A stretch of 64,000 bases of DNA, taken from the NCBI GenBank assembly GCA_018333605.1, contig JAGXSV010000050.1:1-64000 (forward strand), given 5' to 3'. The notes under the pieces were generated by a model. The model was given only the letters and a program-made list of their open reading frames with translations, had not been told where the DNA came from and ran no database searches. Shown here piece after piece: positions 1 through 64,000 of this stretch. A program made the translations under genes and the position numbers. How positions within the stretch are numbered: position 1 is the first letter of the stretch; every line of letters begins with the position of its first letter. This DNA comes from Hydrogenophaga sp. GTDB taxonomy: Bacteria > Pseudomonadota > Gammaproteobacteria > Burkholderiales > Burkholderiaceae_C.

Positions 1-2
1 CC

Positions 3-239
3 TCGGCATCGTGGCTGAACATGGTCGAGCGCTTCTTCCGCGACATCTCCGAAAACCGTCTGCGCCGCGGTGTGTTCACCAGCGTGCCCGAACTCGTCGC
101 TGCCATCGATGAGTACGTCGCTCATCACAACACCAACCCCAAGCCGTTCATCTGGACCAAGAGCGCTCGCGATATCCTGCAGAAGGTCATTCGCGCCAAT
201 CGTCACTTAAGTTCCAAACAGAATGGAACACTGCACTAG
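3..239 (+). CDS. IS630-family transposase, C-terminal part (runs off left edge)
   Basis: The frame is open from the first bases of the window, so the start lies outside it; 78 codons are visible. The reading S-W-L-N-M-V-E-R-F-F contains the last catalytic acid of a DDE integrase-type transposase (the Glu of W-L-N-x-V-E-R-F-F), and the following stretch (VHTSVPEL-like helix, then YVAHHNTNPKPFIW) is typical of the IS630/Tc1 C-terminus. The gene would cut and paste its own insertion sequence; only the 3' end is present here and its inverted repeat could not be defined. It abuts an integron attC site, so it may have inserted into a cassette. Family call is from motif recognition, not a search. 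Confidence 0.8.
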   Translation, partial: SASWLNMVERFFRDISENRLRRGVFTSVPELVAAIDEYVAHHNTNPKPFIWTKSARDILQKVIRANRHLSSKQNGTLH

Positions 240-561
240 TAGCCCTGTCCCAAAGGAGCGGCGTCGTCCAAAGAATTACACCATCAAGCCAAACGGCTTC
301 ACGGTTGAGGATGCCGAGAGCGGTGACGGGCTAGCAGCAGTCATCAAGGACGGGATGTTTCACGGGGCAGTGCTGATAAGTGACATAGGTGCACAAGGCC
401 CGCTCGCTCCTTGGCCGCTAAATAGCAATCCATTTGAAGACGAAGATCACTTTTTCGGCACGGGCATGAGCCCTCAAGGTCAATGGTCATTTTCCATCCG
501 ACCGTCTGCCCCATTCAGTCAGATTCTCCGGGAAGCTAGGGAACAATATGCCCGGGGCTAG
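223..561 (+). CDS. Hypothetical protein, probable integron-cassette ORF (112 aa)
   Basis: Not recognised. The ORF starts inside the tail of the transposase frame (17-bp overlap) and ends 15 bp before an attC site, the normal position for the single gene of an integron cassette. The start at 223 is doubtful: a good Shine-Dalgarno (AAAGGAG at 252-258) lies inside the ORF, but the next in-frame ATG is only at 355, so the true 5' end may have been replaced by the insertion sequence. The protein is soluble-looking, with no signal peptide or membrane segment, and has an acidic/aromatic run (FEDEDHFFGTG) near its middle. Codon use is less GC-rich than the chromosomal genes to the right, consistent with transfer. 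No function is proposed. Confidence 0.5.
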   Translation: MEHCTSSPVPKERRRPKNYTIKPNGFTVEDAESGDGLAAVIKDGMFHGAVLISDIGAQGPLAPWPLNSNPFEDEDHFFGTGMSPQGQWSFSIRPSAPFSQILREAREQYARG

Positions 562-576
562 GGCTAGCCCGCCGAG

Positions 577-705
577 GCCTAACCCCTCGCTCAAGCGGAG
601 CGCCAACGGCAGGCCACCAGGCCCGGGCCGGTGGTACTCCGTACATTTTCACCGGCCCGGGCCTGGCGTCCTGCCGTCGTCGCCCGCTTAGCTCGAACGT
701 TAGAC
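577..705 (+). mobile_element. Integron attC recombination site (59-base element)
   Basis: The element opens with GCCTAAC (577-583) and closes with GTTAGAC (699-705), the R-box consensus RYYYAAC...GTTRRRY. The inner boxes are also present: CTCAAGCGG on the left and CGCTTAGCTCGAAC on the right. The two halves are near-complementary over their whole length; the arms CCAGGCCCGGGCCGGTG and CACCGGCCCGGGCCTGG pair perfectly around a short AT-richer loop (about 635-649). At 129 bp it is within the range of attC sites. Recombination would occur between G699 and T700. No integrase gene is in the window, so this is either a lone attC or the edge of an array outside it. Confidence 0.9.
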
Positions 706-739
706 GCAGGACATCCTGGACGCAGGCGAGCCGAAAGAC

Positions 740-961
740 ATGGACGCCCAGACCTTCTTCACCACGATCAACCAGTTGCACCATGGTCGCGACCATCTCC
801 TACTGTGCATCTGCAACAGCGGTCGCCGAAGCCTGGCCGCCGCAGCCCTTCTTCGGTCTCTGGGGTATCCGAAGGCGCTCTCGGTGGCGGGCGGCTTCCA
901 GGCCTGGAGGAAATTGCGGGTTCCCGCGCCAGCAGCCGCCAGCCCTGCAACGAATGGGTGA
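740..961 (+). pseudogene. Rhodanese-like sulfurtransferase, N-terminally truncated
   Basis: The 73-residue reading has the C-terminal half of a rhodanese domain: active-site loop with Cys (CICNSGRRS, residues about 23-31), then the helix LAAAALLRSLGYPKALSVAGGF-type end with the GGFQAW signature. A whole domain needs about 100-130 residues; the N-terminal beta-strands and the D-V-R motif are missing. In frame, the reading upstream of the ATG reaches a stop inside the attC right box (TAG at 701-703), so the front half has been lost at the attC junction. It could still be translated but is unlikely to fold as a full domain. Converges on the RidA gene 7 bp away. Confidence 0.6.
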
Positions 962-968
962 CGCCGCG

Positions 969-1361
969 TCAGTCGGGCAGCACGGCGGTGACTTCGATCT
1001 CCACCTTGGCCTGCGCTTCCACCAGCGCGCTCACCTCGACGCAGGTCATGGCGGGGAAGTGCTTGCCCATCACCTCGCGGTACACCGCGCCCAGCTCGCG
1101 CAGGCGGGCGTTGTATTCCACCCGGTCCACGATGTACCAGGTCATGCGCACCATGTGCTCCGGGCCTGCGCCGGCGCAGGCCAGCACGGCGTGGATGTTG
1201 GCCAGCGCCTGGCGGGTCTGGGCAATGAAATCGTCGCTCTCGAACGCTTGGGCGCCGTTCCAGCCAATCTGGCCGCCCACAAAAATCAGCGTGCCGCGGG
1301 CGGCCACGCCGTTGGCGTAGCCCTTGGGGGTGGCCCAGCCGGGCGGTTGCAGGTGTTTCAT
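969..1361 (-). CDS. RidA/YjgF-family protein (Rid subfamily lacking the catalytic Arg)
   Basis: At 130 aa this is the usual Rid length and keeps the family fold signatures (GGQIGWNG near 29-36, ALANIHAVL near 52-60, the C-terminal CVEV...VEIEVTAV strand pair). Rid proteins are trimeric cytosolic enzymes; the RidA archetype hydrolyses reactive enamine/imine intermediates using Arg105. Here the equivalent site reads H-F-P-A-Met105-T-C, so the key arginine is absent and classical imine-deaminase activity should not be assumed. It is the last gene of the 2-aminobenzoate-type operon, 6 bp after the CoA ligase, so it probably acts on an intermediate of that pathway, where amino-ene intermediates are expected. 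Family membership is clear; activity is unknown. Confidence 0.85.
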   Translation of the reverse strand: MKHLQPPGWATPKGYANGVAARGTLIFVGGQIGWNGAQAFESDDFIAQTRQALANIHAVLACAGAGPEHMVRMTWYIVDRVEYNARLRELGAVYREVMGKHFPAMTCVEVSALVEAQAKVEIEVTAVLPD

Positions 1362-1367
1362 GGTGTT

Positions 1368-3020
1368 TCAGGCGGGCTTGGTGGATTCGGTGGCCAGTTT
1401 GCGCAGCGCAAAGCGTTGCAGCTTGCCGGTTTCGGTGCGGGGCAGTTGGTGCACAAACACCACGTCGCGGGGGTATTTGTAGGGCGCCAGGGTGTGCTTC
1501 ACATGGTCTTGCAGCGCCTTGGTTTGCACCGCGTCGGCGGGTTCGCCGGGCTTGAGCACCACATAGGCCACCACGATCATGCCGCGCTCGTCGTCGGGCC
1601 GGCCCACCACGCCGCACTCGGCCACGGCCGGGTGTTGCAGCAGGGCGGCTTCCACTTCGGGCCCGGCCACGTTGTAGCCGGCGGTGATGATCATGTCGTC
1701 GGTGCGGGCCTGGTAGATGAAGTAGCCGTCGGCGTCCTGGCTGAACGCATCGCCCGGAAAATTCCAGCCGTCTTGCACGTAGTTGGCCTGGCGCACATCG
1801 TCCAGGTAGCGGCAGCCGGTGGGGCCTTTCACCGCCAGCCGGCCCACGGTGCCGCGCGGCAGTTCGTGGCCTTGTTCGTCCACGATCCTGGCCTGGTAGC
1901 CCGGCACCACGCGGCCGATGGCGCCGCGCTTCACGTCCGCCGGTGCGGCCGAGATGAAGATGTGAAACATCTCGGTGGCGCCAATGCCGTCCAGCATCTC
2001 CAGGCCGCTGGCTTCTTTCCAGAGCTGGCGCGTGGCGTCGGGCAGGCCCTCGCCGGCGCTGACGCTGATGCGCAGCTGGCCGATGCCGTGCTGTTTGGCG
2101 AAGGGGGCCATCTGCCGGTAGAAGGTGGGCGCGGTGTAGCAAATGGTGGCGCCCACCTGGCCCATCAGCCGCACCATGGCTTCGGGCGTGTACGGAATGC
2201 TCGGGAAATACACCGAGGCACCTGCCCACATGGGAAACACCAGCAGGCCGCCCAGGCCAAAGGTGAAGGCCAGCGGTGGCGAGCCGATGACGATGTCGTC
2301 GGGTGTGGCGCGCAGCACGTGGCGCGGCCAGGTTTCGCAGGCGGCGAGCACGTCGCGGTGGGTGTGCACGGCGGCTTTGGGCGTGCCGGTGGTGCCCGAG
2401 GTGAAGGCCAGCAGGGCCACGTCGGTGCCCGCGGTGGGGCACGGCGGTGCCTCTGCGCTCTGCCGGCGGGCCCGTGTTTCCAGTGCCAGGGGATCGGCAG
2501 GGGATGGGGTGTTGAACACGTGCAGCGGCAGCGTGGCGGTGGCCGGGTGGGCGGCCAGCGCGGTTGTGAGTTCATCTTGTAGCGTCACGTCGCACAGGGC
2601 GGCGCTGGGCTGTGCCTTGGCCATGATGTCGGCCAACTCGCGCGCGCGCAGCAGCGGCATGGTGGCCACGGCCACCAGCCCGGCCTGCACCACAGCCAGC
2701 CAGGCCAGCGCCATGGCCACCGAGTTACCACCGCGCAGCAGCACACGGTTGCCAGGCACCAGTCCCAGGTCGAGCGTGAGCACGTTGGACAGGCGGTTGA
2801 CCTCGGCGCGGGCCTGGGCGTAGGTGAGCGTGCGATCGTCGCTGCGAAACAGGGGGCGATCGGCATGGCCAGCCGCTGCGGCGCGCTCAAACAGCGAGTG
2901 CACCAGGTTGAGCTGGGCGGGCAGTTGCTGCAACTCGGGCAGGTCGTATCTCAGCTCGGGCCACTGCTCGGGCGGCGGCAGCCGGTCGTGCACAAAACGG
3001 TCGGTCTGGGCAGATGTCAT
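1368..3020 (-). CDS. Benzoate-CoA ligase family protein, probable 2-aminobenzoate-CoA ligase
   Basis: This 550-aa adenylate-forming enzyme should activate an aromatic carboxylate to its CoA thioester with ATP, the entry step of the hybrid pathway. Visible motifs are FTSGTTGTPK (about 206-215, phosphate-binding loop), DGIGATEMFHIF, the hinge region TDDMIITAGYN, and the C-terminal lysine in RTETGKLQRF. The start ATG at 3020 has a GGAA ribosome-binding sequence; a longer frame to 3128 lacks one and carries non-conserved residues. Specificity for 2-aminobenzoate rather than benzoate is inferred from the downstream-pathway monooxygenase/reductase in the same operon. It is separated from the preceding acyl-CoA dehydrogenase by 319 bp, so it may have its own promoter. 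Confidence 0.85.
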   Translation of the reverse strand: MTSAQTDRFVHDRLPPPEQWPELRYDLPELQQLPAQLNLVHSLFERAAAAGHADRPLFRSDDRTLTYAQARAEVNRLSNVLTLDLGLVPGNRVLLRGGNSVAMALAWLAVVQAGLVAVATMPLLRARELADIMAKAQPSAALCDVTLQDELTTALAAHPATATLPLHVFNTPSPADPLALETRARRQSAEAPPCPTAGTDVALLAFTSGTTGTPKAAVHTHRDVLAACETWPRHVLRATPDDIVIGSPPLAFTFGLGGLLVFPMWAGASVYFPSIPYTPEAMVRLMGQVGATICYTAPTFYRQMAPFAKQHGIGQLRISVSAGEGLPDATRQLWKEASGLEMLDGIGATEMFHIFISAAPADVKRGAIGRVVPGYQARIVDEQGHELPRGTVGRLAVKGPTGCRYLDDVRQANYVQDGWNFPGDAFSQDADGYFIYQARTDDMIITAGYNVAGPEVEAALLQHPAVAECGVVGRPDDERGMIVVAYVVLKPGEPADAVQTKALQDHVKHTLAPYKYPRDVVFVHQLPRTETGKLQRFALRKLATESTKPA

Positions 3021-3339
3021 CACGGGTTCCTTCCATCGGTTGGGTGGGCCGAGCGATGTGACAGGCTCAAGGCGAAGTGCGGCGTTTGGCTCCATGAGGG
3101 GACGGGGCGACGGCGCATCGCCAGCCAACAGGGCGTGCGAAACACGTGCCTCGCCAGCGCGAAATGGCCCAGATCCGGGGCACTACGGAACCGGCTCAGG
3201 CGTGCTGCGAAGGCGCCTTGCTGGTCGCGCCTGCGCCAGCATCGCAGCCTCTTCGTCCCTTCCAGGCCTGTGCAGGCGTGCCTGGCACCACGGCCCACCG
3301 CCTGTTCCGTGGGGGCACGTGCAGCGCGGCGGGGCGGGG
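3021..3339. other. 319-bp intergenic stretch between acyl-CoA dehydrogenase and CoA ligase
   Basis: No gene with recognisable sequence, no convincing terminator and no clear dyad was found here. Frames that cross it on either strand give Arg/Ala/Pro-rich readings typical of shadow frames in high-GC DNA. It interrupts an otherwise tight operon and may hold a second promoter for the ligase and RidA genes. Confidence 0.5.
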
Positions 3340-4542
3340 TCATCGCAAGGCCGCCTTGCCCAGAATCAGCAACTGCACCTCACTCGCACCCTCGTAGATG
3401 CGCAGCGAGCGGATGTCGCGGTACAGGCTTTCGATTTTCTGGCCCACCTGCACGCCGCGCCCGCCAAACATCTGCAGCGCCATGTCGATCACGCGTTGGG
3501 CGTTTTCGGTGGCGGTGAGCTTGGCGCTGGCGGCCGCGGCGGTGTAGGCCGGTGTGCCGGCGCCACGGGTGTGGCTGCAGTCGCGCTGCCAGGCGGCGCG
3601 GTAGGTGAGCAGGGCGGCGGCCTCGATGAGCGCACTCATTTCGCCCAGCCGGGCCTGCGTGAGCTGGAAGTCGGCCAGGGTCTGGCCAAACATCTGGCGG
3701 CGCTTGGCGTGCGCCACGGCCTCGGCGAAGGCGCGGCGCGCCATGCCCAGCGCAGCAGCGGCCACCGAGGCGCGGAAGATGTCCAGCGTCTGCATGGCGA
3801 GCTTGAAGCCGCCGTGCAGCGGGCCCACCAGAGCTTCAGCAGGGAGCGTGCAGTCGTTGAAGCGCAGCGTGGCCAGCGGGTGGGGCGCCATCACATGGAT
3901 GTGCTCGTGGCTGTCCAGGCCGGGGTGGCGGGCATCGACGATGAACGCGCTGATGCCGCGGGCGCCGGCGTGGGGTTCGGTTTTGGCGAACACCACATAG
4001 AAGTCGGCAAGGTCGCCGTTGCTGATCCAGGTTTTGCTGCCGTTGAGCCGGTAGCCGGCGGCCACCGGCACGGCCTGGGTGGCCATGGCCGCCACGTCAG
4101 AGCCTGCGTCGGGCTCGCTCAGCGCAAAGGCGGCAATCTTCCGGCCCGCGGCCACCGCCGGCAGGTAGGCGGCTTGCTGGGCGGGCGTGCCAGCCAGGGT
4201 GATGGCACCACTGCCCAGGCCTTGCATGGCGAAGGCAAAGTCGGCCAGGGGGGAGTGAAACGCCAGCGTTTCGCGCAGGATCACCAGCGAACGGGAGTCG
4301 AGCGCGGGCAGGGCGCCACCGTGGGCGGCGGGCACGCAGTAGCGCAGCCAGCCACCGCCGGCCAGGCGCTGCAACCAGTCGCGGCAGGCGGCGCGGTCAT
4401 CGGTTTCGTCCACCTGCTGTTGCGCCGACCATGCCACCAGTTCGGGGGCCATCTGGCGGTGGTGCGCATCAAAAAACGGCAGCTCCAGGTGTGCGGTGGA
4501 CGGCACCAGGCCGTGCGGGTGGGGGTGTTCAAAAGCAACCAT
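3340..4542 (-). CDS. Acyl-CoA dehydrogenase family protein
   Basis: A 400-aa flavoprotein with the full acyl-CoA dehydrogenase layout: N-terminal helical domain, mid beta-domain with the FAD/substrate segments [15 protein letters not shown] and KTWISNG, and a C-terminal domain ending [20 protein letters not shown]...[10 protein letters not shown]. Glu384 in the IYEG motif occupies the usual catalytic-base position. It would oxidise a CoA-bound intermediate to the enoyl-CoA, passing electrons to ETF. The gene starts 12 bp after the enoyl-CoA hydratase stop, so the two are co-transcribed; together they supply the beta-oxidation-like steps after ring reduction. Substrate is inferred from context only. 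Confidence 0.85.
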
Positions 4543-4554
4543 GGTGGGTTCCGT

Positions 4555-5409
4555 TCAATCGCCCTCGAACTGCGGGCGCTGTTTTGCCGCAAAGGCCTCG
4601 TAGGCGCGGCGGAAGTCCTGCGTCTGCATGCAGATGGCCTGGGCCTGGGCTTCGGCTTCGATGGCCTGGTCCAGCGTCATGGCCCACTCCTGGTGCAGCA
4701 TGGTTTTGGTCATGCCATGGGCGAACGTGGGCCCTTGCGCCAGTTGGGCTGCGAGCTTGTGTGCGGCGGGCAGCAAAGCGGTGCTGTCGTGCAGGGCGTT
4801 GAAAAAGCCCCAGGCGTGGCCTTCTTGAGCCGTCATGGCGCGGCCGGTGAACAGCAGTTCGCTGGCGCGACCCTGGCCGATCATGCGCGGCAGCAGGGCG
4901 CAGGCGCCCATGTCGGCACCGGCCAGGCCCACGCGCGTGAACAAAAACGCCACGGTGGCGGCGGGTGTGCCCAGTCGCAAATCCGATGCCAGCGCCATCA
5001 TGGCGCCAGCACCGGCACACACGCCGTCCAGTGCCGCCACGATGGGTTGCGGACAAGCACGCATGGCGCTCACCAGGGCCCCGGTCATGCGGGTAAACGC
5101 CAGCAGCTCCGGCATGGTCATTTGCGTGAGCGGGCCAATGATCTCGTGCACGTCACCGCCCGAGCAAAAGTTGTCGCCCGCGCCAGTGAGCACCACGGCC
5201 TTGATATCGGTGGCATTTTGCAGCCCCAGAAACCAGTCGCGCAGCTCGGCGTAAGAGTCAAACGTGAGCGGGTTTTTGCGTTCGGGCCGGTTGAGCGTGA
5301 CCGTGGCCACACCGCCCTGCACGCTCAGGGCGAAATGCCGGGGTGTGGTGTCGGCCATCGCGCGGTATTGGCCGCGCATCGGGTTGTGGTCGGGGATGGG
5401 GTGTTTCAT
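4555..5409 (-). CDS. Enoyl-CoA hydratase/isomerase family protein
   Basis: The 284-aa protein has the crotonase fold signatures: [19 protein letters not shown] at the front, the oxyanion-hole segments [15 protein letters not shown] and [18 protein letters not shown], and the [15 protein letters not shown] loop. In the operon it probably hydrates, or hydrolytically opens, a cyclic enoyl-CoA intermediate of the aromatic pathway. The start is uncertain: the ATG at 5409 (M-K-H-P-I-P) has only a weak ribosome-binding site, an internal ATG (M-A-D-T-T) begins nearer to the conserved region, and an upstream extension to 5532 looks non-coding. It lies 115 bp after the marR stop. Confidence 0.8.
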
Positions 5410-5524
5410 AAGGGGCAGTCGTTTCGAAAGTACGGGGGAAATACCGTCACACCACGGAACGCGCTCTGCCAGGCCGCCGGTGTGGCGCTTGTTGGTGGGG
5501 ACGACGCGAAGGGGTGCAGGGGTT

Positions 5525-6007
5525 TCATCCAATCTCCAGCTGGTGTGCTTTCACCTTGCCCAGCAGCCGGTGCAGGTTGTCCAGGTCGCGCGGACTCAGG
5601 CCCTCAAAGGCTTGCACGATCCATTGCTCATGCTGGCGGGCCATTTCGGCGAACGTGGTGTGCCCGCATGGGGTGAGTCGCACCCGAAAGGCGCGGCGGT
5701 CGCCGTCCACCCCGGTGCGCTCCACCAGGCCTTCGGCCACCAGCTGATCGGTGATGCCGGTGACGTTGCCACCGGTCACCATGAGCCGGTGCGACAACTC
5801 CTTCATCTTCAGCCCTTCGGGATGGCGTTCGAGCTGAGCCATGAGGTCAAAGCGCGGCAGGGTGGTGTCGAACTGCTCGCGCAAGCCGGTGCGCACCCGC
5901 TTCTCGATCAGTTGCGAGCAGGTCAGCAAGCGCAACCACAGCCGCAGTTCGTGGGCATGTTCGCTGTGGGCGCGTGCCTCCAGGTCGAGGGTGAGGTCGG
6001 CGCTCAT
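5525..6007 (-). CDS. MarR-family transcriptional regulator of the aromatic operon
   Basis: A 160-aa winged-helix protein. The recognition region reads [32 protein letters not shown] followed by the wing [15 protein letters not shown], a standard MarR layout between two dimerisation helices. MarR proteins are usually repressors released by an aromatic acid or its CoA ester. Its ATG overlaps the stop of the upstream monooxygenase gene by 4 bp (ATGA), so the two are translationally coupled, and the 17-bp dyad at the operon's head (8386-8402) is the natural candidate target. Ligand unknown; an aryl-CoA intermediate is plausible. Confidence 0.85.
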
Positions 6008-8385
6008 GCGGCCTCCGCCGGGTCTTGTGGGTTGGGCGCGGCCTGCAGGCTTTGCTGGCGGGCGACTTCGCGGTAGAGCTGGTCGCGTCCGCTCTCGTAA
6101 GGGCGCGGCCAGTCGATGGCGCGGGTCTGCAGTCTGGCGGCTTCATGCAGCGTCCAGGCCGGATTCGCCAGGTGTGGCCGGGCCACCGCGCACAGGTCGG
6201 CGCGGCCCGCGCCAATGATGCTGTTGGCGTGATCGGCTTCGCTGATCGCACCTACCGCCATGGTCAAGATGCCGGCCTCGTTGCGCACGCGGTCGGCAAA
6301 CGGGGTCTGGTACATGCGGCCGTACACCGGTTTGGCCTGGCGCGTGGTTTGCCCGGACGACACGTCGATCACGTCGCAGCCCGCCGCCTTGAACAGGCGC
6401 GCCATGGCCACCGCGTCGTCGTCGGTGTTGCCCCCCGGGGCCCAGTCGTGGGCTGAAATGCGCACGCTCATGGGCTTGTCGGCCGGCCAGGCGGCGCGCA
6501 TGGCGCTGAACACCTCCAGCGGGTAACGGCAGCGGTTTTCCAGCGAGCCGCCGTAGGCGTCGGTGCGCTGGTTGGTCAGCGGGCAGATGAAGGCCGAGAG
6601 CAGGTAACCATGGGCGGCATGCAGTTCCAGCCAGTCAAAGCCGGCTTGAGCGGCACGTTGTGTGGATTCGACAAAGGCGGCGGTCATCGCGTCCATGTCG
6701 GCGCGGGTCATGGCGCGCGGCACCTGGTTGTGCTCGCCGTAGGGCAAGGCGCTGGCCGAGAGCAGTGGCCAGTTGCCGTGTTCCAGGGGTTCGTCAATGG
6801 CATCCCAACCCAGCCGGGTGGAGCCTTTGGGGCCGCTGTGGCCCAGTTGGATGCCGATTTTCGCGCTGCTTTGCTGGTGCGCGAAACGCACGATGCGCTG
6901 GAACGCGGCTTGTTGCGCGTCGTTCCAAAGTCCAGGGCATCCTGGGGTGATGCGGCCCTCGGGCGTCGGGCTGGTCATCTCCACCATCAGCAGTGCGGCG
7001 CCGCCCACGGCGCGCGCGCCCAGGTGCATCAGGTGCCAGTCGCCCACCACCCCGTCCTGCGCTTGGTACTGCGCCATGGGCGAGACGACGATCCGGTTCT
7101 TCAGTTCAACACCACGCACCTTCAGCGGCAACAGCATGGGCGGTGTGGGTTTGCCACCGGCGCTGCGCCCGCCCGCGCGCTGTTGTAACCAGGCCTCGTA
7201 GCCTTCCAGCCACTGCGGGTCGCGCAAGCGCAGGTTTTCGTGGCTGATGCGCTGGCTGCGCGTCAGCAGCGAGTAGCTGAACTGCTCAATGTCCATGCCG
7301 GTGTAGCGGTCCACGTTTTCAAACCACTCGGTCGAGTTGCGCGCCGCGTTCTGGATCTTCAGCACCTCCACGCTGCGGCGCGCTTCGTAGCCCTGCAACA
7401 CCGCCGCCATGTCGGCGCCCGCGTTGCGGGTGAACTCGTCGGCGAGGTCGATCGCGTCTTCCAGCGCCAGCTTGGTGCCACTGCCAATCGAGAAGTGTGC
7501 GGTGTGCGCAGCGTCGCCCATGAGCACGATGGGGGTCTTTTTGCCACCAATGTCTTGCCAATGCACCCAGGTGTGGCAGATCACCCGCGGGAACCGGATC
7601 CAGTTGGCCGAGCCGCGCAGGTGTTTGGCGTTGCTGATCAGTGCATGGCCGTCCAGGTGCCTGGCGAACAGCCGCTCGCAGAAGGCCACGCCGTCTTCCT
7701 GGCTCATGTGTTCAATGCCGTGCGCCTGCCAGACTTCTTCCGGTGTTTCGACGATGAAGGTTGATGTGTCGGCGTCGAACTTGTAGGCATGGGCCTGAAA
7801 CCAGCCGTGCTCGGTTTGCTCAAACGCAAAGGTGAAGGCGTCAAAGGTCTTTTTGGTGCCCAGCCAGACAAAGCGGCACCGGCGCGTGTCGATGTCCGGC
7901 TGGAAGGTGCTGGCGTAGCGGGTGCGGATGCGGCTGTTCAGGCCGTCGCTGGCGATCACCAGGTCGGCCTGGTAGTGCCCGGCCAGCGCCTCGTCATCGG
8001 TCACGTCGGTCTCGAAGACCAGGTTCACACCCAGCGCCAGGCAGCGTTCCTGCAAGATGTTGAGCAGGCGCTTGCGGCCGATGCCGATGAAGCCGTGACC
8101 TGTGGAGCGCACGCGGCCGCCTTTGTAAAAAACCTCGATGTCGTCCCAGTGGTTGAAGGCGTCGGCCATCTGCTGGGCCGATTCAGGGTCGGCTTTTTTC
8201 AGGTTTTGCAGCGTCTGGTCGGAGAACACCACGCCCCAGCCGAAGGTGTCAAAAGGCCGGTTGCGCTCGACCACGGTGACCGTGAGGGAGGGATCGCGCC
8301 GCTTCATCAGCAACGCAAAATACAGACCCGCCGGGCCGCCACCGATACACAGGATGCGCCGCAGCGCAGGAATGGGGGTGTTCAT
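6004..8385 (-). CDS. abmA: 2-aminobenzoyl-CoA monooxygenase/reductase-type fusion (FAD hydroxylase + old yellow enzyme)
   Basis: The 793-aa protein joins two enzymes. Residues about 1-390 are a class-A flavin monooxygenase ([12 protein letters not shown] at 14-25, second FAD motif [12 protein letters not shown] at 290-301). Residues about 415-793 are an old-yellow-enzyme/NADH:flavin reductase ([32 protein letters not shown], and [18 protein letters not shown]). This fusion is known as 2-aminobenzoyl-CoA monooxygenase/reductase, which hydroxylates then reduces the ring of 2-aminobenzoyl-CoA; databases also name it salicylyl-CoA 5-hydroxylase/oxidoreductase. Context (CoA ligase, dehydrogenase, hydratase, RidA) favours the aminobenzoate role, but salicylyl-CoA cannot be excluded. 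It is the first gene of the operon and is followed by marR with a 4-bp overlap. Confidence 0.85.
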
Positions 8386-8402
8386 GTCTAATTAGTTTAG
8401 AC
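8386..8402. promoter_or_regulatory. 17-bp dyad, candidate MarR operator and promoter of the aromatic operon
   Basis: GTCTAA and TTAGAC flank a 5-bp spacer, directly against the abmA-type start codon at 8385. On the minus strand a plausible promoter overlaps it: TTGGCG, 16 bp, TAAACT, with the -10 inside the dyad. Transcription would then start within a few bases of the ATG, giving a leaderless or nearly leaderless message. No Shine-Dalgarno is visible in front of the ATG, which agrees. Binding by the operon's MarR protein is inferred. Confidence 0.55.
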
Positions 8403-8626
8403 CTAAAACAAATGCCGCCAATCGGGAAAACCCTGCTCAGGTGCCGCTGGTGGTGTACGTTGTCCCGGCCGGTGCCCATCGCACCGTCCACCCGCGACGC
8501 CAGGCCGCCACATAATCGTTTGGCCACGGGGATCCCCGCGCGGAAAAAACGAAGCCGTATTGATCCAATCGGTGTGGATGGGTGGGCTTTGATGCAAAAA
8601 TAGGTGTTTAAATCAAGGAGAAAAAC

Positions 8627-8953
8627 ATGTCGTTGTACCGATTCAAATCCCGTGAAACCGGTGACCTGGTGATGCTGGAGCCGACCGGCCAGCGCGTGCT
8701 GGACATCCTGGGCAAAGACCCCAGTGGCCCCGGCATCATCCTGCCGGAGCAGATGCCGGCTGCGGTGCAGGCGCTGCGCGATGCGGTGGAGCAGGAGGAA
8801 GCAGAGCAAAAACGCCTGAAAGAAGAGGCCGAGGCCAATGGCGAATTGCCTCCGGAATTTGATGCGGTGAGCCTGCGGCTGCGCAGCGCACCGTTCATCG
8901 AGATGCTGCAACGTTGCGAGCAGGCCGGGGTCGAGATCGTCTGGGGGGTGTAA
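8627..8953 (+). CDS. DUF1840 domain-containing protein
   Basis: A 108-aa protein matching the DUF1840 pattern: it opens YRFKSRETGDLVMLEPTGQ, continues LDILGKD, and has a charged, probably coiled helix at about 52-75 (EQEEAEQKRLKEEAEAN). This family is common and short in Burkholderiales; no biochemical role is known to me. The start has a strong ribosome-binding site (AAGGAGAAAAAC then ATG). It is transcribed away from the aromatic operon across a 241-bp gap. A small hairpin (GCACCGGTGGTGC) followed by CTGCCCTTTTT just after the stop could act as a terminator. Confidence 0.85.
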   Translation: MSLYRFKSRETGDLVMLEPTGQRVLDILGKDPSGPGIILPEQMPAAVQALRDAVEQEEAEQKRLKEEAEANGELPPEFDAVSLRLRSAPFIEMLQRCEQAGVEIVWGV

Positions 8954-9037
8954 GCCCGGCCGCACCGGTGGTGCCTGCCCTTTTTCAGGGGGCGGGGCTG
9001 CACCGGCCGGCTTGCAGATGCGCAGCGGTTCGGCGCT

Positions 9038-10060
9038 TCAGTCCACCCGGGCCCCCGATGCTTTCACCACGGGTTCCCATTTGGCTATTTCGGCCGCAAT
9101 CAGGGTTGTGAAGGCCTGCGGCGTGTCGCCGCTGGGGATAGCGCCCTGCGCGCTCAGCCGCTCCCTGATGGCGGGTACCTTCAGCGCCCTGGCCACCTCT
9201 TGCTGAATCCGGTTCACGATGTCTGGGGGCGTGCCGGCCGGTGCCAGGAGGCCAAACCACGAGCTCGCCTCAAACCCTGCCAGCCCGCCGGCCTCAGCCA
9301 CGGTGGGCAGGTCGGGCAAGGCGGTGGAACGCACGGCGCTGGTGACGGCAAATGCCTTCAGGCTACCCGACTGGATGTGAGGCATGGCCGAGGGAAGGTT
9401 GTCGAACATCACGTCCATGTTGCCCGCCAGCATGTCGGCCATGGCCGGCCCGGAGCCGCGGTAGGGGATGTGGGTCATGAAGATCCCGGTTCGCGACTTG
9501 AACAGCTCCCCGGCCAGGTGAATCGAGGTGCCATTGCCGCTGGAGGCCATGTTCAGCTTGCCGGGGTTGGCTTTGGCGTATTGGATGAAGTCGGCCACGG
9601 TGTGGATACCCAGCGCCTGTGCGCGTTTGGCGTTCATCACCATCACGTTGGGCACGGCGGCCACCAGGGTGATGGGGGCGAAGTCTTTTTGCGGGTCGTA
9701 GGGCAGGCGGGCATAGAGCGACTTGTTGATGCCGTGTGTGCCGACCGTCCCCATCAGCAAGGTGTAGCCGTCGCCGGGTGATTTCGCCACCAGGTCGGCC
9801 CCGATGTTGCCGCCCGCACCGGCGCGGTTGTCCACCACGAAGCTTTGCCCGAAGGCCTTGGTCAGTTCGGGCGAGAGCGCCCGTGCCAGCAGGTCGGTGG
9901 TGCCTCCCGGTGCAAACGGCACGACGATGCGCACCGGTTTGCTGGGCCAGGCGGCCTGGGCGACAGCGCTGCCGCTCCAGCCCAAGCCGGTGACGAGGGC
10001 TGCGAGGGCCAGCACGCTGGCGCGGCGGCCGGCTTGTTGAGGGGTGTTGGATGGGGTCAT
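9038..10060 (-). CDS. Bug/TctC-family tripartite tricarboxylate transporter solute-binding protein
   Basis: A 340-aa periplasmic protein. It starts with an export signal that ends SAVAQA; the twin Arg before the hydrophobic stretch ([12 protein letters not shown]) makes Tat export possible. The mature part opens [19 protein letters not shown], the Bug-family ligand-binding loop, and keeps [15 protein letters not shown] and [15 protein letters not shown]. Bug proteins capture carboxylates or aromatic acids for TctAB-type permeases; no permease gene is nearby, so it may serve a distant system. The ATG at 10060 is preceded by AGGAGA at proper spacing; the longer frame is not needed. A separate promoter is expected because a terminator lies upstream at 10259-10281. 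Confidence 0.85.
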
Positions 10061-10258
10061 GCGTGTCTCCTGGTGTAGATGCGGGCAGCGACTTGCAGCG
10101 CCGGATGTGAGGGCCGTGTGGTGGAAGAGCCTGGGCTGCAACGTGGGCGTGACAAATCACCCCCGGTCCAGTTTACGGGGGCGTTGGGTCGAATCCGCTC
10201 GCCTGTGTGACAGCGCGGGCACAAAAAATCGCCCCCTTGCTGATAGCGAGCGCCCATG

Positions 10259-10281
10259 AAAAAGCCGCCCGAGGGCGGCTT
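10259..10281 (-). terminator. Rho-independent terminator of the second Bug-protein gene
   Basis: On the minus strand a GC-rich stem (AAGCCGCC pairing with GGCGGCTT around CTCG) is followed by a run of T (complement of AAAAA at 10259-10263). It lies 53 bp after the stop of the Bug gene at 10335-11318. Confidence 0.85.
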
Positions 10282-10334
10282 GGATCGCGTACCGAAGCCG
10301 GTCCGGCAGGGTATGGTTTTTGGACGAGACTCGA

Positions 10335-11318
10335 TCAGTCGGCGAATTGGCCAGCCGCCTCGATCACGGCTTTCAGCTTCGTGATCTCACCCGCCACAAA
10401 GGCTTTGTGACCAGCGGGCGTCACGCGGTTGTCGGTCGTCACCAGAGCGCCCAGCGCTTCCTGGCGTTTCACGAACTCCGGATCCTTCAGTGCGACTCGC
10501 AGGGCATCGTTGAGTTTCTTGGTCACGGCCGCCGGGGTGCCCTTGGGTGCGTACATGCCGTGCCAGATGGTCAGGTTGAAGCCCTTCAGGCCCATCTCCT
10601 GCAGCGACGGGTAGTCCTTCAGCAGCTTGTGGTTCGACAGTGGCTTGGCCGTGGTCACGGCGAAAGCCTTGACGCGGCCGCCTTCGATCTGGGCCGTGGT
10701 GTTGGTGGTCTGGTCACACATCACGTCGACCTGACCGCCGATCAGGTCGTTCATGGCAGGGCCGGTGCCGCGGTAGGCGATGGTGGTCATCGACTTGTCG
10801 AGCTTCACGGCCGACTGCCACATCAGGCCGCACAGGTGCGACGCGGATCCCAGACCCGCGTGGGCCAGATTGAGCTTGCCGCCGTTGGCGCGAATGTAGG
10901 CCTCGAAGTCGCGGTAGGTGTTGGCGGGCAGCTTGGGGGAGCCCAGCAGGGTCATGGGCACGTCGTTGATCATGCCCAGGTACTCGAAGTCTTCCAGCGC
11001 GTTGAACTGTAGCTTGCGGTACAGGCCTGCCGTGGCGGCCATGCCGATGTGCCAGACCAGCAGGGTGTGGCCGTCGGGTGCGGCACGCGCCACCTTGGTC
11101 GCACCGATGGTGCCACCGGCACCGGCGGCGTTCTCCACCACCACGCTGGCGCCGCCGAGGGGCTTGCGCAGGGCTTCAGCCAGATGACGGGCGACCAGGT
11201 CGGTGGGGCCACCGGCGGCAAAGGGTACGACCAGGGTGATGGGCTTGCTGGGAAAGTCTTGGGCGAAAGCGCCTGCCGAGACAGCGGCCGTCAAGGCCAG
11301 GGCAACGATCTTTTTCAT
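10335..11318 (-). CDS. Bug/TctC-family tripartite tricarboxylate transporter solute-binding protein
   Basis: A 327-aa periplasmic binding protein with a Sec signal peptide ending AGAFAQ, then FPSKPITLVVPFAAGGPTDLV, the diagnostic ligand loop, and ENAAGAGGTIGATKV and IAYRGTGPAMNDLIGGQVDVM further on. It is clearly related to the neighbour at 9038-10060 but diverged, so probably binds another acid. The gene has a GGAGG-type ribosome-binding site, its own terminator (10259-10281) and an upstream dyad region, and therefore looks monocistronic. No TctA or TctB permease is in the window. Confidence 0.88.
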   Translation of the reverse strand: MKKIVALALTAAVSAGAFAQDFPSKPITLVVPFAAGGPTDLVARHLAEALRKPLGGASVVVENAAGAGGTIGATKVARAAPDGHTLLVWHIGMAATAGLYRKLQFNALEDFEYLGMINDVPMTLLGSPKLPANTYRDFEAYIRANGGKLNLAHAGLGSASHLCGLMWQSAVKLDKSMTTIAYRGTGPAMNDLIGGQVDVMCDQTTNTTAQIEGGRVKAFAVTTAKPLSNHKLLKDYPSLQEMGLKGFNLTIWHGMYAPKGTPAAVTKKLNDALRVALKDPEFVKRQEALGALVTTDNRVTPAGHKAFVAGEITKLKAVIEAAGQFAD

Positions 11319-11325
11319 GCGGAGG

Positions 11326-11368
11326 TTCCTGAATGGTTAATCAACCGCTTATATTAGCCCTTCAGGAA
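11326..11368. promoter_or_regulatory. Promoter region of the Bug gene with an 8-bp inverted repeat
   Basis: TTCCTGAA (11326-11333) and TTCAGGAA (11361-11368) form an inverted repeat around AT-rich DNA. On the minus strand a possible promoter reads TTTCCC, 17 bp, TAATAT, with the right arm in the spacer. The left arm overlaps the leader just above the ribosome-binding site. The regulator is unknown. Confidence 0.35.
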
Positions 11369-11438
11369 TCGCGGGGAAACGCGGAAATTACCTAGTCGGG
11401 GAGGAGGGGAAACCCTGTGGTTGCCCACATGTGATTGC

Positions 11439-12692
11439 TCATTGGTAGCTGCGTGCGTCTTCAATGACCTTGCCGTCGTTCGGCAGGGTGCCCGGCCTGA
11501 CGACCTGCACCGAGCCGCGCAGTTTGGTGACGTCGCGCATCACCGCTTCTATCTGTTCGCCCAGTCCATCCACCGCTTCGGCCGCTTCCACCTGCAGGCA
11601 CATGCTGTCGTTGGCCATTTCGCCGCTGACCACCAGGCGCGCCTTGCCCACTTGTGGGAAGCGCCGCGCAATGTCGGCCACTTGTGACGGGTGCACAAAC
11701 ATGCCTTTGATCTTGGTGGTCTGGTCGGCGCGGCCCATCCAGCCTTTGATGCGCGGCGCGGTGCGACCGGTCGGGCAGCTGCCGGGCAAGATGGCGGACA
11801 AGTCGCCTGTGCCGAACCGGATCAGCGGGTACGCGGGGTTGAGCGTGGTCACCACCAGTTCGCCCACCTCGCCCTCGGGCACGGGGTCGCCCGTGCCAGG
11901 CCGCACAATTTCCACGATCACGCTTTCTTCGAGCACCAGGCCTTGGCGCGCGCCGGTCTCGTAAGCCACCAGGCCCAGGTCGGCCGTGGCGTAGGTCTGG
12001 TACACGTCCACACCGTGTTCTTTGAACCAGGCCGTCAGGCTGGGCGGGCAGGCTTCACCGCCCACCGATGCCTTGCTCAGACAGGCGATGTTGGCGCCGG
12101 CTTCTTTGGCCTTTTCGAGCAAGATGCGCAGAAAGCTGGGCGTGCCGGTGTAGCCGCTGGGCTTCAGATCCTGCAGGGCTTCGAGCTGCTGCTCGGTCTG
12201 GCCCGTGCCGGCCGGGAACACGGTGCAGCCCACCGCGTGTGCGCCCGCTTCCAGAATGAACGCGCCCGGTGTCATGTGGTAACTGAAGCTGTTGTGCACC
12301 AGTTCACCCGAGCGAAAACCCGCTGCATACAAAGCCCGTCCGGTGCGCCAGTAATCGGCCGTGTGGCCTTCGGGTTCGTAGATGGGGCCCGGCGACGCAA
12401 AAATGCGCGACATGCCGGGGCCGCGCACCAGCGCCGAAAAACCGCCAAAGGCGTCGCCACCGGCTGCGCGCAGGGCTTTTTGGCGCTCCAGCAACTCGCT
12501 CTTGCGCGTGACGGGCAGACGGGCCAAGGCCGCGCGGCTGTTCACTGCTGTGGCATCTACGCCTTGAAGGATCTCGGCCAGGGCCGCGCTGCTCGCCTGA
12601 GCGTGGGCGATCTGCGTCGGCAGCGCTGCCATCTGCGCGGCTTCACGCTCAGCAGGCGAACGGGTTTCCAGGGCGTCAAAAAAAACGGTCAT
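11439..12692 (-). CDS. Phenylacetate-CoA ligase (PaaK)-like adenylate-forming enzyme
   Basis: The 417-aa protein is shorter than canonical acyl-CoA synthetases and matches the PaaK-type layout: RLPVTRKSELLERQ near the front, NSFSYHMTPGAFILEAGAHAVGC in the centre, GYTGTPSFLRILLEKA, SVGGEACPPSLTAWF, and YATADLGLVAYET, with C-terminal MGRADQTTKIKGMFVHPSQVADI. It would make a CoA thioester from an aryl- or alkyl-acetate-like acid. The start is taken at 12692 (M-T-V-F-F-D-A-L-E); the longer frame runs through an intergenic repeat. It is the distal gene of the Liv-type transporter cluster, separated from livF by that repeat, so its product may activate the imported acid. Confidence 0.8.
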   Translation of the reverse strand: MTVFFDALETRSPAEREAAQMAALPTQIAHAQASSAALAEILQGVDATAVNSRAALARLPVTRKSELLERQKALRAAGGDAFGGFSALVRGPGMSRIFASPGPIYEPEGHTADYWRTGRALYAAGFRSGELVHNSFSYHMTPGAFILEAGAHAVGCTVFPAGTGQTEQQLEALQDLKPSGYTGTPSFLRILLEKAKEAGANIACLSKASVGGEACPPSLTAWFKEHGVDVYQTYATADLGLVAYETGARQGLVLEESVIVEIVRPGTGDPVPEGEVGELVVTTLNPAYPLIRFGTGDLSAILPGSCPTGRTAPRIKGWMGRADQTTKIKGMFVHPSQVADIARRFPQVGKARLVVSGEMANDSMCLQVEAAEAVDGLGEQIEAVMRDVTKLRGSVQVVRPGTLPNDGKVIEDARSYQ

Positions 12693-12740
12693 ATTCAAAA
12701 CCACAAAAGGTGGGGGGAGACGTCTCAAACCAAGAACGCA

Positions 12741-12840
12741 GCGGAACCGGCTTTGCCGGGCCGCCAGCGTTGCCCCCTTGAGGGGGTGACGGCCGCAGGC
12801 GGCGCGGATGTGGGCCACAGGTCCTGCGGCGCGGGGGGAT
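12741..12840 (-). repeat. Stop-codon-linked GC-rich intergenic repeat, copy A
   Basis: Read in the gene direction the element begins immediately after the livF-type stop codon: CCCCCCGCGCCGC, then a CCCCCTCAAGGGGG hairpin, and ends with the stem CCGGC-AAA-GCCGG. Copy B at 52090-52155 has the same order, and its last stem is CGGGC-AAA-GCCCG, a paired change that preserves the hairpin. Related elements follow two more genes in the window. Confidence 0.6.
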
Positions 12841-13650
12841 TCAAGCCAGCCAGCGCTTGCGCCGTTTGTAGCTTTTCACATCCTTGAACGACTTGCGCTC
12901 GCCGCCGCCCATGCCCAGGTAAAACTCTTTCACGTCTTCGTTGTTGCGCAGGTCGGACGCCAGGCCGTCCATCACGATCCGGCCGCTTTCCATGATGTAG
13001 CCATAGTCGGCGTACTTCAGCGCCATGTTGGTGTTTTGCTCGGCGATCAGGAAGGTCACTTTTTCTTTGGTGTTGAGGTCCTTCACGATCTCGAACACCT
13101 CTTCCACGATCTGCGGGGCCAGGCCCATGGAAGGCTCGTCGAGCAGCATCACGCTCGGGTTGGTCATGAGCGCGCGGCCAATCGCGCACATCTGCTGCTC
13201 ACCGCCCGAGGTGTAGGCCGCCTGGCTGGTGCGCCGGGTTTTCAGGCGCGGGAAGTAGTTGTACACCTTCTCCAGGTTGCGCGCGATTTCGGCCTTGTCT
13301 TTGCGGGTGTAAGAACCCGTCATCAGGTTTTCCTCGATGGTCAGGTGGGCAAAGCAGTGCCGACCCTCCATCACCTGCACCACACCCCGGTTCACCAGGT
13401 CGGCCGGTGTGAGGTTTTCAATGCGTTCGCCGCGCAACTCGATGCTGCCCTTGGTGACCTCGCCCCGCTCGGCTTTGAGCAGGTTGGAAATGGCGCGCAG
13501 CGTGGTGGTTTTGCCTGCGCCGTTGCCGCCCAGCACCGCCGCGATTTTGCCCTCGGGCACGTTGAGCGAGACGCCCTTGAGCACCAGGATCACGTGGTTG
13601 TAGATGACCTCGATGCCATTGACGTTGAGTACGGATGTGGTGGGTTCCAT
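12841..13650 (-). CDS. Branched-chain amino acid-type ABC transporter ATPase (LivF-like)
   Basis: The 269-aa ATPase has Walker [11 protein letters not shown] (41-50), signature SGGEQQM and Walker B VMLLDEPSMGLAP. The D-E-P-S-M-G-L-A-P form is characteristic of LivF rather than LivG. It would energise uptake through the LivH/LivM pair encoded upstream. Its C-terminus carries an extra basic tail (YKRRKRWLA) beyond the usual LivF length of about 235. The ATG at 13650 is supported by AAGGAA at 7-bp spacing; the frame extends a further 9 codons without support. It sits 102 bp after the substrate-binding gene, across three strong hairpins. Confidence 0.9.
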   Translation of the reverse strand: MEPTTSVLNVNGIEVIYNHVILVLKGVSLNVPEGKIAAVLGGNGAGKTTTLRAISNLLKAERGEVTKGSIELRGERIENLTPADLVNRGVVQVMEGRHCFAHLTIEENLMTGSYTRKDKAEIARNLEKVYNYFPRLKTRRTSQAAYTSGGEQQMCAIGRALMTNPSVMLLDEPSMGLAPQIVEEVFEIVKDLNTKEKVTFLIAEQNTNMALKYADYGYIMESGRIVMDGLASDLRNNEDVKEFYLGMGGGERKSFKDVKSYKRRKRWLA

Positions 13651-13671
13651 GTGCTTTTTCCTTTGACCAAT

Positions 13672-13741
13672 CGACAAGGCTGCGGAGCAGCCCTGTCGGC
13701 TGGCGGCCCGTGGGGGCCGCGCCCTGCCCGGGTGGGCAGGG
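13672..13741 (-). promoter_or_regulatory. Three tandem hairpins between the substrate-binding and livF-like genes
   Basis: Hairpin one (13672-13698) pairs CGACA.GGCTGC with GCAGCC.TGTCG; hairpin two (13702-13720) pairs GCGGCCC with GGGCCGC; hairpin three (13722-13741) pairs CCCTGCCC with GGGCAGGG perfectly around GGGT. None has a T-run, so they are not classical terminators. They may protect the 3' end of the binding-protein message or attenuate readthrough, giving more binding protein than ATPase. Function is inferred. Confidence 0.5.
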
Positions 13742-13752
13742 CATGGGTCCGA

Positions 13753-15093
13753 TCAGGACTGGCAGTCGGCCGGCGTGCGGCGCGTCAGCCTCTTCTCGGC
13801 GGCGTATTTGTCAGCAGAGGCTTTGACCAGCGGGCGAATGATTTGCTCATCAGCCTGCAGCCAGTCGGAAGCCCAGGTGAACTTGCTGCCGTCCCAGGTG
13901 TGCACACGGGTCCAGGCGGAGCCCATGTGGTCAGCACAAGACGTGGACACGGGGCGCATCACACCCTTGAAGCCCAGCGCATCCAGTTTGGCCTGGGTCA
14001 GGTTCAGGTTCTCGTAGCCCCAGCGGGCTTGTTCACCGGTCATGACCTTGCCTTTGCCAAACTTTTCCTGAGCCGCGCGCACCCCTTCGGTGGCCAACAT
14101 GGCACCCACCACGCCGCGCATGTACAGCACCGAGCCCACCTCATCTTTAGGACCGGTGCCCTGGCCTTTGGCGTGGACCTTGTCCAGAATTTCCTTGACC
14201 ACGGCAGAACCGAACTCGGCGCCATGCTGCATCATCACCGCGCTGTAACCTTTGGCGGCGGCACCCACGTCCTTCAGATCGGGTTCGGCGCCCGACCACC
14301 AGGTGCCAAACATTTTCTCGCGTGGGTAGCCCGTGGCCACGGCTTCCTTGATGGCGGTGGCGGTCATCACGCCCCAGGTCTGCATGATCACAAAGTCGGG
14401 GCGCTGCTGACGCACTTGCAGCCAGATGGCCTTTTGCTCCACACCCGGTGCCGGCACGGGCAGCAGTTGCAGCGTGAAGCCGTGCATGGCAGCGCGCTCC
14501 TGCACGATGGGCAGCAGTTCCTTGCCGAACGGACTGTCGTGGTAAACCACGGCGATCTTCTTGCCCTTCATGTTGGCCCAGCCGCCCTGTGTCTTGGCGA
14601 TGTGCTGCAGCAGCGTGTCGCCAGCCACCCAGTAGTGACCGATCAAGGGGAAGTTCCACTTGAACACGCCGCCGTCAGCCGAGTCGCTGCGCCCATAGCC
14701 CGATGTGATCATGGGAATCTTGTCGGCAGGGATTTTTTCGGTCAGGGCAAACGTGATGCCGGTTGACAGTGGCTGGAACACGGTGGCGCCACCGTGCTTG
14801 CCCTTCAGCCGTTCGTAGCACTCCACGCCGCGGTCGGTGGCGTAGGCGGTTTCGCATTCTTCCACCAGCGTCTTCACGCCGTTGATGCCCCCTCGCTCGT
14901 TCACCAGCTTCATGTAATCGTTGTGGCCATTGGCCCAGGGGGCTGCGTTGGGGGCCACGGGCCCGGTGCGCCCGGACAGCACAGGGAAGAACTGCATCTT
15001 TTCCTGTGCCAGCGCAGCCGTGGGCAGCAGAGCGGACGAGATGCCCGCACAGACGATCGACGCGGACAGCGCCAGGTTACGTAGTTTCATCAT
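13753..15093 (-). CDS. Branched-chain amino acid-type ABC transporter substrate-binding protein
   Basis: The 446-aa protein has a Sec signal peptide (hydrophobic LALSASIVCAGISSALL, ending ALAQ) and a mature type-I periplasmic binding fold (LivK/Peripla_BP_6): PVLSGRTGPVAPNAAPWANG and YMKLVNERGGINGVK at the front and MKGKKIAVVYHDSPFGKELL in the middle. It captures the substrate of the cluster's transporter. With two acyl-CoA ligases in the cluster, a carboxylic acid rather than an amino acid is the likelier ligand. The start has AGGAGAC upstream; an ATG ATG pair leaves a one-codon ambiguity. Confidence 0.88.
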   Translation of the reverse strand: MMKLRNLALSASIVCAGISSALLPTAALAQEKMQFFPVLSGRTGPVAPNAAPWANGHNDYMKLVNERGGINGVKTLVEECETAYATDRGVECYERLKGKHGGATVFQPLSTGITFALTEKIPADKIPMITSGYGRSDSADGGVFKWNFPLIGHYWVAGDTLLQHIAKTQGGWANMKGKKIAVVYHDSPFGKELLPIVQERAAMHGFTLQLLPVPAPGVEQKAIWLQVRQQRPDFVIMQTWGVMTATAIKEAVATGYPREKMFGTWWSGAEPDLKDVGAAAKGYSAVMMQHGAEFGSAVVKEILDKVHAKGQGTGPKDEVGSVLYMRGVVGAMLATEGVRAAQEKFGKGKVMTGEQARWGYENLNLTQAKLDALGFKGVMRPVSTSCADHMGSAWTRVHTWDGSKFTWASDWLQADEQIIRPLVKASADKYAAEKRLTRRTPADCQS

Positions 15094-15242
15094 AGTTGTC
15101 TCCTATAGGAAAAGCGAACACACAAACCAACACACAAGAAAATCAAAAGCCGCTCAGTTCAACGTGTCTGCGCAACTCCCGCATCGGGGAAATCCCCACC
15201 AGCGTGGGCTCAACGAAGCGGAAGCCTGCAGACCAGAGGAAG

Positions 15243-16319
15243 TCAATGCGGGAACGGCCACAACCGCAATTTCTGTTTGGCCACACTCCACAGCTTGGCC
15301 AGACCATGGGGCTCCACGATCAGGAACCAGACGATCAGCGCGCCAAAGACCATGAATTCGACGTGCGAGACCAGCGCGGTTGAAATTTCAACCCCGAAAA
15401 TCGCCCCTGCAGCAGGCAGGAACTGATTCAGGAAAATGGGCAAGATGACGATGAAAGCCGCGCCAAAAAAGCTGCCCATGATGGAGCCCATGCCACCAAT
15501 GATCACCATGAACAGCAGCTGAAACGAGCGGTCAATGGAGAAGGCGGCAGGTTCCCACGAACCCAGGTGCACAAATCCCCACAGGCCACCGGCCACGCCA
15601 ATGATGAAAGAGCTGACCGCAAACGCGCTGAGCTTGGCGTACATCGGGCGAATACCGATCACCGCCGCCGCCACGTCCATGTCCCGAATGGCCATCCATT
15701 CGCGGCCAATGGCTGAACGAACCAGGTTTTTCGCCAGCAAGCCAAACACCACCAGGAAGGCCAGGCAGAACAGGTATTTCTCTACCGGGGTGTCAATGCG
15801 CCAGCCCAGCACGCTCAGGTTGGACACCGAAACCGAACCGGAGGTGCTGTTGTTGGTGAACCAGCTGATCCGGCTGAATGCCCAGTCACAGAAAAACTGC
15901 GCGGCCAGCGTGGCCACCGCCAGGTACAAGCCCTTCACCCGCAGGCTGGGAATGCCAAAGAACATACCCACCAGCGTCGCAAAGAAGCCACCCGCGAGCA
16001 GCGCCACGATCAGCGGCATGCCATCGATGCGGATGTAGGTGTTGTAGGCCATGTACGCGCCCACCGCCATGAAAGCACCCGAGCCCAGTGAAATCTGGCC
16101 GCAGTACCCCACCAAGATATTCACCCCCAGCGCAGCCAGCGCCAGGATCAGGAAAGGGATCAGGATGGCGCGGAACATGTATTCGTCCGCCAGCATCGGC
16201 ACGCCGATGAAGGCAAACGCGATCAGTGCCAGCACGGCCCAGCGGTCTTGCGCAATGGGGAAGATCTGCTGATCGGCGCGGTAGGAGGTCTTGAACTGAC
16301 CGTTTTCTCTGTAAAACAT
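15243..16319 (-). CDS. Branched-chain amino acid-type ABC transporter permease (LivM-like)
   Basis: The 358-aa inner-membrane protein has about ten hydrophobic segments and the LivM signature loops: LGVNILVGYCGQISLGSGAF, IPSLRVKGLYLAVATLA, and the EAA-like cytoplasmic region GREWMAIRDMDVAAAVIGI. The N-terminus is extended by about 25 polar residues. It pairs with the LivH-like permease, whose stop lies 11 bp upstream. A good ribosome-binding site (AAGGAAG) precedes the ATG. A 149-bp gap follows before the binding-protein gene. Confidence 0.9.
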   Translation of the reverse strand: MFYRENGQFKTSYRADQQIFPIAQDRWAVLALIAFAFIGVPMLADEYMFRAILIPFLILALAALGVNILVGYCGQISLGSGAFMAVGAYMAYNTYIRIDGMPLIVALLAGGFFATLVGMFFGIPSLRVKGLYLAVATLAAQFFCDWAFSRISWFTNNSTSGSVSVSNLSVLGWRIDTPVEKYLFCLAFLVVFGLLAKNLVRSAIGREWMAIRDMDVAAAVIGIRPMYAKLSAFAVSSFIIGVAGGLWGFVHLGSWEPAAFSIDRSFQLLFMVIIGGMGSIMGSFFGAAFIVILPIFLNQFLPAAGAIFGVEISTALVSHVEFMVFGALIVWFLIVEPHGLAKLWSVAKQKLRLWPFPH

Positions 16320-16330
16320 GTTCTTCTTCC

Positions 16331-17260
16331 TTACACGCGGTCAATGATTTTCTCGCCGAACAAGCCTTGTGGCCGGAACAGCAGGAACACGAGGGCCAGC
16401 ACGTAGGCAAACCAGATTTCGATACCGCCACCCACATAAGGGCCCAGGTAAATTTCTGAGAGCTTTTCACCGACGCCGATGATCAGGCCGCCGATGATGG
16501 CGCCAGGAACCGACGTAAGGCCCCCCAAAATAATGACGGGCAGTGCGCGCAGGGCCACCGTGGTCAGCGAGAACTGAACGCCCAGTTTGGAGCCCCAGAT
16601 CACACCGGCGACCAGGGCGGTGATGCCTGCAACAAACCAAACAATCACCCAGATGCGGTTGAGCGGGATGCCGATGGACTGCGCCGCCTGATGGTCGTCG
16701 GCCACGGCACGCAGCGCCCGGCCGGTGCCGGTCTTCTGGAAAAACAGCGACAGCACCACCACCAGCAAGGCCGCAATGCCGGCCGCGTACACATCCTCAA
16801 GGCTGATCAGGATGCCGCCTTCAAAGACGCTGCCCAGCAGGAAGACCGGCTCTTTCGGCATGCCCACGTCAATCTGGTAAATGGCGCTGCCAAAGATGGT
16901 CTGGCCCAGACCGTCCAGAAAGTAGGCGATGCCCAGTGTGGCCATCAGCAGCGTCACACCTTCCTGGTTCACCAGGTGGCGCAACACCAGGCGCTCAATC
17001 AGCCAGGCCAGCACAAACATGCACGCGCCTGCCAGCACAAACGCGATCAAGTTGCCGAGAAACTTGTTGTCAAGACCCAGCCACTGCGGAATCCATTCGG
17101 AGAATCGTGCCATGGCCAGCGCCGCGAACAGCACCATGGCGCCCTGTGCGAAGTTGAAGACGCCCGAGGCTTTGTAGATCAGCACAAAGCCCAGTGCGAC
17201 CAGTGAATACAGCATGCCGGCCATGAGGCCGCCCAGCAGTGCTTCTAAAAAGAATGCCAT
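16331..17260 (-). CDS. Branched-chain amino acid-type ABC transporter permease (LivH-like)
   Basis: The 309-aa integral membrane protein starts FLEALLGGLMAGMLYSLVALGFVLIYKAS, the usual LivH opening, and carries the NFAQGAMVLFAALA segment and the cytoplasmic coupling loop GRALRAVADDHQAAQSIGI. About eight to nine membrane segments are visible. The start at 17260 has GGAGA at correct spacing; an upstream in-frame extension to 17350 overlaps the livG-like gene and is Arg/Ser-rich. It forms the transmembrane pore with the LivM-like protein. Confidence 0.9.
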   Translation of the reverse strand: MAFFLEALLGGLMAGMLYSLVALGFVLIYKASGVFNFAQGAMVLFAALAMARFSEWIPQWLGLDNKFLGNLIAFVLAGACMFVLAWLIERLVLRHLVNQEGVTLLMATLGIAYFLDGLGQTIFGSAIYQIDVGMPKEPVFLLGSVFEGGILISLEDVYAAGIAALLVVVLSLFFQKTGTGRALRAVADDHQAAQSIGIPLNRIWVIVWFVAGITALVAGVIWGSKLGVQFSLTTVALRALPVIILGGLTSVPGAIIGGLIIGVGEKLSEIYLGPYVGGGIEIWFAYVLALVFLLFRPQGLFGEKIIDRV

Positions 17261-17276
17261 CTTGTTGTCTCCGTGT

Positions 17277-18059
17277 TCAGTGGCTCGTGCCGAGGTACGC
17301 GCTGATGACTTCTTCGTTGCTGCGCACCTCTTCGGGGGTGCCGTCACCAATCTTCTTGCCGTAGTCGAGCACCACCACGCGGTCGGAAATGTCCATCACC
17401 ACGCCCATGTCGTGTTCGATCAGCACGATGGTGGTGCCGAACTCGTCGTTCACGTCCAGGATGAAGCGGCTCATGTCCTGCTTTTCTTCCATGTTCATGC
17501 CGGCCATGGGCTCGTCCAGCAGGAGCACCTTGGGCTCCATGGCCAGGGCACGGCCCAGGTCCACCCGCTTTTGCAGGCCGTAGGGCAGTTGGCCCACAGG
17601 CGTCTTGCGAAAGGCCTGAATTTCCAGGAAGTCGATGATCTGCTCAACGTATTCGCGGTGTTCTTCTTCTTCGCGCTGCGCCGGGCCAATCCGCAGGGCC
17701 TGCAAAAACAGGTTGCTTTTGATGCGCAGGTTGCGCCCGGTCATGATGTTGTCGATCACGCTCATGCCCTTGAACAGCGCCAGGTTCTGGAACGTGCGGG
17801 CAATGCCCATCTCGGCCACCTGGCGGCTGTTCATGTGCTTGAAGGTCTGGCCGCGAAAGCTGATGCTGCCTTCTTGCGGCGTGTACACGCCGTTGATGCA
17901 GTTGAGCATGGAGCTTTTGCCGGCGCCATTGGGGCCGATGATGGCGCGCACCTCGTGTTCCTTCACGTTGAAGGAAATGTCGGTCAGCGCCTTCACGCCA
18001 CCAAAGCGCAGGCTGATGTTTTGAACGTCCAGAATGACGTCGCCGATTTTTTTGGTCAT
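17277..18059 (-). CDS. Branched-chain amino acid-type ABC transporter ATPase (LivG-like)
   Basis: The 260-aa ATPase has Walker [11 protein letters not shown] (41-50), a LivG-type signature region LPYGLQKRVDLGRAL, and Walker B VLLLDEPMAGM. The classic LivG D-E-P-x-A-G pattern separates it from the LivF-like subunit of the same cluster. The ATG at 18059 is preceded by GGAG. It lies 58 bp after the acyl-CoA ligase gene and 16 bp before livH, in one transcription unit. Confidence 0.9.
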   Translation of the reverse strand: MTKKIGDVILDVQNISLRFGGVKALTDISFNVKEHEVRAIIGPNGAGKSSMLNCINGVYTPQEGSISFRGQTFKHMNSRQVAEMGIARTFQNLALFKGMSVIDNIMTGRNLRIKSNLFLQALRIGPAQREEEEHREYVEQIIDFLEIQAFRKTPVGQLPYGLQKRVDLGRALAMEPKVLLLDEPMAGMNMEEKQDMSRFILDVNDEFGTTIVLIEHDMGVVMDISDRVVVLDYGKKIGDGTPEEVRSNEEVISAYLGTSH

Positions 18060-18117
18060 GCAAAACTCCGTTCGCACTGAGCCTCTGTGCGTGCTCGCGA
18101 GATGTGGGTGGGGGTGC

Positions 18118-20064
18118 TCATGCTGCGGCTTTCACAGGGGCAAAGGTCTTGGCGTCGCCCACCTTCAGCGTGGCGCTCACGCTGCCGGTGCGGCCGTCTT
18201 CAAACTTCACCTGGGTTTCGATGTATTGCTCGGTCTTGCCGCCATACAGCGCGTCGATCAGCACCTTGTACTTGTCGGCAATGAAGCCGCGGCGAACCTT
18301 GTTGGTGCGGGTGAGTTCGCCGTCGTCGGCGTCCAGTTCTTTGTGCAGCACCAGAAAGCGGCTGATCTGGCTGCCCGCCAGCAGTTCGTCGCGGCTCAGG
18401 TCGGCGTTCACCTTTTCCATGCAGTCGCGAATCAGTTCGTACACCTCGGGCTTTTGCGCCAGGTCGGTGTAGCCGGCGTAAGGCAGGTTGCGCCGCTCGG
18501 CCCAGTTGCCCACGGCCTCCATGTCGATGTTGACCATGACGCAGACCTTCTCGCGCTGGTCGCCATAGGCCACGGCTTCCTTGATGTACGAGAAGAACTT
18601 GAGCTTGTTCTCGACATATTTCGGCGCAAACATGGCGTTGTCAAAAGCACCGCCCTTGATGCGGCCCACGTCTTTCACGCGGTCGATGATCTTCAGGTGG
18701 CCCGAAGCGTCGATGAAGCCGGCGTCGCTGGTGTGGTACCAACCGTCGGCGGTGAGCACCTCGGCCGTGGCGGCCGGATTTTTGTAGTATTCCTTCAGCA
18801 AGCCGGGCGACTTCACCAGAATCTCGCCGGTCTCGCTCAGCTTGATCTCCACCCCTTCGCAGGGCACGCCCACCGTGTCGGCGCGGGCTTCGTGGTCGGG
18901 CTGCAGGCAGACAAACACCGCCGTTTCGGTGGAGCCGTAAAGCTGTTTCAGGTTGATGCCGATGGAGCGGTAGAAGCTGAACAGGTCGGGGCCAATGGCC
19001 TCGCCGGCCGTGTAGGCCACCCGCACCCGGCTCATGCCCAGGTTGTTGCGCAGCGGACCATAAACAAAAATATTGCCCAGCGCGTACAGCACCGAATCAA
19101 CCAGACCCACGGGTTTGCCGTCGAGCTTGTCGGGGCCCACGCGACGGGCCACGTCCATGAAGCTGTGGAACATCTTGCGCTTGAGGGCACCGGCGTCTTC
19201 CATGCGGATCATCACCGTGGTGAGCAAACCTTCAAACACCCGCGGTGGCGCGAAGTAATACGTGGGGCCGACCTCTTTCAGGTCGATGGTGACGGTGGCG
19301 CCCGACTCGGGGCAGTTCACCACATAGCCAGCCACCAGCCATTGCGCATAAGAAAAGATGTTCTGGCCAATCCAGGCCGGGGGCAGGTAAGCCAGCACCT
19401 CGTCTTTTTCGGTGAGCTTGTCAAAGCGCGTGCCCACCGCAGCGCGGTCGATCAGCGTGTTGTGCGTGTGCACCACGCCCTTGGGGTTGCCGGTGGTGCC
19501 GCTGGTGAAAAACATGGCCGCCACGTCGTCGGGCTGGGCCATGTCCACCTGTTCGCGAAACAGCTCGGGGTGGATCTTGGCGTAGGCCAAGCCGGCGGCC
19601 ACCAGCTCTTCCAGGGCGCCCAGGCCGGGTTCGTCGTACTTTCGCAGGCCGCGCGGGTCGTCGTAGTAGACATGCGAAAGCTGAGGGCAGCGGTCGCGAA
19701 TCTCCAGCATCTTGTCCACCTGCTCCTGGTCTTCCACCACCGCAAAGCGAATGTCGGCGTTGTTGATGGGGAACACGCATTCGGCGCCCACGGCATCCTG
19801 GTACAGCGGCACCGGAATGGCCCCAATGGACTGCGCGGCCAGCATGGTGGCGTACAGGCGGGGGCGGTTGGCACCGATCACCACCATGTGTTCGCCGCGC
19901 TGCAGGCCGGCCTGGTGCAGGCCGCAGGCAATGGCTTCCACCAGCTTGGCCATGGCAGCCCAACTGGTGGTCTGCCAGATGCCGTATTCCTTTTCGCGCA
20001 TGGCTGGCGCATCGGGGCGGCGTTGCGCGTGGTCCAGCAACAGCCGGGGGAAAGTGTTCTGCAT
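18118..20064 (-). CDS. AMP-dependent synthetase, long-chain acyl-CoA synthetase type
   Basis: The 648-aa enzyme is of the larger FAA1/FadD15-like class. It shows MFFTSGTTGNPKGVVHTH (phosphate-binding loop), AYTAGEAIGPDLFSFYRSIGINLKQLYGSTE (A5 motif at its end), WYHTSDAGFID and a hinge GHLKIIDRVKD. It would make acyl-CoA from a free acid and ATP. As first gene of the liv-type operon, just ahead of livG and behind AGGAGA, it is likely to trap the imported acid as a CoA ester. A second, PaaK-like ligase closes the same cluster. The chemical identity of the acid is not visible in the sequence. Confidence 0.88.
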   Translation of the reverse strand: MQNTFPRLLLDHAQRRPDAPAMREKEYGIWQTTSWAAMAKLVEAIACGLHQAGLQRGEHMVVIGANRPRLYATMLAAQSIGAIPVPLYQDAVGAECVFPINNADIRFAVVEDQEQVDKMLEIRDRCPQLSHVYYDDPRGLRKYDEPGLGALEELVAAGLAYAKIHPELFREQVDMAQPDDVAAMFFTSGTTGNPKGVVHTHNTLIDRAAVGTRFDKLTEKDEVLAYLPPAWIGQNIFSYAQWLVAGYVVNCPESGATVTIDLKEVGPTYYFAPPRVFEGLLTTVMIRMEDAGALKRKMFHSFMDVARRVGPDKLDGKPVGLVDSVLYALGNIFVYGPLRNNLGMSRVRVAYTAGEAIGPDLFSFYRSIGINLKQLYGSTETAVFVCLQPDHEARADTVGVPCEGVEIKLSETGEILVKSPGLLKEYYKNPAATAEVLTADGWYHTSDAGFIDASGHLKIIDRVKDVGRIKGGAFDNAMFAPKYVENKLKFFSYIKEAVAYGDQREKVCVMVNIDMEAVGNWAERRNLPYAGYTDLAQKPEVYELIRDCMEKVNADLSRDELLAGSQISRFLVLHKELDADDGELTRTNKVRRGFIADKYKVLIDALYGGKTEQYIETQVKFEDGRTGSVSATLKVGDAKTFAPVKAAA

Positions 20065-20175
20065 GGCAAGGTCTCCTGGAGTCCGGGGACCTGTCCAGAG
20101 CCCCTCTGGATCGATTCGGTCGCACCGCATTCAAATCTTTCTGCTGCGGATGTTAGGCTTGTGTTTGACGTTATG

Positions 20176-20193
20176 TTGTCAGTGCGACGACAA
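20176..20193. promoter_or_regulatory. Dyad in the divergent promoter, candidate Crp/Fnr-type operator
   Basis: TTGTC and GACAA flank 8 bp in the 189-bp gap between the ligase-liv operon and the divergent Crp/Fnr gene. Its size and position suit the dimeric regulator encoded next to it, but it does not match the classical Crp or Fnr consensus. Autoregulation and control of the liv operon are inferred. Confidence 0.4.
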
Positions 20194-20208
20194 TTGAGGG
20201 GTCTTCCT

Positions 20209-20232
20209 CCCTAGGACTTTCCCTAGTACTTT
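20209..20232. repeat. Tandem 12-bp repeat in the divergent promoter
   Basis: CCCTAGGACTTT is followed directly by CCCTAGTACTTT (one mismatch). The pair lies 22 bp before the Crp/Fnr start codon, and each unit is about one helical turn long, so it could be two side-by-side binding sites. No regulator is assigned. Confidence 0.5.
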
Positions 20233-20253
20233 TTGATCGTCTCGGTCAGCCCC

Positions 20254-20988
20254 ATGTCAACTTTTCTCTCTAATCGCCAAGGTGCTGTGCTGCGTGAGTG
20301 GGCCCGTGCGCCCACCGACGCCGAGTTGGCGCAGATCCCCTGGTTGCGCAGCCTGGCTCCGGCCGAACGTGAGCGTGCACTGGAAGTGCTGGCGGTCACC
20401 GAGGCTCTGCCGGGCGACTACATCATTCGCGTCGGGCGTTCCGCCACCTACTGGTTTGGTCTGGTGGACGGGCTGCTGAAAATGAACAATGACGAGTCGC
20501 AGGGCTTCGCCATCACCTTCACCGGCCTGGCGCCCGGCGGCTGGTTTGGCGAGGGCACCGTGCTCAAACGCGAGCCCTACCGCTACAACGTGCAGGCGCT
20601 GCGCAAGTGCCGTGTGGCCGGGGTGCCGGTGGAGACGTTTCACTGGTTGCTCGACCACTCCATCGGTTTCAACCGTTTCGTCATGCTGCAACTCAACGAG
20701 CGCTTGGGCCAGTTCATCGCCGCCCGCGAAATTGACCGCCTGAACAATCCCGACCTGCGCGTGGCCCGCAACCTCGCCGCCCTGTTTCACCCGCTGCTCT
20801 CGCCCAACGTGGACGGCATTTTGCGCATCACGCAGCAAGAGCTGGCTTATCTGGTGGGGCTGTCGCGCCAGCGCGTCAACGAAGCTTTGTCCACCCTGTC
20901 CGCCAAAGGCTGGATACGCGTGGAATACGGCGGCCTGCGCGTGCTCGACCTGGCCGCGCTGCGCTCGGGCGAACTGGAGCCCCGCTGA
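20254..20988 (+). CDS. Crp/Fnr-family transcriptional regulator
   Basis: The 244-aa protein has an N-terminal cyclic-nucleotide-binding-type beta-roll (about 40-150, including GDYIIRVGRSATYWFGLVDGLLKM and GWFGEGTVLKRE) and a C-terminal winged helix (ITQQELAYLVGLSRQRVNEALSTLSAKGWIRV). The Cys cluster of true Fnr is absent, so oxygen sensing by an iron-sulfur centre is not expected. It is transcribed divergently from the ligase/Liv cluster and probably controls it. The chosen ATG gives M-S-T-F-L-S-N; an earlier TTG at 20233 is possible. Confidence 0.88.
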   Translation: MSTFLSNRQGAVLREWARAPTDAELAQIPWLRSLAPAERERALEVLAVTEALPGDYIIRVGRSATYWFGLVDGLLKMNNDESQGFAITFTGLAPGGWFGEGTVLKREPYRYNVQALRKCRVAGVPVETFHWLLDHSIGFNRFVMLQLNERLGQFIAAREIDRLNNPDLRVARNLAALFHPLLSPNVDGILRITQQELAYLVGLSRQRVNEALSTLSAKGWIRVEYGGLRVLDLAALRSGELEPR

Positions 20989-21048
20989 GCAGCGGCCAAC
21001 CATGCAAATCCTTTTTTATTCACCCATTCATCTGGGATGATCCCCCCC

Positions 21049-22398
21049 ATGACGACCGACAAACCCGCCCGCACCCTCAAGCTCAACCCGGGCACTGCCG
21101 CCAAGCCGCCCAGTGACCCCTATGCCCCGCGCCGCGCGCCCGTGCGCCCACCCGGCCCGGCCCGCGCCAAAAGCGTGTCGGCCTCGGCACCCAAGCCGCC
21201 CCGTGCTGCGCCCGATCGCGCCGCCGGCCCGCGCGGTGCGCCCCCGCCAGACCGGCGCGAGCGCCGCTGGGAAGGCAACCCGAACAGCCGCCCCGATGGC
21301 CGCGAGGCCCCCCGCCAAGACATGCGGCAAGACCAACGCCAACCGCCACGGCAAGACCCCCGCGGCCGTGCCGAGCAACCCAATGCCTATGGCCGCCCGC
21401 CAGCTGGCCCGCGCGGCGACGAGCGCGGCTGGAACGACCGCCCCGCCCCCCGCCAGGGCGACCGGCCCGGCCGCAGCGAGCCCTATGGCAACCCGCGCGA
21501 CCCGCGCGACGCGCCCTACGGCGACCGCGCTGCGCGTGGCCCGTCCAACGCACCGCGTCCGGTGCAGCCGCACCGGCCCGACCTTGCCCGTGTGGGCAAC
21601 GTGCGCGGTGAAATCCGCCTGAACAAACGCATGGCCGACCTGGGCCTGTGCTCGCGCCGCGAGGCCGACGAATGGATTGCCCGCGGCTGGGTGCTGGTCA
21701 ACGGCGAACCCGCCGTCATGGGCATGCCCGTGGCGCCCGACGCCCAGGTCGACGTGCTGCCCCAGGCGCGCCACCAGCAGGCCGGGCAGGTCACCATCTT
21801 GTTGCACAAGCCCATGGGCTACGTGAGCGGCCAGCCCGAAGACGGCCACGAAGCCGCCGCCACCCTCATCGGCGCGCCCAGCCAGTGGCGCGGCGATGCC
21901 CGCCACCCGGCCGACAGCCGCCGTTTCGCCCCCGAACACACCCGCGGCCTTGCGCCCTGCGGCCGGCTCGACATCGATTCGGTGGGCCTGCTCGTGCTCA
22001 CGCAAGACGGCCGCGTGGCCCGCACCCTCATCGGTGAGAGCAGCGGCATTGAAAAAGAATATTTGGTGCGCGTGCACTACGCGCCCAACGGCCCGAATGG
22101 TTCTGGCGTGGTCACGCAAAACGTGCAGGCCGCCTTTCCCGCCGACAAGCTGGCCCTGCTGCGCCACGGCCTGAGCCTGGACGACCAACCCCTCAAACCC
22201 GCGCAGGTGGACTGGATGAATCCTGAGCAACTGTGCTTCATCCTCACCGAAGGCAAAAAACGCCAGATCCGCCGCATGTGCGAACAGGTGGGCCTGCACG
22301 TGGTGGGCCTCAAGCGCATCCGCATTGGCAACGTGGTGCTGGGCAACCTGCCGGTGGGGCAATGGCGTTATCTGGGGGCGGGGGAGTCGTTTGCCTGA
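21049..22398 (+). CDS. rRNA pseudouridine synthase (S4 + RsuA/RluB/E/F type) with long disordered N-terminus
   Basis: Residues about 1-180 are Pro/Arg/Ala/Asp-rich low-complexity sequence with repeated R-D-P-R and R-P-x-G patches. An S4 RNA-binding domain follows ([22 protein letters not shown]), then the catalytic domain with the nucleophilic Asp in [17 protein letters not shown] and the C-terminal [19 protein letters not shown]. It isomerises uridine in 23S or 16S rRNA; RluF/RluB-like activity is most likely but the exact site cannot be read. The start is uncertain between ATG 21037 and 21049. The tail resembles basic, RNA-tethering extensions seen in betaproteobacterial members. Confidence 0.85.
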
Positions 22399-22486
22399 CC
22401 CGGTGAGTGGGACGCTGCTTCGACATCAAACGAGGTACAGGGTGTGGCTGCCCATGGCGGCATTCTGACCCCAGGTACAAGTCACC

Positions 22487-23761
22487 ATGACCACGCCCAC
22501 CCCACCCAAGACCCCCAGGCGCGCCGTGCTGCGCCATGTGCGCCCGACGGATTTACGCAGCGCGGCCCAGCTGGCCTCGCAGGCCACGCAGGGTGTGATC
22601 AACATCACCGAGGGGGTGCACCAGTCGGTGCTGCGGCGGCTGGGGTTTTCGGCTGGGGCTTCAGCCGGGCAGGCCAGTGGCCTCACCGGGCAGATTTACC
22701 GGGGCATTCGCGGTGTGGCGCACATCGTGGGCCACGGGCTGGACGGCGCGTTGGCCCTGCTGCTGCCGCTGGTGGACGACCCGGCCACGCACCCCGACGC
22801 TTCGCCCGAGCGCGAGGCGGTGCTGGCTGCGCTCAACGGTGTGCTGGGCGACCGCCTGCAGAGCTTTGGCAACCCGCTGGCCCAGCGCATGGAGCTGCGC
22901 CAGGGCGGGCAGGTGTTGCCGCTGGCGCCTGCCGCGCTGAAGGCGCAGCTGACCCAGCCCAGCCCCCACCTGCTGTTGCTGGCGCACGGCCTGTGCATGA
23001 GCGACACGCAATGGCAGCGCAGCGGGCACGATCACGGCGCGTTTTGGGCGCAGGCGCTGGGCTGCACGCCGGTTTACCTGCGCTACAACAGCGGTTTGCA
23101 CACCTCCACCAACGGCCATGAACTGGCCCGGCAACTGGAGCAGCTGGTGGCGGCCTGGCCGGTGCCGCTGCAGCGCATCACCCTTGTGGGCCACAGCATG
23201 GGTGGGCTGGTGGCGCGTTCGGCCGTGCAGTCTGCGCGCGCGGCGGGCCAGCGCTGGCCCGCGCTGTTGCGCGAACTGGTGTTTCTGGGCACGCCGCACC
23301 ACGGCGCGCCGCTGGAGCGCGCGGGCCACGGGGTGGACCTGCTGCTGGCTTCTTCGCCCCACACGCTGCCGTTTGCCAAGCTGGGCAAGATTCGCAGCGC
23401 CGGCATCACCGACCTGCGCCACGGCCATGTGCTGGACGCCGACTGGCAGGGCCGCGACCGCTTTGCCTCGCCCGACGACCACCGCACACCGCTGCCATTG
23501 CCCGAGGGCGTGGCCTGCTTCGCCGTGGCCGCCACGCTGGCGTCCAGGCGCGGCCTGCTGGCTGACCGGCTGCTGGGCGACGGCCTGGTGCCGCTCAACA
23601 GCGCGCTGGGGCAGCACGACGAGCCTGCCCGCCGCCTGGTGTTTGCCCGCGAAAGCCAGTACCTGGCCTACCGCACCGGCCACCTGGACCTGCTGTCAAG
23701 CCCTGAGGTGGCGGCGCAGGTGCTGGCGTGGTTGCGTCCGGCGCCCGACGCCGGGGCTTGA
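22487..23761 (+). CDS. Alpha/beta-hydrolase, lipase/PGAP1-like
   Basis: The 424-aa protein has the nucleophile elbow GHSMGGLVARSAV in its second half, preceded by LLLLAHGLCMSDTQW (oxyanion strand region) and followed by ELVFLGTPHHGAPLERAGH, a pattern of triacylglycerol-lipase/esterase proteins that act on lipids or acyl esters. Candidate acid and His of the triad lie toward the C-terminus (GDGLVPLNSALG and YRTGHLDLLSS). The N-terminal 120 residues contain helical segments but no clear signal peptide, so a cytosolic or membrane-associated location is likely. Substrate unknown. The stop codon overlaps the candidate heat-shock promoter of htpG. Confidence 0.8.
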   Translation: MTTPTPPKTPRRAVLRHVRPTDLRSAAQLASQATQGVINITEGVHQSVLRRLGFSAGASAGQASGLTGQIYRGIRGVAHIVGHGLDGALALLLPLVDDPATHPDASPEREAVLAALNGVLGDRLQSFGNPLAQRMELRQGGQVLPLAPAALKAQLTQPSPHLLLLAHGLCMSDTQWQRSGHDHGAFWAQALGCTPVYLRYNSGLHTSTNGHELARQLEQLVAAWPVPLQRITLVGHSMGGLVARSAVQSARAAGQRWPALLRELVFLGTPHHGAPLERAGHGVDLLLASSPHTLPFAKLGKIRSAGITDLRHGHVLDADWQGRDRFASPDDHRTPLPLPEGVACFAVAATLASRRGLLADRLLGDGLVPLNSALGQHDEPARRLVFARESQYLAYRTGHLDLLSSPEVAAQVLAWLRPAPDAGA

Positions 23762-23783
23762 AAAGCCCCGAACCGCCCATAAT
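23757..23783 (+). promoter_or_regulatory. Candidate sigma-32 (heat-shock) promoter for htpG
   Basis: CTTGAAA (23757-23763), an 11-bp spacer and GCCCATAA (23775-23782) match the RpoH consensus CTTGAAA / CCCCATNT well. The start of transcription would be near 23790, leaving a leader of about 58 bases before the htpG ATG. The -35 element overlaps the stop codon of the upstream hydrolase gene and the loop of a perfect stem (CGGGGCTT-GAA-AAGCCCCG, 23752-23770). Confidence 0.65.
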
Positions 23784-23847
23784 TCACGCCTTGCCTGATC
23801 GCTCCTGGAAGGAGCGCGCCCCTGTTTTTAGAACCTAACAAAGATCC

Positions 23848-25797
23848 ATGAGCAAACAAACCCTGTCATTCCAGGCCGAAGTGTCGCAACTGCTGCACCT
23901 CGTCACCCATTCGCTGTATTCGAACCCCGACATTTTCTTGCGTGAGCTGGTTTCCAACGCGTCGGACGCCTGCGACAAGCTGCGTTTTGAAGGCCTGAAC
24001 AACGCCGCGCTGTTTGAAGACGCGCCGAACCTGGACGTGCGCGTGGCGTTCGACAAGGACGCCAAGACCATCACCATCACCGACAACGGCATTGGCATGA
24101 GCCTGGCCGAGGCGGTGGAGCACCTGGGCACGATTGCCAAGAGCGGCACCAAAGATTTCATGAGCCACCTGAGCGGTGACCAGAAGCAGGACGCGCAGCT
24201 GATCGGCCAGTTTGGCGTGGGCTTTTATTCGGGCTTCATCGTGGCCGACCAGATCGTGGTGGAAAGCCGCCGCGCCGGCCTGCCGGCGGCCGAGGGTGTG
24301 CGCTGGAGCAGCGGCGGCACCGGTGACTTTGAGGTGGAAGCCATTGAGCGCGCCGCGCGCGGCACCAGCATCACGCTGCACCTGCGCGACGACAAGACCG
24401 ATTACCTGAGCCACTGGAAGCTCAAACAGATCATTGGCAAATACTCGGACCACATCAGCCTGCCCATCTTGATGCAGAAGGAAGCGTGGGATGCCGAGAA
24501 GAGCGAGTATGTGAAGCAAGACGCGTGGGAGGCCGTGAACTCGGCCAACGCGCTGTGGGCGCGCAGCAAAAAAGACATTTCCGACGAGCAGTACGCCGAG
24601 TTTTACAAAAACCTCAGCTACGACCAGGACGCCCCGCTGGCCTGGAGCCACAACCGCGTGGAAGGCAGCACCGAATACACGCAGCTGCTCTACATTCCGG
24701 CCAAAGCGCCGGTGGACCTGTGGAACCGCGACCGCAAGGCCGGCATCAAGCTCTACGTCAAACGCGTCTTCATCATGGACGAGGCCGAGGCGCTGATGCC
24801 CTCGTACCTGCGCTGGGTCAAGGGCGTGGTGGATTCGGCGGATTTGCCGCTCAACGTGAGCCGCGAGCTGCTGCAGGAAAGCCGCGACGTGAAGGCGATC
24901 CGCGAAGGCAGCACCCGCCGTGTGCTGGCCATGCTGGAAGACCTGGCCAAAAAAGATGTGGCGCCCAAAGCCGAAGAGGGCGCTGACGGCGTGACCGACG
25001 TGGTGAGCGCTGAAGACCAAGCCGCCGCCGAAAAAGACGCCGGCAAGTACAGCGCGTTTTACGCCGAATTTGGCGCCGTGCTGAAAGAAGGCCTGGGCGA
25101 AGACTTTGCCAACCGCGAGAAGCTGGCCAAGCTGCTGCGCTTTGCCTCCACCACCAGCGACACCGTGAGCGTGAGCCTGGTCGACTACAAGGCCCGCATG
25201 AAAGAAGGCCAGCAGGCCATTTACTACATCACTGCCGACAACCTGGCTGCCGCCAAAAACAGCCCGCAGCTGGAGGTGTTCCGCAAAAAAGGCATTGAAG
25301 TGCTGCTGATGACGGACCGCGTGGACGAGTGGGCGCTGTCGCACCTGCACGATTTCGACGGCACCCCCCTGCAAAGCGTGGCCAAGGGCGCGGTGGACCT
25401 GGGCGACCTGCAGGACGAGGCCGAGAAAAAAGCCGCCGAAGAGGCCGCCGAAACCTTCAAGCCGATGCTGGAGCGCCTGAAGGCCAGCCTGAAAGACAAG
25501 GCCGAGGACGTGCGCGTGACCACCCGCCTGGTGGACTCACCGGCCTGCCTGGTGGTGCAAGACCACGGCATGAGCACCCAACTGGCCCGCATGCTCAAGC
25601 AAGCCGGCCAGCAGGCGCCCGAGGTGAAGCCGATTCTGGAGGTGAACGCCGACCACGCGCTGGTGAAAAAGCTGGAGAGCAGCGCGCACTTTGACGACCT
25701 GGCCCACATCCTGTTTGACCAGGCTTTGCTGGCCGAGGGCGGCTTGCCGGAAGACCCGGCCGCCTATGTCAAGCGGGTCAACGCCTTGCTGGTCTGA
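23848..25797 (+). CDS. htpG: Molecular chaperone HtpG (Hsp90)
   Basis: The 649-aa cytosolic chaperone carries the GHKL ATPase signatures [33 protein letters not shown] and [15 protein letters not shown] in the first 130 residues. The middle-domain [17 protein letters not shown] and C-terminal dimerisation region are intact. ATP-driven clamping helps refold or hold client proteins under heat and other stress. The length is close to the usual 620-650 residues. Expression from a sigma-32-type promoter just upstream fits the protein. A GC-rich imperfect hairpin follows about 65 bp after the stop. Confidence 0.97.
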
Positions 25798-25863
25798 CGC
25801 GGTTTGCCTGACGCATGGGTTTGACCCCTGTGGTTGGCCCAAAGGCTCGGTCTACTCAGGCCG

Positions 25864-25894
25864 AACCCCCGGTGCTGTGCGCAGAACCGGGGTT
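25864..25894 (+). terminator. Possible terminator after htpG
   Basis: AACCCCCGGT pairs with ACCGGGGTT (one bulged C) around a 12-base loop and is followed by TTTGCTCTTTC. A second imperfect hairpin (ACAGCCC.GGGCC with GGCCC.GGGCTGT, 25916-25955) lies just before the next gene. The T-tract is weak. Confidence 0.4.
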
Positions 25895-25993
25895 TGCTCT
25901 TTCAGGCGTTTCGTAACAGCCCGTGGGCCGGGGAACGCCCGGGCCCGTGGGCTGTCAAAATAGCGTTTGCCAGTGAACCCGGAGGCCCGCGCC

Positions 25994-26329
25994 ATGAACA
26001 CCCAACCCACCCTGTCTCTGTTTTTGAGCCGCACCAGCTCTGCGCTGCTGCTGGCTGGCGCTGCGCTGCTGAGTGGCTGCGCGTCGGTGGGCATCGGCAT
26101 TCCCCTTGGCCCGTTTTCCATTGGTGTGGGGGTGGGTTCGGGCGGTGTGAACCTGGGTGTGGGCACCGGCGTGGGGCCGGTGGGTGTGGGCGTGGGTGTG
26201 AACCAGGACGGCCGGGTCAGCGCAGGCGCGGGCGTGGGGGTGAGCACCCCCATGGGCGACAGCAAAGCCCGCGTGGGTGTGGGCGTGGGCACCAGCACCA
26301 CCATTTACGACCCCAACGACAAGAAGTAA
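25994..26329 (+). CDS. Small Gly/Val-rich lipoprotein, unknown function
   Basis: The 111-aa protein has a lipoprotein signal peptide (LSRTSSALLLAGAALLSGC) with lipobox L-L-S-G-C, so Cys is the probable mature N-terminus and the protein is membrane-anchored in the periplasm or outer membrane. The mature part is dominated by alternating Gly-Val (GVGVGSGGVNLGVGTGVG, then GVGVGVN), a pattern suggesting a beta-structured or glycine-loop repeat. The ATG at 25994 has a strong GGAGG ribosome-binding site 8 bases upstream; a start at 25967 does not. A bidirectional terminator follows. I do not recognise the family. Confidence 0.75.
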   Translation: MNTQPTLSLFLSRTSSALLLAGAALLSGCASVGIGIPLGPFSIGVGVGSGGVNLGVGTGVGPVGVGVGVNQDGRVSAGAGVGVSTPMGDSKARVGVGVGTSTTIYDPNDKK

Positions 26330-26347
26330 CGCCCACCCGCCGGGCAC

Positions 26348-26383
26348 AAAAAAGCCCACCCGGGCAGCCGGGTGGGCTTTTTT
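26348..26383. terminator. Bidirectional rho-independent terminator
   Basis: AAAAAAGCCCACCCGG and CCGGGTGGGCTTTTTT are perfect complements around GCAG. It serves the lipoprotein gene on the plus strand and ohr on the minus strand, which converge here. Confidence 0.95.
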
Positions 26384-26420
26384 GATTTCGCCTTTTGGTG
26401 TGCGCGAAACCCGCTCAGCT

Positions 26421-26849
26421 TCAGACCAGCGTGATCGTCACTTCAATGTTGCCGCGGGTGGCGTTGGAGTAGGGGCACACCTGGTGCGCGGTGTCCACCA
26501 GGTCCTGGGCCACTGCGCGGTCCATGCCGGGCAGGCTCACGGCCAGGCGGGCGGCGATGCCAAAGCCGGCCGGGATGGGGCCAATGTCCACTTCGGCGTC
26601 AATCGACGCATCGGCCGGCACGGCCACTTTTTTCAGGCCCGCCACGTGCTTGAGCGCGCCCATGAAGCAGGCCGAATAGCCGGCGGCAAACAGCTGCTCC
26701 GGGTTGGTGGCGGTGCCCGCGCCGCCCATCGCCTTGGGTGGTGTCAGTTTGATGTCGAGCAGGCCGTCGTCGCTGCGCGAGCTGCCTTCGCGGCCGCCGG
26801 TGGTGTGGGCGCGGGCGGTGTAAATCACTTGGTTGAGAGCGGTTGCCAT
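26421..26849 (-). CDS. ohr: Organic hydroperoxide resistance protein (Ohr, OsmC family)
   Basis: The 142-aa thiol peroxidase reduces organic hydroperoxides with lipoyl-protein or similar electron donors. The family pattern is clear: YTARAHTTGGREGSSRSDDGLLDIKL at the front, the peroxidatic Cys in LFAAGYSACFMGAL, and the resolving Cys in HQVCPYSNATRGNIEV. Arg20, which orients the peroxidatic Cys in characterised Ohr proteins, lies in the GGREG segment. The start at 26849 has AGGAAA upstream. It follows ohrR by 53 bp in the same direction with no operator in the gap, so the pair is one regulated unit. Confidence 0.95.
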   Translation of the reverse strand: MATALNQVIYTARAHTTGGREGSSRSDDGLLDIKLTPPKAMGGAGTATNPEQLFAAGYSACFMGALKHVAGLKKVAVPADASIDAEVDIGPIPAGFGIAARLAVSLPGMDRAVAQDLVDTAHQVCPYSNATRGNIEVTITLV

Positions 26850-26902
26850 GGGGGTTTCCTGGGGTTGAGTGCTTCTGGGAAGCGGGTTGTAAAACGGGGT
26901 GC

Positions 26903-27364
26903 TCAAGCGGTGAGCCGGTTGCGCAAGGTGTGAATCTGGTGGGTGAGCGCCAGGGCCTCGGCCACGTCGCACTGCGATGCCTGCAGCACGCAGCCGGGAA
27001 TGCGCGCCGCGCGTTGTTTGAGCGCGCGCCCGGCCGCACTCAGGCGCACCAGCACGCGGCGTTCGTCCTGCGTGTCACGCAGCCGCGACACCAGGCCCGC
27101 CGTTTCCAGGCGCTTGAGCAGCGGGGTGAGCGTGCCGGAGTCCAGGTAAAGCCGTTCGCCCAGCTCGGACACCGTGAGCCCATCGCTTTCCCACAGCACC
27201 AGCAAGGCCAGGTACTGCGGGTAGGTGATGCCCAGCGCGTCGAGCAGCGGTTTGTAGAGCTTGGTCATGGCCAGCGAGGCCGAATACAGCGCAAAGCAGA
27301 GCTGGTTGTCCAGGCGCAGGGCCTGGTCGGACAGGGCGTTGCTGGGGGTGTTGCGTGTGGTCAT
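26903..27364 (-). CDS. ohrR: OhrR, MarR-family organic-hydroperoxide repressor
   Basis: The 153-aa winged-helix repressor has the sensing Cys in the N-terminal [16 protein letters not shown], as in OhrR from other bacteria, and the DNA-binding region [26 protein letters not shown] with wing [14 protein letters not shown] second Cys ([13 protein letters not shown]) near the C-terminus suggests the two-Cys mechanism. Oxidation of the sensing thiol by hydroperoxides releases the operator. It is cotranscribed with ohr from a promoter holding two operator-like dyads (27382-27409). The ATG 27364 is chosen over 27385 because the longer frame runs into the operator. Confidence 0.93.
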
Positions 27365-27381
27365 GGCCTGTAATGTAGAGG

Positions 27382-27409
27382 GCAATTAAATTGCGTGCAA
27401 TTCAATTGC
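27382..27409. promoter_or_regulatory. Two tandem OhrR operator boxes
   Basis: GCAATTAAATTGC (27382-27394) and GCAATTCAATTGC (27397-27409) are 13-bp dyads 15 bp centre to centre, 18 bp upstream of ohrR. They resemble the OhrR consensus in other genera (TACAATT-N-AATTGTA) with G-C replacing the outer T-A steps. OhrR would repress its own gene and ohr together. Confidence 0.8.
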
Positions 27410-27460
27410 GAATAACCACAGGTCGTGCAAGGCTTCATGGACGCCTTGCGCGGGGTAGGC

Positions 27461-28495
27461 CTAAACCATCAGCGGCTCGTTTTGCATTTCCTCGATCTGC
27501 TCCACCAGCATGTCCACCTGGCCCTGCCAGTAGTCGCGGCTGCCAAACCAGGGGAAGTTGATGGGAAAGGCCGGGTCGTCCCAGCGCCGGGCCAGCCAGG
27601 CGCTGTAGTGAATCAGACGCAGCGTGCGCAAGGGTTCGATCAGGGCCAGCTCGCGCCGGTCGAAAGGGCGGAACTGCTCGTAGCCCTCCACCAGCGCGCT
27701 GAGCTGCTGGGTTTGCTGGCGGCGGTCGCCGCTGAGCAGCATCCACAGGTCTTGCACGGCAGGGCCGGTGCGGGCGTCGTCCAGGTCCACAAAATGGGGG
27801 CCTGCACCCGGCAGGTCGGCCGGCGTCCACAAAATGTTGCCGGGGTGGCAGTCGCCGTGCAGGCGCAGGCGCTGGATGCCACCCTCGCCGCCTGGCACAT
27901 GGGCGCGCAGCACCGGGTGTGCCTCAATCAGCGCCAGTGCCTCTTGCAGGGCCGCAGCCCAGGCGGTTTGCACCTCGGGCGCCACCATGTGGTGCGTGAG
28001 CAGCCAGTCGCGCGGCTCGTGCGCGAAACTGGCCACGTCCAGCGCCGGGCGGGCCTTGAACGGCCGGGCCGCGCCCACCGTGTGGAGGCGCGCCAGAAAC
28101 CGGCCAATCCATTCCAGCACCTCAAAGTCGTCCAGCTCGGGGCGGCGCCCGCCGCGGCGCGGGCTCACCGCAAACGCGAAGCCGCCAAAGTGGTGCAGCG
28201 TGGCGCCGTGCACCACCAGCGGCGGCACCGCGGGTATTTCGGCCGCCACCAACTCGGTGGCAAAGGCGTGCTCTTCGGCAATCTGCGCGTCGCTCCAGCG
28301 CCCGGGCCGGTAAAACTTGGCCACCACCTGGTCGCAGCCGTCAAACGGGGTTTCCAGATGGATCTGGTACACCCGATTTTCAAAGCTGTTGAGCGCGCTC
28401 AGGCGCCCGTCGCCCCACAGGCCGATGCTGGCCAGGGCGTCCTGCACCACGTCGGGTGTGAGGGCTGTGTACGGGTGCAGGTGGGCAGAGGTCAT
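27461..28495 (-). CDS. srkA: Stress-response serine/threonine kinase SrkA (YihE) family
   Basis: The 344-aa kinase-like protein has the aminoglycoside-phosphotransferase/choline-kinase fold: SALNSFENRVYQIHLE (glycine-poor loop), the catalytic HGDCHPGNILW with the base Asp, and the metal-binding FVDLDDARTGPAVQDLWML. In E. coli, SrkA counteracts toxin-linked death under stress; the same role is inferred. It begins at 28495, 57 bp from the divergent methyltransferase. The gene after it on the minus strand is ohrR, so an oxidative-stress neighbourhood is plausible. Between them a 7-bp stem (GCAAGGC/GCCTTGC at 27427-27449) lacks a T-run. Confidence 0.9.
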   Translation of the reverse strand: MTSAHLHPYTALTPDVVQDALASIGLWGDGRLSALNSFENRVYQIHLETPFDGCDQVVAKFYRPGRWSDAQIAEEHAFATELVAAEIPAVPPLVVHGATLHHFGGFAFAVSPRRGGRRPELDDFEVLEWIGRFLARLHTVGAARPFKARPALDVASFAHEPRDWLLTHHMVAPEVQTAWAAALQEALALIEAHPVLRAHVPGGEGGIQRLRLHGDCHPGNILWTPADLPGAGPHFVDLDDARTGPAVQDLWMLLSGDRRQQTQQLSALVEGYEQFRPFDRRELALIEPLRTLRLIHYSAWLARRWDDPAFPINFPWFGSRDYWQGQVDMLVEQIEEMQNEPLMV

Positions 28496-28552
28496 GCGGC
28501 ATTGTCGCCGGACGCGAGGTGCAGATTCAGGGGCCTCGCCTATGATCGGCGC

Positions 28553-29428
28553 ATGTCGAAAGCCGCCGAGAAAAAACGCCCGCCACCCACCCTGCACGAA
28601 CAACTGCCCGAACTGCGCCCCGGCCAGTCGGTTGAGCTGCTCAAAGAGCTGCACATCCTTACCCGCGAGGGCAAGCTCAACCAGGACACGCGGCGCAAGC
28701 TCAAGCAGGTTTACCACCTGGTTCAGTTCATTGAGCCGCTGCTGGCCGAGGTGTTGACGGCCCGGGGCGACGTGACGCTGGCCGATCACGGCGCGGGCAA
28801 GTCCTACCTGGGCTTCATCTTGTACGACCTGTTTTTCAAAGACAAGGCGGTGGGCCACGTGCATGGCGTCGAGTCGCGCGCCGAGCTGGTGGACAAGTCG
28901 CGCGCACTGGCGCAGCGGCTGGGCTTTGCGCGCATGGCCTTTCTGGCTACCACGGTGCAGCAGGCGCTGACCCACCCCGAACTGCCCGCCACCATCGACG
29001 TGGTGACCGCGCTGCACGCCTGTGACACCGCCACCGACGACGCCATTGCCTTTGGCCTGGCCAAGCAGGCGCAGTGCATGGTGCTGGTGCCGTGTTGCCA
29101 GGCCGAGGTGGCCGGCGTGATGCGCCAACACAAGGCGCTGAGCCTGTCGCGCACGCCGCTGGCCGAGCTGTGGCGCCACCCGCTGCACACGCGCGAATTT
29201 GGCAGCCAGATCACCAATGTGTTGCGCTGCCTGCAACTGGAGGCCCATGGCTACAGCGTCACGGTGACCGAGTTGGTGGGTTGGGAGCATTCGATGAAAA
29301 ACGAGCTGATCCTGGCCCGTAGAATGACCGACGACCGGGGTGGCGCACGCGCCCGGTCCCGTGAGCGCCTGTTGCAGGTGCTCGAAACCCTGAATTTGCA
29401 AGAACTCACGCAGCGTTTCGCGGTCTGA
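28553..29428 (+). CDS. SAM-dependent methyltransferase, Methyltransf_32-like
   Basis: The 291-aa protein has a class I methyltransferase core. Motif I reads VTLADHGAGKSYLGFILYDL, the acidic loop after strand two HVHGVESRAELVDKS, motif IV region VVTALHACDTATDDAIAFGL, and VLVPCCQAEV. The N-terminal 60 residues are basic and helical. The D-x-G-x-G-x-S-Y-L-G pattern is shared with the GSTCD/tRNA-methyltransferase-like group, so RNA is a possible substrate. It reads from a short divergent promoter shared with srkA. Substrate uncertain. Confidence 0.8.
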   Translation: MSKAAEKKRPPPTLHEQLPELRPGQSVELLKELHILTREGKLNQDTRRKLKQVYHLVQFIEPLLAEVLTARGDVTLADHGAGKSYLGFILYDLFFKDKAVGHVHGVESRAELVDKSRALAQRLGFARMAFLATTVQQALTHPELPATIDVVTALHACDTATDDAIAFGLAKQAQCMVLVPCCQAEVAGVMRQHKALSLSRTPLAELWRHPLHTREFGSQITNVLRCLQLEAHGYSVTVTELVGWEHSMKNELILARRMTDDRGGARARSRERLLQVLETLNLQELTQRFAV

Positions 29429-29617
29429 CTCCCTCAGCCGCGCAGCGCAGTCAGGCTCGCTGTGGTCTGGCGCTTTTCGTGGCGGCACCGCTGTGCCGCC
29501 GTTGCCCGGTGTTCAAGTCAGCGCATCGCTGATGCCGGTTGGCCTGGTGGCTTTGCCTGCGGCGCGTCCGCAATGCGAAGCCTGTGCATCCAGGCACCCA
29601 CCCAGGAGAACCTGCCC

Positions 29618-30808
29618 ATGGTGACCGACTTCTCTTTCCTCATGCAGACCATGGCCTGGCCGCTGGTGCTGCTGCTGGCCTGGTTTCTGGCCGAGCGCTT
29701 CTACGAGCTGTGGCGCATACCGCGCGTCTCCAGCTACGTGGCGGTGGGCTTGCTGGGTGGCCTGCTGAACCTGCCCGGTCTCACCGGTGACGTGCCCGGC
29801 CTGCCTTTTCTGGCCAACGTGGCACTGTCGCTGGTGCTGTTCGAGCTGGGCTACCGCATCAACCTGCGCTGGTTTCGCCACAACCCGTGGGTGTTGTTGC
29901 TCGGGGTGGTCGAATCCTCCGTCACCTTTGGCCTGATCTACGCCGTGACCGGCTGGTTTGACTTGGCGGTGGACGTGCGCCTGATCATCGCGGCGCTGTG
30001 CATATCGGCCTCGCCGGCCGGCATTGTGAGGGTGGCCAACGAGCTGCGCAGCGCCGGCCAGGTCACCGAGCGCGTGTTGCACCTGTGTGCCATCAACTGC
30101 CTCATGTCGGTGCTGGCGCTCAAGCTGGTGGTCGGCTACTGGTACCTCAGCACCTCGGGTGACCTGGTGCTGGCGGCCTTTGGCAGCATCCACGTGCTGG
30201 CCACATCGGTGGCGGTGGGTGCCTTGCTGGGGGTGGCGGTGCCCTGGCTGCTGCGCCAGCGCGGCTCGCACGAGCGCAGTGTCACCGTGGTGTTTGCCCT
30301 GGCGGTGCTGCTGCTGACCACCATGTCGTATGGCTTGAAACTGTCGCCCTTGCTGGCGGCGCTCACCTTCGGCATCGTGGCACGGGAGCGCCGCGTGCAC
30401 CTGACCAACGCGCAGCGCGACTTTGGCACCGCCGGGGACCTGCTCTCGGTGTTTTTGTTTGTCTACATCGCCTCGCTGCTGAACTGGGCCGATGTGGGCA
30501 CCGGTGCGCTGCTCGGTGCGCTGCTCATTGCGGTGCGCGCTGTGTCCAAGGTGGGTTGCAGCCTGGCGGCGGCGCGGTTGTCGGGCATTACCGAGCGCAA
30601 AGGCTTGCTGACCGGTCTGGCACTCACACCCATGTCGGCGTTTGCCATTTTGTTGCTGGAACAAAGCCGTATTTACGGCTTCGCCCCGGCGGTGCAGGTG
30701 CTCTCGGCCATGGCCGGCATGATGCTGGTGCAAGAGCTGCTGGGCCCGCTGGTGACCCAGCGCGCCCTGATGGCGGCCCAAGAGACCCATGTGACAAAGG
30801 AGGGCTGA
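29618..30808 (+). CDS. Cation:proton antiporter (CPA2, Kef/Na_H_Exchanger type)
   Basis: The 396-aa inner-membrane protein has about 12 hydrophobic segments, including the front PLVLLLAWFLAERFYELWRI-type helix and the SYVAVGLLGGLLN segment typical of KefB/C membrane domains. A negatively charged functional helix is seen as NVALSLVLFELGYRI. There is no C-terminal TrkA-N domain, so it is a short family member. Exchange of Na+ or K+ for H+ is expected. It begins behind AGGAG and ends 3 bp before the ybdK gene, so the two are translated together. Confidence 0.83.
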   Translation: MVTDFSFLMQTMAWPLVLLLAWFLAERFYELWRIPRVSSYVAVGLLGGLLNLPGLTGDVPGLPFLANVALSLVLFELGYRINLRWFRHNPWVLLLGVVESSVTFGLIYAVTGWFDLAVDVRLIIAALCISASPAGIVRVANELRSAGQVTERVLHLCAINCLMSVLALKLVVGYWYLSTSGDLVLAAFGSIHVLATSVAVGALLGVAVPWLLRQRGSHERSVTVVFALAVLLLTTMSYGLKLSPLLAALTFGIVARERRVHLTNAQRDFGTAGDLLSVFLFVYIASLLNWADVGTGALLGALLIAVRAVSKVGCSLAAARLSGITERKGLLTGLALTPMSAFAILLLEQSRIYGFAPAVQVLSAMAGMMLVQELLGPLVTQRALMAAQETHVTKEG

Positions 30809-30811
30809 GCC

Positions 30812-31939
30812 ATGCCACTGGAAACATTCAAAGCCTCGAAATCGCTCACCATGGGCGTTGAGCTGGAACTGCAGCTCGTCAACACCTACGACATGGACCT
30901 GTCCAGCAGCGCCAACGACCTGCTGGAGTTGTTGCGGCGCAAGCCCTTCCCCGGCGTGGTCACGCCCGAGATGACGCAGAGCATGATCGAAATTGCCACC
31001 GACATCCAGACCGAACACGGCCCGCTGCTGGGCCAGCTGCGCGAGATTCGCGACACGCTGGTGAAGGCCGGCGACCGGCTCAACATTGAACTTGCGGGCG
31101 GCGGCACACACCCGTTTCAGCGCTGGTTTGAGCAGCGTATTTTCTCCAAGCCGCGGTTTCAAGAGCTGTCGGGCCTGTACGGTTATCTGGCCAAGCAGTT
31201 CACCGTGTTTGGCCAGCACGTGCACATTGGCTGCGCCAGTCCCGACGAAGCCTTGTTTTTGCTCCATTCGCTCAACCGCTACGTGCCGCACTTCATTGCG
31301 CTGTCGGCCTCCTCGCCCTTTTCGCAGGGCGTGGACACGCTGTTTGACTCGGCCCGCCTGAACTCGGTGTTTGCCTTCCCCTTGAGCGGTCGCGCGCCCT
31401 TCATGCTCAGCTGGGAAGCGTTTGCGAAGGTGTACTTCACCAAAATGGAGTCCACCGGCGTGGTGAAGTCCATGAAAGACTTTTACTGGGACATCCGGCC
31501 CAAGCCGGAGTACGGCACCATTGAGCTGCGCGTGTGCGACACGCCGCTGACTGTGGAGCGCGCCGCTGGTCTTGCCTGTTACCTGCAGGCGCTGTGCCGC
31601 CATTTGCTGGAACGCAGCGAACCACCGCCCGAAGAAGACGACTACCTCGTCTACACCTACAACCGCTTCCAGGCCTGCCGCTTCGGCCTCGACGGCATGA
31701 TGGTCAACCCCAAGACGCGGGAGCAGATCAGCATCCGGGAAGACATTCTGTCCACCCTGCGCCAATTGAGCCCCCACGCGGACGCCTTGAACTCGCAGGC
31801 AGCGCTGGACGAGATAGAGCGCACCGCCGCGCGCGAGGGCAACCACGCCAGCTACCTGCGCAAGCAGTTTGCAAAGGGTGGCAGCGTGGAAGGGGTGGTG
31901 CGCGCCAGCGTGGAGGCCTTGCGCAGCGGGCCGGTTTGA
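30812..31939 (+). CDS. YbdK-family carboxylate-amine ligase (glutamate-cysteine ligase GCS2 type)
   Basis: The 375-aa protein starts [11 protein letters not shown], the metal-binding opening of the GCS2 fold, and keeps [48 protein letters not shown] and [13 protein letters not shown]. YbdK of E. coli has weak gamma-glutamylcysteine ligase activity; the physiological substrate is not known. The 3-bp gap after an antiporter gene suggests a joint function, perhaps thiol or ion stress. Length matches the family (about 370-380). Confidence 0.88.
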
Positions 31940-31977
31940 GCACGCGCCGCGTTGTCTGCCCCAGGCGCGGCGTGACT

Positions 31978-32808
31978 TCAGCGAGCGAACCGCTTTCGCG
32001 TCAGCGCCAGGGCCAGCCAGAAGGCGGCTCCTGTGTAAAAGATGAGCACCCCGGCATGCAGCCACGGCTTGTCTGGCCATTGGTCCATGAACAAAGGGCG
32101 CACCAGCTCCACCGCATTCGTCAGCGGCAGCCAGTCTGAAATGGCCCGCACCACACCCGGCAGTTGCTCTCGCGGAAAGAACACCCCCGATAGAAACATC
32201 ATGGGCGTGAGGAACAGCGTGAAGTAGTAGGTGAAAAAGTCGTAGCCCTTGGCCAGGGCGTTGAACACCAGCGCAATGCACGAAAACGTGACGCCCACGC
32301 CCAGCAGCACCGCCCAGGCCAGCAGCAACTTGGGTGAATGGCTGATGCCCAGCGCCAGCATCACGACCATGATGGCCGTGACCGAAAACAGCGCCTTGAA
32401 ACCGGCCCACAGCATCTCTGCCAACACCACGTCGTCCAGGCTCACCGGCGCGTTCATGATGCCGTCCCAGGTTTTCTGCACGTGCATGCGTGAAAACGCC
32501 GAATACAGCGCTTCAAAGCTCGCCGCGTTCATGGCGCTCATGCAAATGCTGCCACTGGCCAGGAACAAGATGTAAGGCACCGCCACTGCGCCTTGCGGCG
32601 TGTTGACGGTGACTTGCCCCACCAGCGCGCCCATGCCGTAGCCAAACGCCACCAGCCACATCAGCGGCTCGGCGATGTTGCCCACCAGGCTGGGCACGGC
32701 CAGCTTTTTCCACACCAGCCAATTGCGCAGAAACACCGGCCACCAGCGTGCCGAGAGGCGCGGTCGCGCCCAATGAGACAAGGGTGCAGGCACCGCAGGG
32801 GTTTCCAT
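31978..32808 (-). CDS. ABC-2 type transporter permease, NodJ family
   Basis: The 276-aa membrane protein has six hydrophobic segments: WKKLAVPSLVGNIAEPLMWLVAFGYGMG early, PYILFLASGSICMSAMNAASFEALYSAF, and FTYYFTLFLTPMMFLSGVFFP late, a pattern of the NodJ-type exporter subunit. It couples to the NodI-type ATPase encoded immediately upstream (one base between the stop and the ATG). In Burkholderiales such pairs occur outside symbiosis, so nodulation-factor export should not be assumed; lipid or glycan export is a general guess. Confidence 0.85.
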   Translation of the reverse strand: METPAVPAPLSHWARPRLSARWWPVFLRNWLVWKKLAVPSLVGNIAEPLMWLVAFGYGMGALVGQVTVNTPQGAVAVPYILFLASGSICMSAMNAASFEALYSAFSRMHVQKTWDGIMNAPVSLDDVVLAEMLWAGFKALFSVTAIMVVMLALGISHSPKLLLAWAVLLGVGVTFSCIALVFNALAKGYDFFTYYFTLFLTPMMFLSGVFFPREQLPGVVRAISDWLPLTNAVELVRPLFMDQWPDKPWLHAGVLIFYTGAAFWLALALTRKRFAR

Positions 32809-32809
32809 G

Positions 32810-33793
32810 TCAACCTTCCTCCCGGATCTGTCGGCCGGTCAATTTCAAAAACAGGTCTTCCAGGTTGGCCGGCCGGTGCAGGGTGCGCAGTTGGGGCTGA
32901 TCGCTCAGCGCGCCCAGCAGCGGGCGGGCCTGTGCGGTGTAGAAAAACACGGTTTCGCCGCTCACCTCCACGCGCGCGGCCAGGGCGCGCACGCTGGCGT
33001 GCGCCTCGTCCCGGGCCAGCGCCAGCGCGCCGTGGCCATACACCTCCACCACGTCGGGCTCCAGGTGCTGTGCAATCAGCTCGCGCGGGCGCCCCTCGGC
33101 AATCTTGCGGCCGTGGTCCAGCACCAGCAGGCGCGAACACAGTCGTTCGGCCTCGTCCATGAAGTGCGTGGTCAGCAAAATGCTCTTGCCCTGTTGCAGC
33201 AGCAACTGCAGGCGCTCCCACATCAGGTGGCGCGCCTGCGGGTCCAGTCCGGTGGTGGGCTCGTCCAGCATCAGCAGTTTGGGGTCGTTCACCAGCGCCC
33301 GCGCCAGGCTCAGCCGGCGCTTCATGCCGCCGGAGAGTTCGCCGGGCTTGGCATCGGCCTTGTGTGAGAGCGCGGCAAATTCGAGCAGCTGCGGGATGCG
33401 CGGGCGAATCTGTGCGGCGCTCATGCCGAAGTAGCGGCCATACACCAGCAGGTTTTCAGCGCACGAAAAGTCCGGGTCCAGCGTGTCCATCTGGCTCACC
33501 ACGCCCAGTTGCGCCTTGATGGCCAGCGCATCGCGCGGCATGTCCAGCCCAAAGGCCGTGATCTGCCCGGCATCGGGCGCCGTCAGCCCCAGACACATGC
33601 GGATCGTGGTGGTCTTGCCCGCGCCATTGGGCCCGATCACACCCAGACACTCTCCCGGGGCGATGCTGAACGACAAATCGTCCACCACCGTGGCATCGCC
33701 GTAGCGCTTGACGAGGTGCTGGCAGGTGAATAGAGGGGCTGTCACGGGGATCTGGGTGCGGTTGTGGGGTGGGCCGATTATGGCCAGAGGCAT
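32810..33793 (-). CDS. ABC transporter ATP-binding protein, NodI family
   Basis: The 327-aa exporter ATPase shows Walker [12 protein letters not shown], signature [16 protein letters not shown], Walker [14 protein letters not shown] and a switch [12 protein letters not shown]. The C-terminal half is the extra domain typical of DrrA/NodI proteins. The start is uncertain: ATG 33793 gives an extended N-terminus, while a GTG near 33747 would begin V-T-A-P-L as in other NodI proteins; neither has a clear ribosome-binding site. It is the first gene of the two-gene exporter unit and diverges from a lipoprotein gene 55 bp away. Confidence 0.88.
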
Positions 33794-33848
33794 TGCAACT
33801 AGAATCGGTTCGCCCGCCTGGGCTGAAACAATCAGAGAGGAAAAAAAT

Positions 33849-34799
33849 ATGTTGAAACGTTTGTGTCTGGCCTTCACGGTGAGCACGGGCTTGCTTCTGG
33901 CCGCTTGCGGTGGTGGCGGTGGTGACGCGCCTGCCGTGACCGCTGTTCCGTTGTCGATCACGAATTACGACGACACAGCCATGGTGGTGGCTGCCAGCGT
34001 CGCGGGCAGTGTATCGGTGTACGAGAATTTTGTAGGTTCCTCCGCTGGTGCCGCTGAAAACGAGCCCACTTCGTCCTACAGCGCGCTGGGTTCGGGCAAG
34101 GTCGACGCGATTGCCCGTTTCGCGCTGGATCGGGTGTTGTCGGGTCAAACGAGCAAGCTCAAGTCGGCGGCCGTGGAGACCGGTTCAGATGCCTGTCCCT
34201 ATGGCGGCACGTTGTCGTTCAGTTTCAACGACGCAGACAACAACAGGGTGGAATCGGCGGGCGACTCGTTGACGTTGGATGCCAGCAATTGTGTCGTGGA
34301 GTCCGGGCAGCCGCCGGTCAATGGTCGTCTGAAGATCACCATCAACTCGCTCAATATCGATGCCAATGGATCCCTTGTCAGCGCCTCTCTGACCCTGGCG
34401 TTCACCAACTTCAGCAGCGATGGATTCGTGCTGAATGGATCTGTCACGGTGTCTGCCAGCCCCACCACTTTGACGCTTGCGTACAGCAATTTTTCGGGCA
34501 GCTACAAGGGCGACAACCTGACGTACAACTTCTCCGTGGTCCAGCAAGTGAACGTGTACCCGAACACCCTCGCGGTCAATGGAAGCATCGTGATCAATGG
34601 CAGTTCCTACGAGTTGTCGACCCCAGTGGTCATCCGACTGGGCAACGTATCGCCGGAAGCCGGTGTCTTGCGCATTGCCGACAGGTCCGGTAACCGCGTC
34701 GATGTGGTGATGTCCAACTCGGGTTTTGTGTCCAACCTGTACCTGTCTGGGGATGAGGTGGTGGATGACAGCACCCCGCACCTTTGGTCGGAGCTGTAA
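33849..34799 (+). CDS. Hypothetical lipoprotein (316 aa)
   Basis: Not recognised. The signal peptide ends in the lipobox L-L-A-A-C followed by GGGGG, so the protein is probably anchored in the outer membrane or periplasm. The mature sequence is Ser/Asn/Thr-rich with many alternating hydrophobic residues ([21 protein letters not shown]), suggesting beta-structure, and has two Cys (S-D-A-C-P-Y and S-N-C-V-V) that could form a disulfide. AGAGAGG precedes the ATG. A strong terminator follows, so it is monocistronic. It diverges from the NodI-type exporter. Confidence 0.75.
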
Positions 34800-34809
34800 A
34801 TCCCAGCCC

Positions 34810-34838
34810 AAAAAAACCGCCTCAGGGCGGTTTTTTTT
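34810..34838. terminator. Bidirectional rho-independent terminator after the lipoprotein gene
   Basis: ACCGCC pairs with GGCGGT around TCAG, flanked by seven A on the left and eight T on the right. It ends the lipoprotein message before psd. Confidence 0.93.
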
Positions 34839-34915
34839 GGACAGATCACCGGCAGCGAAAGTGCCTGAACCTCCTGGGGATAATCATGGGTATCTTCTGA
34901 CTCCATCATCCCTCC

Positions 34916-35797
34916 ATGCCGTTCTCCGTTTTCCTCCAATACCTCCTGCCCAAGCGCGCGCTGACCGAGTTTGCCGGTCGGTGCGCCAATTCGCGGGCTT
35001 CGTGGTGGGTGCGCCATGTCATTCCCTGGTTCATTCGGCGCTACGGCGTCAACATGGCCGAGGCCGCCAATCCGGACCCGCGCAGCTACGCCACGTTCAA
35101 CGAATTTTTCACCCGCTCGCTCAAGCCTGGTGTGCGCCCCCTGGCGCGTGCCGACTTTGTGTGTCCGGTGGATGGCGCGATCAGCCAGTACGGTCCGATT
35201 CAGCGCGACCAGATCTTTCAGGCCAAGGGCCACCACTACAGCACGCGGGCGCTGGTGGGTGGTGATGCCGAACTGGCGGCGCAGTTTGACGACGGGGCGT
35301 TTGCCACCATTTACCTGAGCCCCAAGGACTACCACCGCATCCACATGCCGGCCGCCGCGCGTCTGCGCCGCATGATTCATGTGCCCGGCGACCTGTTCTC
35401 GGTGAACCCGGCCACGGCGCAAGGCGTACCGGGCTTGTTTGCTCGCAACGAGCGCGTGGTGTGCGTGTTTGATGCGCCCCACGGTGGCCGTGGCGGCCAG
35501 GACACCCGACCGTTCGTGCTGGTGCTGGTGGGCGCCACCATCGTGGGCAGCATGGCCACGGCATGGCATGGCGTGGTGAACCCGCCCCGCCCTGGCAAGG
35601 TGCGCGAATGGACCTACGACGAGCCGGCGCTGCAGTTGCAACGCGGTGAAGAAATGGGTACCTTTTTGCTGGGTTCCACGGTGGTCATGCTCTGGCCCAA
35701 AAACACCATCGACTTCAACCCGCAGTGGGCCGCAGGGCAGGGCGTGCGCATGGGCGAGGCCATGGGCCAGGCGCTTTCTGCCACGCGACCCCACTGA
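34916..35797 (+). CDS. psd: Phosphatidylserine decarboxylase proenzyme
   Basis: The 293-aa protein makes phosphatidylethanolamine from phosphatidylserine at the inner membrane. It self-cleaves at the LGST motif, seen here as LLGSTVVMLW with Gly253-Ser254; Ser254 becomes the pyruvoyl cofactor of the small alpha chain. Other family elements are TFNEFFTRSLKPGVRPL, PVDGAISQYG and YLSPKDYHRIHMPA. Length and order match type I bacterial Psd. It is followed by purT after 24 bp, so they may be co-transcribed. Confidence 0.96.
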   Translation: MPFSVFLQYLLPKRALTEFAGRCANSRASWWVRHVIPWFIRRYGVNMAEAANPDPRSYATFNEFFTRSLKPGVRPLARADFVCPVDGAISQYGPIQRDQIFQAKGHHYSTRALVGGDAELAAQFDDGAFATIYLSPKDYHRIHMPAAARLRRMIHVPGDLFSVNPATAQGVPGLFARNERVVCVFDAPHGGRGGQDTRPFVLVLVGATIVGSMATAWHGVVNPPRPGKVREWTYDEPALQLQRGEEMGTFLLGSTVVMLWPKNTIDFNPQWAAGQGVRMGEAMGQALSATRPH

Positions 35798-35821
35798 CAT
35801 TTTTAATTGCAAGGCATCACC

Positions 35822-37048
35822 ATGACCACCCTCGGTACCCCTCTGTCTCCCTCGGCCACCCGGGTCATGTTGCTGGGCTCCGGCGAACTGGGCAAGGAAG
35901 TGTTGATTGCCCTGCAGCGCCTGGGTGTGGAGACCATCGCGGTAGACCGCTACGACAACGCGCCGGGCCAGCAGGTGGCCCACCATGCGCGCACCATCAC
36001 CATGAGCGACCCGGCGCAACTGCAAGCCTTGGTTGAGGCTGAGCGCCCGCACCTGGTGGTGCCCGAAATTGAAGCGATTGCCACGCCGGTGCTGCAAGCG
36101 CTGGAAGCGGCTGGCGTGGTGCGCGTGGTGCCCACGGCGCGAGCGGCGCGCCTGACGATGGACCGTGAGGGTATTCGCCGACTGGCCGCTGAAACGCTGG
36201 GTTTGCCCACCAGCCCGTACCAGTTTTGCGATTCGCTGGCCGAACTGCAAGCCGCCATTGACGCGGGCATTGGCTACCCCTGCATCGTCAAGCCGGTCAT
36301 GAGCAGCAGCGGCAAAGGCCAGAGCAAGATCGACGGCCCGGCCGATGTGCAAACCGCCTGGGACTACGCCATGGCCGGCGGCCGGGTGGGGCCGGGCCGC
36401 ATCATCGTGGAAGGCTTCATTGACTTCGACTACGAAATCACCCAGCTGACCGTGCGGGCCATGGGGGCCGACGGGCAGATTGAAACGCATTTTTGCGACC
36501 CCATTGGCCATGTGCAGGTGAGCGGTGACTACGTGGAAAGCTGGCAGCCGCACCCCATGACACCGGCCGCGCTGGCCGAGTCGCGCCGCATTGCCAAGGC
36601 GGTGACGGACGATCTGGGCATGGGGCACGATGGCCAGCCATCGGGCCTGGGCCTGTATGGCGTGGAGCTGTTTGTGAAGGGCGACCAGGTGTGGTTCAGC
36701 GAAGTGAGTCCGCGCCCGCACGACACCGGCATGGTGACCATGATCACCCAGTGGCAAAACGAATTTGAGTTGCATGCCCGCGCCATTTTGGGTTTGCCGG
36801 TGAGCACCACGCTCAAGAGCCCGGGCGCCAGCGCGGTCATCTACGGCGGTGTGGACGCGCACGGCATCGTGTTTGACGGCGTGGACGACGCCTTGCGCGT
36901 GCCCAACAGCGAGGTGCGCCTGTTTGGCAAACCCGAGAGCTTTACCAAGCGCCGCATGGGGGTGGCGCTGGTGCATGACGCCGATGTGGACGTGGCGCGC
37001 ACGCAGGCCAAGCTGGCCGCCAGCAAGGTCAAGCCGCGCAAAGCCTGA
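35822..37048 (+). CDS. purT: Formate-dependent phosphoribosylglycinamide formyltransferase (PurT)
   Basis: The 408-aa ATP-grasp ligase makes N-formyl-GAR from formate, ATP and GAR in purine synthesis. It opens with [20 protein letters not shown], has the ATP-grasp loop [19 protein letters not shown] at about 153-171, the GYD-type [16 protein letters not shown] and the C-terminal VRLFGKPES. Length agrees with E. coli PurT (392). The start at 35822 is preferred over an upstream codon at 35807. It converges on the molybdenum hydroxylase genes with a 6-bp gap. Confidence 0.96.
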
Positions 37049-37054
37049 CGCGGC

Positions 37055-37510
37055 TCAGGCTTTGCGCCCCGCCGCCTGGTGGATGGCCGCCCGCACCCGC
37101 GGGTAGGTGCCGCAGCGGCAGATGATGCCGCTCATGGCTTCATCAATCTGCTCGTCGGTGGGTTGCGGGTGGACGGTGAGCAGGGCGTGGGCTTGCATGA
37201 TCTGGCCGCTTTGACAGTAGCCGCACTGCACCACGTCCAGCGCGGTCCAGGCCGCGCGCAGCGCGTCGGCCACCGGGCCTTGCAGCCCTTCAATGGTGGT
37301 GACCGACTTGCCCGCCGCGCTGCCCAGTGGCGTCACGCACGAGCGGGTGGGCACGCCGTCCAGGTGCACGGTGCAGGCGCCACACAGCGCCATGCCGCAG
37401 CCAAATTTGGTGCCCGTGAGCTGCAGCTCGGCGCGCAGCACCCACAGCAAAGGCGCATCGGGTTCGACATCCACCTGGGTGGGCTGGCCGTTGAGTTGAA
37501 TCGGGGTCAT
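37055..37510 (-). CDS. (2Fe-2S) subunit of a xanthine-oxidase-family hydroxylase (isoquinoline 1-oxidoreductase alpha type)
   Basis: The 151-aa protein has the two iron-sulfur clusters of this subunit: a plant-ferredoxin-type set ([16 protein letters not shown]) and the C-terminal alpha-helical set ([11 protein letters not shown] and [12 protein letters not shown]). It passes electrons from the molybdenum subunit to an acceptor. The start at 37510 follows the large-subunit stop by 28 bp. There is no FAD subunit or cytochrome c gene next to it, so the final acceptor is unknown. Confidence 0.92.
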
Positions 37511-37538
37511 GGTGGGATTTTGGTGGGCGGGGACGTGT

Positions 37539-39800
37539 TCAGGCCAGCCGCAGGGGCAGGCTGCGCAGGCGCTGGCCGGTGAGCGCAAACAGGGCGTTGG
37601 CCACGGCGGGCGCAATGGGCGGCAGGCCTGGCTCGCCCACGCCCTCGGGTGGTTCGGTGCTGGGCATCACGGCGCATTCCACCGCAGGGCATTCGTTCAT
37701 GCGCAGTGCGGCCTGGTCGTGGAAATTGCTGGCCTGCACCTGCCCGTTGACGATGTCAATCTGGCCATAGAGCGCGGCCGATAGGCCGAACACAATGCCG
37801 CTTTCCAGCTGTTGCACGATCAGCTGCGGGTTCACCGGCGTGCCGCAGTCGATGGTGCACCACACCCGGTGCACCTGGATGCTGTTGTCGGCCCGCACGG
37901 AAACCTCGGCCACCTGCGCCACCACCGAGCCAAACGACTCGTGCAGCGCCACGCCGCGTGCGCGCCCTGGCGCGGCAGGCTGGCCCCAGCTGCTCATGCT
38001 GGCCACCTTCTGCAGCACCGCCAGGTGGCGCGGGTGCCGCTGCAGCAGGCTGGCGCGAAAGGCCACCGGGTCGGCTTGTGCGGCGTGCGCCACTTCGTCC
38101 AGAAAGCATTCTTTGAAAAACGCCTGGTGAGAGTGCCCCACGGCACGCCAGAAGCCCACTTGCAGCGGCAAGTCCACCGCTTCATGGGCAATGCGCGCGG
38201 CGGGCCATTCGTAGGGCTGGTCAAAGGCGCCTTCGGCGCTGGTTTTGTCGGGCCCGCCGCTGGGCAGGCCAAAGTTGCGCTTGAGCACCTGCGGCATGAT
38301 GGCCTGGCCCGCCGAGGTGTTTTTCCAGGCCAGCAGCCCGCCCTGCGCGCTCAGCCCGGCGGTGAAGCGTGACACGCAGGCCGGGCGGTAAAAGTCGTGT
38401 TGCATGTCTTGTTCACGCGACCACACGGTTTGCACCGGCGAGCCTTCGGCGGCGCGGGCGATGGCCGCCGCCTGGGCAATGAAGTCCACCTCCAGCCGGC
38501 GGCCAAAGCCGCCGCCGAGCAGCATCACGTTCACCGTCACGGCTTCGGGTTTCAGGCCCAGCACGCCCGCCACCGCGTTGCGGGCCATGCTGGGCACTTG
38601 CGTGGGTACCCACACGGTGGCCTGGCCGTCTTTCAGCAGCACGGTGCAGTTCATGGGCTCCATGGTGGCGTGCGCCAGGTAAGGGGCACGGTACTCGGCG
38701 CTCACGGTGCGGGCCGCGCCTCGCAGCGCCGCATCCGCGTCACCGGTGCTGTAGTAGCTGAATCCTTTGGCACCGTCTTCCAGGGTCTGGGCCAGCTGGG
38801 TCATCACGGCGTCGCTGTTGAACGTGGCCAGCGCGCCGTGGTCCCAGGTCACGCTCACCGCGCCCAATGCGCGCTGCGCTTGCCAGGGACGGCCCGCGAT
38901 CACCGCCACACCGCCGGTGCCACCGTGCAGCGGCTCCACGGCCAGCACATGGCGCACGCCCGGCGCAGTGGTGGCCTGGGTGGCGTCGAACCGGGCCACG
39001 CGTCCGCCCAGCGTGGGGCACATGGTGACCGATGCATACAGCAGGTCGGGCGGCAGCACGTCCATGCCAAACTGACCGCTGCCCGTGATCTTGGCCTGGC
39101 TGTCCAGCCGGTGCATGGGCTGGCCAATGAGCTTGAATTCGGCCGGCGTCTTGAGCCGGATGCTGGACGGCACGCCGACCAGCGCCGCTGCCGCCACCAG
39201 TGAGCCGTAGCCCGCCATTTGCCCGCTGGGGCCCAGCACCTGGCCGCGCTCGGTGCGGCAGTCGGCCAGCGCCACGCCCCACTGTTGCGCCGCCGCCGCC
39301 AGCAGCATCTGGCGCGCCGCCGCACCGGCCTCGCGCATGGGCAGCCACAGGTCTTTCACGCTGGACGAGCCGCCCGTCATCATCACGCCCACATGGCCCA
39401 TGGCCTTGGCCGTGAGGTGGCTGGCCACGCGGCGCACCAAACCCTGGCTGTCGGGGTGAAACGGCAGGCCGTCCACCACCACGCTGATGTTGTTGTAAAT
39501 CTTGTCGATGGGCGCCATTTCGGTGGTGACGCGACCCCAGTCGGCGTCCAGTTCGTCGGCCAGCAGCATGGACAGCGAGGTCAGCACGCCCTGGCCCATT
39601 TCGCTCTTGCTCATGATGACGGTGACCGCGCCGTCGGCGCCGATCTTGACCCAGCCATTGAAGGCCGCCTGGCCGGGTTCCACCGGCAGTGGGTCGTCGG
39701 TCAGCAGCCGCTGGCGCGGCGGCAGTACCGACCAGCCCAGCACCAGTGCGCCAGCGGCTGCCACGGTGCCGAGGATGAAACGTCTGCGGGTGGTGGTCAT
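37539..39800 (-). CDS. Molybdopterin-binding subunit, isoquinoline 1-oxidoreductase beta type
   Basis: The 753-aa large subunit begins with a Tat signal ([21 protein letters not shown]), so the holoenzyme is exported folded. It has the IorB-type double aldehyde-oxidase domain: [40 protein letters not shown], and near the C-terminus [21 protein letters not shown], which holds the catalytic Glu (E in G-V-G-E-P). It should hydroxylate an N-heteroaromatic or oxidise an aldehyde using water oxygen. The true substrate cannot be told from the sequence. The 2Fe-2S subunit follows on the same strand. Confidence 0.9.
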
Positions 39801-39862
39801 GGGGTTTCTAAAGAAGGGATCTGTCGATGGTGATTCTGGCTGGGTTGGGGCGTCTGCACCGC

Positions 39863-41068
39863 TCATTCATGGCGCAGCGCGTCAATGGGGTCCAGCCGCG
39901 CCGCGCGGCGCGCCGGGAAATAGCCAAACAGCACGCCAATGCCGGCGGAAAACACGAACGACAGCAGGTTGACACCGGGGTTGAACACGTAGGGCACGTT
40001 CATCACCGCCGACAGGCCAATGGACGCTGCCGTGGCCAGCACAATGCCGATGATGCCACCCAGCGCAGCCAGCACCACCGCTTCAATGAGGAACTGCAGC
40101 AGCACCTCGCGCTCCAGCGCACCAATGGCCAGGCGCAGGCCGATCTCCCGCGTGCGCTCGGTCACGCTCACCAGCATGATGTTCATGATGCCGATGCCGC
40201 CCACCAGCAGGCTCACCGCAGCCACGGCGCCCAGCAGCGTGGTCAGCACCTTGGTGGTGCCCGAGAGCGTTTCGGCCAGCTGCTTGGTGTCCAGCACGTT
40301 GAAGTTGTCTTCGTCGGTTTCGGCCAGTTTGCGGCGCTCGCGCAGCAGCTGGGTCAGGCCGGTCTTGACGCGGTCGGCGTCGCTGCCGTCGGCCATGGAC
40401 ACCAGCAGCGTGTTGACCCGCGTGTTGCCGGTGATGCGCCGCTGCAGCGTGTTGATGGGCATGAGTACCGTGTCGTCCTGGTCGTTGCCAAAAGCGCCCT
40501 GGCCCTTGGACGCCAGGATGCCGACGATTTCGCACGACATCTGCCTCACCCGCAACTGGTCACCCAGCGCGGCCTGGCCGGCAAACAGTTCGCGCCGCAC
40601 GGTTTCGCCGATCAGGCACACCGCCGCACCGGCGCGCAATTCGTCGTTGGTGAACTCACGGCCCTCGGCCAGCTTCCAGTTGCCGGTGACGAGCCATTCG
40701 TTGGTGCTGCCGATGATGCTGCTGGTCCAGTTGCGCCCGTTGGCCACCACGGTGGAGCCGGTGCGCGCTTCCGGCGCGACGGCGATGATGCCGCCGATTT
40801 GCGAGGCAATGGCGTCAGCGTCGCTTTCCTTGAAGGCCGTGGCACCGCCACCGCCGCCAGGGCCCATGCGCTGCCCGGGGCGCACCTGCAGCAGGTTGGT
40901 CCCCAGGCCTGAAATCTGGTTTTGAATGGCCAGCGTGGCACCGTTGCCCAGCGTCACCATGGTGATGACGGCGCTGACACCGATGACGATGCCCAGGATG
41001 GTGAGAAACGAGCGCATGAGGTTGCGCCGAATGGAGCGCAAGGCCAGCAGCAAGGTGTTGAGCCACAT
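39863..41068 (-). CDS. MacB-type ABC transporter permease (FtsX fold)
   Basis: The 401-aa protein has one N-terminal membrane helix (LLALRSIRRNLMRSFLTILGIVIGVSAVI), a large periplasmic domain, and three C-terminal helices ending in PARRAARLDPIDALRHE, the MacB permease architecture. In E. coli MacB the ATPase is fused in front; here it is encoded separately by the next gene, 2 bp away. With the adaptor and outer-membrane factor upstream it forms a tripartite exporter for macrolide-, peptide- or toxin-like compounds. Confidence 0.92.
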   Translation of the reverse strand: MWLNTLLLALRSIRRNLMRSFLTILGIVIGVSAVITMVTLGNGATLAIQNQISGLGTNLLQVRPGQRMGPGGGGGATAFKESDADAIASQIGGIIAVAPEARTGSTVVANGRNWTSSIIGSTNEWLVTGNWKLAEGREFTNDELRAGAAVCLIGETVRRELFAGQAALGDQLRVRQMSCEIVGILASKGQGAFGNDQDDTVLMPINTLQRRITGNTRVNTLLVSMADGSDADRVKTGLTQLLRERRKLAETDEDNFNVLDTKQLAETLSGTTKVLTTLLGAVAAVSLLVGGIGIMNIMLVSVTERTREIGLRLAIGALEREVLLQFLIEAVVLAALGGIIGIVLATAASIGLSAVMNVPYVFNPGVNLLSFVFSAGIGVLFGYFPARRAARLDPIDALRHE

Positions 41069-41070
41069 GG

Positions 41071-41823
41071 TCAGTGCACCTCGGCGGTGGGCGGGGCTGC
41101 GGTGTCGTGCAGGCCGGCGGGGTGCGGGTTGGGTGTGTCGCTGGCGACCACGCCGTCGACAAAGCGCACGATCCGTTTGGCATAAGCGGCCATCTCGGGT
41201 TCGTGGGTCACCATCAGCACGGTGATGCCGTGGTCAGCATTCAGGCGCCAGATCAGTTCCATGATTTCTTTGCTGCGTTGCGTGTCCAGGTTGCCGGTGG
41301 GCTCGTCGGCCAGCAGCACGGCGGGCTGTGTGACGATGGCGCGCGCAATGGCCACGCGCTGTTGTTGTCCGCCGGAAAGCTCGGCCGGGGTGTGGTGTTC
41401 CCAGCCCTTGAGACCCACCGAGTCGAGCGCGCGCGCCGCGGCGGCATGGCGCTCGGTGGCGGGCTCGCCGCGGTAAATCAGCGGCAGTTCCACGTTTTCT
41501 TGCGCCGAGGTGCGCGCCAGCAGGTTGAAGCCCTGAAACACAAAGCCGAAATAGCGCCGGCGCAGCCGGGCGCGCTGGTCGCGCGTGAGCGACTGCACCT
41601 GCACGCCCTGAAACGCGTAGGTGCCGGTGGTGGGCGTGTCCAGGCAACCCAGCGTGTTCATGGCGGTGGACTTGCCCGAGCCACTGGGCCCCATGATGGC
41701 CACAAAGTCGCCGGCCTGTATGTCCAGGTCCACGCCCTTGAGCGCCTGAAACGCGGTGCTGCCTTCGCCATACACCTTGGTGATGCCGCGCAACCGGATC
41801 AGGGGTTGTTTGGTGGTTTGCAT
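41071..41823 (-). CDS. MacB-type ABC transporter ATPase
   Basis: The 250-aa ATPase has Walker A MGPSGSGKST, signature ELSGGQQQRVAIARAI and Walker B AVLLADEPTGNLD. The ATG at 41823 gives the common family start (M-Q-T-T-K-Q-P-L-I-R-L). The frame stays open for 59 more codons to an ATG at 42000 that overlaps the adaptor stop; that stretch is made of two copies of a 28-residue unit (SPHAPPLRGSLPPEGADPAW and so on) encoded by the 84-bp repeat, so translation as a Pro-rich N-terminal extension is possible but unusual. Confidence 0.9.
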   Translation of the reverse strand: MQTTKQPLIRLRGITKVYGEGSTAFQALKGVDLDIQAGDFVAIMGPSGSGKSTAMNTLGCLDTPTTGTYAFQGVQVQSLTRDQRARLRRRYFGFVFQGFNLLARTSAQENVELPLIYRGEPATERHAAAARALDSVGLKGWEHHTPAELSGGQQQRVAIARAIVTQPAVLLADEPTGNLDTQRSKEIMELIWRLNADHGITVLMVTHEPEMAAYAKRIVRFVDGVVASDTPNPHPAGLHDTAAPPTAEVH

Positions 41824-41835
41824 GCCGGTGATCCG

Positions 41836-41998
41836 ATCCGGCGCCGGGCCGCCCCAAGCCGGATCAGCCCCCTCGGGGGGCAGCGACCCGCGCAGCGGTG
41901 GAGCGTGGGGGCTCGGTGCATCCGGCGCCGGGCCGCCCCAAGCCGGATCAGCCCCCTCGGGGGGCAGCGACCCGCGCAGCGGTGGAGCGTGGGGGCTC
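41836..41998 (-). repeat. Stop-codon-linked GC-rich repeat, copy C, doubled (79 bp x 2)
   Basis: Two identical 79-bp copies (41836-41914 and 41920-41998) lie head to tail with an 84-bp period. In gene direction each reads GAGCCCCCACGCTCCACC, then CCCCCCGAGGGGG, then GCTTGGGGCGGCCCGG. The first copy overlaps the last two bases of the adaptor stop codon. The period is a multiple of three, so both copies are in frame with the downstream ATPase gene. It interrupts an otherwise close pump operon. Confidence 0.9.
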
Positions 41999-43340
41999 AT
42001 TGAGCAGCCCCGCTGCGCTGGTCGGTGATGACGGCCAGGCCTTCGCTCAGGCCCTCGCCCGTGACTTCGGTGTGGCGGCCATCGCTGATGCCGGTCTTCA
42101 CGACCTGCGCCACGGGCTGGCCGTCTTTGAGCAACCAGATCTGGCGCATGCCCGGTGCGCCGCTGTTGGTTTCGGTGGCCCGGCGCGGGGTTCCGGTGCG
42201 GGGCATGCGCGGCATCAGCGTGGACAGCACGTTGGAGCCCGAGTTCGGTCGGGCCGCCGTGGCGCCGCTGGTGGCGGGCGAAAAGCGCAGCGCGGTGTTG
42301 GGCACCAGCAGCACGTCGTTGCGTTCAATGGCAATGATGGTGGCCGACGCCGTCATGCCGGGTCTCAGGCTCAGGTCGCTGTTGTCCACGTCGAGCGTGG
42401 TCACATAGGTCACCACGTTGTCCGTTTTGGTGGAGCCAAACGCCACCCGGTTGATGGTGGCCGGGTAGCGCCGCGCCGGGTAGGCGCTCACGGTGAAGCT
42501 GGCTTTTTGCCCGGTCTTGACCGAACCCACGTCGGCCTCGTCCACATTCACTTCCAGCCGCAGTTGCGACAGGTCTTCGGCTACGGAAAACAGCGTCACG
42601 GCCTGCAGCGAAGCGGCCACCGCGTTGCCTGGATCGACCGAACGCGAGAGCACCACACCGTCAATCGGTGAGCGGATCGAGGCTTTGGACAGGTTGGTCT
42701 CGTCGGTGGCCACGGTGGCACGAGCCGACGCCACGTTGGCACGTGCGCTGGCTTCGGCGGCCACGGCGCGCTCCACGGAAGCGCGTGCGGTATCCATCTC
42801 GGCGGCCGAGGGGACTTTCCCCCCTGAAAGCCGCGCAACTTCTTCAAAGCGCGCCAGGCTGGACCGGGCTTCTTTCACCGTGGCCCCGGCCTGGGCCAGT
42901 TGCGCCTGCGACGCTGCCAGCGCCGCACGCGAACGCAGCACCTGGTCGTTGAACTTGGCGGTGTCCAGCTCCACCAGCACCTGTCCGGTTTTCACCCGGT
43001 CGTTCACATCCACCATCACCCGCTTGACCGTGCCCGAGAGCTCGCTGCCAATGTTTACCGCCCGCGTGGGCTGCAGCGTGCCGTTGGCCGACACCGTGAG
43101 GGTGAGGTTGCCCTTGCGCAGGGCCTCGGTCACGTACACCGGCGCTGCGTTGGTTTTCTTTTGCGCCTGCCAGTAGTAGAAGCCGCCGGCCACGGCCACC
43201 GCAGCGGCCACACCCAGCCAGAGCGACGGGCGCTGCCACCAGCGCGCGGGCTTGTCGTCGCCCAGCAAGTCGTTGAGGTTGGCAGGGGCCGATGCAGGCG
43301 ATGTGGGCGGCTTGGCGGAGGGCGTGTTCGGGGTGTTCAT
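41997..43340 (-). CDS. MacA-type periplasmic adaptor (membrane-fusion protein) of the efflux pump
   Basis: The 447-aa protein has one N-terminal membrane helix (WLGVAAAVAVAGGFYYW), then the lipoyl half-motif ALRKGNLTLTVSANGTLQPT, coiled-coil hairpin (about 130-230, Ala/Arg/Glu-rich with regular heptads), and the second lipoyl half KASIRSPIDGVVLSRSVDPG followed by the beta-barrel. It bridges the MacB-type permease to the outer-membrane factor. The central C-terminal part has a Ser/Thr/Arg-rich insertion (ATSGATAARPNSGSNV) that is probably flexible. The gene opens 28 bp after the NodT-type gene on the same strand. Confidence 0.92.
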   Translation of the reverse strand: MNTPNTPSAKPPTSPASAPANLNDLLGDDKPARWWQRPSLWLGVAAAVAVAGGFYYWQAQKKTNAAPVYVTEALRKGNLTLTVSANGTLQPTRAVNIGSELSGTVKRVMVDVNDRVKTGQVLVELDTAKFNDQVLRSRAALAASQAQLAQAGATVKEARSSLARFEEVARLSGGKVPSAAEMDTARASVERAVAAEASARANVASARATVATDETNLSKASIRSPIDGVVLSRSVDPGNAVAASLQAVTLFSVAEDLSQLRLEVNVDEADVGSVKTGQKASFTVSAYPARRYPATINRVAFGSTKTDNVVTYVTTLDVDNSDLSLRPGMTASATIIAIERNDVLLVPNTALRFSPATSGATAARPNSGSNVLSTLMPRMPRTGTPRRATETNSGAPGMRQIWLLKDGQPVAQVVKTGISDGRHTEVTGEGLSEGLAVITDQRSGAAQ

Positions 43341-43367
43341 GGCAAAAACGATGTGGGTTCGGCGGGC

Positions 43368-44843
43368 TCAGCGGGTGGCGGAGGGGCGTTCGCTGGGTGG
43401 GGTCGCAGCGCTGTCAGCCGTCCAGCCACCGCCCAGCGCTTTGTACAGACGCACCATGTCGGCGCTCAGGGTGGCCTGGGTGCTGGCCACGCTGTCCTGG
43501 GTGGACAGCAGCGTGCGCTGGGTGTCGAGCACGGCACGGAAGTCGATCAACCCGCTCTCGTAGCGTTGCCTGGCCAGCAGCTCGGCGTTGGCCGCTGCCG
43601 CGCTGGCGGCCTGCAGCCGGGCCAGGCGCTCGCGGTTGCCTTGCAGCGACATCAGCGCGTCTTCCACATCTTGCAGCGCGGTCAGCACCGTGGCTTGGTA
43701 GCCGATGCGCGCCTGCTCCAGCGCGGCTTCTTGCGAGCGCACCTGGGCGCGGGCCGCACCGCCGTCAAACAGCGGCACCGACACGCTGGCCAGCAGCGAA
43801 CTCGCCACCGACGCGCCGTTGCTCAGCGCGCCCAGCGTGAGCGCGCTCAGGCCCAGCGAGCCACCCAGGCGAAAGCTCGGGTAGCGCGCCGCGTCGGCCG
43901 CAGCCACGCGGGCCAGCGCAGCGCTCACGCGGTGTTCGGCGGTGCGCACATCGGGGCGCTGGCGCAGCGTTTCGGCTGGCAGGGTCAGGGCCAGATCGGC
44001 CGGCGCTTGCGGTACCGGGGCGGCGGTGGCCAGCCGGTCTTGCAGCGCACCCGGGGCTTGGCCGGTCAACACCGCCAGGCTGTTCAGCGCCTGCGATATG
44101 CTGGTGTGCAGCGCCGGGATTTGCGCCGCGGTTTGCTCGCTGGCGGCCACCGCCTGCTCCACGTCCAGCGACGACACCAGCCCCGCCTGCCCACGCCAGC
44201 GCGTGATCTGCAGCGTCTCGGTCTGCGCCGCCAGGTTGCTGCGCGCAATGGCCAGCCGCGTTTGCAGGCTGCGCAGTTCGATGGCGGTCACCGCCACCTC
44301 GGCCGCCAAGGACACCTGCACGTTGGCCAGGCTGGTGGCGGAAGCCTGCATGTCGGCCTCGCTTGCGCTCAGCGCGCTGCGGTTGCCGCCAAACACATCG
44401 GGCTCCCAACTGGCGTCAAACCCGGTCTGAAAGCTGTTGGTGGCGTCGTTGCCGCCCGACTTGCCGCGCCGCGCCGAGCCCGAAGCCCCCACCGAAGGCC
44501 CCATGCCCGCTTGCTGCACATCGCGCTGCGCGCGCGCTTGTTGCAGCGCGGCCTGGGCGCTGCGCACGCTGGTGTTGGCTTGCAGGGCCTCGGTCACCAG
44601 CGCGGTGAGTGTGGGGTCGTTGAAGCGCTGCCACCAGGCCGCCAGATCGGTGGCGGCTTGCCCGGCGGCCGCCGGTGTGGCCGCGCCAGACCAGGCGGCG
44701 GGCGTGGGCGTTTCAGGCAGGGCGGCGCCAGGCTGCGCCAGGCTGGCACAGCCCGACAGCAGCACGCTGGCGAGCAACGCAACAGCCATGCCAAGCCGCG
44801 GGGCTGGAGTTGTGGGGGTCAAAGTGGGATTCATGTTGTTCAT
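43368..44843 (-). CDS. Outer-membrane efflux lipoprotein, NodT/TolC family
   Basis: The 491-aa protein has a lipoprotein signal (VALLASVLLSGC) and two copies of the TolC-type coiled-coil/beta unit, the first near ALVTEALQANTSVRSAQAALQQARAQ and the second near ARAQVRSQEAALEQARIGYQ. It forms the trimeric outer-membrane exit duct of the pump encoded downstream. Start may be at 44843 or 44834. Two dyads upstream indicate regulated expression. The C-terminal tail (SAATPPSERPSATR) is variable in the family. Confidence 0.92.
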   Translation of the reverse strand: MNNMNPTLTPTTPAPRLGMAVALLASVLLSGCASLAQPGAALPETPTPAAWSGAATPAAAGQAATDLAAWWQRFNDPTLTALVTEALQANTSVRSAQAALQQARAQRDVQQAGMGPSVGASGSARRGKSGGNDATNSFQTGFDASWEPDVFGGNRSALSASEADMQASATSLANVQVSLAAEVAVTAIELRSLQTRLAIARSNLAAQTETLQITRWRGQAGLVSSLDVEQAVAASEQTAAQIPALHTSISQALNSLAVLTGQAPGALQDRLATAAPVPQAPADLALTLPAETLRQRPDVRTAEHRVSAALARVAAADAARYPSFRLGGSLGLSALTLGALSNGASVASSLLASVSVPLFDGGAARAQVRSQEAALEQARIGYQATVLTALQDVEDALMSLQGNRERLARLQAASAAAANAELLARQRYESGLIDFRAVLDTQRTLLSTQDSVASTQATLSADMVRLYKALGGGWTADSAATPPSERPSATR

Positions 44844-44846
44844 TCA

Positions 44847-44888
44847 GCATACGTTGTATGCCGCGCCTCCATTGTGCGCAGGCGCACA
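44847..44888. promoter_or_regulatory. Two dyads in the pump-operon promoter (candidate repressor sites)
   Basis: GCATAC-GTT-GTATGC (44847-44861) lies 3 bp above the start codon of the outer-membrane factor gene; TGTGCGC-AG-GCGCACA (44873-44888) lies 11 bp further out. On the minus strand TATGCT, overlapping the first dyad, could serve as -10. The sizes fit TetR- or MarR-like regulators, but no such gene is adjacent, so a distant regulator is implied. Confidence 0.5.
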
Positions 44889-44962
44889 CAACTGAGCGTG
44901 AGCGTGGGGTGAAGTTCCGGTAAAGCACCGGGGGCATCAGGCTGCCAGGGCGGTCACCGTCG

Positions 44963-46087
44963 TCAAGGGGTGGCACGCGGTGGGACCTCGGCATCGGGCA
45001 GAGGGTCACTTGTGCTTCCAGCCAGGTGCAGCGTCTGGGTGGAAAAGGCAATTTCGGCGCCGTGGGCGGCCACGATGCGGCCGATGCGCAGCAGCACGTC
45101 TTTTTTGATGGCGTGAAACTCGACCCAGACGGTGGTCTTGGTGAAACCGTAGACCAGGATGTCGAGCGAGCTGGCGCCAAAGCCGGTGAAGTTGACGATC
45201 AGCGTCTGGCTGATGTCGATGCCTTCGTGGGCCATCAGCATGGCCTTGATGTCGGCCACCACGCCTTCGACCTGCGCGAAGTCGCCGTAGCGCAGGCCCA
45301 CGGTTTCTTTCAGGCGGCGGTGGCTCATGCGCGAGGGGTTTTCCACCACGATGGTGGTGAAAACAGCGTTGGGTACGTAAATGGGGTTTTTGTTGAACGC
45401 GCGGATGCGGGTGTGGCGCCAGCTGATGTATTCCACCGTGCCTTCAATGCTTTTGTCGGGCGAGCGGATCCAGTCGCCCACGCTGAACGGGCGGTCGAGG
45501 TAAATGGTGAGGCCGCCGAAGAAGTTGGCCAGCAGGTCGCGCGCGGCCAGGCCCACCGCGATGCCGCCCACGCCGCCCAGCGCCAGCAGACCGCCAATCT
45601 GAAAGCCCAGCGTGTGGGCAATGGTAATAGTGGCGACCACAAACACCAGCAGCCGCACCAGCTTGCTCAGCGCCGTGGCGGTGGTGACGTCGAAGTCGCC
45701 ACCCTCCCGAATGCGCCGCTGGATGGTGGTTTGCGTGACCTCGCCCACAAGGTGCCACAGAAACCAGGCCACGCTGATCACGATGCCGATGTTGCGCCAT
45801 TGCAGGGCGTCGGCCAGCAGCTCGGGCTCGGCCCAGTGGGTGTTGAGCACGCGCGCCATCCAGCCCAGGCTGACGAGCCACAAGATCAGCCGCAGCGGTT
45901 TGCTGGCGGCGTTCAGCAGCGCTTCGTCCCAGTGGGTGGTGGTGGTTTGGGCCCAGCGGGCGGCCTGCCTGAGCAGCAGGCGCACGCCCTGGTTGACCAG
46001 CAGTGTCAGCGAGCCAATGGCCAGCAGCGTAACCAGCCAGAGGTCCATGCCCACGGCCTGTTGCAGGCGCTGTGCCAGCTCGTTCAT
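44963..46087 (-). CDS. MscS-family mechanosensitive ion channel
   Basis: The 374-aa protein has five N-terminal hydrophobic segments and the MscS pore helix in IGGLLALGGVGGIAVGLAARDLLANFFGG, followed by the beta-domain (PFSVGDWIRS, VEYISWRHTRIRAFNKNPIYVPNAVF). The A-G-L-A-A-R-D-L-L-A-N pattern is typical of YnaI-like medium-size members. It releases solutes at high membrane tension during osmotic downshock. It lies between the pump operon and amn, transcribed on the minus strand 21 bp after the amn stop. Confidence 0.92.
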   Translation of the reverse strand: MNELAQRLQQAVGMDLWLVTLLAIGSLTLLVNQGVRLLLRQAARWAQTTTTHWDEALLNAASKPLRLILWLVSLGWMARVLNTHWAEPELLADALQWRNIGIVISVAWFLWHLVGEVTQTTIQRRIREGGDFDVTTATALSKLVRLLVFVVATITIAHTLGFQIGGLLALGGVGGIAVGLAARDLLANFFGGLTIYLDRPFSVGDWIRSPDKSIEGTVEYISWRHTRIRAFNKNPIYVPNAVFTTIVVENPSRMSHRRLKETVGLRYGDFAQVEGVVADIKAMLMAHEGIDISQTLIVNFTGFGASSLDILVYGFTKTTVWVEFHAIKKDVLLRIGRIVAAHGAEIAFSTQTLHLAGSTSDPLPDAEVPPRATP

Positions 46088-46108
46088 GAAAAGCCTGCCC
46101 TGCCGCGC

Positions 46109-47605
46109 CTACTGAAAGGCCACTTCGGCAAAGCTGCGCAGCTTGCGGCTGTGCAGCTGGCCCACGCCGCCTTGGCGCAGCAGCTCCACCGCGCGGATGC
46201 CGATGCGCAGGTGCTGATCGACCCGCTCGCGGTAGAAGTGGTTGGCCATGCCGGGCAGCTTGATCTCGCCGTGCAGCGGTTTGTCGCTCACGCACAGCAG
46301 GGTGCCGTAGGGCACGCGAAAGCGAAAGCCGTTGGCGGCGATGGTGGCGCTTTCCATGTCCAGTGCCACGGCGCGCGATTGCGAAAAGCGGCGCTGGGGC
46401 TTGTTGTCGGGCAGCAGCTCCCAGTTGCGGTTGTCGGTGCTGGCCACGGTGCCGGTGCGCATGATGCGTTTGAGCTCGTGTGCTGCCACGCCGGTCACGT
46501 CGGCCACGGCGGCTTCCAGCGCCAACTGGATTTCGGCCAGCGCCGGAATGGGCACCCACAGCGGCAGTTCTTCGTCGAGCACGTGGTCTTCGCGCACGTA
46601 GGCGTGGGCCAGCACATAGTCGCCCAGCTGCTGGGTGCTGCGCAGGCCGGCGCAGTGGCCGATCATGAGCCAGGCGTGCGGGCGCAGCACGGCAATGTGG
46701 TCGGTGATGGTTTTGGCGTTGGCCGGGCCCACGCCAATGTTGACCATGGTGATGCCGCTGCGGTCGGCGCGCATGAGGTGGTAGGCCGGCATTTGCGGCA
46801 GGCGCGGCGGCTGGGCGCCCAGCTCGTCGCCGGCTTCCGGTGGCAGACCAACGCGGCGTGTCACCACGTTGCCCGGCTCCACAAACGCGGTGTATTCGCT
46901 GGCCGGGTTGGCCATTTCGGCATGGCCGAGGCGGATGAATTCGTCGATGTAAAACTGGTAGTTGGTGAACAGCACGAAGTTTTGAAACCACTCGGGCGCG
47001 GTGCCGGTGTAGTGGCGCAGGCGCTGCAACGAGTAGTCGACCCGGGGCGCGGTGAACAGGGCCAGCGGCTGCGCCTCGCCGGGGCGCGGCTCGTGCGTGC
47101 CGTTGGCAATGCCGTCGTCCATGGCGGCCAGGTCGGGCAGGTCAAACACGTCGCGCATGAGGGCGCGGCGCGGCGCGCTCAGGCTGCCTTCCACATGGTC
47201 GTGTTCAGAAAACGAAAAGTGGATGGGAATGGGCTGGGTGCTGGTACCCACTTCAAGCTCGCCGCCGTGGTTGGCCAGCAGCAGTTCAAACTGCTTGAGC
47301 AGGTAGCCGTCGTACAGGTCGGGGCGGGTGAGGGTGGTTTCAAACCGGCCGGGGCCGGCCACAAAGCCGTAGCTCAGTCGGCTCTGTGGGGCCGCGCCCT
47401 GGTGCGACACGCTGTGGGTGTGCAGCCGCACAAACGGGTAGCAGGCGCGCACACGCACGCTGCTGAAGTCCTGGCCGTTCACAAAGTCGCGCATGGCCGC
47501 GCGCAAAAACGCCACGTTGTCGCGGTAGATGCGCTGCACCTGCGCCAGCGCGGCGGCGGGTTCGCGAAAGAAAACCGGGGCGGTAAAGTCGGGGGTCTTG
47601 TGCAT
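46109..47605 (-). CDS. amn: AMP nucleosidase
   Basis: The 498-aa cytosolic enzyme splits AMP to adenine and ribose 5-phosphate. Its N-terminal AMP-nucleosidase domain (about 1-200) includes DFTAPVFFREPAAAL and the YPFVRLHTHSVSH segment, followed by a phosphorylase-like domain with MVNIGVGPANAKTITDHIAVLRPHAWLMIGHCAGLR and the C-terminal SRAVALDMESATIAANGFRFRVPYGTLLCVSDKPLHGEIKL (Glu of D-M-E-S binds substrate). Length agrees with the family. The start at 47605 is 36 bp from the divergent DUF4010 gene. Confidence 0.94.
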   Translation of the reverse strand: MHKTPDFTAPVFFREPAAALAQVQRIYRDNVAFLRAAMRDFVNGQDFSSVRVRACYPFVRLHTHSVSHQGAAPQSRLSYGFVAGPGRFETTLTRPDLYDGYLLKQFELLLANHGGELEVGTSTQPIPIHFSFSEHDHVEGSLSAPRRALMRDVFDLPDLAAMDDGIANGTHEPRPGEAQPLALFTAPRVDYSLQRLRHYTGTAPEWFQNFVLFTNYQFYIDEFIRLGHAEMANPASEYTAFVEPGNVVTRRVGLPPEAGDELGAQPPRLPQMPAYHLMRADRSGITMVNIGVGPANAKTITDHIAVLRPHAWLMIGHCAGLRSTQQLGDYVLAHAYVREDHVLDEELPLWVPIPALAEIQLALEAAVADVTGVAAHELKRIMRTGTVASTDNRNWELLPDNKPQRRFSQSRAVALDMESATIAANGFRFRVPYGTLLCVSDKPLHGEIKLPGMANHFYRERVDQHLRIGIRAVELLRQGGVGQLHSRKLRSFAEVAFQ

Positions 47606-47641
47606 GCCACTATTGTGGCGCCGCCAGATGACAACCCACCC

Positions 47642-48949
47642 ATGAGCGCCACAACGCCCCATAACCCGATGTTCAACGCCGAAACCGCTGCCATGGGCTT
47701 GCCTGCCGACCTGAGCGGTGCGGTGGCCGTGTTGGCTGTGGCGCTGGGCTGCGGTTTGCTGATTGGTATTGAGCGGGAGCGGCGCAAGGGCAGCGGTCCC
47801 CACCGGGCGTTTGCCGGTTTGCGCACCTTTGCGCTGACCTGTGTGGCCGGCGCCCTGGCGGCGCTCACCCAGCTGACCGGGCTGGTGGTGACGGGTGCGG
47901 CGCTGGTGGCGGCGCTGGCGGCCATGGCCTACTGGCGCGACCGCTCTGACGACCCCGGTGCGACCACCGAAGTGGCGCTGCTGCTGACCTACCTGATCGG
48001 GGTGCTCTGCGCCTGGAGCCTGCCGCTGGCGGCGGCCACGGCGGTGGGCCTGACGGGTTTGCTGGCGGGCCGCCAGCGGCTGCACCACTTTGCCAGCCAT
48101 TGGCTCAGCCCGGGCGAGGTGCGCGACGGCATCATGCTGGCGGCGCTGGTGCTGATGGCGCTGCCGCTGGTGCCCAACCGGCCGCTGTGGGGGCCGGTGC
48201 TCAACCCCCATGTCATCGTGCAGCTGGTGGCCCTGCTGCTGGGTGTGCAGGCCCTGGCCCACCTGAGCCGCCGCCTGCTGCAAGCGCGCCACGCGGTGGC
48301 GTTGTCGGCGCTGGCTTCGGGCTTTGTGTCCAGCACCGCCACCATCGCCACGCTGGGGCTGGCGGCGCGCGAGCGGCCCGCCGACGTGCGGCTGCTGGCC
48401 GGTGGTGGTCTGTTGTCTTGTGTGTCCACCCAGCTGCAGTTGCTGCTGGTGGCGGCTGCGGTGCAGCCGGCCTGGCTGGCATGGCTCTGGGCGCCGGCCC
48501 TGGCCGCTGCTGCGCTGGCATTGCTGTGGGGCGGATGGATGGTGCGGGGGGCGCCGGCTGGCCCGGCCGGTGCGCAGCAGCCGCCCGATGAAGACCGCAT
48601 GTTCAGCCTGTGGGGTGCAGCGGGCGTGGCGGCATTGCTCAGCGGCATTCAGGTGGCGGTGCATGCCTTGGAACGCTGGCTGGGCGCCACCGGCCTGCTG
48701 CTCGGGGCCACGCTGGCGGCTCTGGCCGACCTGCATGCGTCACTGGCGGCGGTGTTTGCATCCAGCCCGCCCCAAGCCGGTGGTACGGCGGTCTGGGCGG
48801 TGATGCTGGCGCTGTCGGTGCATGCGGGCAGCAAAAGCGTGACCGCCGGCTTCGCCGGTGGTTGGCGCTATCTGGTGGCGCTGGCCCCCGGGCTTTGGGC
48901 GCACACGGCGCTGTGCGTGGCGGGGGTTTACTGGATGGCCCACCGATAA
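47642..48949 (+). CDS. MgtC/SapB N-domain + DUF4010 membrane protein
   Basis: The 435-aa protein has about 12 hydrophobic segments. The N-terminal part (LAVALGCGLLIGIERERRKG, then FAGLRTFALTCVAGALAAL) is the MgtC/SapB domain; the C-terminal half is DUF4010, with ALASGFVSSTATIATLGLAARE and HAGSKSVTAGFAGGW. Members are inner-membrane proteins of unknown transport or regulatory role. It is transcribed away from amn with only 36 bp between the start codons, so their promoters must overlap. Confidence 0.88.
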   Translation: MSATTPHNPMFNAETAAMGLPADLSGAVAVLAVALGCGLLIGIERERRKGSGPHRAFAGLRTFALTCVAGALAALTQLTGLVVTGAALVAALAAMAYWRDRSDDPGATTEVALLLTYLIGVLCAWSLPLAAATAVGLTGLLAGRQRLHHFASHWLSPGEVRDGIMLAALVLMALPLVPNRPLWGPVLNPHVIVQLVALLLGVQALAHLSRRLLQARHAVALSALASGFVSSTATIATLGLAARERPADVRLLAGGGLLSCVSTQLQLLLVAAAVQPAWLAWLWAPALAAAALALLWGGWMVRGAPAGPAGAQQPPDEDRMFSLWGAAGVAALLSGIQVAVHALERWLGATGLLLGATLAALADLHASLAAVFASSPPQAGGTAVWAVMLALSVHAGSKSVTAGFAGGWRYLVALAPGLWAHTALCVAGVYWMAHR

Positions 48950-48955
48950 GCCATG

Positions 48956-49071
48956 GCCCAGGGCCGCAGCGCCGGGAGGCCCCAAGCAAGGCCTCGTCCC
49001 ACGAACCGGGCTTGGACCGGAGCCTTTTCCGGTCTTGGGGCCACGACCCACGCCGCGGCGGCACGTGGGGG
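48956..49071 (-). repeat. Stop-codon-linked GC-rich repeat, copy D (divergent)
   Basis: Immediately after the gor stop, in gene direction, it reads CCCCCACGTGCCGCCGCGG, then GCGTGGGTCGTGGCCCC and a long stem built from CCGGAAAAGGCTCCGG and GCCCCAAG/CTTGGGGC. Only the first 25 or so bases match copies A-C closely. It fills the 122-bp gap between converging genes, where a terminator is expected. Confidence 0.45.
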
Positions 49072-50478
49072 TTATGCCTTCACGGGTTCGCGCATGGTGA
49101 CAAATTCTTCGGCCGCCGTGGGGTGGATGCCGATGGTGCTGTCAAACATGGCCTTGGTCGCACCCGCCTTCATGGCCACGGCGAAGCCCTGCACGATTTC
49201 ACCGGCTTCGGCGCCCACCATGTGCAGGCCCACCACGCGGTCGGTGGCGGTGTCCACCACCAGTTTCATGAGCGTGCGCTCGGTGCTGCCCGAGAGCGTG
49301 TGCTTCAGGGCCTTGAACTCGCTGCGGAAAATGGTGACCTGGCCAAATTTTTCGCGTGCCGCGGCTTCGCTGAAACCCACGGTGCCGATGTTGGGATGGG
49401 TGAACACGGCGGTGGGGATGAAGTCGTAGTCCATGCTGCGCGGGGGCTTGCCCGCTGCGGGGCCAAACAAGTGGTCCACCACCACCATGGCTTCACCCAG
49501 CGCCACCGGGGTGAGCTGCACGCGGTTGGTCACGTCGCCCACGGCGTAAATGCTGGGCACGTTGGTCTGGTAATGCGCGTTGACGATGACCTCGTTTTGC
49601 CCGCCCTGGGTCACCCCCACAGTGTCCAGCCCCAGGCCGTGCACATTGGGCACGCGCCCGGTGGCGTAAAGCACCGCGTCGGCCACCACCAGGTTGCCGT
49701 CTTCCAGCTCCACGCGCAGGCCTTCAGGCGTCTTGCGGATGTCCACCACGCCCGCGTTCAGGCGCAGGTCCACGCCCGACTTGATTATTTCAGCAGCCAC
49801 GAAATGGCGTATCTCATCGTCAAAACCGCGCAGCACCTGTTCACCGCGGTAAAGCTGCGTCACCTGGGCGCCCAGGCCGTTGAAGATGGATGCAAATTCG
49901 CAGGCAATGTAGCCGCCGCCCACCACCAGCAGACGCTGTGGAAAAGGCTCCAGGTCAAAGATGTCGTTGGACGTGATGACGTTGTCCTGGCCCACAAAGT
50001 GCGGCACATGCGGTGTGCCGCCGGTGGCAATGAGGATGTTTTTGGCGGTGAAATTCTGGTGGCCGGGGCTGCCGTCGGCATGCAGGGTGGCCAACGTGAT
50101 GGCGTGCTCGCCGTCGATGCGGGCAAAGCCGTCGAACACCGTGACGCCCGACCCGCGCAGCAGGTTGCCGTAAACGCCGTTGAGGCGGCTGATTTCTTTG
50201 GCTCGGTTGGCCTTGAGGGTGGTCCAGTTCAGGCGCGGTGCGCTGTCGTGTTCCCAGCCGTAGCCGCGTGCCTCTTCGAAGCCGTCGTGGTAATGCGCGG
50301 CGTAGCTGTAGAGCTTTTTCGGGATGCAGCCCACGTTCACACAGGTGCCGCCCAGGCCGTCTTGCCCCAAGGTTTCGGCCAGGGCCACGCGGGCGCCGCG
50401 CTGCGCGGCCATGCGGGCAGCGCGCACACCACCACTGCCGCCACCGATCACAAACAGGTCAAAGTCAAAAGCGCTCAT
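49072..50478 (-). CDS. gor: Glutathione-disulfide reductase
   Basis: The 468-aa flavoenzyme reduces oxidised glutathione with NADPH. It opens FDLFVIGGGSGGVRAARMAA (FAD-binding) and has the redox-active pair Cys46/Cys51 in GGTCVNVGCIPKK. The NADPH fold is LLVVGGGYIACEFASIF; the second FAD element is SIYAVGDVTNRVQLTPVA and the C-terminal base is in GIHPTAAEEF. Length is standard. The leader includes a perfect 7-bp stem (GGCCCTC/GAGGGCC, 50507-50523). Glutathione reductase rather than mercuric or lipoamide reductase is supported by the whole pattern. Confidence 0.93.
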   Translation of the reverse strand: MSAFDFDLFVIGGGSGGVRAARMAAQRGARVALAETLGQDGLGGTCVNVGCIPKKLYSYAAHYHDGFEEARGYGWEHDSAPRLNWTTLKANRAKEISRLNGVYGNLLRGSGVTVFDGFARIDGEHAITLATLHADGSPGHQNFTAKNILIATGGTPHVPHFVGQDNVITSNDIFDLEPFPQRLLVVGGGYIACEFASIFNGLGAQVTQLYRGEQVLRGFDDEIRHFVAAEIIKSGVDLRLNAGVVDIRKTPEGLRVELEDGNLVVADAVLYATGRVPNVHGLGLDTVGVTQGGQNEVIVNAHYQTNVPSIYAVGDVTNRVQLTPVALGEAMVVVDHLFGPAAGKPPRSMDYDFIPTAVFTHPNIGTVGFSEAAAREKFGQVTIFRSEFKALKHTLSGSTERTLMKLVVDTATDRVVGLHMVGAEAGEIVQGFAVAMKAGATKAMFDSTIGIHPTAAEEFVTMREPVKA

Positions 50479-50638
50479 CTCAAATCCTTGGCAAAACGGG
50501 CCTCGCGGCCCTCTGTGAGGGCCTTCATGTTAAGCGGCCGCCGGTGCTGCGGCATTGAGGCGCGTCATGGCCGGCTGCCCGCAGGGCTTTGGTGACGTTG
50601 TTGGGTGCGCGCCGGGGTGGCGTGCTGATAATGCGGCC

Positions 50639-51394
50639 ATGACCCCGATGGATACCGCTTCACCCCCAGGGCAGCCGACCCCCAATCCGGGCCTGTGCGT
50701 GGTGCTGGGTGGCACCGGTGGCATTGGCGCAGCGCTGGTGGCGCAACTGCGTGCCCAGGGCGATGCGGTGCTGGCCCTGGGCCGGCAAACCCAGCCCGCG
50801 CTGGACTACACCGCCGAGTCCACGGTGGCCGCCTGCGCGCAGCATGTGGCGCACCAACTGGGCCAGACGGGCATGCTGCTGACCCGGCTGATCGTGGCCA
50901 CCGGGTTTTTGCACGGCTCCACTCCCAGCGGCCAGCGCGCCGAGCCCGAGCGCTCGTGGCAGCACCTGAACGCCGATGCCCTGGCGCACAGCTTCGCGGT
51001 GAACGCCGTGGGCCCCGCGCTGGTGATGAAACACTTTTTGCCGCTGCTGCCGCGCCAGGGTCGCTGCGTGGCGGCTTTTTTGTCGGCGCGGGTAGGCAGC
51101 ATTGGCGACAACGCGCTGGGCGGCTGGTATGGCTACCGCGCTTCAAAAGCCGCGCTCAACCAACTGGTGCACACGGCCGCCATTGAACTGGCACGGCGCA
51201 ACCGCGACGCGCTGTGCGTGGCTCTGCACCCCGGCACGGTGGACACGGGTCTGTCGCAACCCTTTGCCAAAACCGGGTTGCAGGTGCGTCCGCCCAACGT
51301 GGCAGCGGGCGAGTTGCTGGGTGTGCTGGACGGTCTGCCCCCAGGCAGCTCGGGCGGTTTTTTTGACCACCGTGGCATGACGGTGGCCTGGTGA
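50639..51394 (+). CDS. Short-chain dehydrogenase/reductase (CsgA-like SDR)
   Basis: The 251-aa enzyme has the Rossmann motif VVLGGTGGIGAALVAQLRA (NAD(P) binding), the serine of SARVGSIGDNALGGWYGYRASKAAL with catalytic Tyr-x-x-x-Lys (Y-R-A-S-K), and HPGTVDTGLSQPF. It resembles C-factor-type SDRs that oxidise or reduce a hydroxy/keto substrate; the substrate is unknown. The start is taken at 50639 (M-T-P-M-D-T); a longer frame has no ribosome-binding site. It converges on the hemerythrin gene with a 14-bp gap. Confidence 0.85.
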   Translation: MTPMDTASPPGQPTPNPGLCVVLGGTGGIGAALVAQLRAQGDAVLALGRQTQPALDYTAESTVAACAQHVAHQLGQTGMLLTRLIVATGFLHGSTPSGQRAEPERSWQHLNADALAHSFAVNAVGPALVMKHFLPLLPRQGRCVAAFLSARVGSIGDNALGGWYGYRASKAALNQLVHTAAIELARRNRDALCVALHPGTVDTGLSQPFAKTGLQVRPPNVAAGELLGVLDGLPPGSSGGFFDHRGMTVAW

Positions 51395-51408
51395 ACTGAG
51401 CGAAAGCG

Positions 51409-51951
51409 TCAGTCTGGCAGCTGGGCATTTTTGAGCGCCCGGCGCTTGGCCATTTCACGGCCCATGCCCACCGTGTCCAGGCCCGCCAGCCGCTGCTTGG
51501 CGGCCGGGTAGGCAATCGACTCTTCCAGCACGATGTGGTCCAGGTAGAGCGCTTCAAAAACCTCCAGTGCATGGCGCAGTTCCACGGTGTCAAACCACAA
51601 GTTGCCGTTGGTGGCGGCTTCCAGGCTGGGCGCGATCTGAATCCAGTTTTCTTCCAGCCAGCCGTGGTCTTGCACCAGGTGTTCGGTGGCTTGCACGATC
51701 TGGGCGTTCTGGCTGTTCAGCAGCGCTGGAAAAATGTGTTTTTCTTCGTCCAGGTGGTGCTGGCGCGCTTCGCCATTGAAATAGGCCAGCACACTGCGGG
51801 CCTGCGCCCGGTTGGCCTGGTTCAGGCCGCTGTTTTCAATCGCGTCCACCAAGCGGTGCAGCTGTTGCAACTGCTGCTGAATTTCGCGGTGGGTGTTGTC
51901 AAGAAATTCAAAAACAGCGAGCGACGGGTTGGTGCGGGCAGCAGCGTTCAT
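51409..51951 (-). CDS. Hemerythrin-domain protein
   Basis: The 180-aa helical-bundle protein has regularly spaced His/Glu of a diiron centre: H in NTHREIQ, HHLDEEKHIFP (H-x-x-x-E), LVQDHGWLEE, and YLDHIVLEESIAYP. Bacterial hemerythrin-domain proteins bind O2 or NO or protect iron centres. The ATG at 51951 follows AGGGGG; an earlier ATG at 51987 lacks a ribosome-binding site. An Fnr/Anr-like box lies 59 bp upstream of the ATG, which fits low-oxygen or nitrosative control. Function is inferred from the fold. Confidence 0.85.
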   Translation of the reverse strand: MNAAARTNPSLAVFEFLDNTHREIQQQLQQLHRLVDAIENSGLNQANRAQARSVLAYFNGEARQHHLDEEKHIFPALLNSQNAQIVQATEHLVQDHGWLEENWIQIAPSLEAATNGNLWFDTVELRHALEVFEALYLDHIVLEESIAYPAAKQRLAGLDTVGMGREMAKRRALKNAQLPD

Positions 51952-52009
51952 GAAAACCCCCTGGGCAGTGAAAGTTGGGTTCATCATAAAAATGCTGCGC
52001 CGCAACAGT

Positions 52010-52023
52010 TTGATCTGGCGCAA
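52010..52023 (-). promoter_or_regulatory. Candidate Fnr/Anr-type box upstream of the hemerythrin gene
   Basis: TTGAT-CTGG-CGCAA matches the first half-site TTGAT perfectly and the second partly (consensus ATCAA). It sits 59 bp from the hemerythrin start. Binding by an Fnr/Dnr-type regulator is inferred; the Crp/Fnr protein at 20254 lacks the Fnr Cys cluster and is not an obvious candidate. Confidence 0.4.
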
Positions 52024-52089
52024 ACAATGGGCCGGCTTGTGCACCGACCGCACCTCAACCGGCGCGAGTGCCCAACAACCCAGGATGGC

Positions 52090-52155
52090 GCGGAACGGGC
52101 TTTGCCCGGCCGCAGGCATCGCCCCCTGGGGGGGGCCGCGCAGCGGCGCGGGGGG
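52090..52155 (-). repeat. Stop-codon-linked GC-rich repeat, copy B
   Basis: In gene direction, directly after the 3-hydroxybutyryl-CoA dehydrogenase stop: CCCCCCGCGCCGCTGCGCGG, then a C-run/AGGGGGCG stem and finally CGGGC-AAA-GCCCG. The order and stem-preserving changes match copy A at 12741-12840. The element may act as a 3' end structure for the dehydrogenase message. Confidence 0.65.
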
Positions 52156-53007
52156 TTAGTAGGTGTACACGCCGCGCCCGGTCTTGCGGCCCAGCCAGCC
52201 CGCCGCCACCATTTCCTTCAGCAGCGGCGCCGGGCGGTACTTGCTGTCGTTGTATTCGGCCATGTAGACGTTCATCACCGCCAGGCACACGTCCAGGCCA
52301 ATCATGTCGGCCAGCGCCAGCGGGCCAATGGGCTGGTTGCAGCCGAGCTTCATGCCGGCGTCGATGTCTTCCGGCTTGGCCAGGCCTTCGGCCAGCACAA
52401 AGAAGGCCTCGTTGATCATGGGCACCAAGATGCGGTTGACCACGAAGCCGGGCGCATTCTTCACGGTGATGGGGGTTTTGCCCAGCGCCTCGGCCATCGC
52501 CTTCACGGCGTCGTGCGTGGCGTCGCTGGTCTGCAGGCCGCGGATGATTTCCACCAGCGCCATCATGGGCACGGGGTTGAAAAAGTGCATGCCAATGAAG
52601 CGGTCGGGGCGCTGCGTGGCGGCGGCCAGCTTGGTGATGCTGATCGAGCTGGTGTTGGTGGCCACGATCACCTCGGGCGCCAGGATGCCGTCCAGCTGCT
52701 GCAGGATCTTGACCTTCAGAGCCTCGTTTTCGGTGGCCGCTTCAATGACCAACTGCGCGCCCTTGAGGTCTTCGTAGTGGGTCGATCCCTTGATGCGGGC
52801 CAGCGCCGCGTCTTTCTCGGCGGCGGTCATCTTTTCTTTCTTGATCAACCGGTCCAGGCTGCTGGCCACCGTGGCCAGGGCTTTGTCCACCGCCGCCTGG
52901 GCGATGTCGACCAGCACCACCTGGATGCCGCTGGTGGCGCAGGCCTGCGCAATGCCGTTGCCCATGGTGCCCGAGCCAATAATGCCCACGGTCTGGATGC
53001 TGCTCAT
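52156..53007 (-). CDS. 3-hydroxybutyryl-CoA dehydrogenase (PaaH/Hbd family)
   Basis: The 283-aa NAD-dependent enzyme oxidises 3-hydroxyacyl-CoA to 3-ketoacyl-CoA. Its Rossmann motif is VGIIGSGTMGNGIAQACA (6-23). The His-Glu pair is seen in RFIGMHFFNPVPMMALVEII, with the C-terminal domain NAPGFVVNRILVPMINEAF. Length matches the single-function family. The ATG at 53007 has AGGAG 8 bp upstream; the GTG 9 bases earlier overlaps that site. It could supply the hydroxyacyl step missing from the aminobenzoate operon, but it stands 45 kb away. Confidence 0.92.
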   Translation of the reverse strand: MSSIQTVGIIGSGTMGNGIAQACATSGIQVVLVDIAQAAVDKALATVASSLDRLIKKEKMTAAEKDAALARIKGSTHYEDLKGAQLVIEAATENEALKVKILQQLDGILAPEVIVATNTSSISITKLAAATQRPDRFIGMHFFNPVPMMALVEIIRGLQTSDATHDAVKAMAEALGKTPITVKNAPGFVVNRILVPMINEAFFVLAEGLAKPEDIDAGMKLGCNQPIGPLALADMIGLDVCLAVMNVYMAEYNDSKYRPAPLLKEMVAAGWLGRKTGRGVYTY

Positions 53008-53264
53008 ACGGTTCACTCCTGTGTGTTTCGAATCAAAAAAGTCAAGTCAAAGAAAGATTGTCCGGGGTGTCGTTGTCTGGGTGCGCACCCCTGCGTCACG
53101 CAAGCGTCTTCCGGGCGTATTCGTTAGGTGGCGCCATCTACCGCACCATCAGCCGCCGTGCTAACTTGCTGCCCTATTGTCGCCCTGCATCTTGCAACGG
53201 TATGACAGCGCGTGCGCGGTTCGTCCTGTGGGGCGATGTGCCCGTGCCAGACAACGGAGATCTC

Positions 53265-54902
53265 ATGTTGGACTACATCATCGTCGGTGGCGGCTCGGCC
53301 GGTAGCGTGCTGGCCGGTCGCCTGAGCGAAGACCCCGCCGTGCGCGTGGCGCTGCTCGAAGCCGGCCCGGCCGACCGCAGCGTGCTCATCCACTGCCCGG
53401 CCGGCCTGGCTGTGATGGCCAAGTACCAGCTCAACGGCTGGGGCTACAACACCGTGCCGCAGCCGGGGCTGAACGGGCGCCGTGGCTACCAGCCGCGCGG
53501 CAAGGTGCTGGGCGGCTCCAGTTCCATCAACGCCATGATCTACGCCCGTGGTCACGCGCAAGACTACGACCATTGGGCCGCGCAAGGCAACCCCGGCTGG
53601 TCGTTTGCCGACGTGTTGCCCTACTTCAAGCGCTCGGAGCACAACGAGCGCGGTGCCGACGCGCTGCATGGGCAGGGCGGCCCGCTGAATGTGATGGACC
53701 TGCGCAGCCCCAATCCGTTTCTGCCCGCGTTCATGGAAGCCGGCCAGCAAGCCGGCCACGCGCACAACACCGACTTCAACGGCCCCGAGCAAGAAGGCGT
53801 GGGCGCTTACCAGGTGACGCACAAAAACGGCGAACGCTGGAGCGCGGCCAAGGGCTACCTCACGCCCCACCTGGGGCGGCCCAACCTGACGGTGATCACA
53901 AACGCGCTGACCACCCGGGTGCTGATGGACACGGTGAACGGTCAGCCCTGCGCCGTGGGGGTGGAATACCGGCTCAACGGCGGGCGGGGCGCACCACAAA
54001 CGATGCGGCTGAAACCGGGCGGCGAGGTGCTGCTGAGCGCGGGGGCGTTTGGTTCGCCGCAGTTGCTCATGCTCTCGGGCATTGGCCCGGCCGAGCACCT
54101 GCGCGAGCACGGCATTGACGTGGTGCACGACCTGCCCGGTGTGGGCGCCAACCTGCACGACCACCCCGATGTGGTGATGGTGGTCAATGCCCCGAAGTTG
54201 ACCGATTTGTTTGGCCTGTCGTTGCCCGGCGTGTTGACGGCCCTCAGGGGTATGGCCGAGTGGCGCCGTGCGCGCAGTGGGCCGCTCACGAGCAACTTTG
54301 CCGAAGCGGGCGGTTTCATCAAGAGCGACCCTGACGAGGTCATTCCCGACCTGCAGTTGCATTTTGTGGTGGGCAAGCTGATGGATCATGGCCGAAAGAC
54401 CGTCTTTGGACACGGCTATTCATGCCACGTGTGCTTGCTGCGACCCAAGAGCCGGGGCACGCTGCGCCTGGCCAGTGCCGACCCTCAGGTGGCGCCGCTG
54501 ATCGACCCCGCCTTTTTGAAAGATCCGGACGACGTGGCCCGCCTGGTGCGGGGGTTCAAGCTGGTTCGCGAGTTGATACAGCAGCCCGCCTTGAGTCGCC
54601 ACGGCGGTCAGGAGTCCGCCGCCTCGCGCGCGGCGCAGAGCGATGCGCAGATCGAGCAGTTTGTGCGCAACCACGCCGACACCATCTACCACCCGGTGGG
54701 CACCTGCCGCATGGGCGCTGACGCTTTGGCTGTGGTGGACGCCCGCCTGCGCTTGCACGGTGTGGCGGGCCTGCGCGTGGTGGACGCGTCCATCATGCCG
54801 CGCGTCGTGGGTGGCAACACCAACGCGCCGGTGATCATGGTGGCGGAGAAAGCGGTGGATATGATTCGGGAAGACCACTTTTCAGAAAGCCCCACACCAT
54901 GA
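53265..54902 (+). CDS. GMC-family oxidoreductase (choline dehydrogenase-like)
   Basis: The 545-aa flavoenzyme opens DYIIVGGGSAGSVLAGRLSE (FAD binding) and has the GMC signatures GYQPRGKVLGGSSSINAMIYARGHAQDYDHW and GAFGSPQLLMLSGIGPAEHL. The catalytic His pair region is TIYHPVGTCRMG with NTNAPVIMVAEKAVDMI near the end. It oxidises an alcohol; the substrate is uncertain, as choline and aliphatic or aromatic alcohols are all possible. The ATG at 53265 follows GGAGA. It overlaps the downstream ABM gene by 4 bp (ATGA), so the two are translated together. Confidence 0.9.
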   Translation: MLDYIIVGGGSAGSVLAGRLSEDPAVRVALLEAGPADRSVLIHCPAGLAVMAKYQLNGWGYNTVPQPGLNGRRGYQPRGKVLGGSSSINAMIYARGHAQDYDHWAAQGNPGWSFADVLPYFKRSEHNERGADALHGQGGPLNVMDLRSPNPFLPAFMEAGQQAGHAHNTDFNGPEQEGVGAYQVTHKNGERWSAAKGYLTPHLGRPNLTVITNALTTRVLMDTVNGQPCAVGVEYRLNGGRGAPQTMRLKPGGEVLLSAGAFGSPQLLMLSGIGPAEHLREHGIDVVHDLPGVGANLHDHPDVVMVVNAPKLTDLFGLSLPGVLTALRGMAEWRRARSGPLTSNFAEAGGFIKSDPDEVIPDLQLHFVVGKLMDHGRKTVFGHGYSCHVCLLRPKSRGTLRLASADPQVAPLIDPAFLKDPDDVARLVRGFKLVRELIQQPALSRHGGQESAASRAAQSDAQIEQFVRNHADTIYHPVGTCRMGADALAVVDARLRLHGVAGLRVVDASIMPRVVGGNTNAPVIMVAEKAVDMIREDHFSESPTP

Positions 54903-55198
54903 TTCTTGAACACGCCGACATCCGCATCGACCCTGCGAAAGCCACCGCGTTCGAGGCCGCCATCCTGCGCGGCGCCGCCACCGTGATTGCCCAGGCCAAA
55001 GGCTTCAAAGGCTACAAAGTCAACCGCAGCATCGAAAGCCCGGGCCGTTACATCCTCATGATTTACTGGGACACGCTGGAAGACCACACCGTGGATTTTC
55101 GCCAGTCGCCCGCGTTTGCCGAATGGCGCGCCATCGTGGGCCCGTTCTTTGCGCAGCCACCCGTGGTGGAGCACCTGGAACTCGTTGGGAAAAGTTAA
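54899..55198 (+). CDS. Antibiotic-biosynthesis-monooxygenase (ABM)-domain protein
   Basis: The 99-aa protein shows the dimeric alpha+beta ABM fold: ILEHADIRIDPAKATAFEAAI at the front, AKGFKGYKVNRSIESPGRYILMIYWDTLEDH in the middle and SPAFAEWRAIVGPFFAQPPVVEHLE at the end. Despite the name these small proteins are varied, acting as monooxygenases or isomerases without a cofactor, or in binding. The 4-bp overlap with the GMC oxidoreductase suggests it acts on the aldehyde or its follow-on product, or stabilises it. It ends 110 bp from the converging arginase gene. Confidence 0.85.
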   Translation: MILEHADIRIDPAKATAFEAAILRGAATVIAQAKGFKGYKVNRSIESPGRYILMIYWDTLEDHTVDFRQSPAFAEWRAIVGPFFAQPPVVEHLELVGKS

Positions 55199-55308
55199 CC
55201 CACCGCCATCGCCGGCTTGCTGCGTGTCGTCGGCTTCGCCCCTCAAGGCGCGATGGCTGCGGCTGGTCAGAGCCAGTTCCACGGCATCGTGGATGAAGTC
55301 CGTCCCGG

Positions 55309-56226
55309 CTACTTCTTCCTCATCAGCGTCGACTTGCCGAACAGGCTCTCGATCAGGTCCACCGCCAGTTCAGCGGTGCGGTTGCGCACATCCAGCGCCG
55401 GGTTGAGCTCCATCACGTCCATGCTGGCCATGCGCCCGGTGTCGGCAATCATTTCCATGCACAGCTGCGCTTCCCGGTAGGTGGGGCCGCCGGGCACGGT
55501 GGTGCCCACGCCGGGGGCGATCTCGGGGTCGAGAAAGTCCACGTCAAAACTCACGTGCAGGTGGGTGTTGTCGTCCATGCCCATCAGCGCCTGTTCCATG
55601 GTGTGGCGCATGCCCATTTCGTCGATGTAGCGCATGTCAAACACCTCCAGCCCGGCTTCGTGCACCAGGCGCTTTTCGCCCGCGTCCACGCTGCGTATGC
55701 CGATCTGGCGCACCACGCTGGCTTCAATGGCCGGCGTGTGTCCGCCAATACCGGTGAGCAGCGCCGGGCCCTGGCCACACAGCAGCGCCACCGGCATGCC
55801 GTGGATGTTGCCGCTGGGTGTGAGGGCGGCGGTGTTGAAGTCGGCGTGGGCGTCGAGCCAGAGCACGCGCAGGGTTTTGCCGGTTTCGCGGCAGTGCCGC
55901 GCCACCGCGCTGATGGAGCCCAGGCCCAGGCAGTGGTCACCGCCGAGCACGATGGGCATGCGGCTCCGTGCCAGTTCGGCGTGCACCGACTCGTGCAGGG
56001 TCTGGTTCCAAGCCGCCACCTCGGCCAGGTGGCGGTAGCCGGCGGTGGGCGGTTGCCAGGGGTTGGCCGGGCCGCTGAGGTTGCCGCAGTCGGTGACCTG
56101 CAGTCCGTGGCTTTCCAGTACGGCCTGAATGCCGGCCACGCGCAGCGCTTCGGGGCCCATGGACGCGCCGCGTGCGCCTGCGCCAATGTCGGTGGGGACG
56201 CCAATGAGACTGATGGGGTGTTGCAT
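55309..56226 (-). CDS. rocF: Arginase
   Basis: The 305-aa ureohydrolase has both manganese sites: GGDHCLGLGSIS, DAHADFN (D-x-H-x-D) and SFDVDFLDPEIAPG (D-x-D), with the N-terminal LIGVPTDIGAGARGASMGPEAL and the GNIHGMP substrate loop (Ser/Asn contacts). It converts L-arginine to ornithine and urea. The set fits arginase rather than agmatinase because of the GAGARG opening and the S-G-N-I-H-G-M-P loop. The start at 56226 has an acceptable context and matches the common opening. Confidence 0.9.
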   Translation of the reverse strand: MQHPISLIGVPTDIGAGARGASMGPEALRVAGIQAVLESHGLQVTDCGNLSGPANPWQPPTAGYRHLAEVAAWNQTLHESVHAELARSRMPIVLGGDHCLGLGSISAVARHCRETGKTLRVLWLDAHADFNTAALTPSGNIHGMPVALLCGQGPALLTGIGGHTPAIEASVVRQIGIRSVDAGEKRLVHEAGLEVFDMRYIDEMGMRHTMEQALMGMDDNTHLHVSFDVDFLDPEIAPGVGTTVPGGPTYREAQLCMEMIADTGRMASMDVMELNPALDVRNRTAELAVDLIESLFGKSTLMRKK

Positions 56227-56580
56227 CGCGCCATTGTGCTGTGTGTCTGCTCCGGATCATCCCGGTTGCCGACGCCATGTGTCGGCGTTTCAAAAGGTTA
56301 GAGCTGTTACCGGGCTGCGGCATGGAAAGTGCCCACTTCCCGGCGAGGCCCTTGCGGGGCCGGTCGATTGACCGTTCAAAGCAGTCAGATTTCCTTACGA
56401 ATCAACACCAACGGTAGTCGTTTCCCGACCGGTGGCCCGCAATACTCCACCCGTCCCCTGATTTTTCCGTCTGTCGTTGTGGCCACCGTGTCTGCAGCGT
56501 CTTGGAAGAAACTGATCCCAAGCGCCCGGGCTTCGGCCTCTTTTTTTACTGGCCGCATCACGCACCTTGCGCGGGATGCC
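56227..56580. other. 354-bp intergenic stretch before the GH114-type gene
   Basis: It holds the divergent promoters of the arginase and the GH114-type lipoprotein. No recognisable gene, riboswitch or perfect dyad was seen. An in-frame extension of the downstream CDS to 56329 is open but lacks a lipoprotein signal, so it was left out. Confidence 0.5.
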
Positions 56581-57576
56581 ATGCCGCAACGAACGACTGC
56601 CTTGACTACTCCATCTACACCCCATCAGTCCCTGCCGTTGACATATCGGCGCCCCGTTGCCTACACCACCTTGTCCCTGCTGTTTGCAGCGACGGTGGCC
56701 GCCTGTGGCGGTGGTGCAGATGCCGAAACCCCAGAGAGCATAGAACAAGTGCCTGCGCGAACACCCTCAAGAACACCGGCACCTGCACCTGCACCTGCAC
56801 CTGCACCTGCACCTGCACCTGCACCTGCACCTGCACCTGCACTTTCCTCATCGACGTGGAAGCCAAGCCTTGCAGACACCTGGCAGTGGCAACTCAGTGG
56901 AGCGATCAATACCAGCTACAACGTGACGGTTTACGACATTGACCTGTTCGACACCCCGAAGGCGACCTTCGATCTGCTGAAAAGCCGGGGCACGCGTGTG
57001 GTTTGTTATTTCTCGGGGGGCAGTTCAGAAAACTGGCGGTCGGATTTCTCCCGTTTTCTTCCCGCCGACATGGGCAATGCGCTTGACGGATGGGCTGGAG
57101 AGCGGTGGCTTGATACGCGCTCAGCAAATGTTCGCGAGATCATGAAAGCCCGGCTGGATCTGGCGAAATCGCGCGGCTGCGATGGCGTCGAGCCAGACAA
57201 TGTGGATGGTTTCATCAACTCGACAGGTTTTCCGCTGACGGCAACCACCCAGTTGGACTACGGCCGGTTCCTGGCACGGGAAGCCCGAGCAAGAGGGTTG
57301 GCGATTGGCTTGAAAAACAACGTCGATCAGGTGGTTGCACTGGAGCCAGACTACGACTTTGCCGTGAACGAGCAGTGCAATCAGTACAGCGAATGTGGCG
57401 CCTATGCCGCGTTCACCAAATCGGGCAAGCCTGTTTTCAATGCCGAGTACCTCAGCAAGTGGGTGACGGACGCCACGAGCCGCGCGTCTTTGTGCGCGGC
57501 ATCCAAAGCCGCCAACATCCGAACCTTGGTGTTGCCGCTAGCGCTCGACGGCAGCTTCCGCTACAGCTGCGACTGA
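56581..57576 (+). CDS. GH114-type endo-alpha-1,4-polygalactosaminidase-like lipoprotein with (Pro-Ala) linker
   Basis: The 331-aa protein has a lipoprotein signal (LSLLFAATVAAC) and then GGGADAETPESIEQ, followed by a Pro-Ala linker of ten perfect hexamer-coded repeats (residues about 67-86). The catalytic-type domain begins WQWQLSGAINTSYNVTVYDID, has RVVCYFSGGSSENWRSDF, and SRGCDGVEPDNVDGF, with conserved acids of the GH114/TM1410 fold. It may cut polygalactosaminoglycan of biofilm or cell surface, but TM1410-like proteins are poorly tested. It is exported and anchored outside. The start at 56581 gives a normal signal peptide. Confidence 0.78.
   Translation: MPQRTTALTTPSTPHQSLPLTYRRPVAYTTLSLLFAATVAACGGGADAETPESIEQVPARTPSRTPAPAPAPAPAPAPAPAPAPAPALSSSTWKPSLADTWQWQLSGAINTSYNVTVYDIDLFDTPKATFDLLKSRGTRVVCYFSGGSSENWRSDFSRFLPADMGNALDGWAGERWLDTRSANVREIMKARLDLAKSRGCDGVEPDNVDGFINSTGFPLTATTQLDYGRFLAREARARGLAIGLKNNVDQVVALEPDYDFAVNEQCNQYSECGAYAAFTKSGKPVFNAEYLSKWVTDATSRASLCAASKAANIRTLVLPLALDGSFRYSCD
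56779..56838 (+). repeat. Hexanucleotide microsatellite (GCACCT)10 in the GH114-type gene
   Basis: Ten perfect tandem copies of GCACCT encode the Ala-Pro linker. Copy-number changes by slipped-strand mispairing would keep the frame and only alter linker length. Confidence 0.95.
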
Positions 57577-57939
57577 TCTGGACGGCTGCCGCTCTGGGTG
57601 ACCTGGGGAAAACCCTGTCATCCCGAATCGGTTTCTCCGCTGGAGTGCCGCTGTGGCCACGGCAGTGATTCCCAGCCTGTGCGCCACCGGATGCGTGGTT
57701 TCCTTGAGCCTTGCTCAGCCAGCCAACTGGCTGGCTGGCTGGCTGGCCAATTCTCAGCAATGATCCACCAAATCGCTGCGAGGGCTGTCCAGTCGGCATG
57801 CAGCCGGAACCTTGGGTTGCAGTCGGGCCAGGCTGTGAAGGGTTTGTCCCATGGTGGACACGCTCGTCGCCGTTTAAGCCGTAGCCTTGGGGGCGGGCGG
57901 CTGGCCGCTTGCCCTCAGCCAACAACCGGACGGCCGCTC
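57577..57939. other. 363-bp intergenic stretch with a CTGG tetranucleotide tract
   Basis: Five CTGG units (57727-57746) follow an inverted-repeat partner AGCCAGCC, giving a possible cruciform. No gene-like protein, terminator with T-run or regulator site was clear. The upstream extension of the next ORF through this region is Arg/Gly/Ser-rich and not conserved-looking. Confidence 0.55.
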
Positions 57940-59022
57940 ATGCTTTTCAACACGCCGACAATTTGGGCTCCTTGTGGGGCGCACCTTCTCCTGCGCGATG
58001 CCCGTGGCTGGCTCCAGCCGACCGACGACTACTGGCGTCTGTGGCTCCAGCGTCCCGAACTCGAACTGGTCGAGACCTCCTGCACGGTGGAGCGTGGCTG
58101 GCACGAAGCCCTGATGGATGCCCCGACCCTGTCTGTGTCGCCGATGGCACTGGAACGCATCGACGATGATGATGCGCGCGCCAATTACCGTTTGTTTCTG
58201 GCGTTTCGGGATGCGGTCATCTGCGCCGGTTCGCTTGAGGCGGCGTATGCCGGTTTTTTCAAGGCCGGTGCCATTCCGGTGCCGCCCTTGTTTCTGGACC
58301 TGATGGTGCAGGCCATCGTGTGCCATTTGTTGCAGGACGAGCCCGATGCCTGGCAGTGGCGCGCTGCCGAGATGCTGTTTCGCCGCCAGCGCGTGAGCGT
58401 GCAAGAAGGCCGTGTGCTCAGTGGCGACAGCGAGGTGCTGGACCTGACCCACGAGACCGGCGGGTTGGGGTCGGTTGGGCGCCTGCTGTTGCAGGGCGGG
58501 GCATCACTGCCGGCGGTGCAAATGGAAGTGCTGAGCGAGGACAGCGCCGTACGTTACCAGCACGGCCTGGCCGGTGCGGGGCGTTTCAATTTTCTGCTCG
58601 ATCTCACGCATGAAATTCAGCGCGAACTGCCGCACGGCCTGACGCTGACCATGACCCGTGCCCAGTCGGGCCTGAAGGCGTTGGCGCAGGTCTTGGAGAA
58701 ATGGGTGCGCCATTTTCTGGGGGTCGGTGTTCAGATTCAGGCCGAGTCGCGTGTTGAAGACCCATCGTGGCGCTGGCACCTGGGCCTGGACGTGGAGGCC
58801 ACCCGGCTGCTGAACGATCTGTACACCGGTCAGGACGTGGCGCCTGAACGCCAGCAGCGGCTGATCAGCCTGTTTCGGCTGCGTTTTGAAGACCCGACGC
58901 AGATGCGCGCCGATGTGCAGGGCAAGCCGGTTTACCTGGGGCTGGCCATGACGGCCGATGGACTGCTGAAGCTGAAGCCGCAAAACCTGTTGCTCAACCT
59001 GCCGCTCGCCCAGGCGATGTGA
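57940..59022 (+). CDS. DUF6352-type conserved hypothetical protein
   Basis: The 360-aa protein begins MLFNTPTIWAPCGAHLLLRD and continues RGWLQPTDDYWRLWLQRPEL, a pattern I associate with DUF6352, common in Burkholderiales. It has no signal peptide and no membrane segment. The centre reads PPLFLDLMVQAIVCHLLQDEPDAWQWRAAEMLFRRQRV and the C-terminal half has alternating beta-type sequence (LNDLYTGQDVAPERQQRLISLFRLRFED). No activity is known to me. It converges on icmF with 22 bp between them. The family name is from memory. Confidence 0.75.
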   Translation: MLFNTPTIWAPCGAHLLLRDARGWLQPTDDYWRLWLQRPELELVETSCTVERGWHEALMDAPTLSVSPMALERIDDDDARANYRLFLAFRDAVICAGSLEAAYAGFFKAGAIPVPPLFLDLMVQAIVCHLLQDEPDAWQWRAAEMLFRRQRVSVQEGRVLSGDSEVLDLTHETGGLGSVGRLLLQGGASLPAVQMEVLSEDSAVRYQHGLAGAGRFNFLLDLTHEIQRELPHGLTLTMTRAQSGLKALAQVLEKWVRHFLGVGVQIQAESRVEDPSWRWHLGLDVEATRLLNDLYTGQDVAPERQQRLISLFRLRFEDPTQMRADVQGKPVYLGLAMTADGLLKLKPQNLLLNLPLAQAM

Positions 59023-59044
59023 GACCGCGCCGGGCATTCCCGCG

Positions 59045-62000
59045 TCACATGTTGCGCCGGTACTGACCGCCCACTTCAAACAGCGCGCTGGTGATCTGGC
59101 CTAGCGAGCAGACGCGCACCGCGTCCATCAGCACCTCAAACACATTCTTGTTTTCGATCACGGCCTGCTGAAGCCGCTGCAGCATGGCCGGGGCCTCGGC
59201 CGCGTGGCGGGTGTGGAAGTCGGCCAGGCGCTGCAACTGGCCCTGTTTTTCTTCTTCGGTAGAGCGGGCGAGTTCGAGCTTGTCCATCACCGCGTCGCCG
59301 TGCGGGTTGCGGAACGTGTTCACGCCCACGATCGGGTATTCGCCCGTGTGCTTGAGCATCTCGTAGTGCATGGACTCGTCCTGGATCTTGCCGCGCTGGT
59401 AACCGGTTTCCATGGCGCCCAGCACGCCGCCGCGCTCGGCGATTTTTTCAAACTCGGCCAGCACCGCCTCTTCCACCAACTCGGTCAGGTCGTCGATGAT
59501 GAAGGCGCCCTGGTTGGGGTTTTCGTTTTTGGCCAGGCCCCACTCGCGGTTGATGATGAGCTGGATCGCCATGGCACGGCGCACCGACTCTTCGGTGGGC
59601 GTGGTGATGGCCTCGTCAAACGCGTTGGTGTGCAGACTGTTGCAGTTGTCGTAAATGGCAATCAGCGCCTGCAGCGTGGTGCGGATGTCGTTGAACTGGA
59701 TCTCTTGCGCATGCAGGCTGCGCCCGCTGGTTTGCACGTGGTACTTCAGTTTCTGGCTGCGCTCGTTGGCCCCATACCGGTCGCGCATGGCCACCGCCCA
59801 GATGCGCCGTGCCACGCGGCCCAGCACGGTGTATTCCGGGTCCATGCCGTTGCTGAAGAAGAACGACAGGTTGGGCGCGAAGTCGTCGATGTGCATCCCG
59901 CGCGCCAGGTACGCTTCCACAAAGGTGAAGCCGTTGGACAGCGTGAACGCCAGCTGGCTGATGGGGTTGGCGCCGGCCTCGGCGATGTGATAGCCCGAAA
60001 TGGACACCGAATAGAAGTTGCGCACGTCGTGGTGCACGAAATACTCGGCAATGTCGCCCATCACCTTCAAGCTGAACTCGGTGCTGAAGATGCAGGTGTT
60101 CTGCCCCTGGTCTTCTTTCAAAATATCGGCCTGCACCGTGCCGCGCACATTGGCCAGCACCCATTCGCGGATCTTTTGTGCCTCGGTGTCGGTCGGGTCG
60201 CGGCCGTTGTCGGTCTTGAACTTTTCCAGGTTCTGGTCAATGGCGGTGTTCATGAACATCGCCAGAATGCTGGGCGCCGGGCCGTTGATGGTCATGGATA
60301 CCGAGGTGGCCGGGTGGCACAGGTCAAAGCCGCCGTAAAGCACCTTCATGTCGTCCAGCGTGGCAATGCTCACGCCCGAGTTGCCCACCTTGCCGTAAAT
60401 GTCCGGGCGCGGGTCGGGGTCGTTGCCATAGAGCGTGACCGAGTCAAACGCGGTGCTCAGGCGCTTGGCGGGCGTGCCGGCGCTCAGCAGTTTGAAGCGG
60501 CGGTTGGTGCGAAACGGGTCGCCTTCACCGGCGAACATGCGGGTGGGGTCTTCGCCTTCGCGCTTGAAGGCGAAGGTGCCGGCGGTGTAGGGGAAGCTGC
60601 CGGGCACGTTGTCCAGCATCAACCACTTCAAGATTTCGCCGTGGTCTTCGTAGGTGGGCAGCGCCACCTTGCGGATGGTGGTGCCGCTGAGCGATTTCGT
60701 GGTGAGTGCGGTGCGGATTTCCTTGTCGCGGATCTTCACCACGTACTCGTCGCCCGCGTAGGCTTTTTGCATGTCGGGCCACTGCGTCAGCAGCTTGCGG
60801 GCGGCCGGGTCCTGGTCGAGTTCGCGTTGCTGGGCCAGGTCAATCACCGCCTCGGCGGCTTTGGCGCGGGTGGGCTTTTCCACCCGCAACATCTGTGCGC
60901 TGGCATGGAGCTGCTGAATTTCGCGGGCCAGGCGGGCCTGTTCGCGGGCGCGCTTTTTGTAGCCGCGCACGGTGTCCGAAATTTCGGCCAGGTAGCGCGT
61001 GCGCGCGGCCGGAACGATGGGGGTCTGGTTGGTGCTGTGGCGCACCGCCACGCGCGGCAGGCGGCCCTCGGTCAGCGGCAGGCCCAGTTCACCCAGGCGG
61101 GTTTTCAGGGCTTGGTAGAGGGCGGTCACGCCGTCGTCGTTGAAGCGTGCGGCCATGGTGCCAAACACCGGCATCTGCTCGGTGGGCGTGGTCCAGGCTT
61201 CGCGGTTGCGCTGCACCTGTTTGGCCACATCGCGCAGCGCGTCGCTGGCGCCCTTGCGGTCAAACTTGTTGATGGCCACAAACTCGGCAAAGTCGAGCAT
61301 GTCGATTTTCTCAAGCTGGCTGGCGGCGCCAAATTCCGGCGTCATCACGTACATGGGCACATCCACGTGCGGCACGATGGCCGCGTCGCCCTGGCCTATG
61401 CCCGAGGTTTCCACCACGATCAGGTCAAAGCCCGACACTTTGCAGGCGGCGATCACGTCGGGCAGGGCGGCACTGATTTCGGAACCAAAATCGCGGGTGG
61501 CGAGCGAGCGCATGAAGACCCGCTGGCCCTGCTGCCACGGATTGATGGCGTTCATGCGGATGCGGTCGCCCAGCAGCGCACCACCGCTCTTGCGGCGGCT
61601 GGGGTCGATGCTGATCACGGCCACGCGCAATGCGTCGTCCTGGTCGAGCCGGAAACGGCGAATGAGTTCGTCGGTCAGGCTGGACTTGCCTGCACCACCG
61701 GTACCGGTGATACCCAGCACGGGCACCTTTTTGGCGGCTGCTTCGGTGCGGATGCGCTGCACCAGGGCGGCGTCGGCTTTGTCGTTTTCCAGTGCGGTGA
61801 CCAACTGCGCGAGGGCGCGCCAGTGCATTTCAGTCTGGCCTTCAATGGCGCTGGTTTCGGTGGGGGCGAAGGCGCTGATGTCTTTGTCGCAGCGCATCAC
61901 CATCTCGCCGATCATGCCGGCCAGACCCATCTTCTGGCCGTCTTCGGGGCTGTAAATGCGGGCCACGCCGTAGGCCTGCAGTTCGCGGATTTCGTCGGCC

Positions 62001-62338
62001 ACGATCACGCCGCCACCGCCGCCAAACACCTGAATGTGCTCCCCACCCCGGCTCTTGAGCAGGTCCACCATGTACTTGAAATACTCCACATGGCCGCCCT
62101 GGTAAGAGCTGATAGCAATGCCCTGGGCATCTTCCTGCAGCGCCGCGGTCACCACCTCGTCCACCGAGCGGTTGTGCCCCAGGTGGATCACCTCGGCACC
62201 CATGCCCTGCAGAATGCGCCGCATGATGTTGATGGCGGCGTCGTGGCCGTCAAACAGGCTGGCGGCAGTGACGAAGCGCACCTTGTTCGTCGGGCGGTAA
62301 GTGGCCAGGGCCTGGTATTCGGCGGACAGGTTGCTCAT
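59045..62338 (-). CDS. icmF: Fused isobutyryl-CoA mutase (IcmF)
   Basis: The 1097-aa protein has three parts: a B12-binding domain (His32 in [11 protein letters not shown]), a MeaI-type GTPase (P-loop GTGGAGKSS at 212-220, [19 protein letters not shown]) and a mutase (about 520-1097, with [15 protein letters not shown]). In methylmalonyl-CoA mutase the matching substrate loop has Tyr and Arg; here Phe residues occupy it, which supports isobutyryl/n-butyryl-CoA (or a related acyl-CoA) as substrate. The GTPase protects and reloads the cofactor. It follows ppk2 by 50 bp on the same strand and may belong to branched-chain acid breakdown. Confidence 0.93.
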
Positions 62339-62388
62339 GGTGTCTCTCTCTTTTGGGTGAAAATGCGGTGGAACGGCTTGAGCGTGAT

Positions 62389-63294
62389 TCAGGTCACTTT
62401 CAGGCCTGCCAGTGCCGGGTCTGCAGGCGGAAAACGCAGCCCCAGATTTTTCAGCGTATCGCGTACCAGGGTGGCAATCATCAGGTTGCGCTGGGTCTTG
62501 GAGTCTGCGGGTACCACGGTCCAGGGCGCCCAGGGTGTGCTCGTGGCCTCAAGCAGGTTTTCATAGGCGCGCTGGTACTCACTCCACTGCTTGCGCACGG
62601 CCAGGTCACCCAGACTGAACTTCCAGTGCTTGGTCTCGTCGTCCACGCGTTCCTGCAGGCGAAGGCGCTGTTCGTCTTTGCTGATGTGCAGCATGCACTT
62701 GAGGATCACCGTGCCCGTCTCGGCGAGCAGGCGCTCGAAGTCGTTGATGTGGGCCAGGCGCTGGCGGGTTTGTTCAGGTGTGATCCAGCCATTGACCACC
62801 GGCACCAGCACATCTTCATAGTGGCTGCGGTTGAACACCATGATCTCTCCTGCACCAGGCACCTTCTGGTGGATGCGCCACAGGTAGTCGTGGTCGCGCT
62901 CGGTTTCGGTGGGCGCCTTCCAACCCACGGTGTGTACGCCCAGCGGGCTGGTTTGGCTGAACAACCCGCGCACGGTGCCGTCTTTGCCCGACGTGTCGGT
63001 GCCTTGAAGGATCAGCAGCAACTTGAAGCGACCGTCCGCGTACAAGAGGTTCTGCAGCTGGTCAATCTCCTTTGCCAAAGCGAGCACGGTCGCCTGATCG
63101 GTGCTCTTGTCGCCTTGTGAAAAGGGCTTGGCACCCGTGTCAAACGCCGCCAGGGCTACGCCTTTGCGGTCCTTGCCGTTTGGCCCATCCGCAGGTTGTA
63201 TCTGCCAGTTGCGCCACAGGCTGCCGTCGGGCGCTTGAATGGCCGCCGCAGGGAACGGCAGGGCGGGCAGGTGGGCTTCGCTGATTTTTGACAT
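62389..63294 (-). CDS. Polyphosphate kinase 2 family protein (polyphosphate:nucleotide phosphotransferase)
   Basis: The 301-aa enzyme has the PPK2 Walker A in [21 protein letters not shown], Walker B-like [15 protein letters not shown] and the lid region [21 protein letters not shown]. It moves phosphate between polyphosphate and NDP or NMP. Its ending ([26 protein letters not shown]) is usual for the 300-aa class. It lies directly upstream of icmF, so expression of the two is probably linked; a polyphosphate-driven nucleotide supply for the IcmF GTPase is a guess. The start at 63294 is the first ATG of the conserved region. Confidence 0.9.
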
Positions 63295-63358
63295 GCGGGG
63301 CTCGGGATTGGTGGGGTGAAAAGGCCTGGCGGCTCCGGCGGCTTTCGGGGTGTTTTTG

Positions 63359-63380
63359 TTGACGTTTACGTAAACGTTAA
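63359..63380. promoter_or_regulatory. 22-bp near-perfect palindrome upstream of ppk2-icmF
   Basis: ACGTTTACGTAAACGT (63362-63377) is a perfect 16-bp palindrome, with TTG on the left and TAA on the right extending the symmetry by two more pairs. It resembles the MerR-type (LiuR-like) operators I recall from branched-chain amino acid catabolism genes in proteobacteria. It is 65 bp before the ppk2 start. The regulator is not in the window. Confidence 0.6.
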
Positions 63381-63507
63381 TGTTAACCCGATTTGACCGC
63401 AATGGGGTGTTTGGCGGGGGTTCGTTCGACTGGGAGGCATGCCCAGAAGTGGACCGCGCAGGGCAAGCGCGGCACCTGGCCATCCCTGAGAAGTCCGGCG
63501 GTTTAAA

Positions 63508-63523
63508 ATACCTGACGGGGTAT
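63508..63523. promoter_or_regulatory. 16-bp dyad at the start of the CsoR-family gene
   Basis: ATACC-TGACGG-GGTAT overlaps the candidate -10 (TAAAAT, 63504-63509) and ends 2 bp before the start codon. Its shape fits operators of CsoR/CstR-type repressors (GC-rich centre with TA-rich ends), so autorepression is likely. Confidence 0.6.
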
Positions 63524-63525
63524 GC

Positions 63526-63837
63526 ATGATGCTCAAGCATGATCAACCATGCCCTTCAGCGCCTGCAGATCCCCGCAACCAGGAGCGTCCCCTGATCACC
63601 GCCCACGACCGCGATCGCAAACGTGCTTTGGCGCTGCGGCTCAAGCGGGTCGAGGGGCAGTTGCGCGGTTTCCAGAAGCTCATCGAAGCCGGCGGCGACT
63701 GTGAAAAAGTCGCGCAGCAACTCGCCGCAGCCCGCAAAGCGCTCGACAAGACCTTCTTCACCCGGGTGGGCGGCGTGCTTGCGCAAGGTAACGTGCCGCC
63801 CGATGATGTGGCTGACCTGTTGACCCGCTTTTCCTGA
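63526..63837 (+). CDS. CsoR/RcnR/CstR-family repressor (DUF156), single conserved Cys
   Basis: The 103-aa all-helical protein has the family core RKRALALRLKRVEGQLRGFQKLIEAGGDCEKVAQQLAAARKALDKTFFTRV. Cys59 takes the place of the first conserved Cys. The residue 29 positions later, where a second Cys or a metal His/Cys pair occurs in CstR or CsoR, is Gly; only a Cys at position 9 in the N-terminal tail remains. Copper binding is therefore unlikely. The gene is 18 bp before a persulfide-dioxygenase-like gene, which fits a persulfide sensor. Start may be at 63526 or 63529. Confidence 0.85.
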   Translation: MMLKHDQPCPSAPADPRNQERPLITAHDRDRKRALALRLKRVEGQLRGFQKLIEAGGDCEKVAQQLAAARKALDKTFFTRVGGVLAQGNVPPDDVADLLTRFS

Positions 63838-63855
63838 TACTTTCAAGGATCCGCC

Positions 63856-64000
63856 ATGAACCCGATTCAGCTTTTCGACCCGGCATCCAGCACCTACACC
63901 TATGTGTTGTTTGACCAGGCCACGCGCGACGCGCTCATCATCGACCCCGTGGACGAACAACTGGAGCGCGACCTGGCGGTGCTGCGGGAATACGGACTGA
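63856..64000 (+). CDS. MBL-fold persulfide dioxygenase-like protein (ETHE1/Blh type), 5' part
   Basis: Only 48 codons lie in the window. The reading (NPIQLFDPASSTYTYVLFD, then ALIIDPVDEQLERDLAVLRE) matches the front of ETHE1-like metallo-beta-lactamase proteins, before the metal-binding H-x-H-x-D-H region. Such enzymes oxidise glutathione persulfide to sulfite. AAGGAT precedes the ATG. Position right behind a CsoR-family repressor supports a sulfide/persulfide detoxification operon that continues beyond the right edge. Confidence 0.75.
   Translation, partial: MNPIQLFDPASSTYTYVLFDQATRDALIIDPVDEQLERDLAVLREYGL

Follow-up and report, generated by a model that had tools for sequence, protein, structure and literature searches.

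Two described kinds of repeat come closest to the loci analyzed here, the beta-proteobacterial repeat element (BRE; Hot et al. 2011, PMC3110155) and the REPs of E. coli. According to the accessible part of its description, BRE was published without a function, consists of units of 75–91 bp that stand in tandem with few nucleotides between them and in variable copy number, and has a GC content of 63.7–78.9% in its Bordetella copies (PMC3110155). REPs, as presented in the available sections of PMC3733652, are single palindromes of 20–40 bp; GTAG REPs are linked to RAYT, and CGTC REPs have stems of 8–9 bp that start with A-T pairs and are mostly arranged as head-to-head dimers. The RepRanger paper, likewise available in part, reports ribosome stalling at REPs that lie within 15 nt of a stop codon and cites Liang, Rudd and Deutscher 2015 for the work on REPs at E. 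coli stops (PMC12306157).

The window, a stretch of 64,000 nt from a Hydrogenophaga sp. contig that was analyzed as a whole, holds four loci that belong to two families of interspersed repeats of Burkholderiales, structured, GC-rich and non-autonomous, here called type A and type B. Type B is probably BRE, an assignment matched on described features and not on sequence letters. Set against the accessible text on BRE, type B agrees in its length of about 80 nt, its GC-richness, its tandem arrays of variable copy number, its mostly intergenic location with some copies within genes, and its Comamonadaceae and Azoarcus hosts (PMC3110155). In the same portion of that text BRE comes without a structure or a stop-codon rule and is reported from chromosomes only, whereas type B has hairpins here and also occurs on plasmids. 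Type A does not figure in this part of the BRE description, and no description of it was found in the open-licence literature, a search outside of which most subscription papers lie; the type A family is apparently undescribed.

How, then, does type A relate to the REPs? As far as the available text on E. coli REPs goes (PMC12306157), the likeness lies in hairpins right past stop codons, at intercistronic as well as 3'-terminal sites and in many copies. Type A differs from REPs, as covered by these partial sources, in its three-hairpin unit, its mostly single orientation to the stop and its lack of a RAYT link, and since the RAYT link and the type of unit were both tested and neither agreed with REPs, membership is not claimed. 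With CGTC REPs, type A shares the absence of a dedicated transposase, a location near gene 3' ends and, in many copies, CGTC before the palindrome; however, its hairpin 2 has a stem of about 5 C/G pairs and its arrays run head-to-tail, and a CGTC REP as characterized in the available part of PMC3733652 is rejected on stem type and array orientation. The Bordetella Bor repeats (PMC1590033) and Bor-1 (PMC2267715), the latter with intergenic models of 93 and 117 nt, are like the present elements in being structured, near coding regions and betaproteobacterial, a likeness drawn by description only and from parts of both papers. The intrastrand triplex motif TM-ECO also has three C/G runs per unit, but in the accessible text its order is C-G-G, its runs are 9 nt long and it keeps no specific distance to genes (PMC4666352), whereas the elements have the order C-C-G, runs of about 5 and a position close to stops. 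It was this difference in run order that led a triplex motif of the E. coli type to be set aside.

Two repeat families in the window

The first-pass annotation had placed four loci (12741-12840, 41836-41998, 48956-49071 and 52090-52155) right after stop codons and along the upstream gene, and all four do stand there, 0–2 nt past the stops of minus-strand genes (TGA+2 at 12841, TGA+1 at 41997, TAA+0 at 49072 and TAA+0 at 52156). This observation is confirmed, and it goes beyond the window. The loci had been taken for one repeat family, a reading that is rejected because two covariance models separate them: 12741-12840 and 52090-52155 are type A, and 41836-41998 and 48956-49071 are type B (Table 1). 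The central CCCC/GGGG hairpin ascribed to all four is intact in three and is broken by a 36-nt insert at 48956-49071, while the paired change CCGGC/GCCGG versus CGGGC/GCCCG is present between the 12741 and 52090 copies. Searching with the type A model recovered two further, decayed copies in the window, both after stops; some window copies are decayed, and one no longer has the fold. Folding energies alone do not stand out at the four loci (z against shuffles of −2.96, −0.19, −1.98 and −1.73).

Table 1. Repeat copies and neighboring genes in the window. Type A copies are scored with covariance model R1 and type B copies with R2; apart from the degenerate copy, the scored window copies are model-building sequences or, for the second type B unit, near-identical to one.
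Feature	Position	Strand	Score or remark
Type A copy 1	12733..12838	-	77.7 bits
Parts of type A copy 1	C-run 12838-12833; hairpin 2 12786-12773; hairpin 3 12771-12735	-	hairpin 1 enlarged
Type A copy 2	52082..52155	-	68.3 bits; C-run immediately past TAA, hairpins 1-3
Type B unit 1, stop-proximal	41916..41996	-	94.3 bits; 84-nt period
Type B unit 2, tandem copy	41832..41912	-	95.1 bits
Degenerate type B, convergent gap	48960..49071	-	30.8 bits, E 4e-4; 36-nt insert in hairpin 2
Decayed type A, past stop of MarR-type gene (5525-6007)	5440..5524	-	27.5 bits, E 6e-4
Decayed type A, past stop of ABM-domain gene (54899-55198)	55199..55295	+	25 bits, E 0.002
Gene upstream of type A copy 1, LivF-like ABC ATPase	12841..13650	-	matches below curated cut-offs
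Gene after type A copy 1, PaaK-like	11439-12692	-	match below cut-off
Gene upstream of type B pair, HlyD-type membrane fusion protein	41997..43340	-	
Gene after type B pair, ABC ATPase	41071-41823	-	
Gene upstream of degenerate type B, pyridine nucleotide-disulphide oxidoreductase	49072..50478	-	
MgtC/DUF4010 gene	47642-48949	+	convergent with 49072..50478
Gene upstream of type A copy 2, 3-hydroxybutyryl-CoA dehydrogenase	52156..53016	-	

Both families follow a common order of C-run, hairpin, C/G hairpin and long hairpin, and the string GGCGGCCCGGC is common to many A and many B copies. The type A unit, of about 75–110 nt, has three hairpins: the C-run and hairpin 1 are followed by a short linker (often GTCA), a hairpin 2 of about C5/G5 with a loop that is often TCAA, and a hairpin 3 whose base varies and whose tip resembles CCGGC-AAA-GCCGG, after which CTGG(G) often stands. 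CGTCA precedes hairpin 2 in many type A copies, and the letters GTAG lie inside hairpin 1 of some copies from another genus of the family. The type B unit, of about 80 nt, runs from C-run and hairpin 1 through CGCTG to hairpins 2 and 3, and the outer stem of hairpin 3 varies freely around TTGGGGCGGCCCGGC. The GC content of type B matches ranges from 0.68 to 0.87, and that of the window pair, 0.81, lies above the 63.7–78.9% given for Bordetella BRE copies. Type B arrays have periods of 81, 84 and 90 nt, with one, two or three units at one and the same gap. These periods are multiples of three, which holds also for arrays within called genes (L006 and L047); an intergenic type B array in the 800-kb sample introduced below (L185) has a longer period of about 119 nt.

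A core pattern gave 148 matches in the window's genome, which is incomplete (2.74 Mb, 62% complete), against 3 for the reversed control, overlapping matches being counted repeatedly, and for this reason the loci are not attributed to chance. In its SecD this genome is nearest to Hydrogenophaga among the named genomes listed by the search. No match to Rfam was found in the window at gathering score, which rejects a known Rfam family, and Rfam searched with three loci returned no match except one unrelated IRES (E 0.097). Window genes were called with a codon-usage gene finder at 88% coding density. A repeat scan of the window detected the type B pair and a hexamer run, and the remaining matches, between genes, look like chance. 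The hexamer run is a CACCTG repeat at 56752-56848.

Placement after stop codons

Positions relative to stops, which the annotation had proposed to count, were taken from an 800-kb sample picked regardless of the element from two same-genus genomes and one from another genus of the family. Out of 47 R1 hits 45 were used (the two weakest were left out) and out of 28 R2 hits 25 (three weak or overlapping ones were left out); one of the 45 lies in a stretch without an upstream gene, which leaves 44 placeable copies, and one that overlaps a better R2 hit was kept in the placement and orientation counts and excluded from those of C-run spacing and T-tails. For type A, the nearest upstream gene end is a same-strand stop in 39 of the 44 copies. 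Thirty-one of these 39 lie within 60 nt of the stop, and the remaining 8 are later array units or stand 94–122 nt off. The C-run begins 0–9 nt past the stop in 29 of the 30 copies counted within 60 nt (median 1.5), and a C-run start at most 9 nt past the stop is found at 30/31 type A stops versus 199/701 control gene ends. The first 60 nt past the stop have a mean folding energy of −26.6 kcal/mol at type A stops versus −17.6 kcal/mol at the 701 control ends. A first pair no more than 15 nt past the stop, a loose measure of folding, is present at 30/31 element sites but at 660/701 control ends too, and is therefore no mark of the element.

The window's own genome, in a sample of copies selected by the core pattern, gives a similar count for type A, whose nearest upstream gene end is a same-strand stop in 27/31; among 23 type B copies, 11 follow a same-strand stop and 9 lie within called genes. 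Type B is often inside genes or inverted in the own genome and in the 800 kb alike. In a genome of another family (G450), for which stretches were chosen from the best hits and genes were called with a model trained on the window's genome, 19/21 first type A copies follow a same-strand stop, 11 of them within 60 nt, and several of the remaining copies are preceded by a degenerate one that adjoins the stop. The stops before type A (L176-L215) are less often TGA than in all genes (13/31 vs 538/736), with TAA commoner and TAG commoner as well (9/31 vs 75/736, p 0.004).

The gene that follows the 39 type A copies is co-directional in 21 and convergent in 18, whereas 69–74% of all gene ends are co-directional; one further type A copy in the 800 kb lies in a divergent gap. 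Orientation can be judged on co-directional gaps only: in a convergent gap an element has a same-strand stop upstream whichever way it points, and the 18 convergent-gap copies therefore say nothing on this point. In co-directional gaps 21 type A copies are forward and 4 inverted, or 20 versus 4 when arrays are collapsed (p 0.0015). Three convergent gaps (L210 and L212 in the 800 kb, L036 in the own genome) hold two copies each, one behind the stop of either gene, and one of the two in L212 fits type B better. Within operons as well as in convergent gaps, type A concentrates directly past stops, and most copies point the same way relative to the upstream gene.

Type A lies between mreD and mrdA, yajC and secD, and narH and narJ, between KpsF/GutQ-type (KdsD-like) and KdsC-type genes, between thiolase and short-chain dehydrogenase genes, and, with matches below cut-off, between an ECF sigma factor and an anti-sigma-like gene and between CbtB- and CbtA-like genes. 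One hypothesis, close to the terminator-like element of the first-pass annotation, is that the elements are transcription terminators or attenuators placed after genes. Their siting at gene 3' ends, their GC-rich stems and the share of stop-following copies in convergent gaps (18/39 in the 800 kb, somewhat above gene ends generally) would agree with this. However, a T-rich tail (at least 5 T in the 8 nt past hairpin 3) follows only 2/44 type A copies of the 800 kb, copies sit within the yajC|secD, mreD|mrdA, KdsD|KdsC-type and narH|narJ pairs, and one copy is followed by a separate hairpin with a T-run (L032, by eye). Because of the operon-internal copies and the 42/44 without a T-rich tail, these are not ordinary intrinsic terminators, and a full terminator at all of the listed operon sites is not credible; the broader reading, attenuators included, is improbable.

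We consider the most probable reading, at roughly 0.47, to be that type A is a REP-like, non-autonomous 3'-end hairpin module that perhaps acts at translation termination or as a barrier to mRNA decay, an interpretation by analogy. Type A would work like E. coli REPs close to the stop: a very stable hairpin cluster there would slow the terminating ribosome, block 3'-5' decay, or both, and the upstream message could thereby be adjusted independently of the next cistron. An effect that acts on the transcript or through it is favoured by the orientation in co-directional gaps.

Pairing in the hairpins

Covariation, first noticed between two window copies, is present in larger sets as well. For hairpin 3 of 30 own-genome type A copies (of 31 listed, one with an extra base being left out), 94.9% of cells are paired versus 83.3% in shuffled alignments and 8/14 pairs show two-sided changes; none of 500 shuffles reaches the paired share or the covariation score, and 14 reach the number of pairs. 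With 125 distinct type A copies the paired share is 96.4% and 12/17 pairs show two-sided changes, with 0/500 shuffles as high on any measure, and for type B it is 93.3%, also with 12/17 pairs two-sided and 0/500 shuffles as high; both of these large alignments were fitted to the structure, while alignments A1 and A2 are plain MAFFT. Hairpin 1 of type A has at least 4 pairs in 111/115 copies and takes 49 different stems, as counted by a pair-maximising fold without a control.

Is this pairing kept in RNA or in DNA? Under selection at the level of the transcript, G-U mismatches are expected to be better tolerated than A-C. In hairpin 3 the two are about equally frequent, with G-U:A-C ratios of 27:30 in type A and 20:22 in type B, and the other type B hairpins give 8:10 (hairpin 1) and 8:3 (hairpin 2). 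The acceptor stems of 35 distinct tRNAs show 10:1 (Fisher p 0.009 versus type A), a comparison with two limits, in that the tRNA finder is biased against mismatches and the element cells are non-independent. Since G-U equals A-C in hairpin 3, the pairing looks strand-symmetric and not RNA-specific, and the case for an RNA function from covariation alone is weakened. Where the first-pass annotation had taken covariation as a hint of selected structure, the paired changes are real, but the mismatch pattern carries no RNA bias. This symmetry speaks for pairing maintained in DNA, through either mobility or template switching.

Gain, loss and spread

The gaps mreD|mrdA, yajC|secD and kdsD|kdsC were compared in the best 30 same-genus matches each, and their contents were sorted by eye. 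At mreD|mrdA, 9 gaps are empty, with genes 1–2 nt apart or overlapping, 12 hold type A (one with two copies, three with an inverted B behind), 5 hold type B in one to three units, 3 hold other short sequence and one, L138, looks like an A/B hybrid joined at GGCGGCCCGGC. Type A occupies 17 of the yajC|secD gaps, some with a wholly different hairpin 1. At kdsD|kdsC, type A is present in 15 gaps, in some of them degenerate; another 10 gaps are short or empty, one contains type B, one a deletion remnant, and 3 are unreadable. Model R1 agreed with the assignment by eye in 14/15 type A gaps checked for yajC (of 17), 13/13 for kdsC (of 15) and 9/10 for mreD (of 12). Named genomes compared at yajC|secD by eye (64 of 80 loci used) include several Rhodoferax and Limnohabitans with a short, element-free gap, three Hydrogenophaga loci with type A (L216-L218, R1 matches) and one Acidovorax with an A-like element that contains an insert. 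Because orthologous gaps are empty or hold A, B, A plus B or a hybrid, the elements have been gained and lost; some copies seem to have been inherited for long, and an element is lacking altogether from many orthologous gaps. By eye, a different GC-rich inverted repeat directly follows the yajC stop in most of the 13 yajC|secD gaps without type A (L057-L083). In one mreD|mrdA gap (L141), half a type A forms a nearly perfect palindrome, as from a fold-back event.

The proposal of a mobile 3'-end module is supported by the stop placement, the mostly single orientation, the presence and absence at orthologous gaps and the amplification. The last is seen in G450, where a 20-nt core has 79 matches (at most 1 mismatch) against 0 for reversed controls, and where near-identical copies stand singly and in head-to-tail arrays. 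What moves them? It is very improbable that the elements are RAYT-mobilised REPs of the known GTAG or CGTC classes. They are palindromic and sited at 3' ends, and the CGTCA before hairpin 2 in many type A copies recalls the CGTC tag, but their three hairpins, 5-pair C-G stem and head-to-tail arrays are unlike CGTC REPs as far as these are described in the available part of PMC3733652. Moreover, the core is absent from all 30 RAYT loci searched in same-genus genomes (about 3.3 kb each), and the amplified G450, a complete genome, has no match to the Y1 transposase domain (Y1_Tnp), nor have G489 and G079; G158 and G025 have a single match each. A Y1 (RAYT-like) gene is present in 51/60 same-genus genomes, exactly one in all but two of them, whatever the copy number of the element. 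The 0/30 RAYT loci with the core and the lack of Y1 in the amplified G450 make RAYT unlikely as a partner, and a RAYT-linked REP is rejected on the same two counts. The mover would rather be some other enzyme or recombination process, which may act on DNA hairpins.

An alternative hypothesis, which we regard as a possible one that deserves serious weight, is that these are selfish DNA-hairpin repeats without a host function: the hairpin would be a DNA structure for mobility or would be maintained through template switches from one arm to the other, and copies after stops would be those that survive because insertion is least harmful there. The strand-symmetric mismatches, the presence and absence at orthologous sites, the head-to-tail arrays, the amplification and the decayed copies all fit. 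However, a filter for harmless sites alone leaves the orientation bias in co-directional gaps (20 vs 4) unexplained, and it does not account for a C-run that starts a median of 1.5 nt past the stop (30 copies) when the spacing between hairpin 3 and the start of a co-directional next gene is variable (median 74 nt). A more speculative and unlikely idea is that type A represents an undescribed class of mobile elements for which translation termination determines where they land, in that hairpin DNA enters the single-stranded DNA exposed behind a terminating ribosome and so supplies ready-made 3' modules without any RAYT. Entry of this kind would explain the very short stop spacing, the favoured orientation and the DNA-symmetric covariation together.

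Many genes of Hydrogenophaga and its relatives, including those of widely conserved operons, have a hairpin cluster at the stop codon that comes and goes between species. If the REP-like module does tune expression, it would form a regulatory layer that is widespread and has no Rfam family; if the elements are selfish, they would be mobile elements that land by an unusual rule and have no known enzyme. Both readings can be tested directly on the orthologous gaps, of which some are filled and others empty.

The distribution is wider than the genus, contrary to the genus-specific element that the first-pass annotation had considered: covariance models find type A in 3 families and type B in 8 families of the order. 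Among 200 genomes of the order, searched with stricter filters so that copy counts per genome are to be read as at least the number found, 6 have type A (three of this family, the own genome included, two of a second family, f4, and one of a third, f3) and 22 have type B. The core pattern is several-fold over its own control in nearly all of 35 same-genus genomes, G034 being the exception, and has few matches in 25 genomes of other families, some of them modestly over control (18 vs 4 in G055). At least one match occurs in 296/299 genomes of the family, which in many may be chance. Type B also stands on four plasmids, of Acidovorax, Rhodoferax, Azoarcus and Variovorax, and a relative of type A follows arsC on a Comamonas plasmid; among these plasmid copies one is inverted and one lies within a Fic gene.

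Within G450, where 67 of the 79 core matches were used for counts of loops and arrays, the hairpin 2 loop is TCAA in 14/15 singletons and in 14/19 stop-proximal array copies, and TCGA in 24/33 later copies; the G450 arrays may share ancestry.
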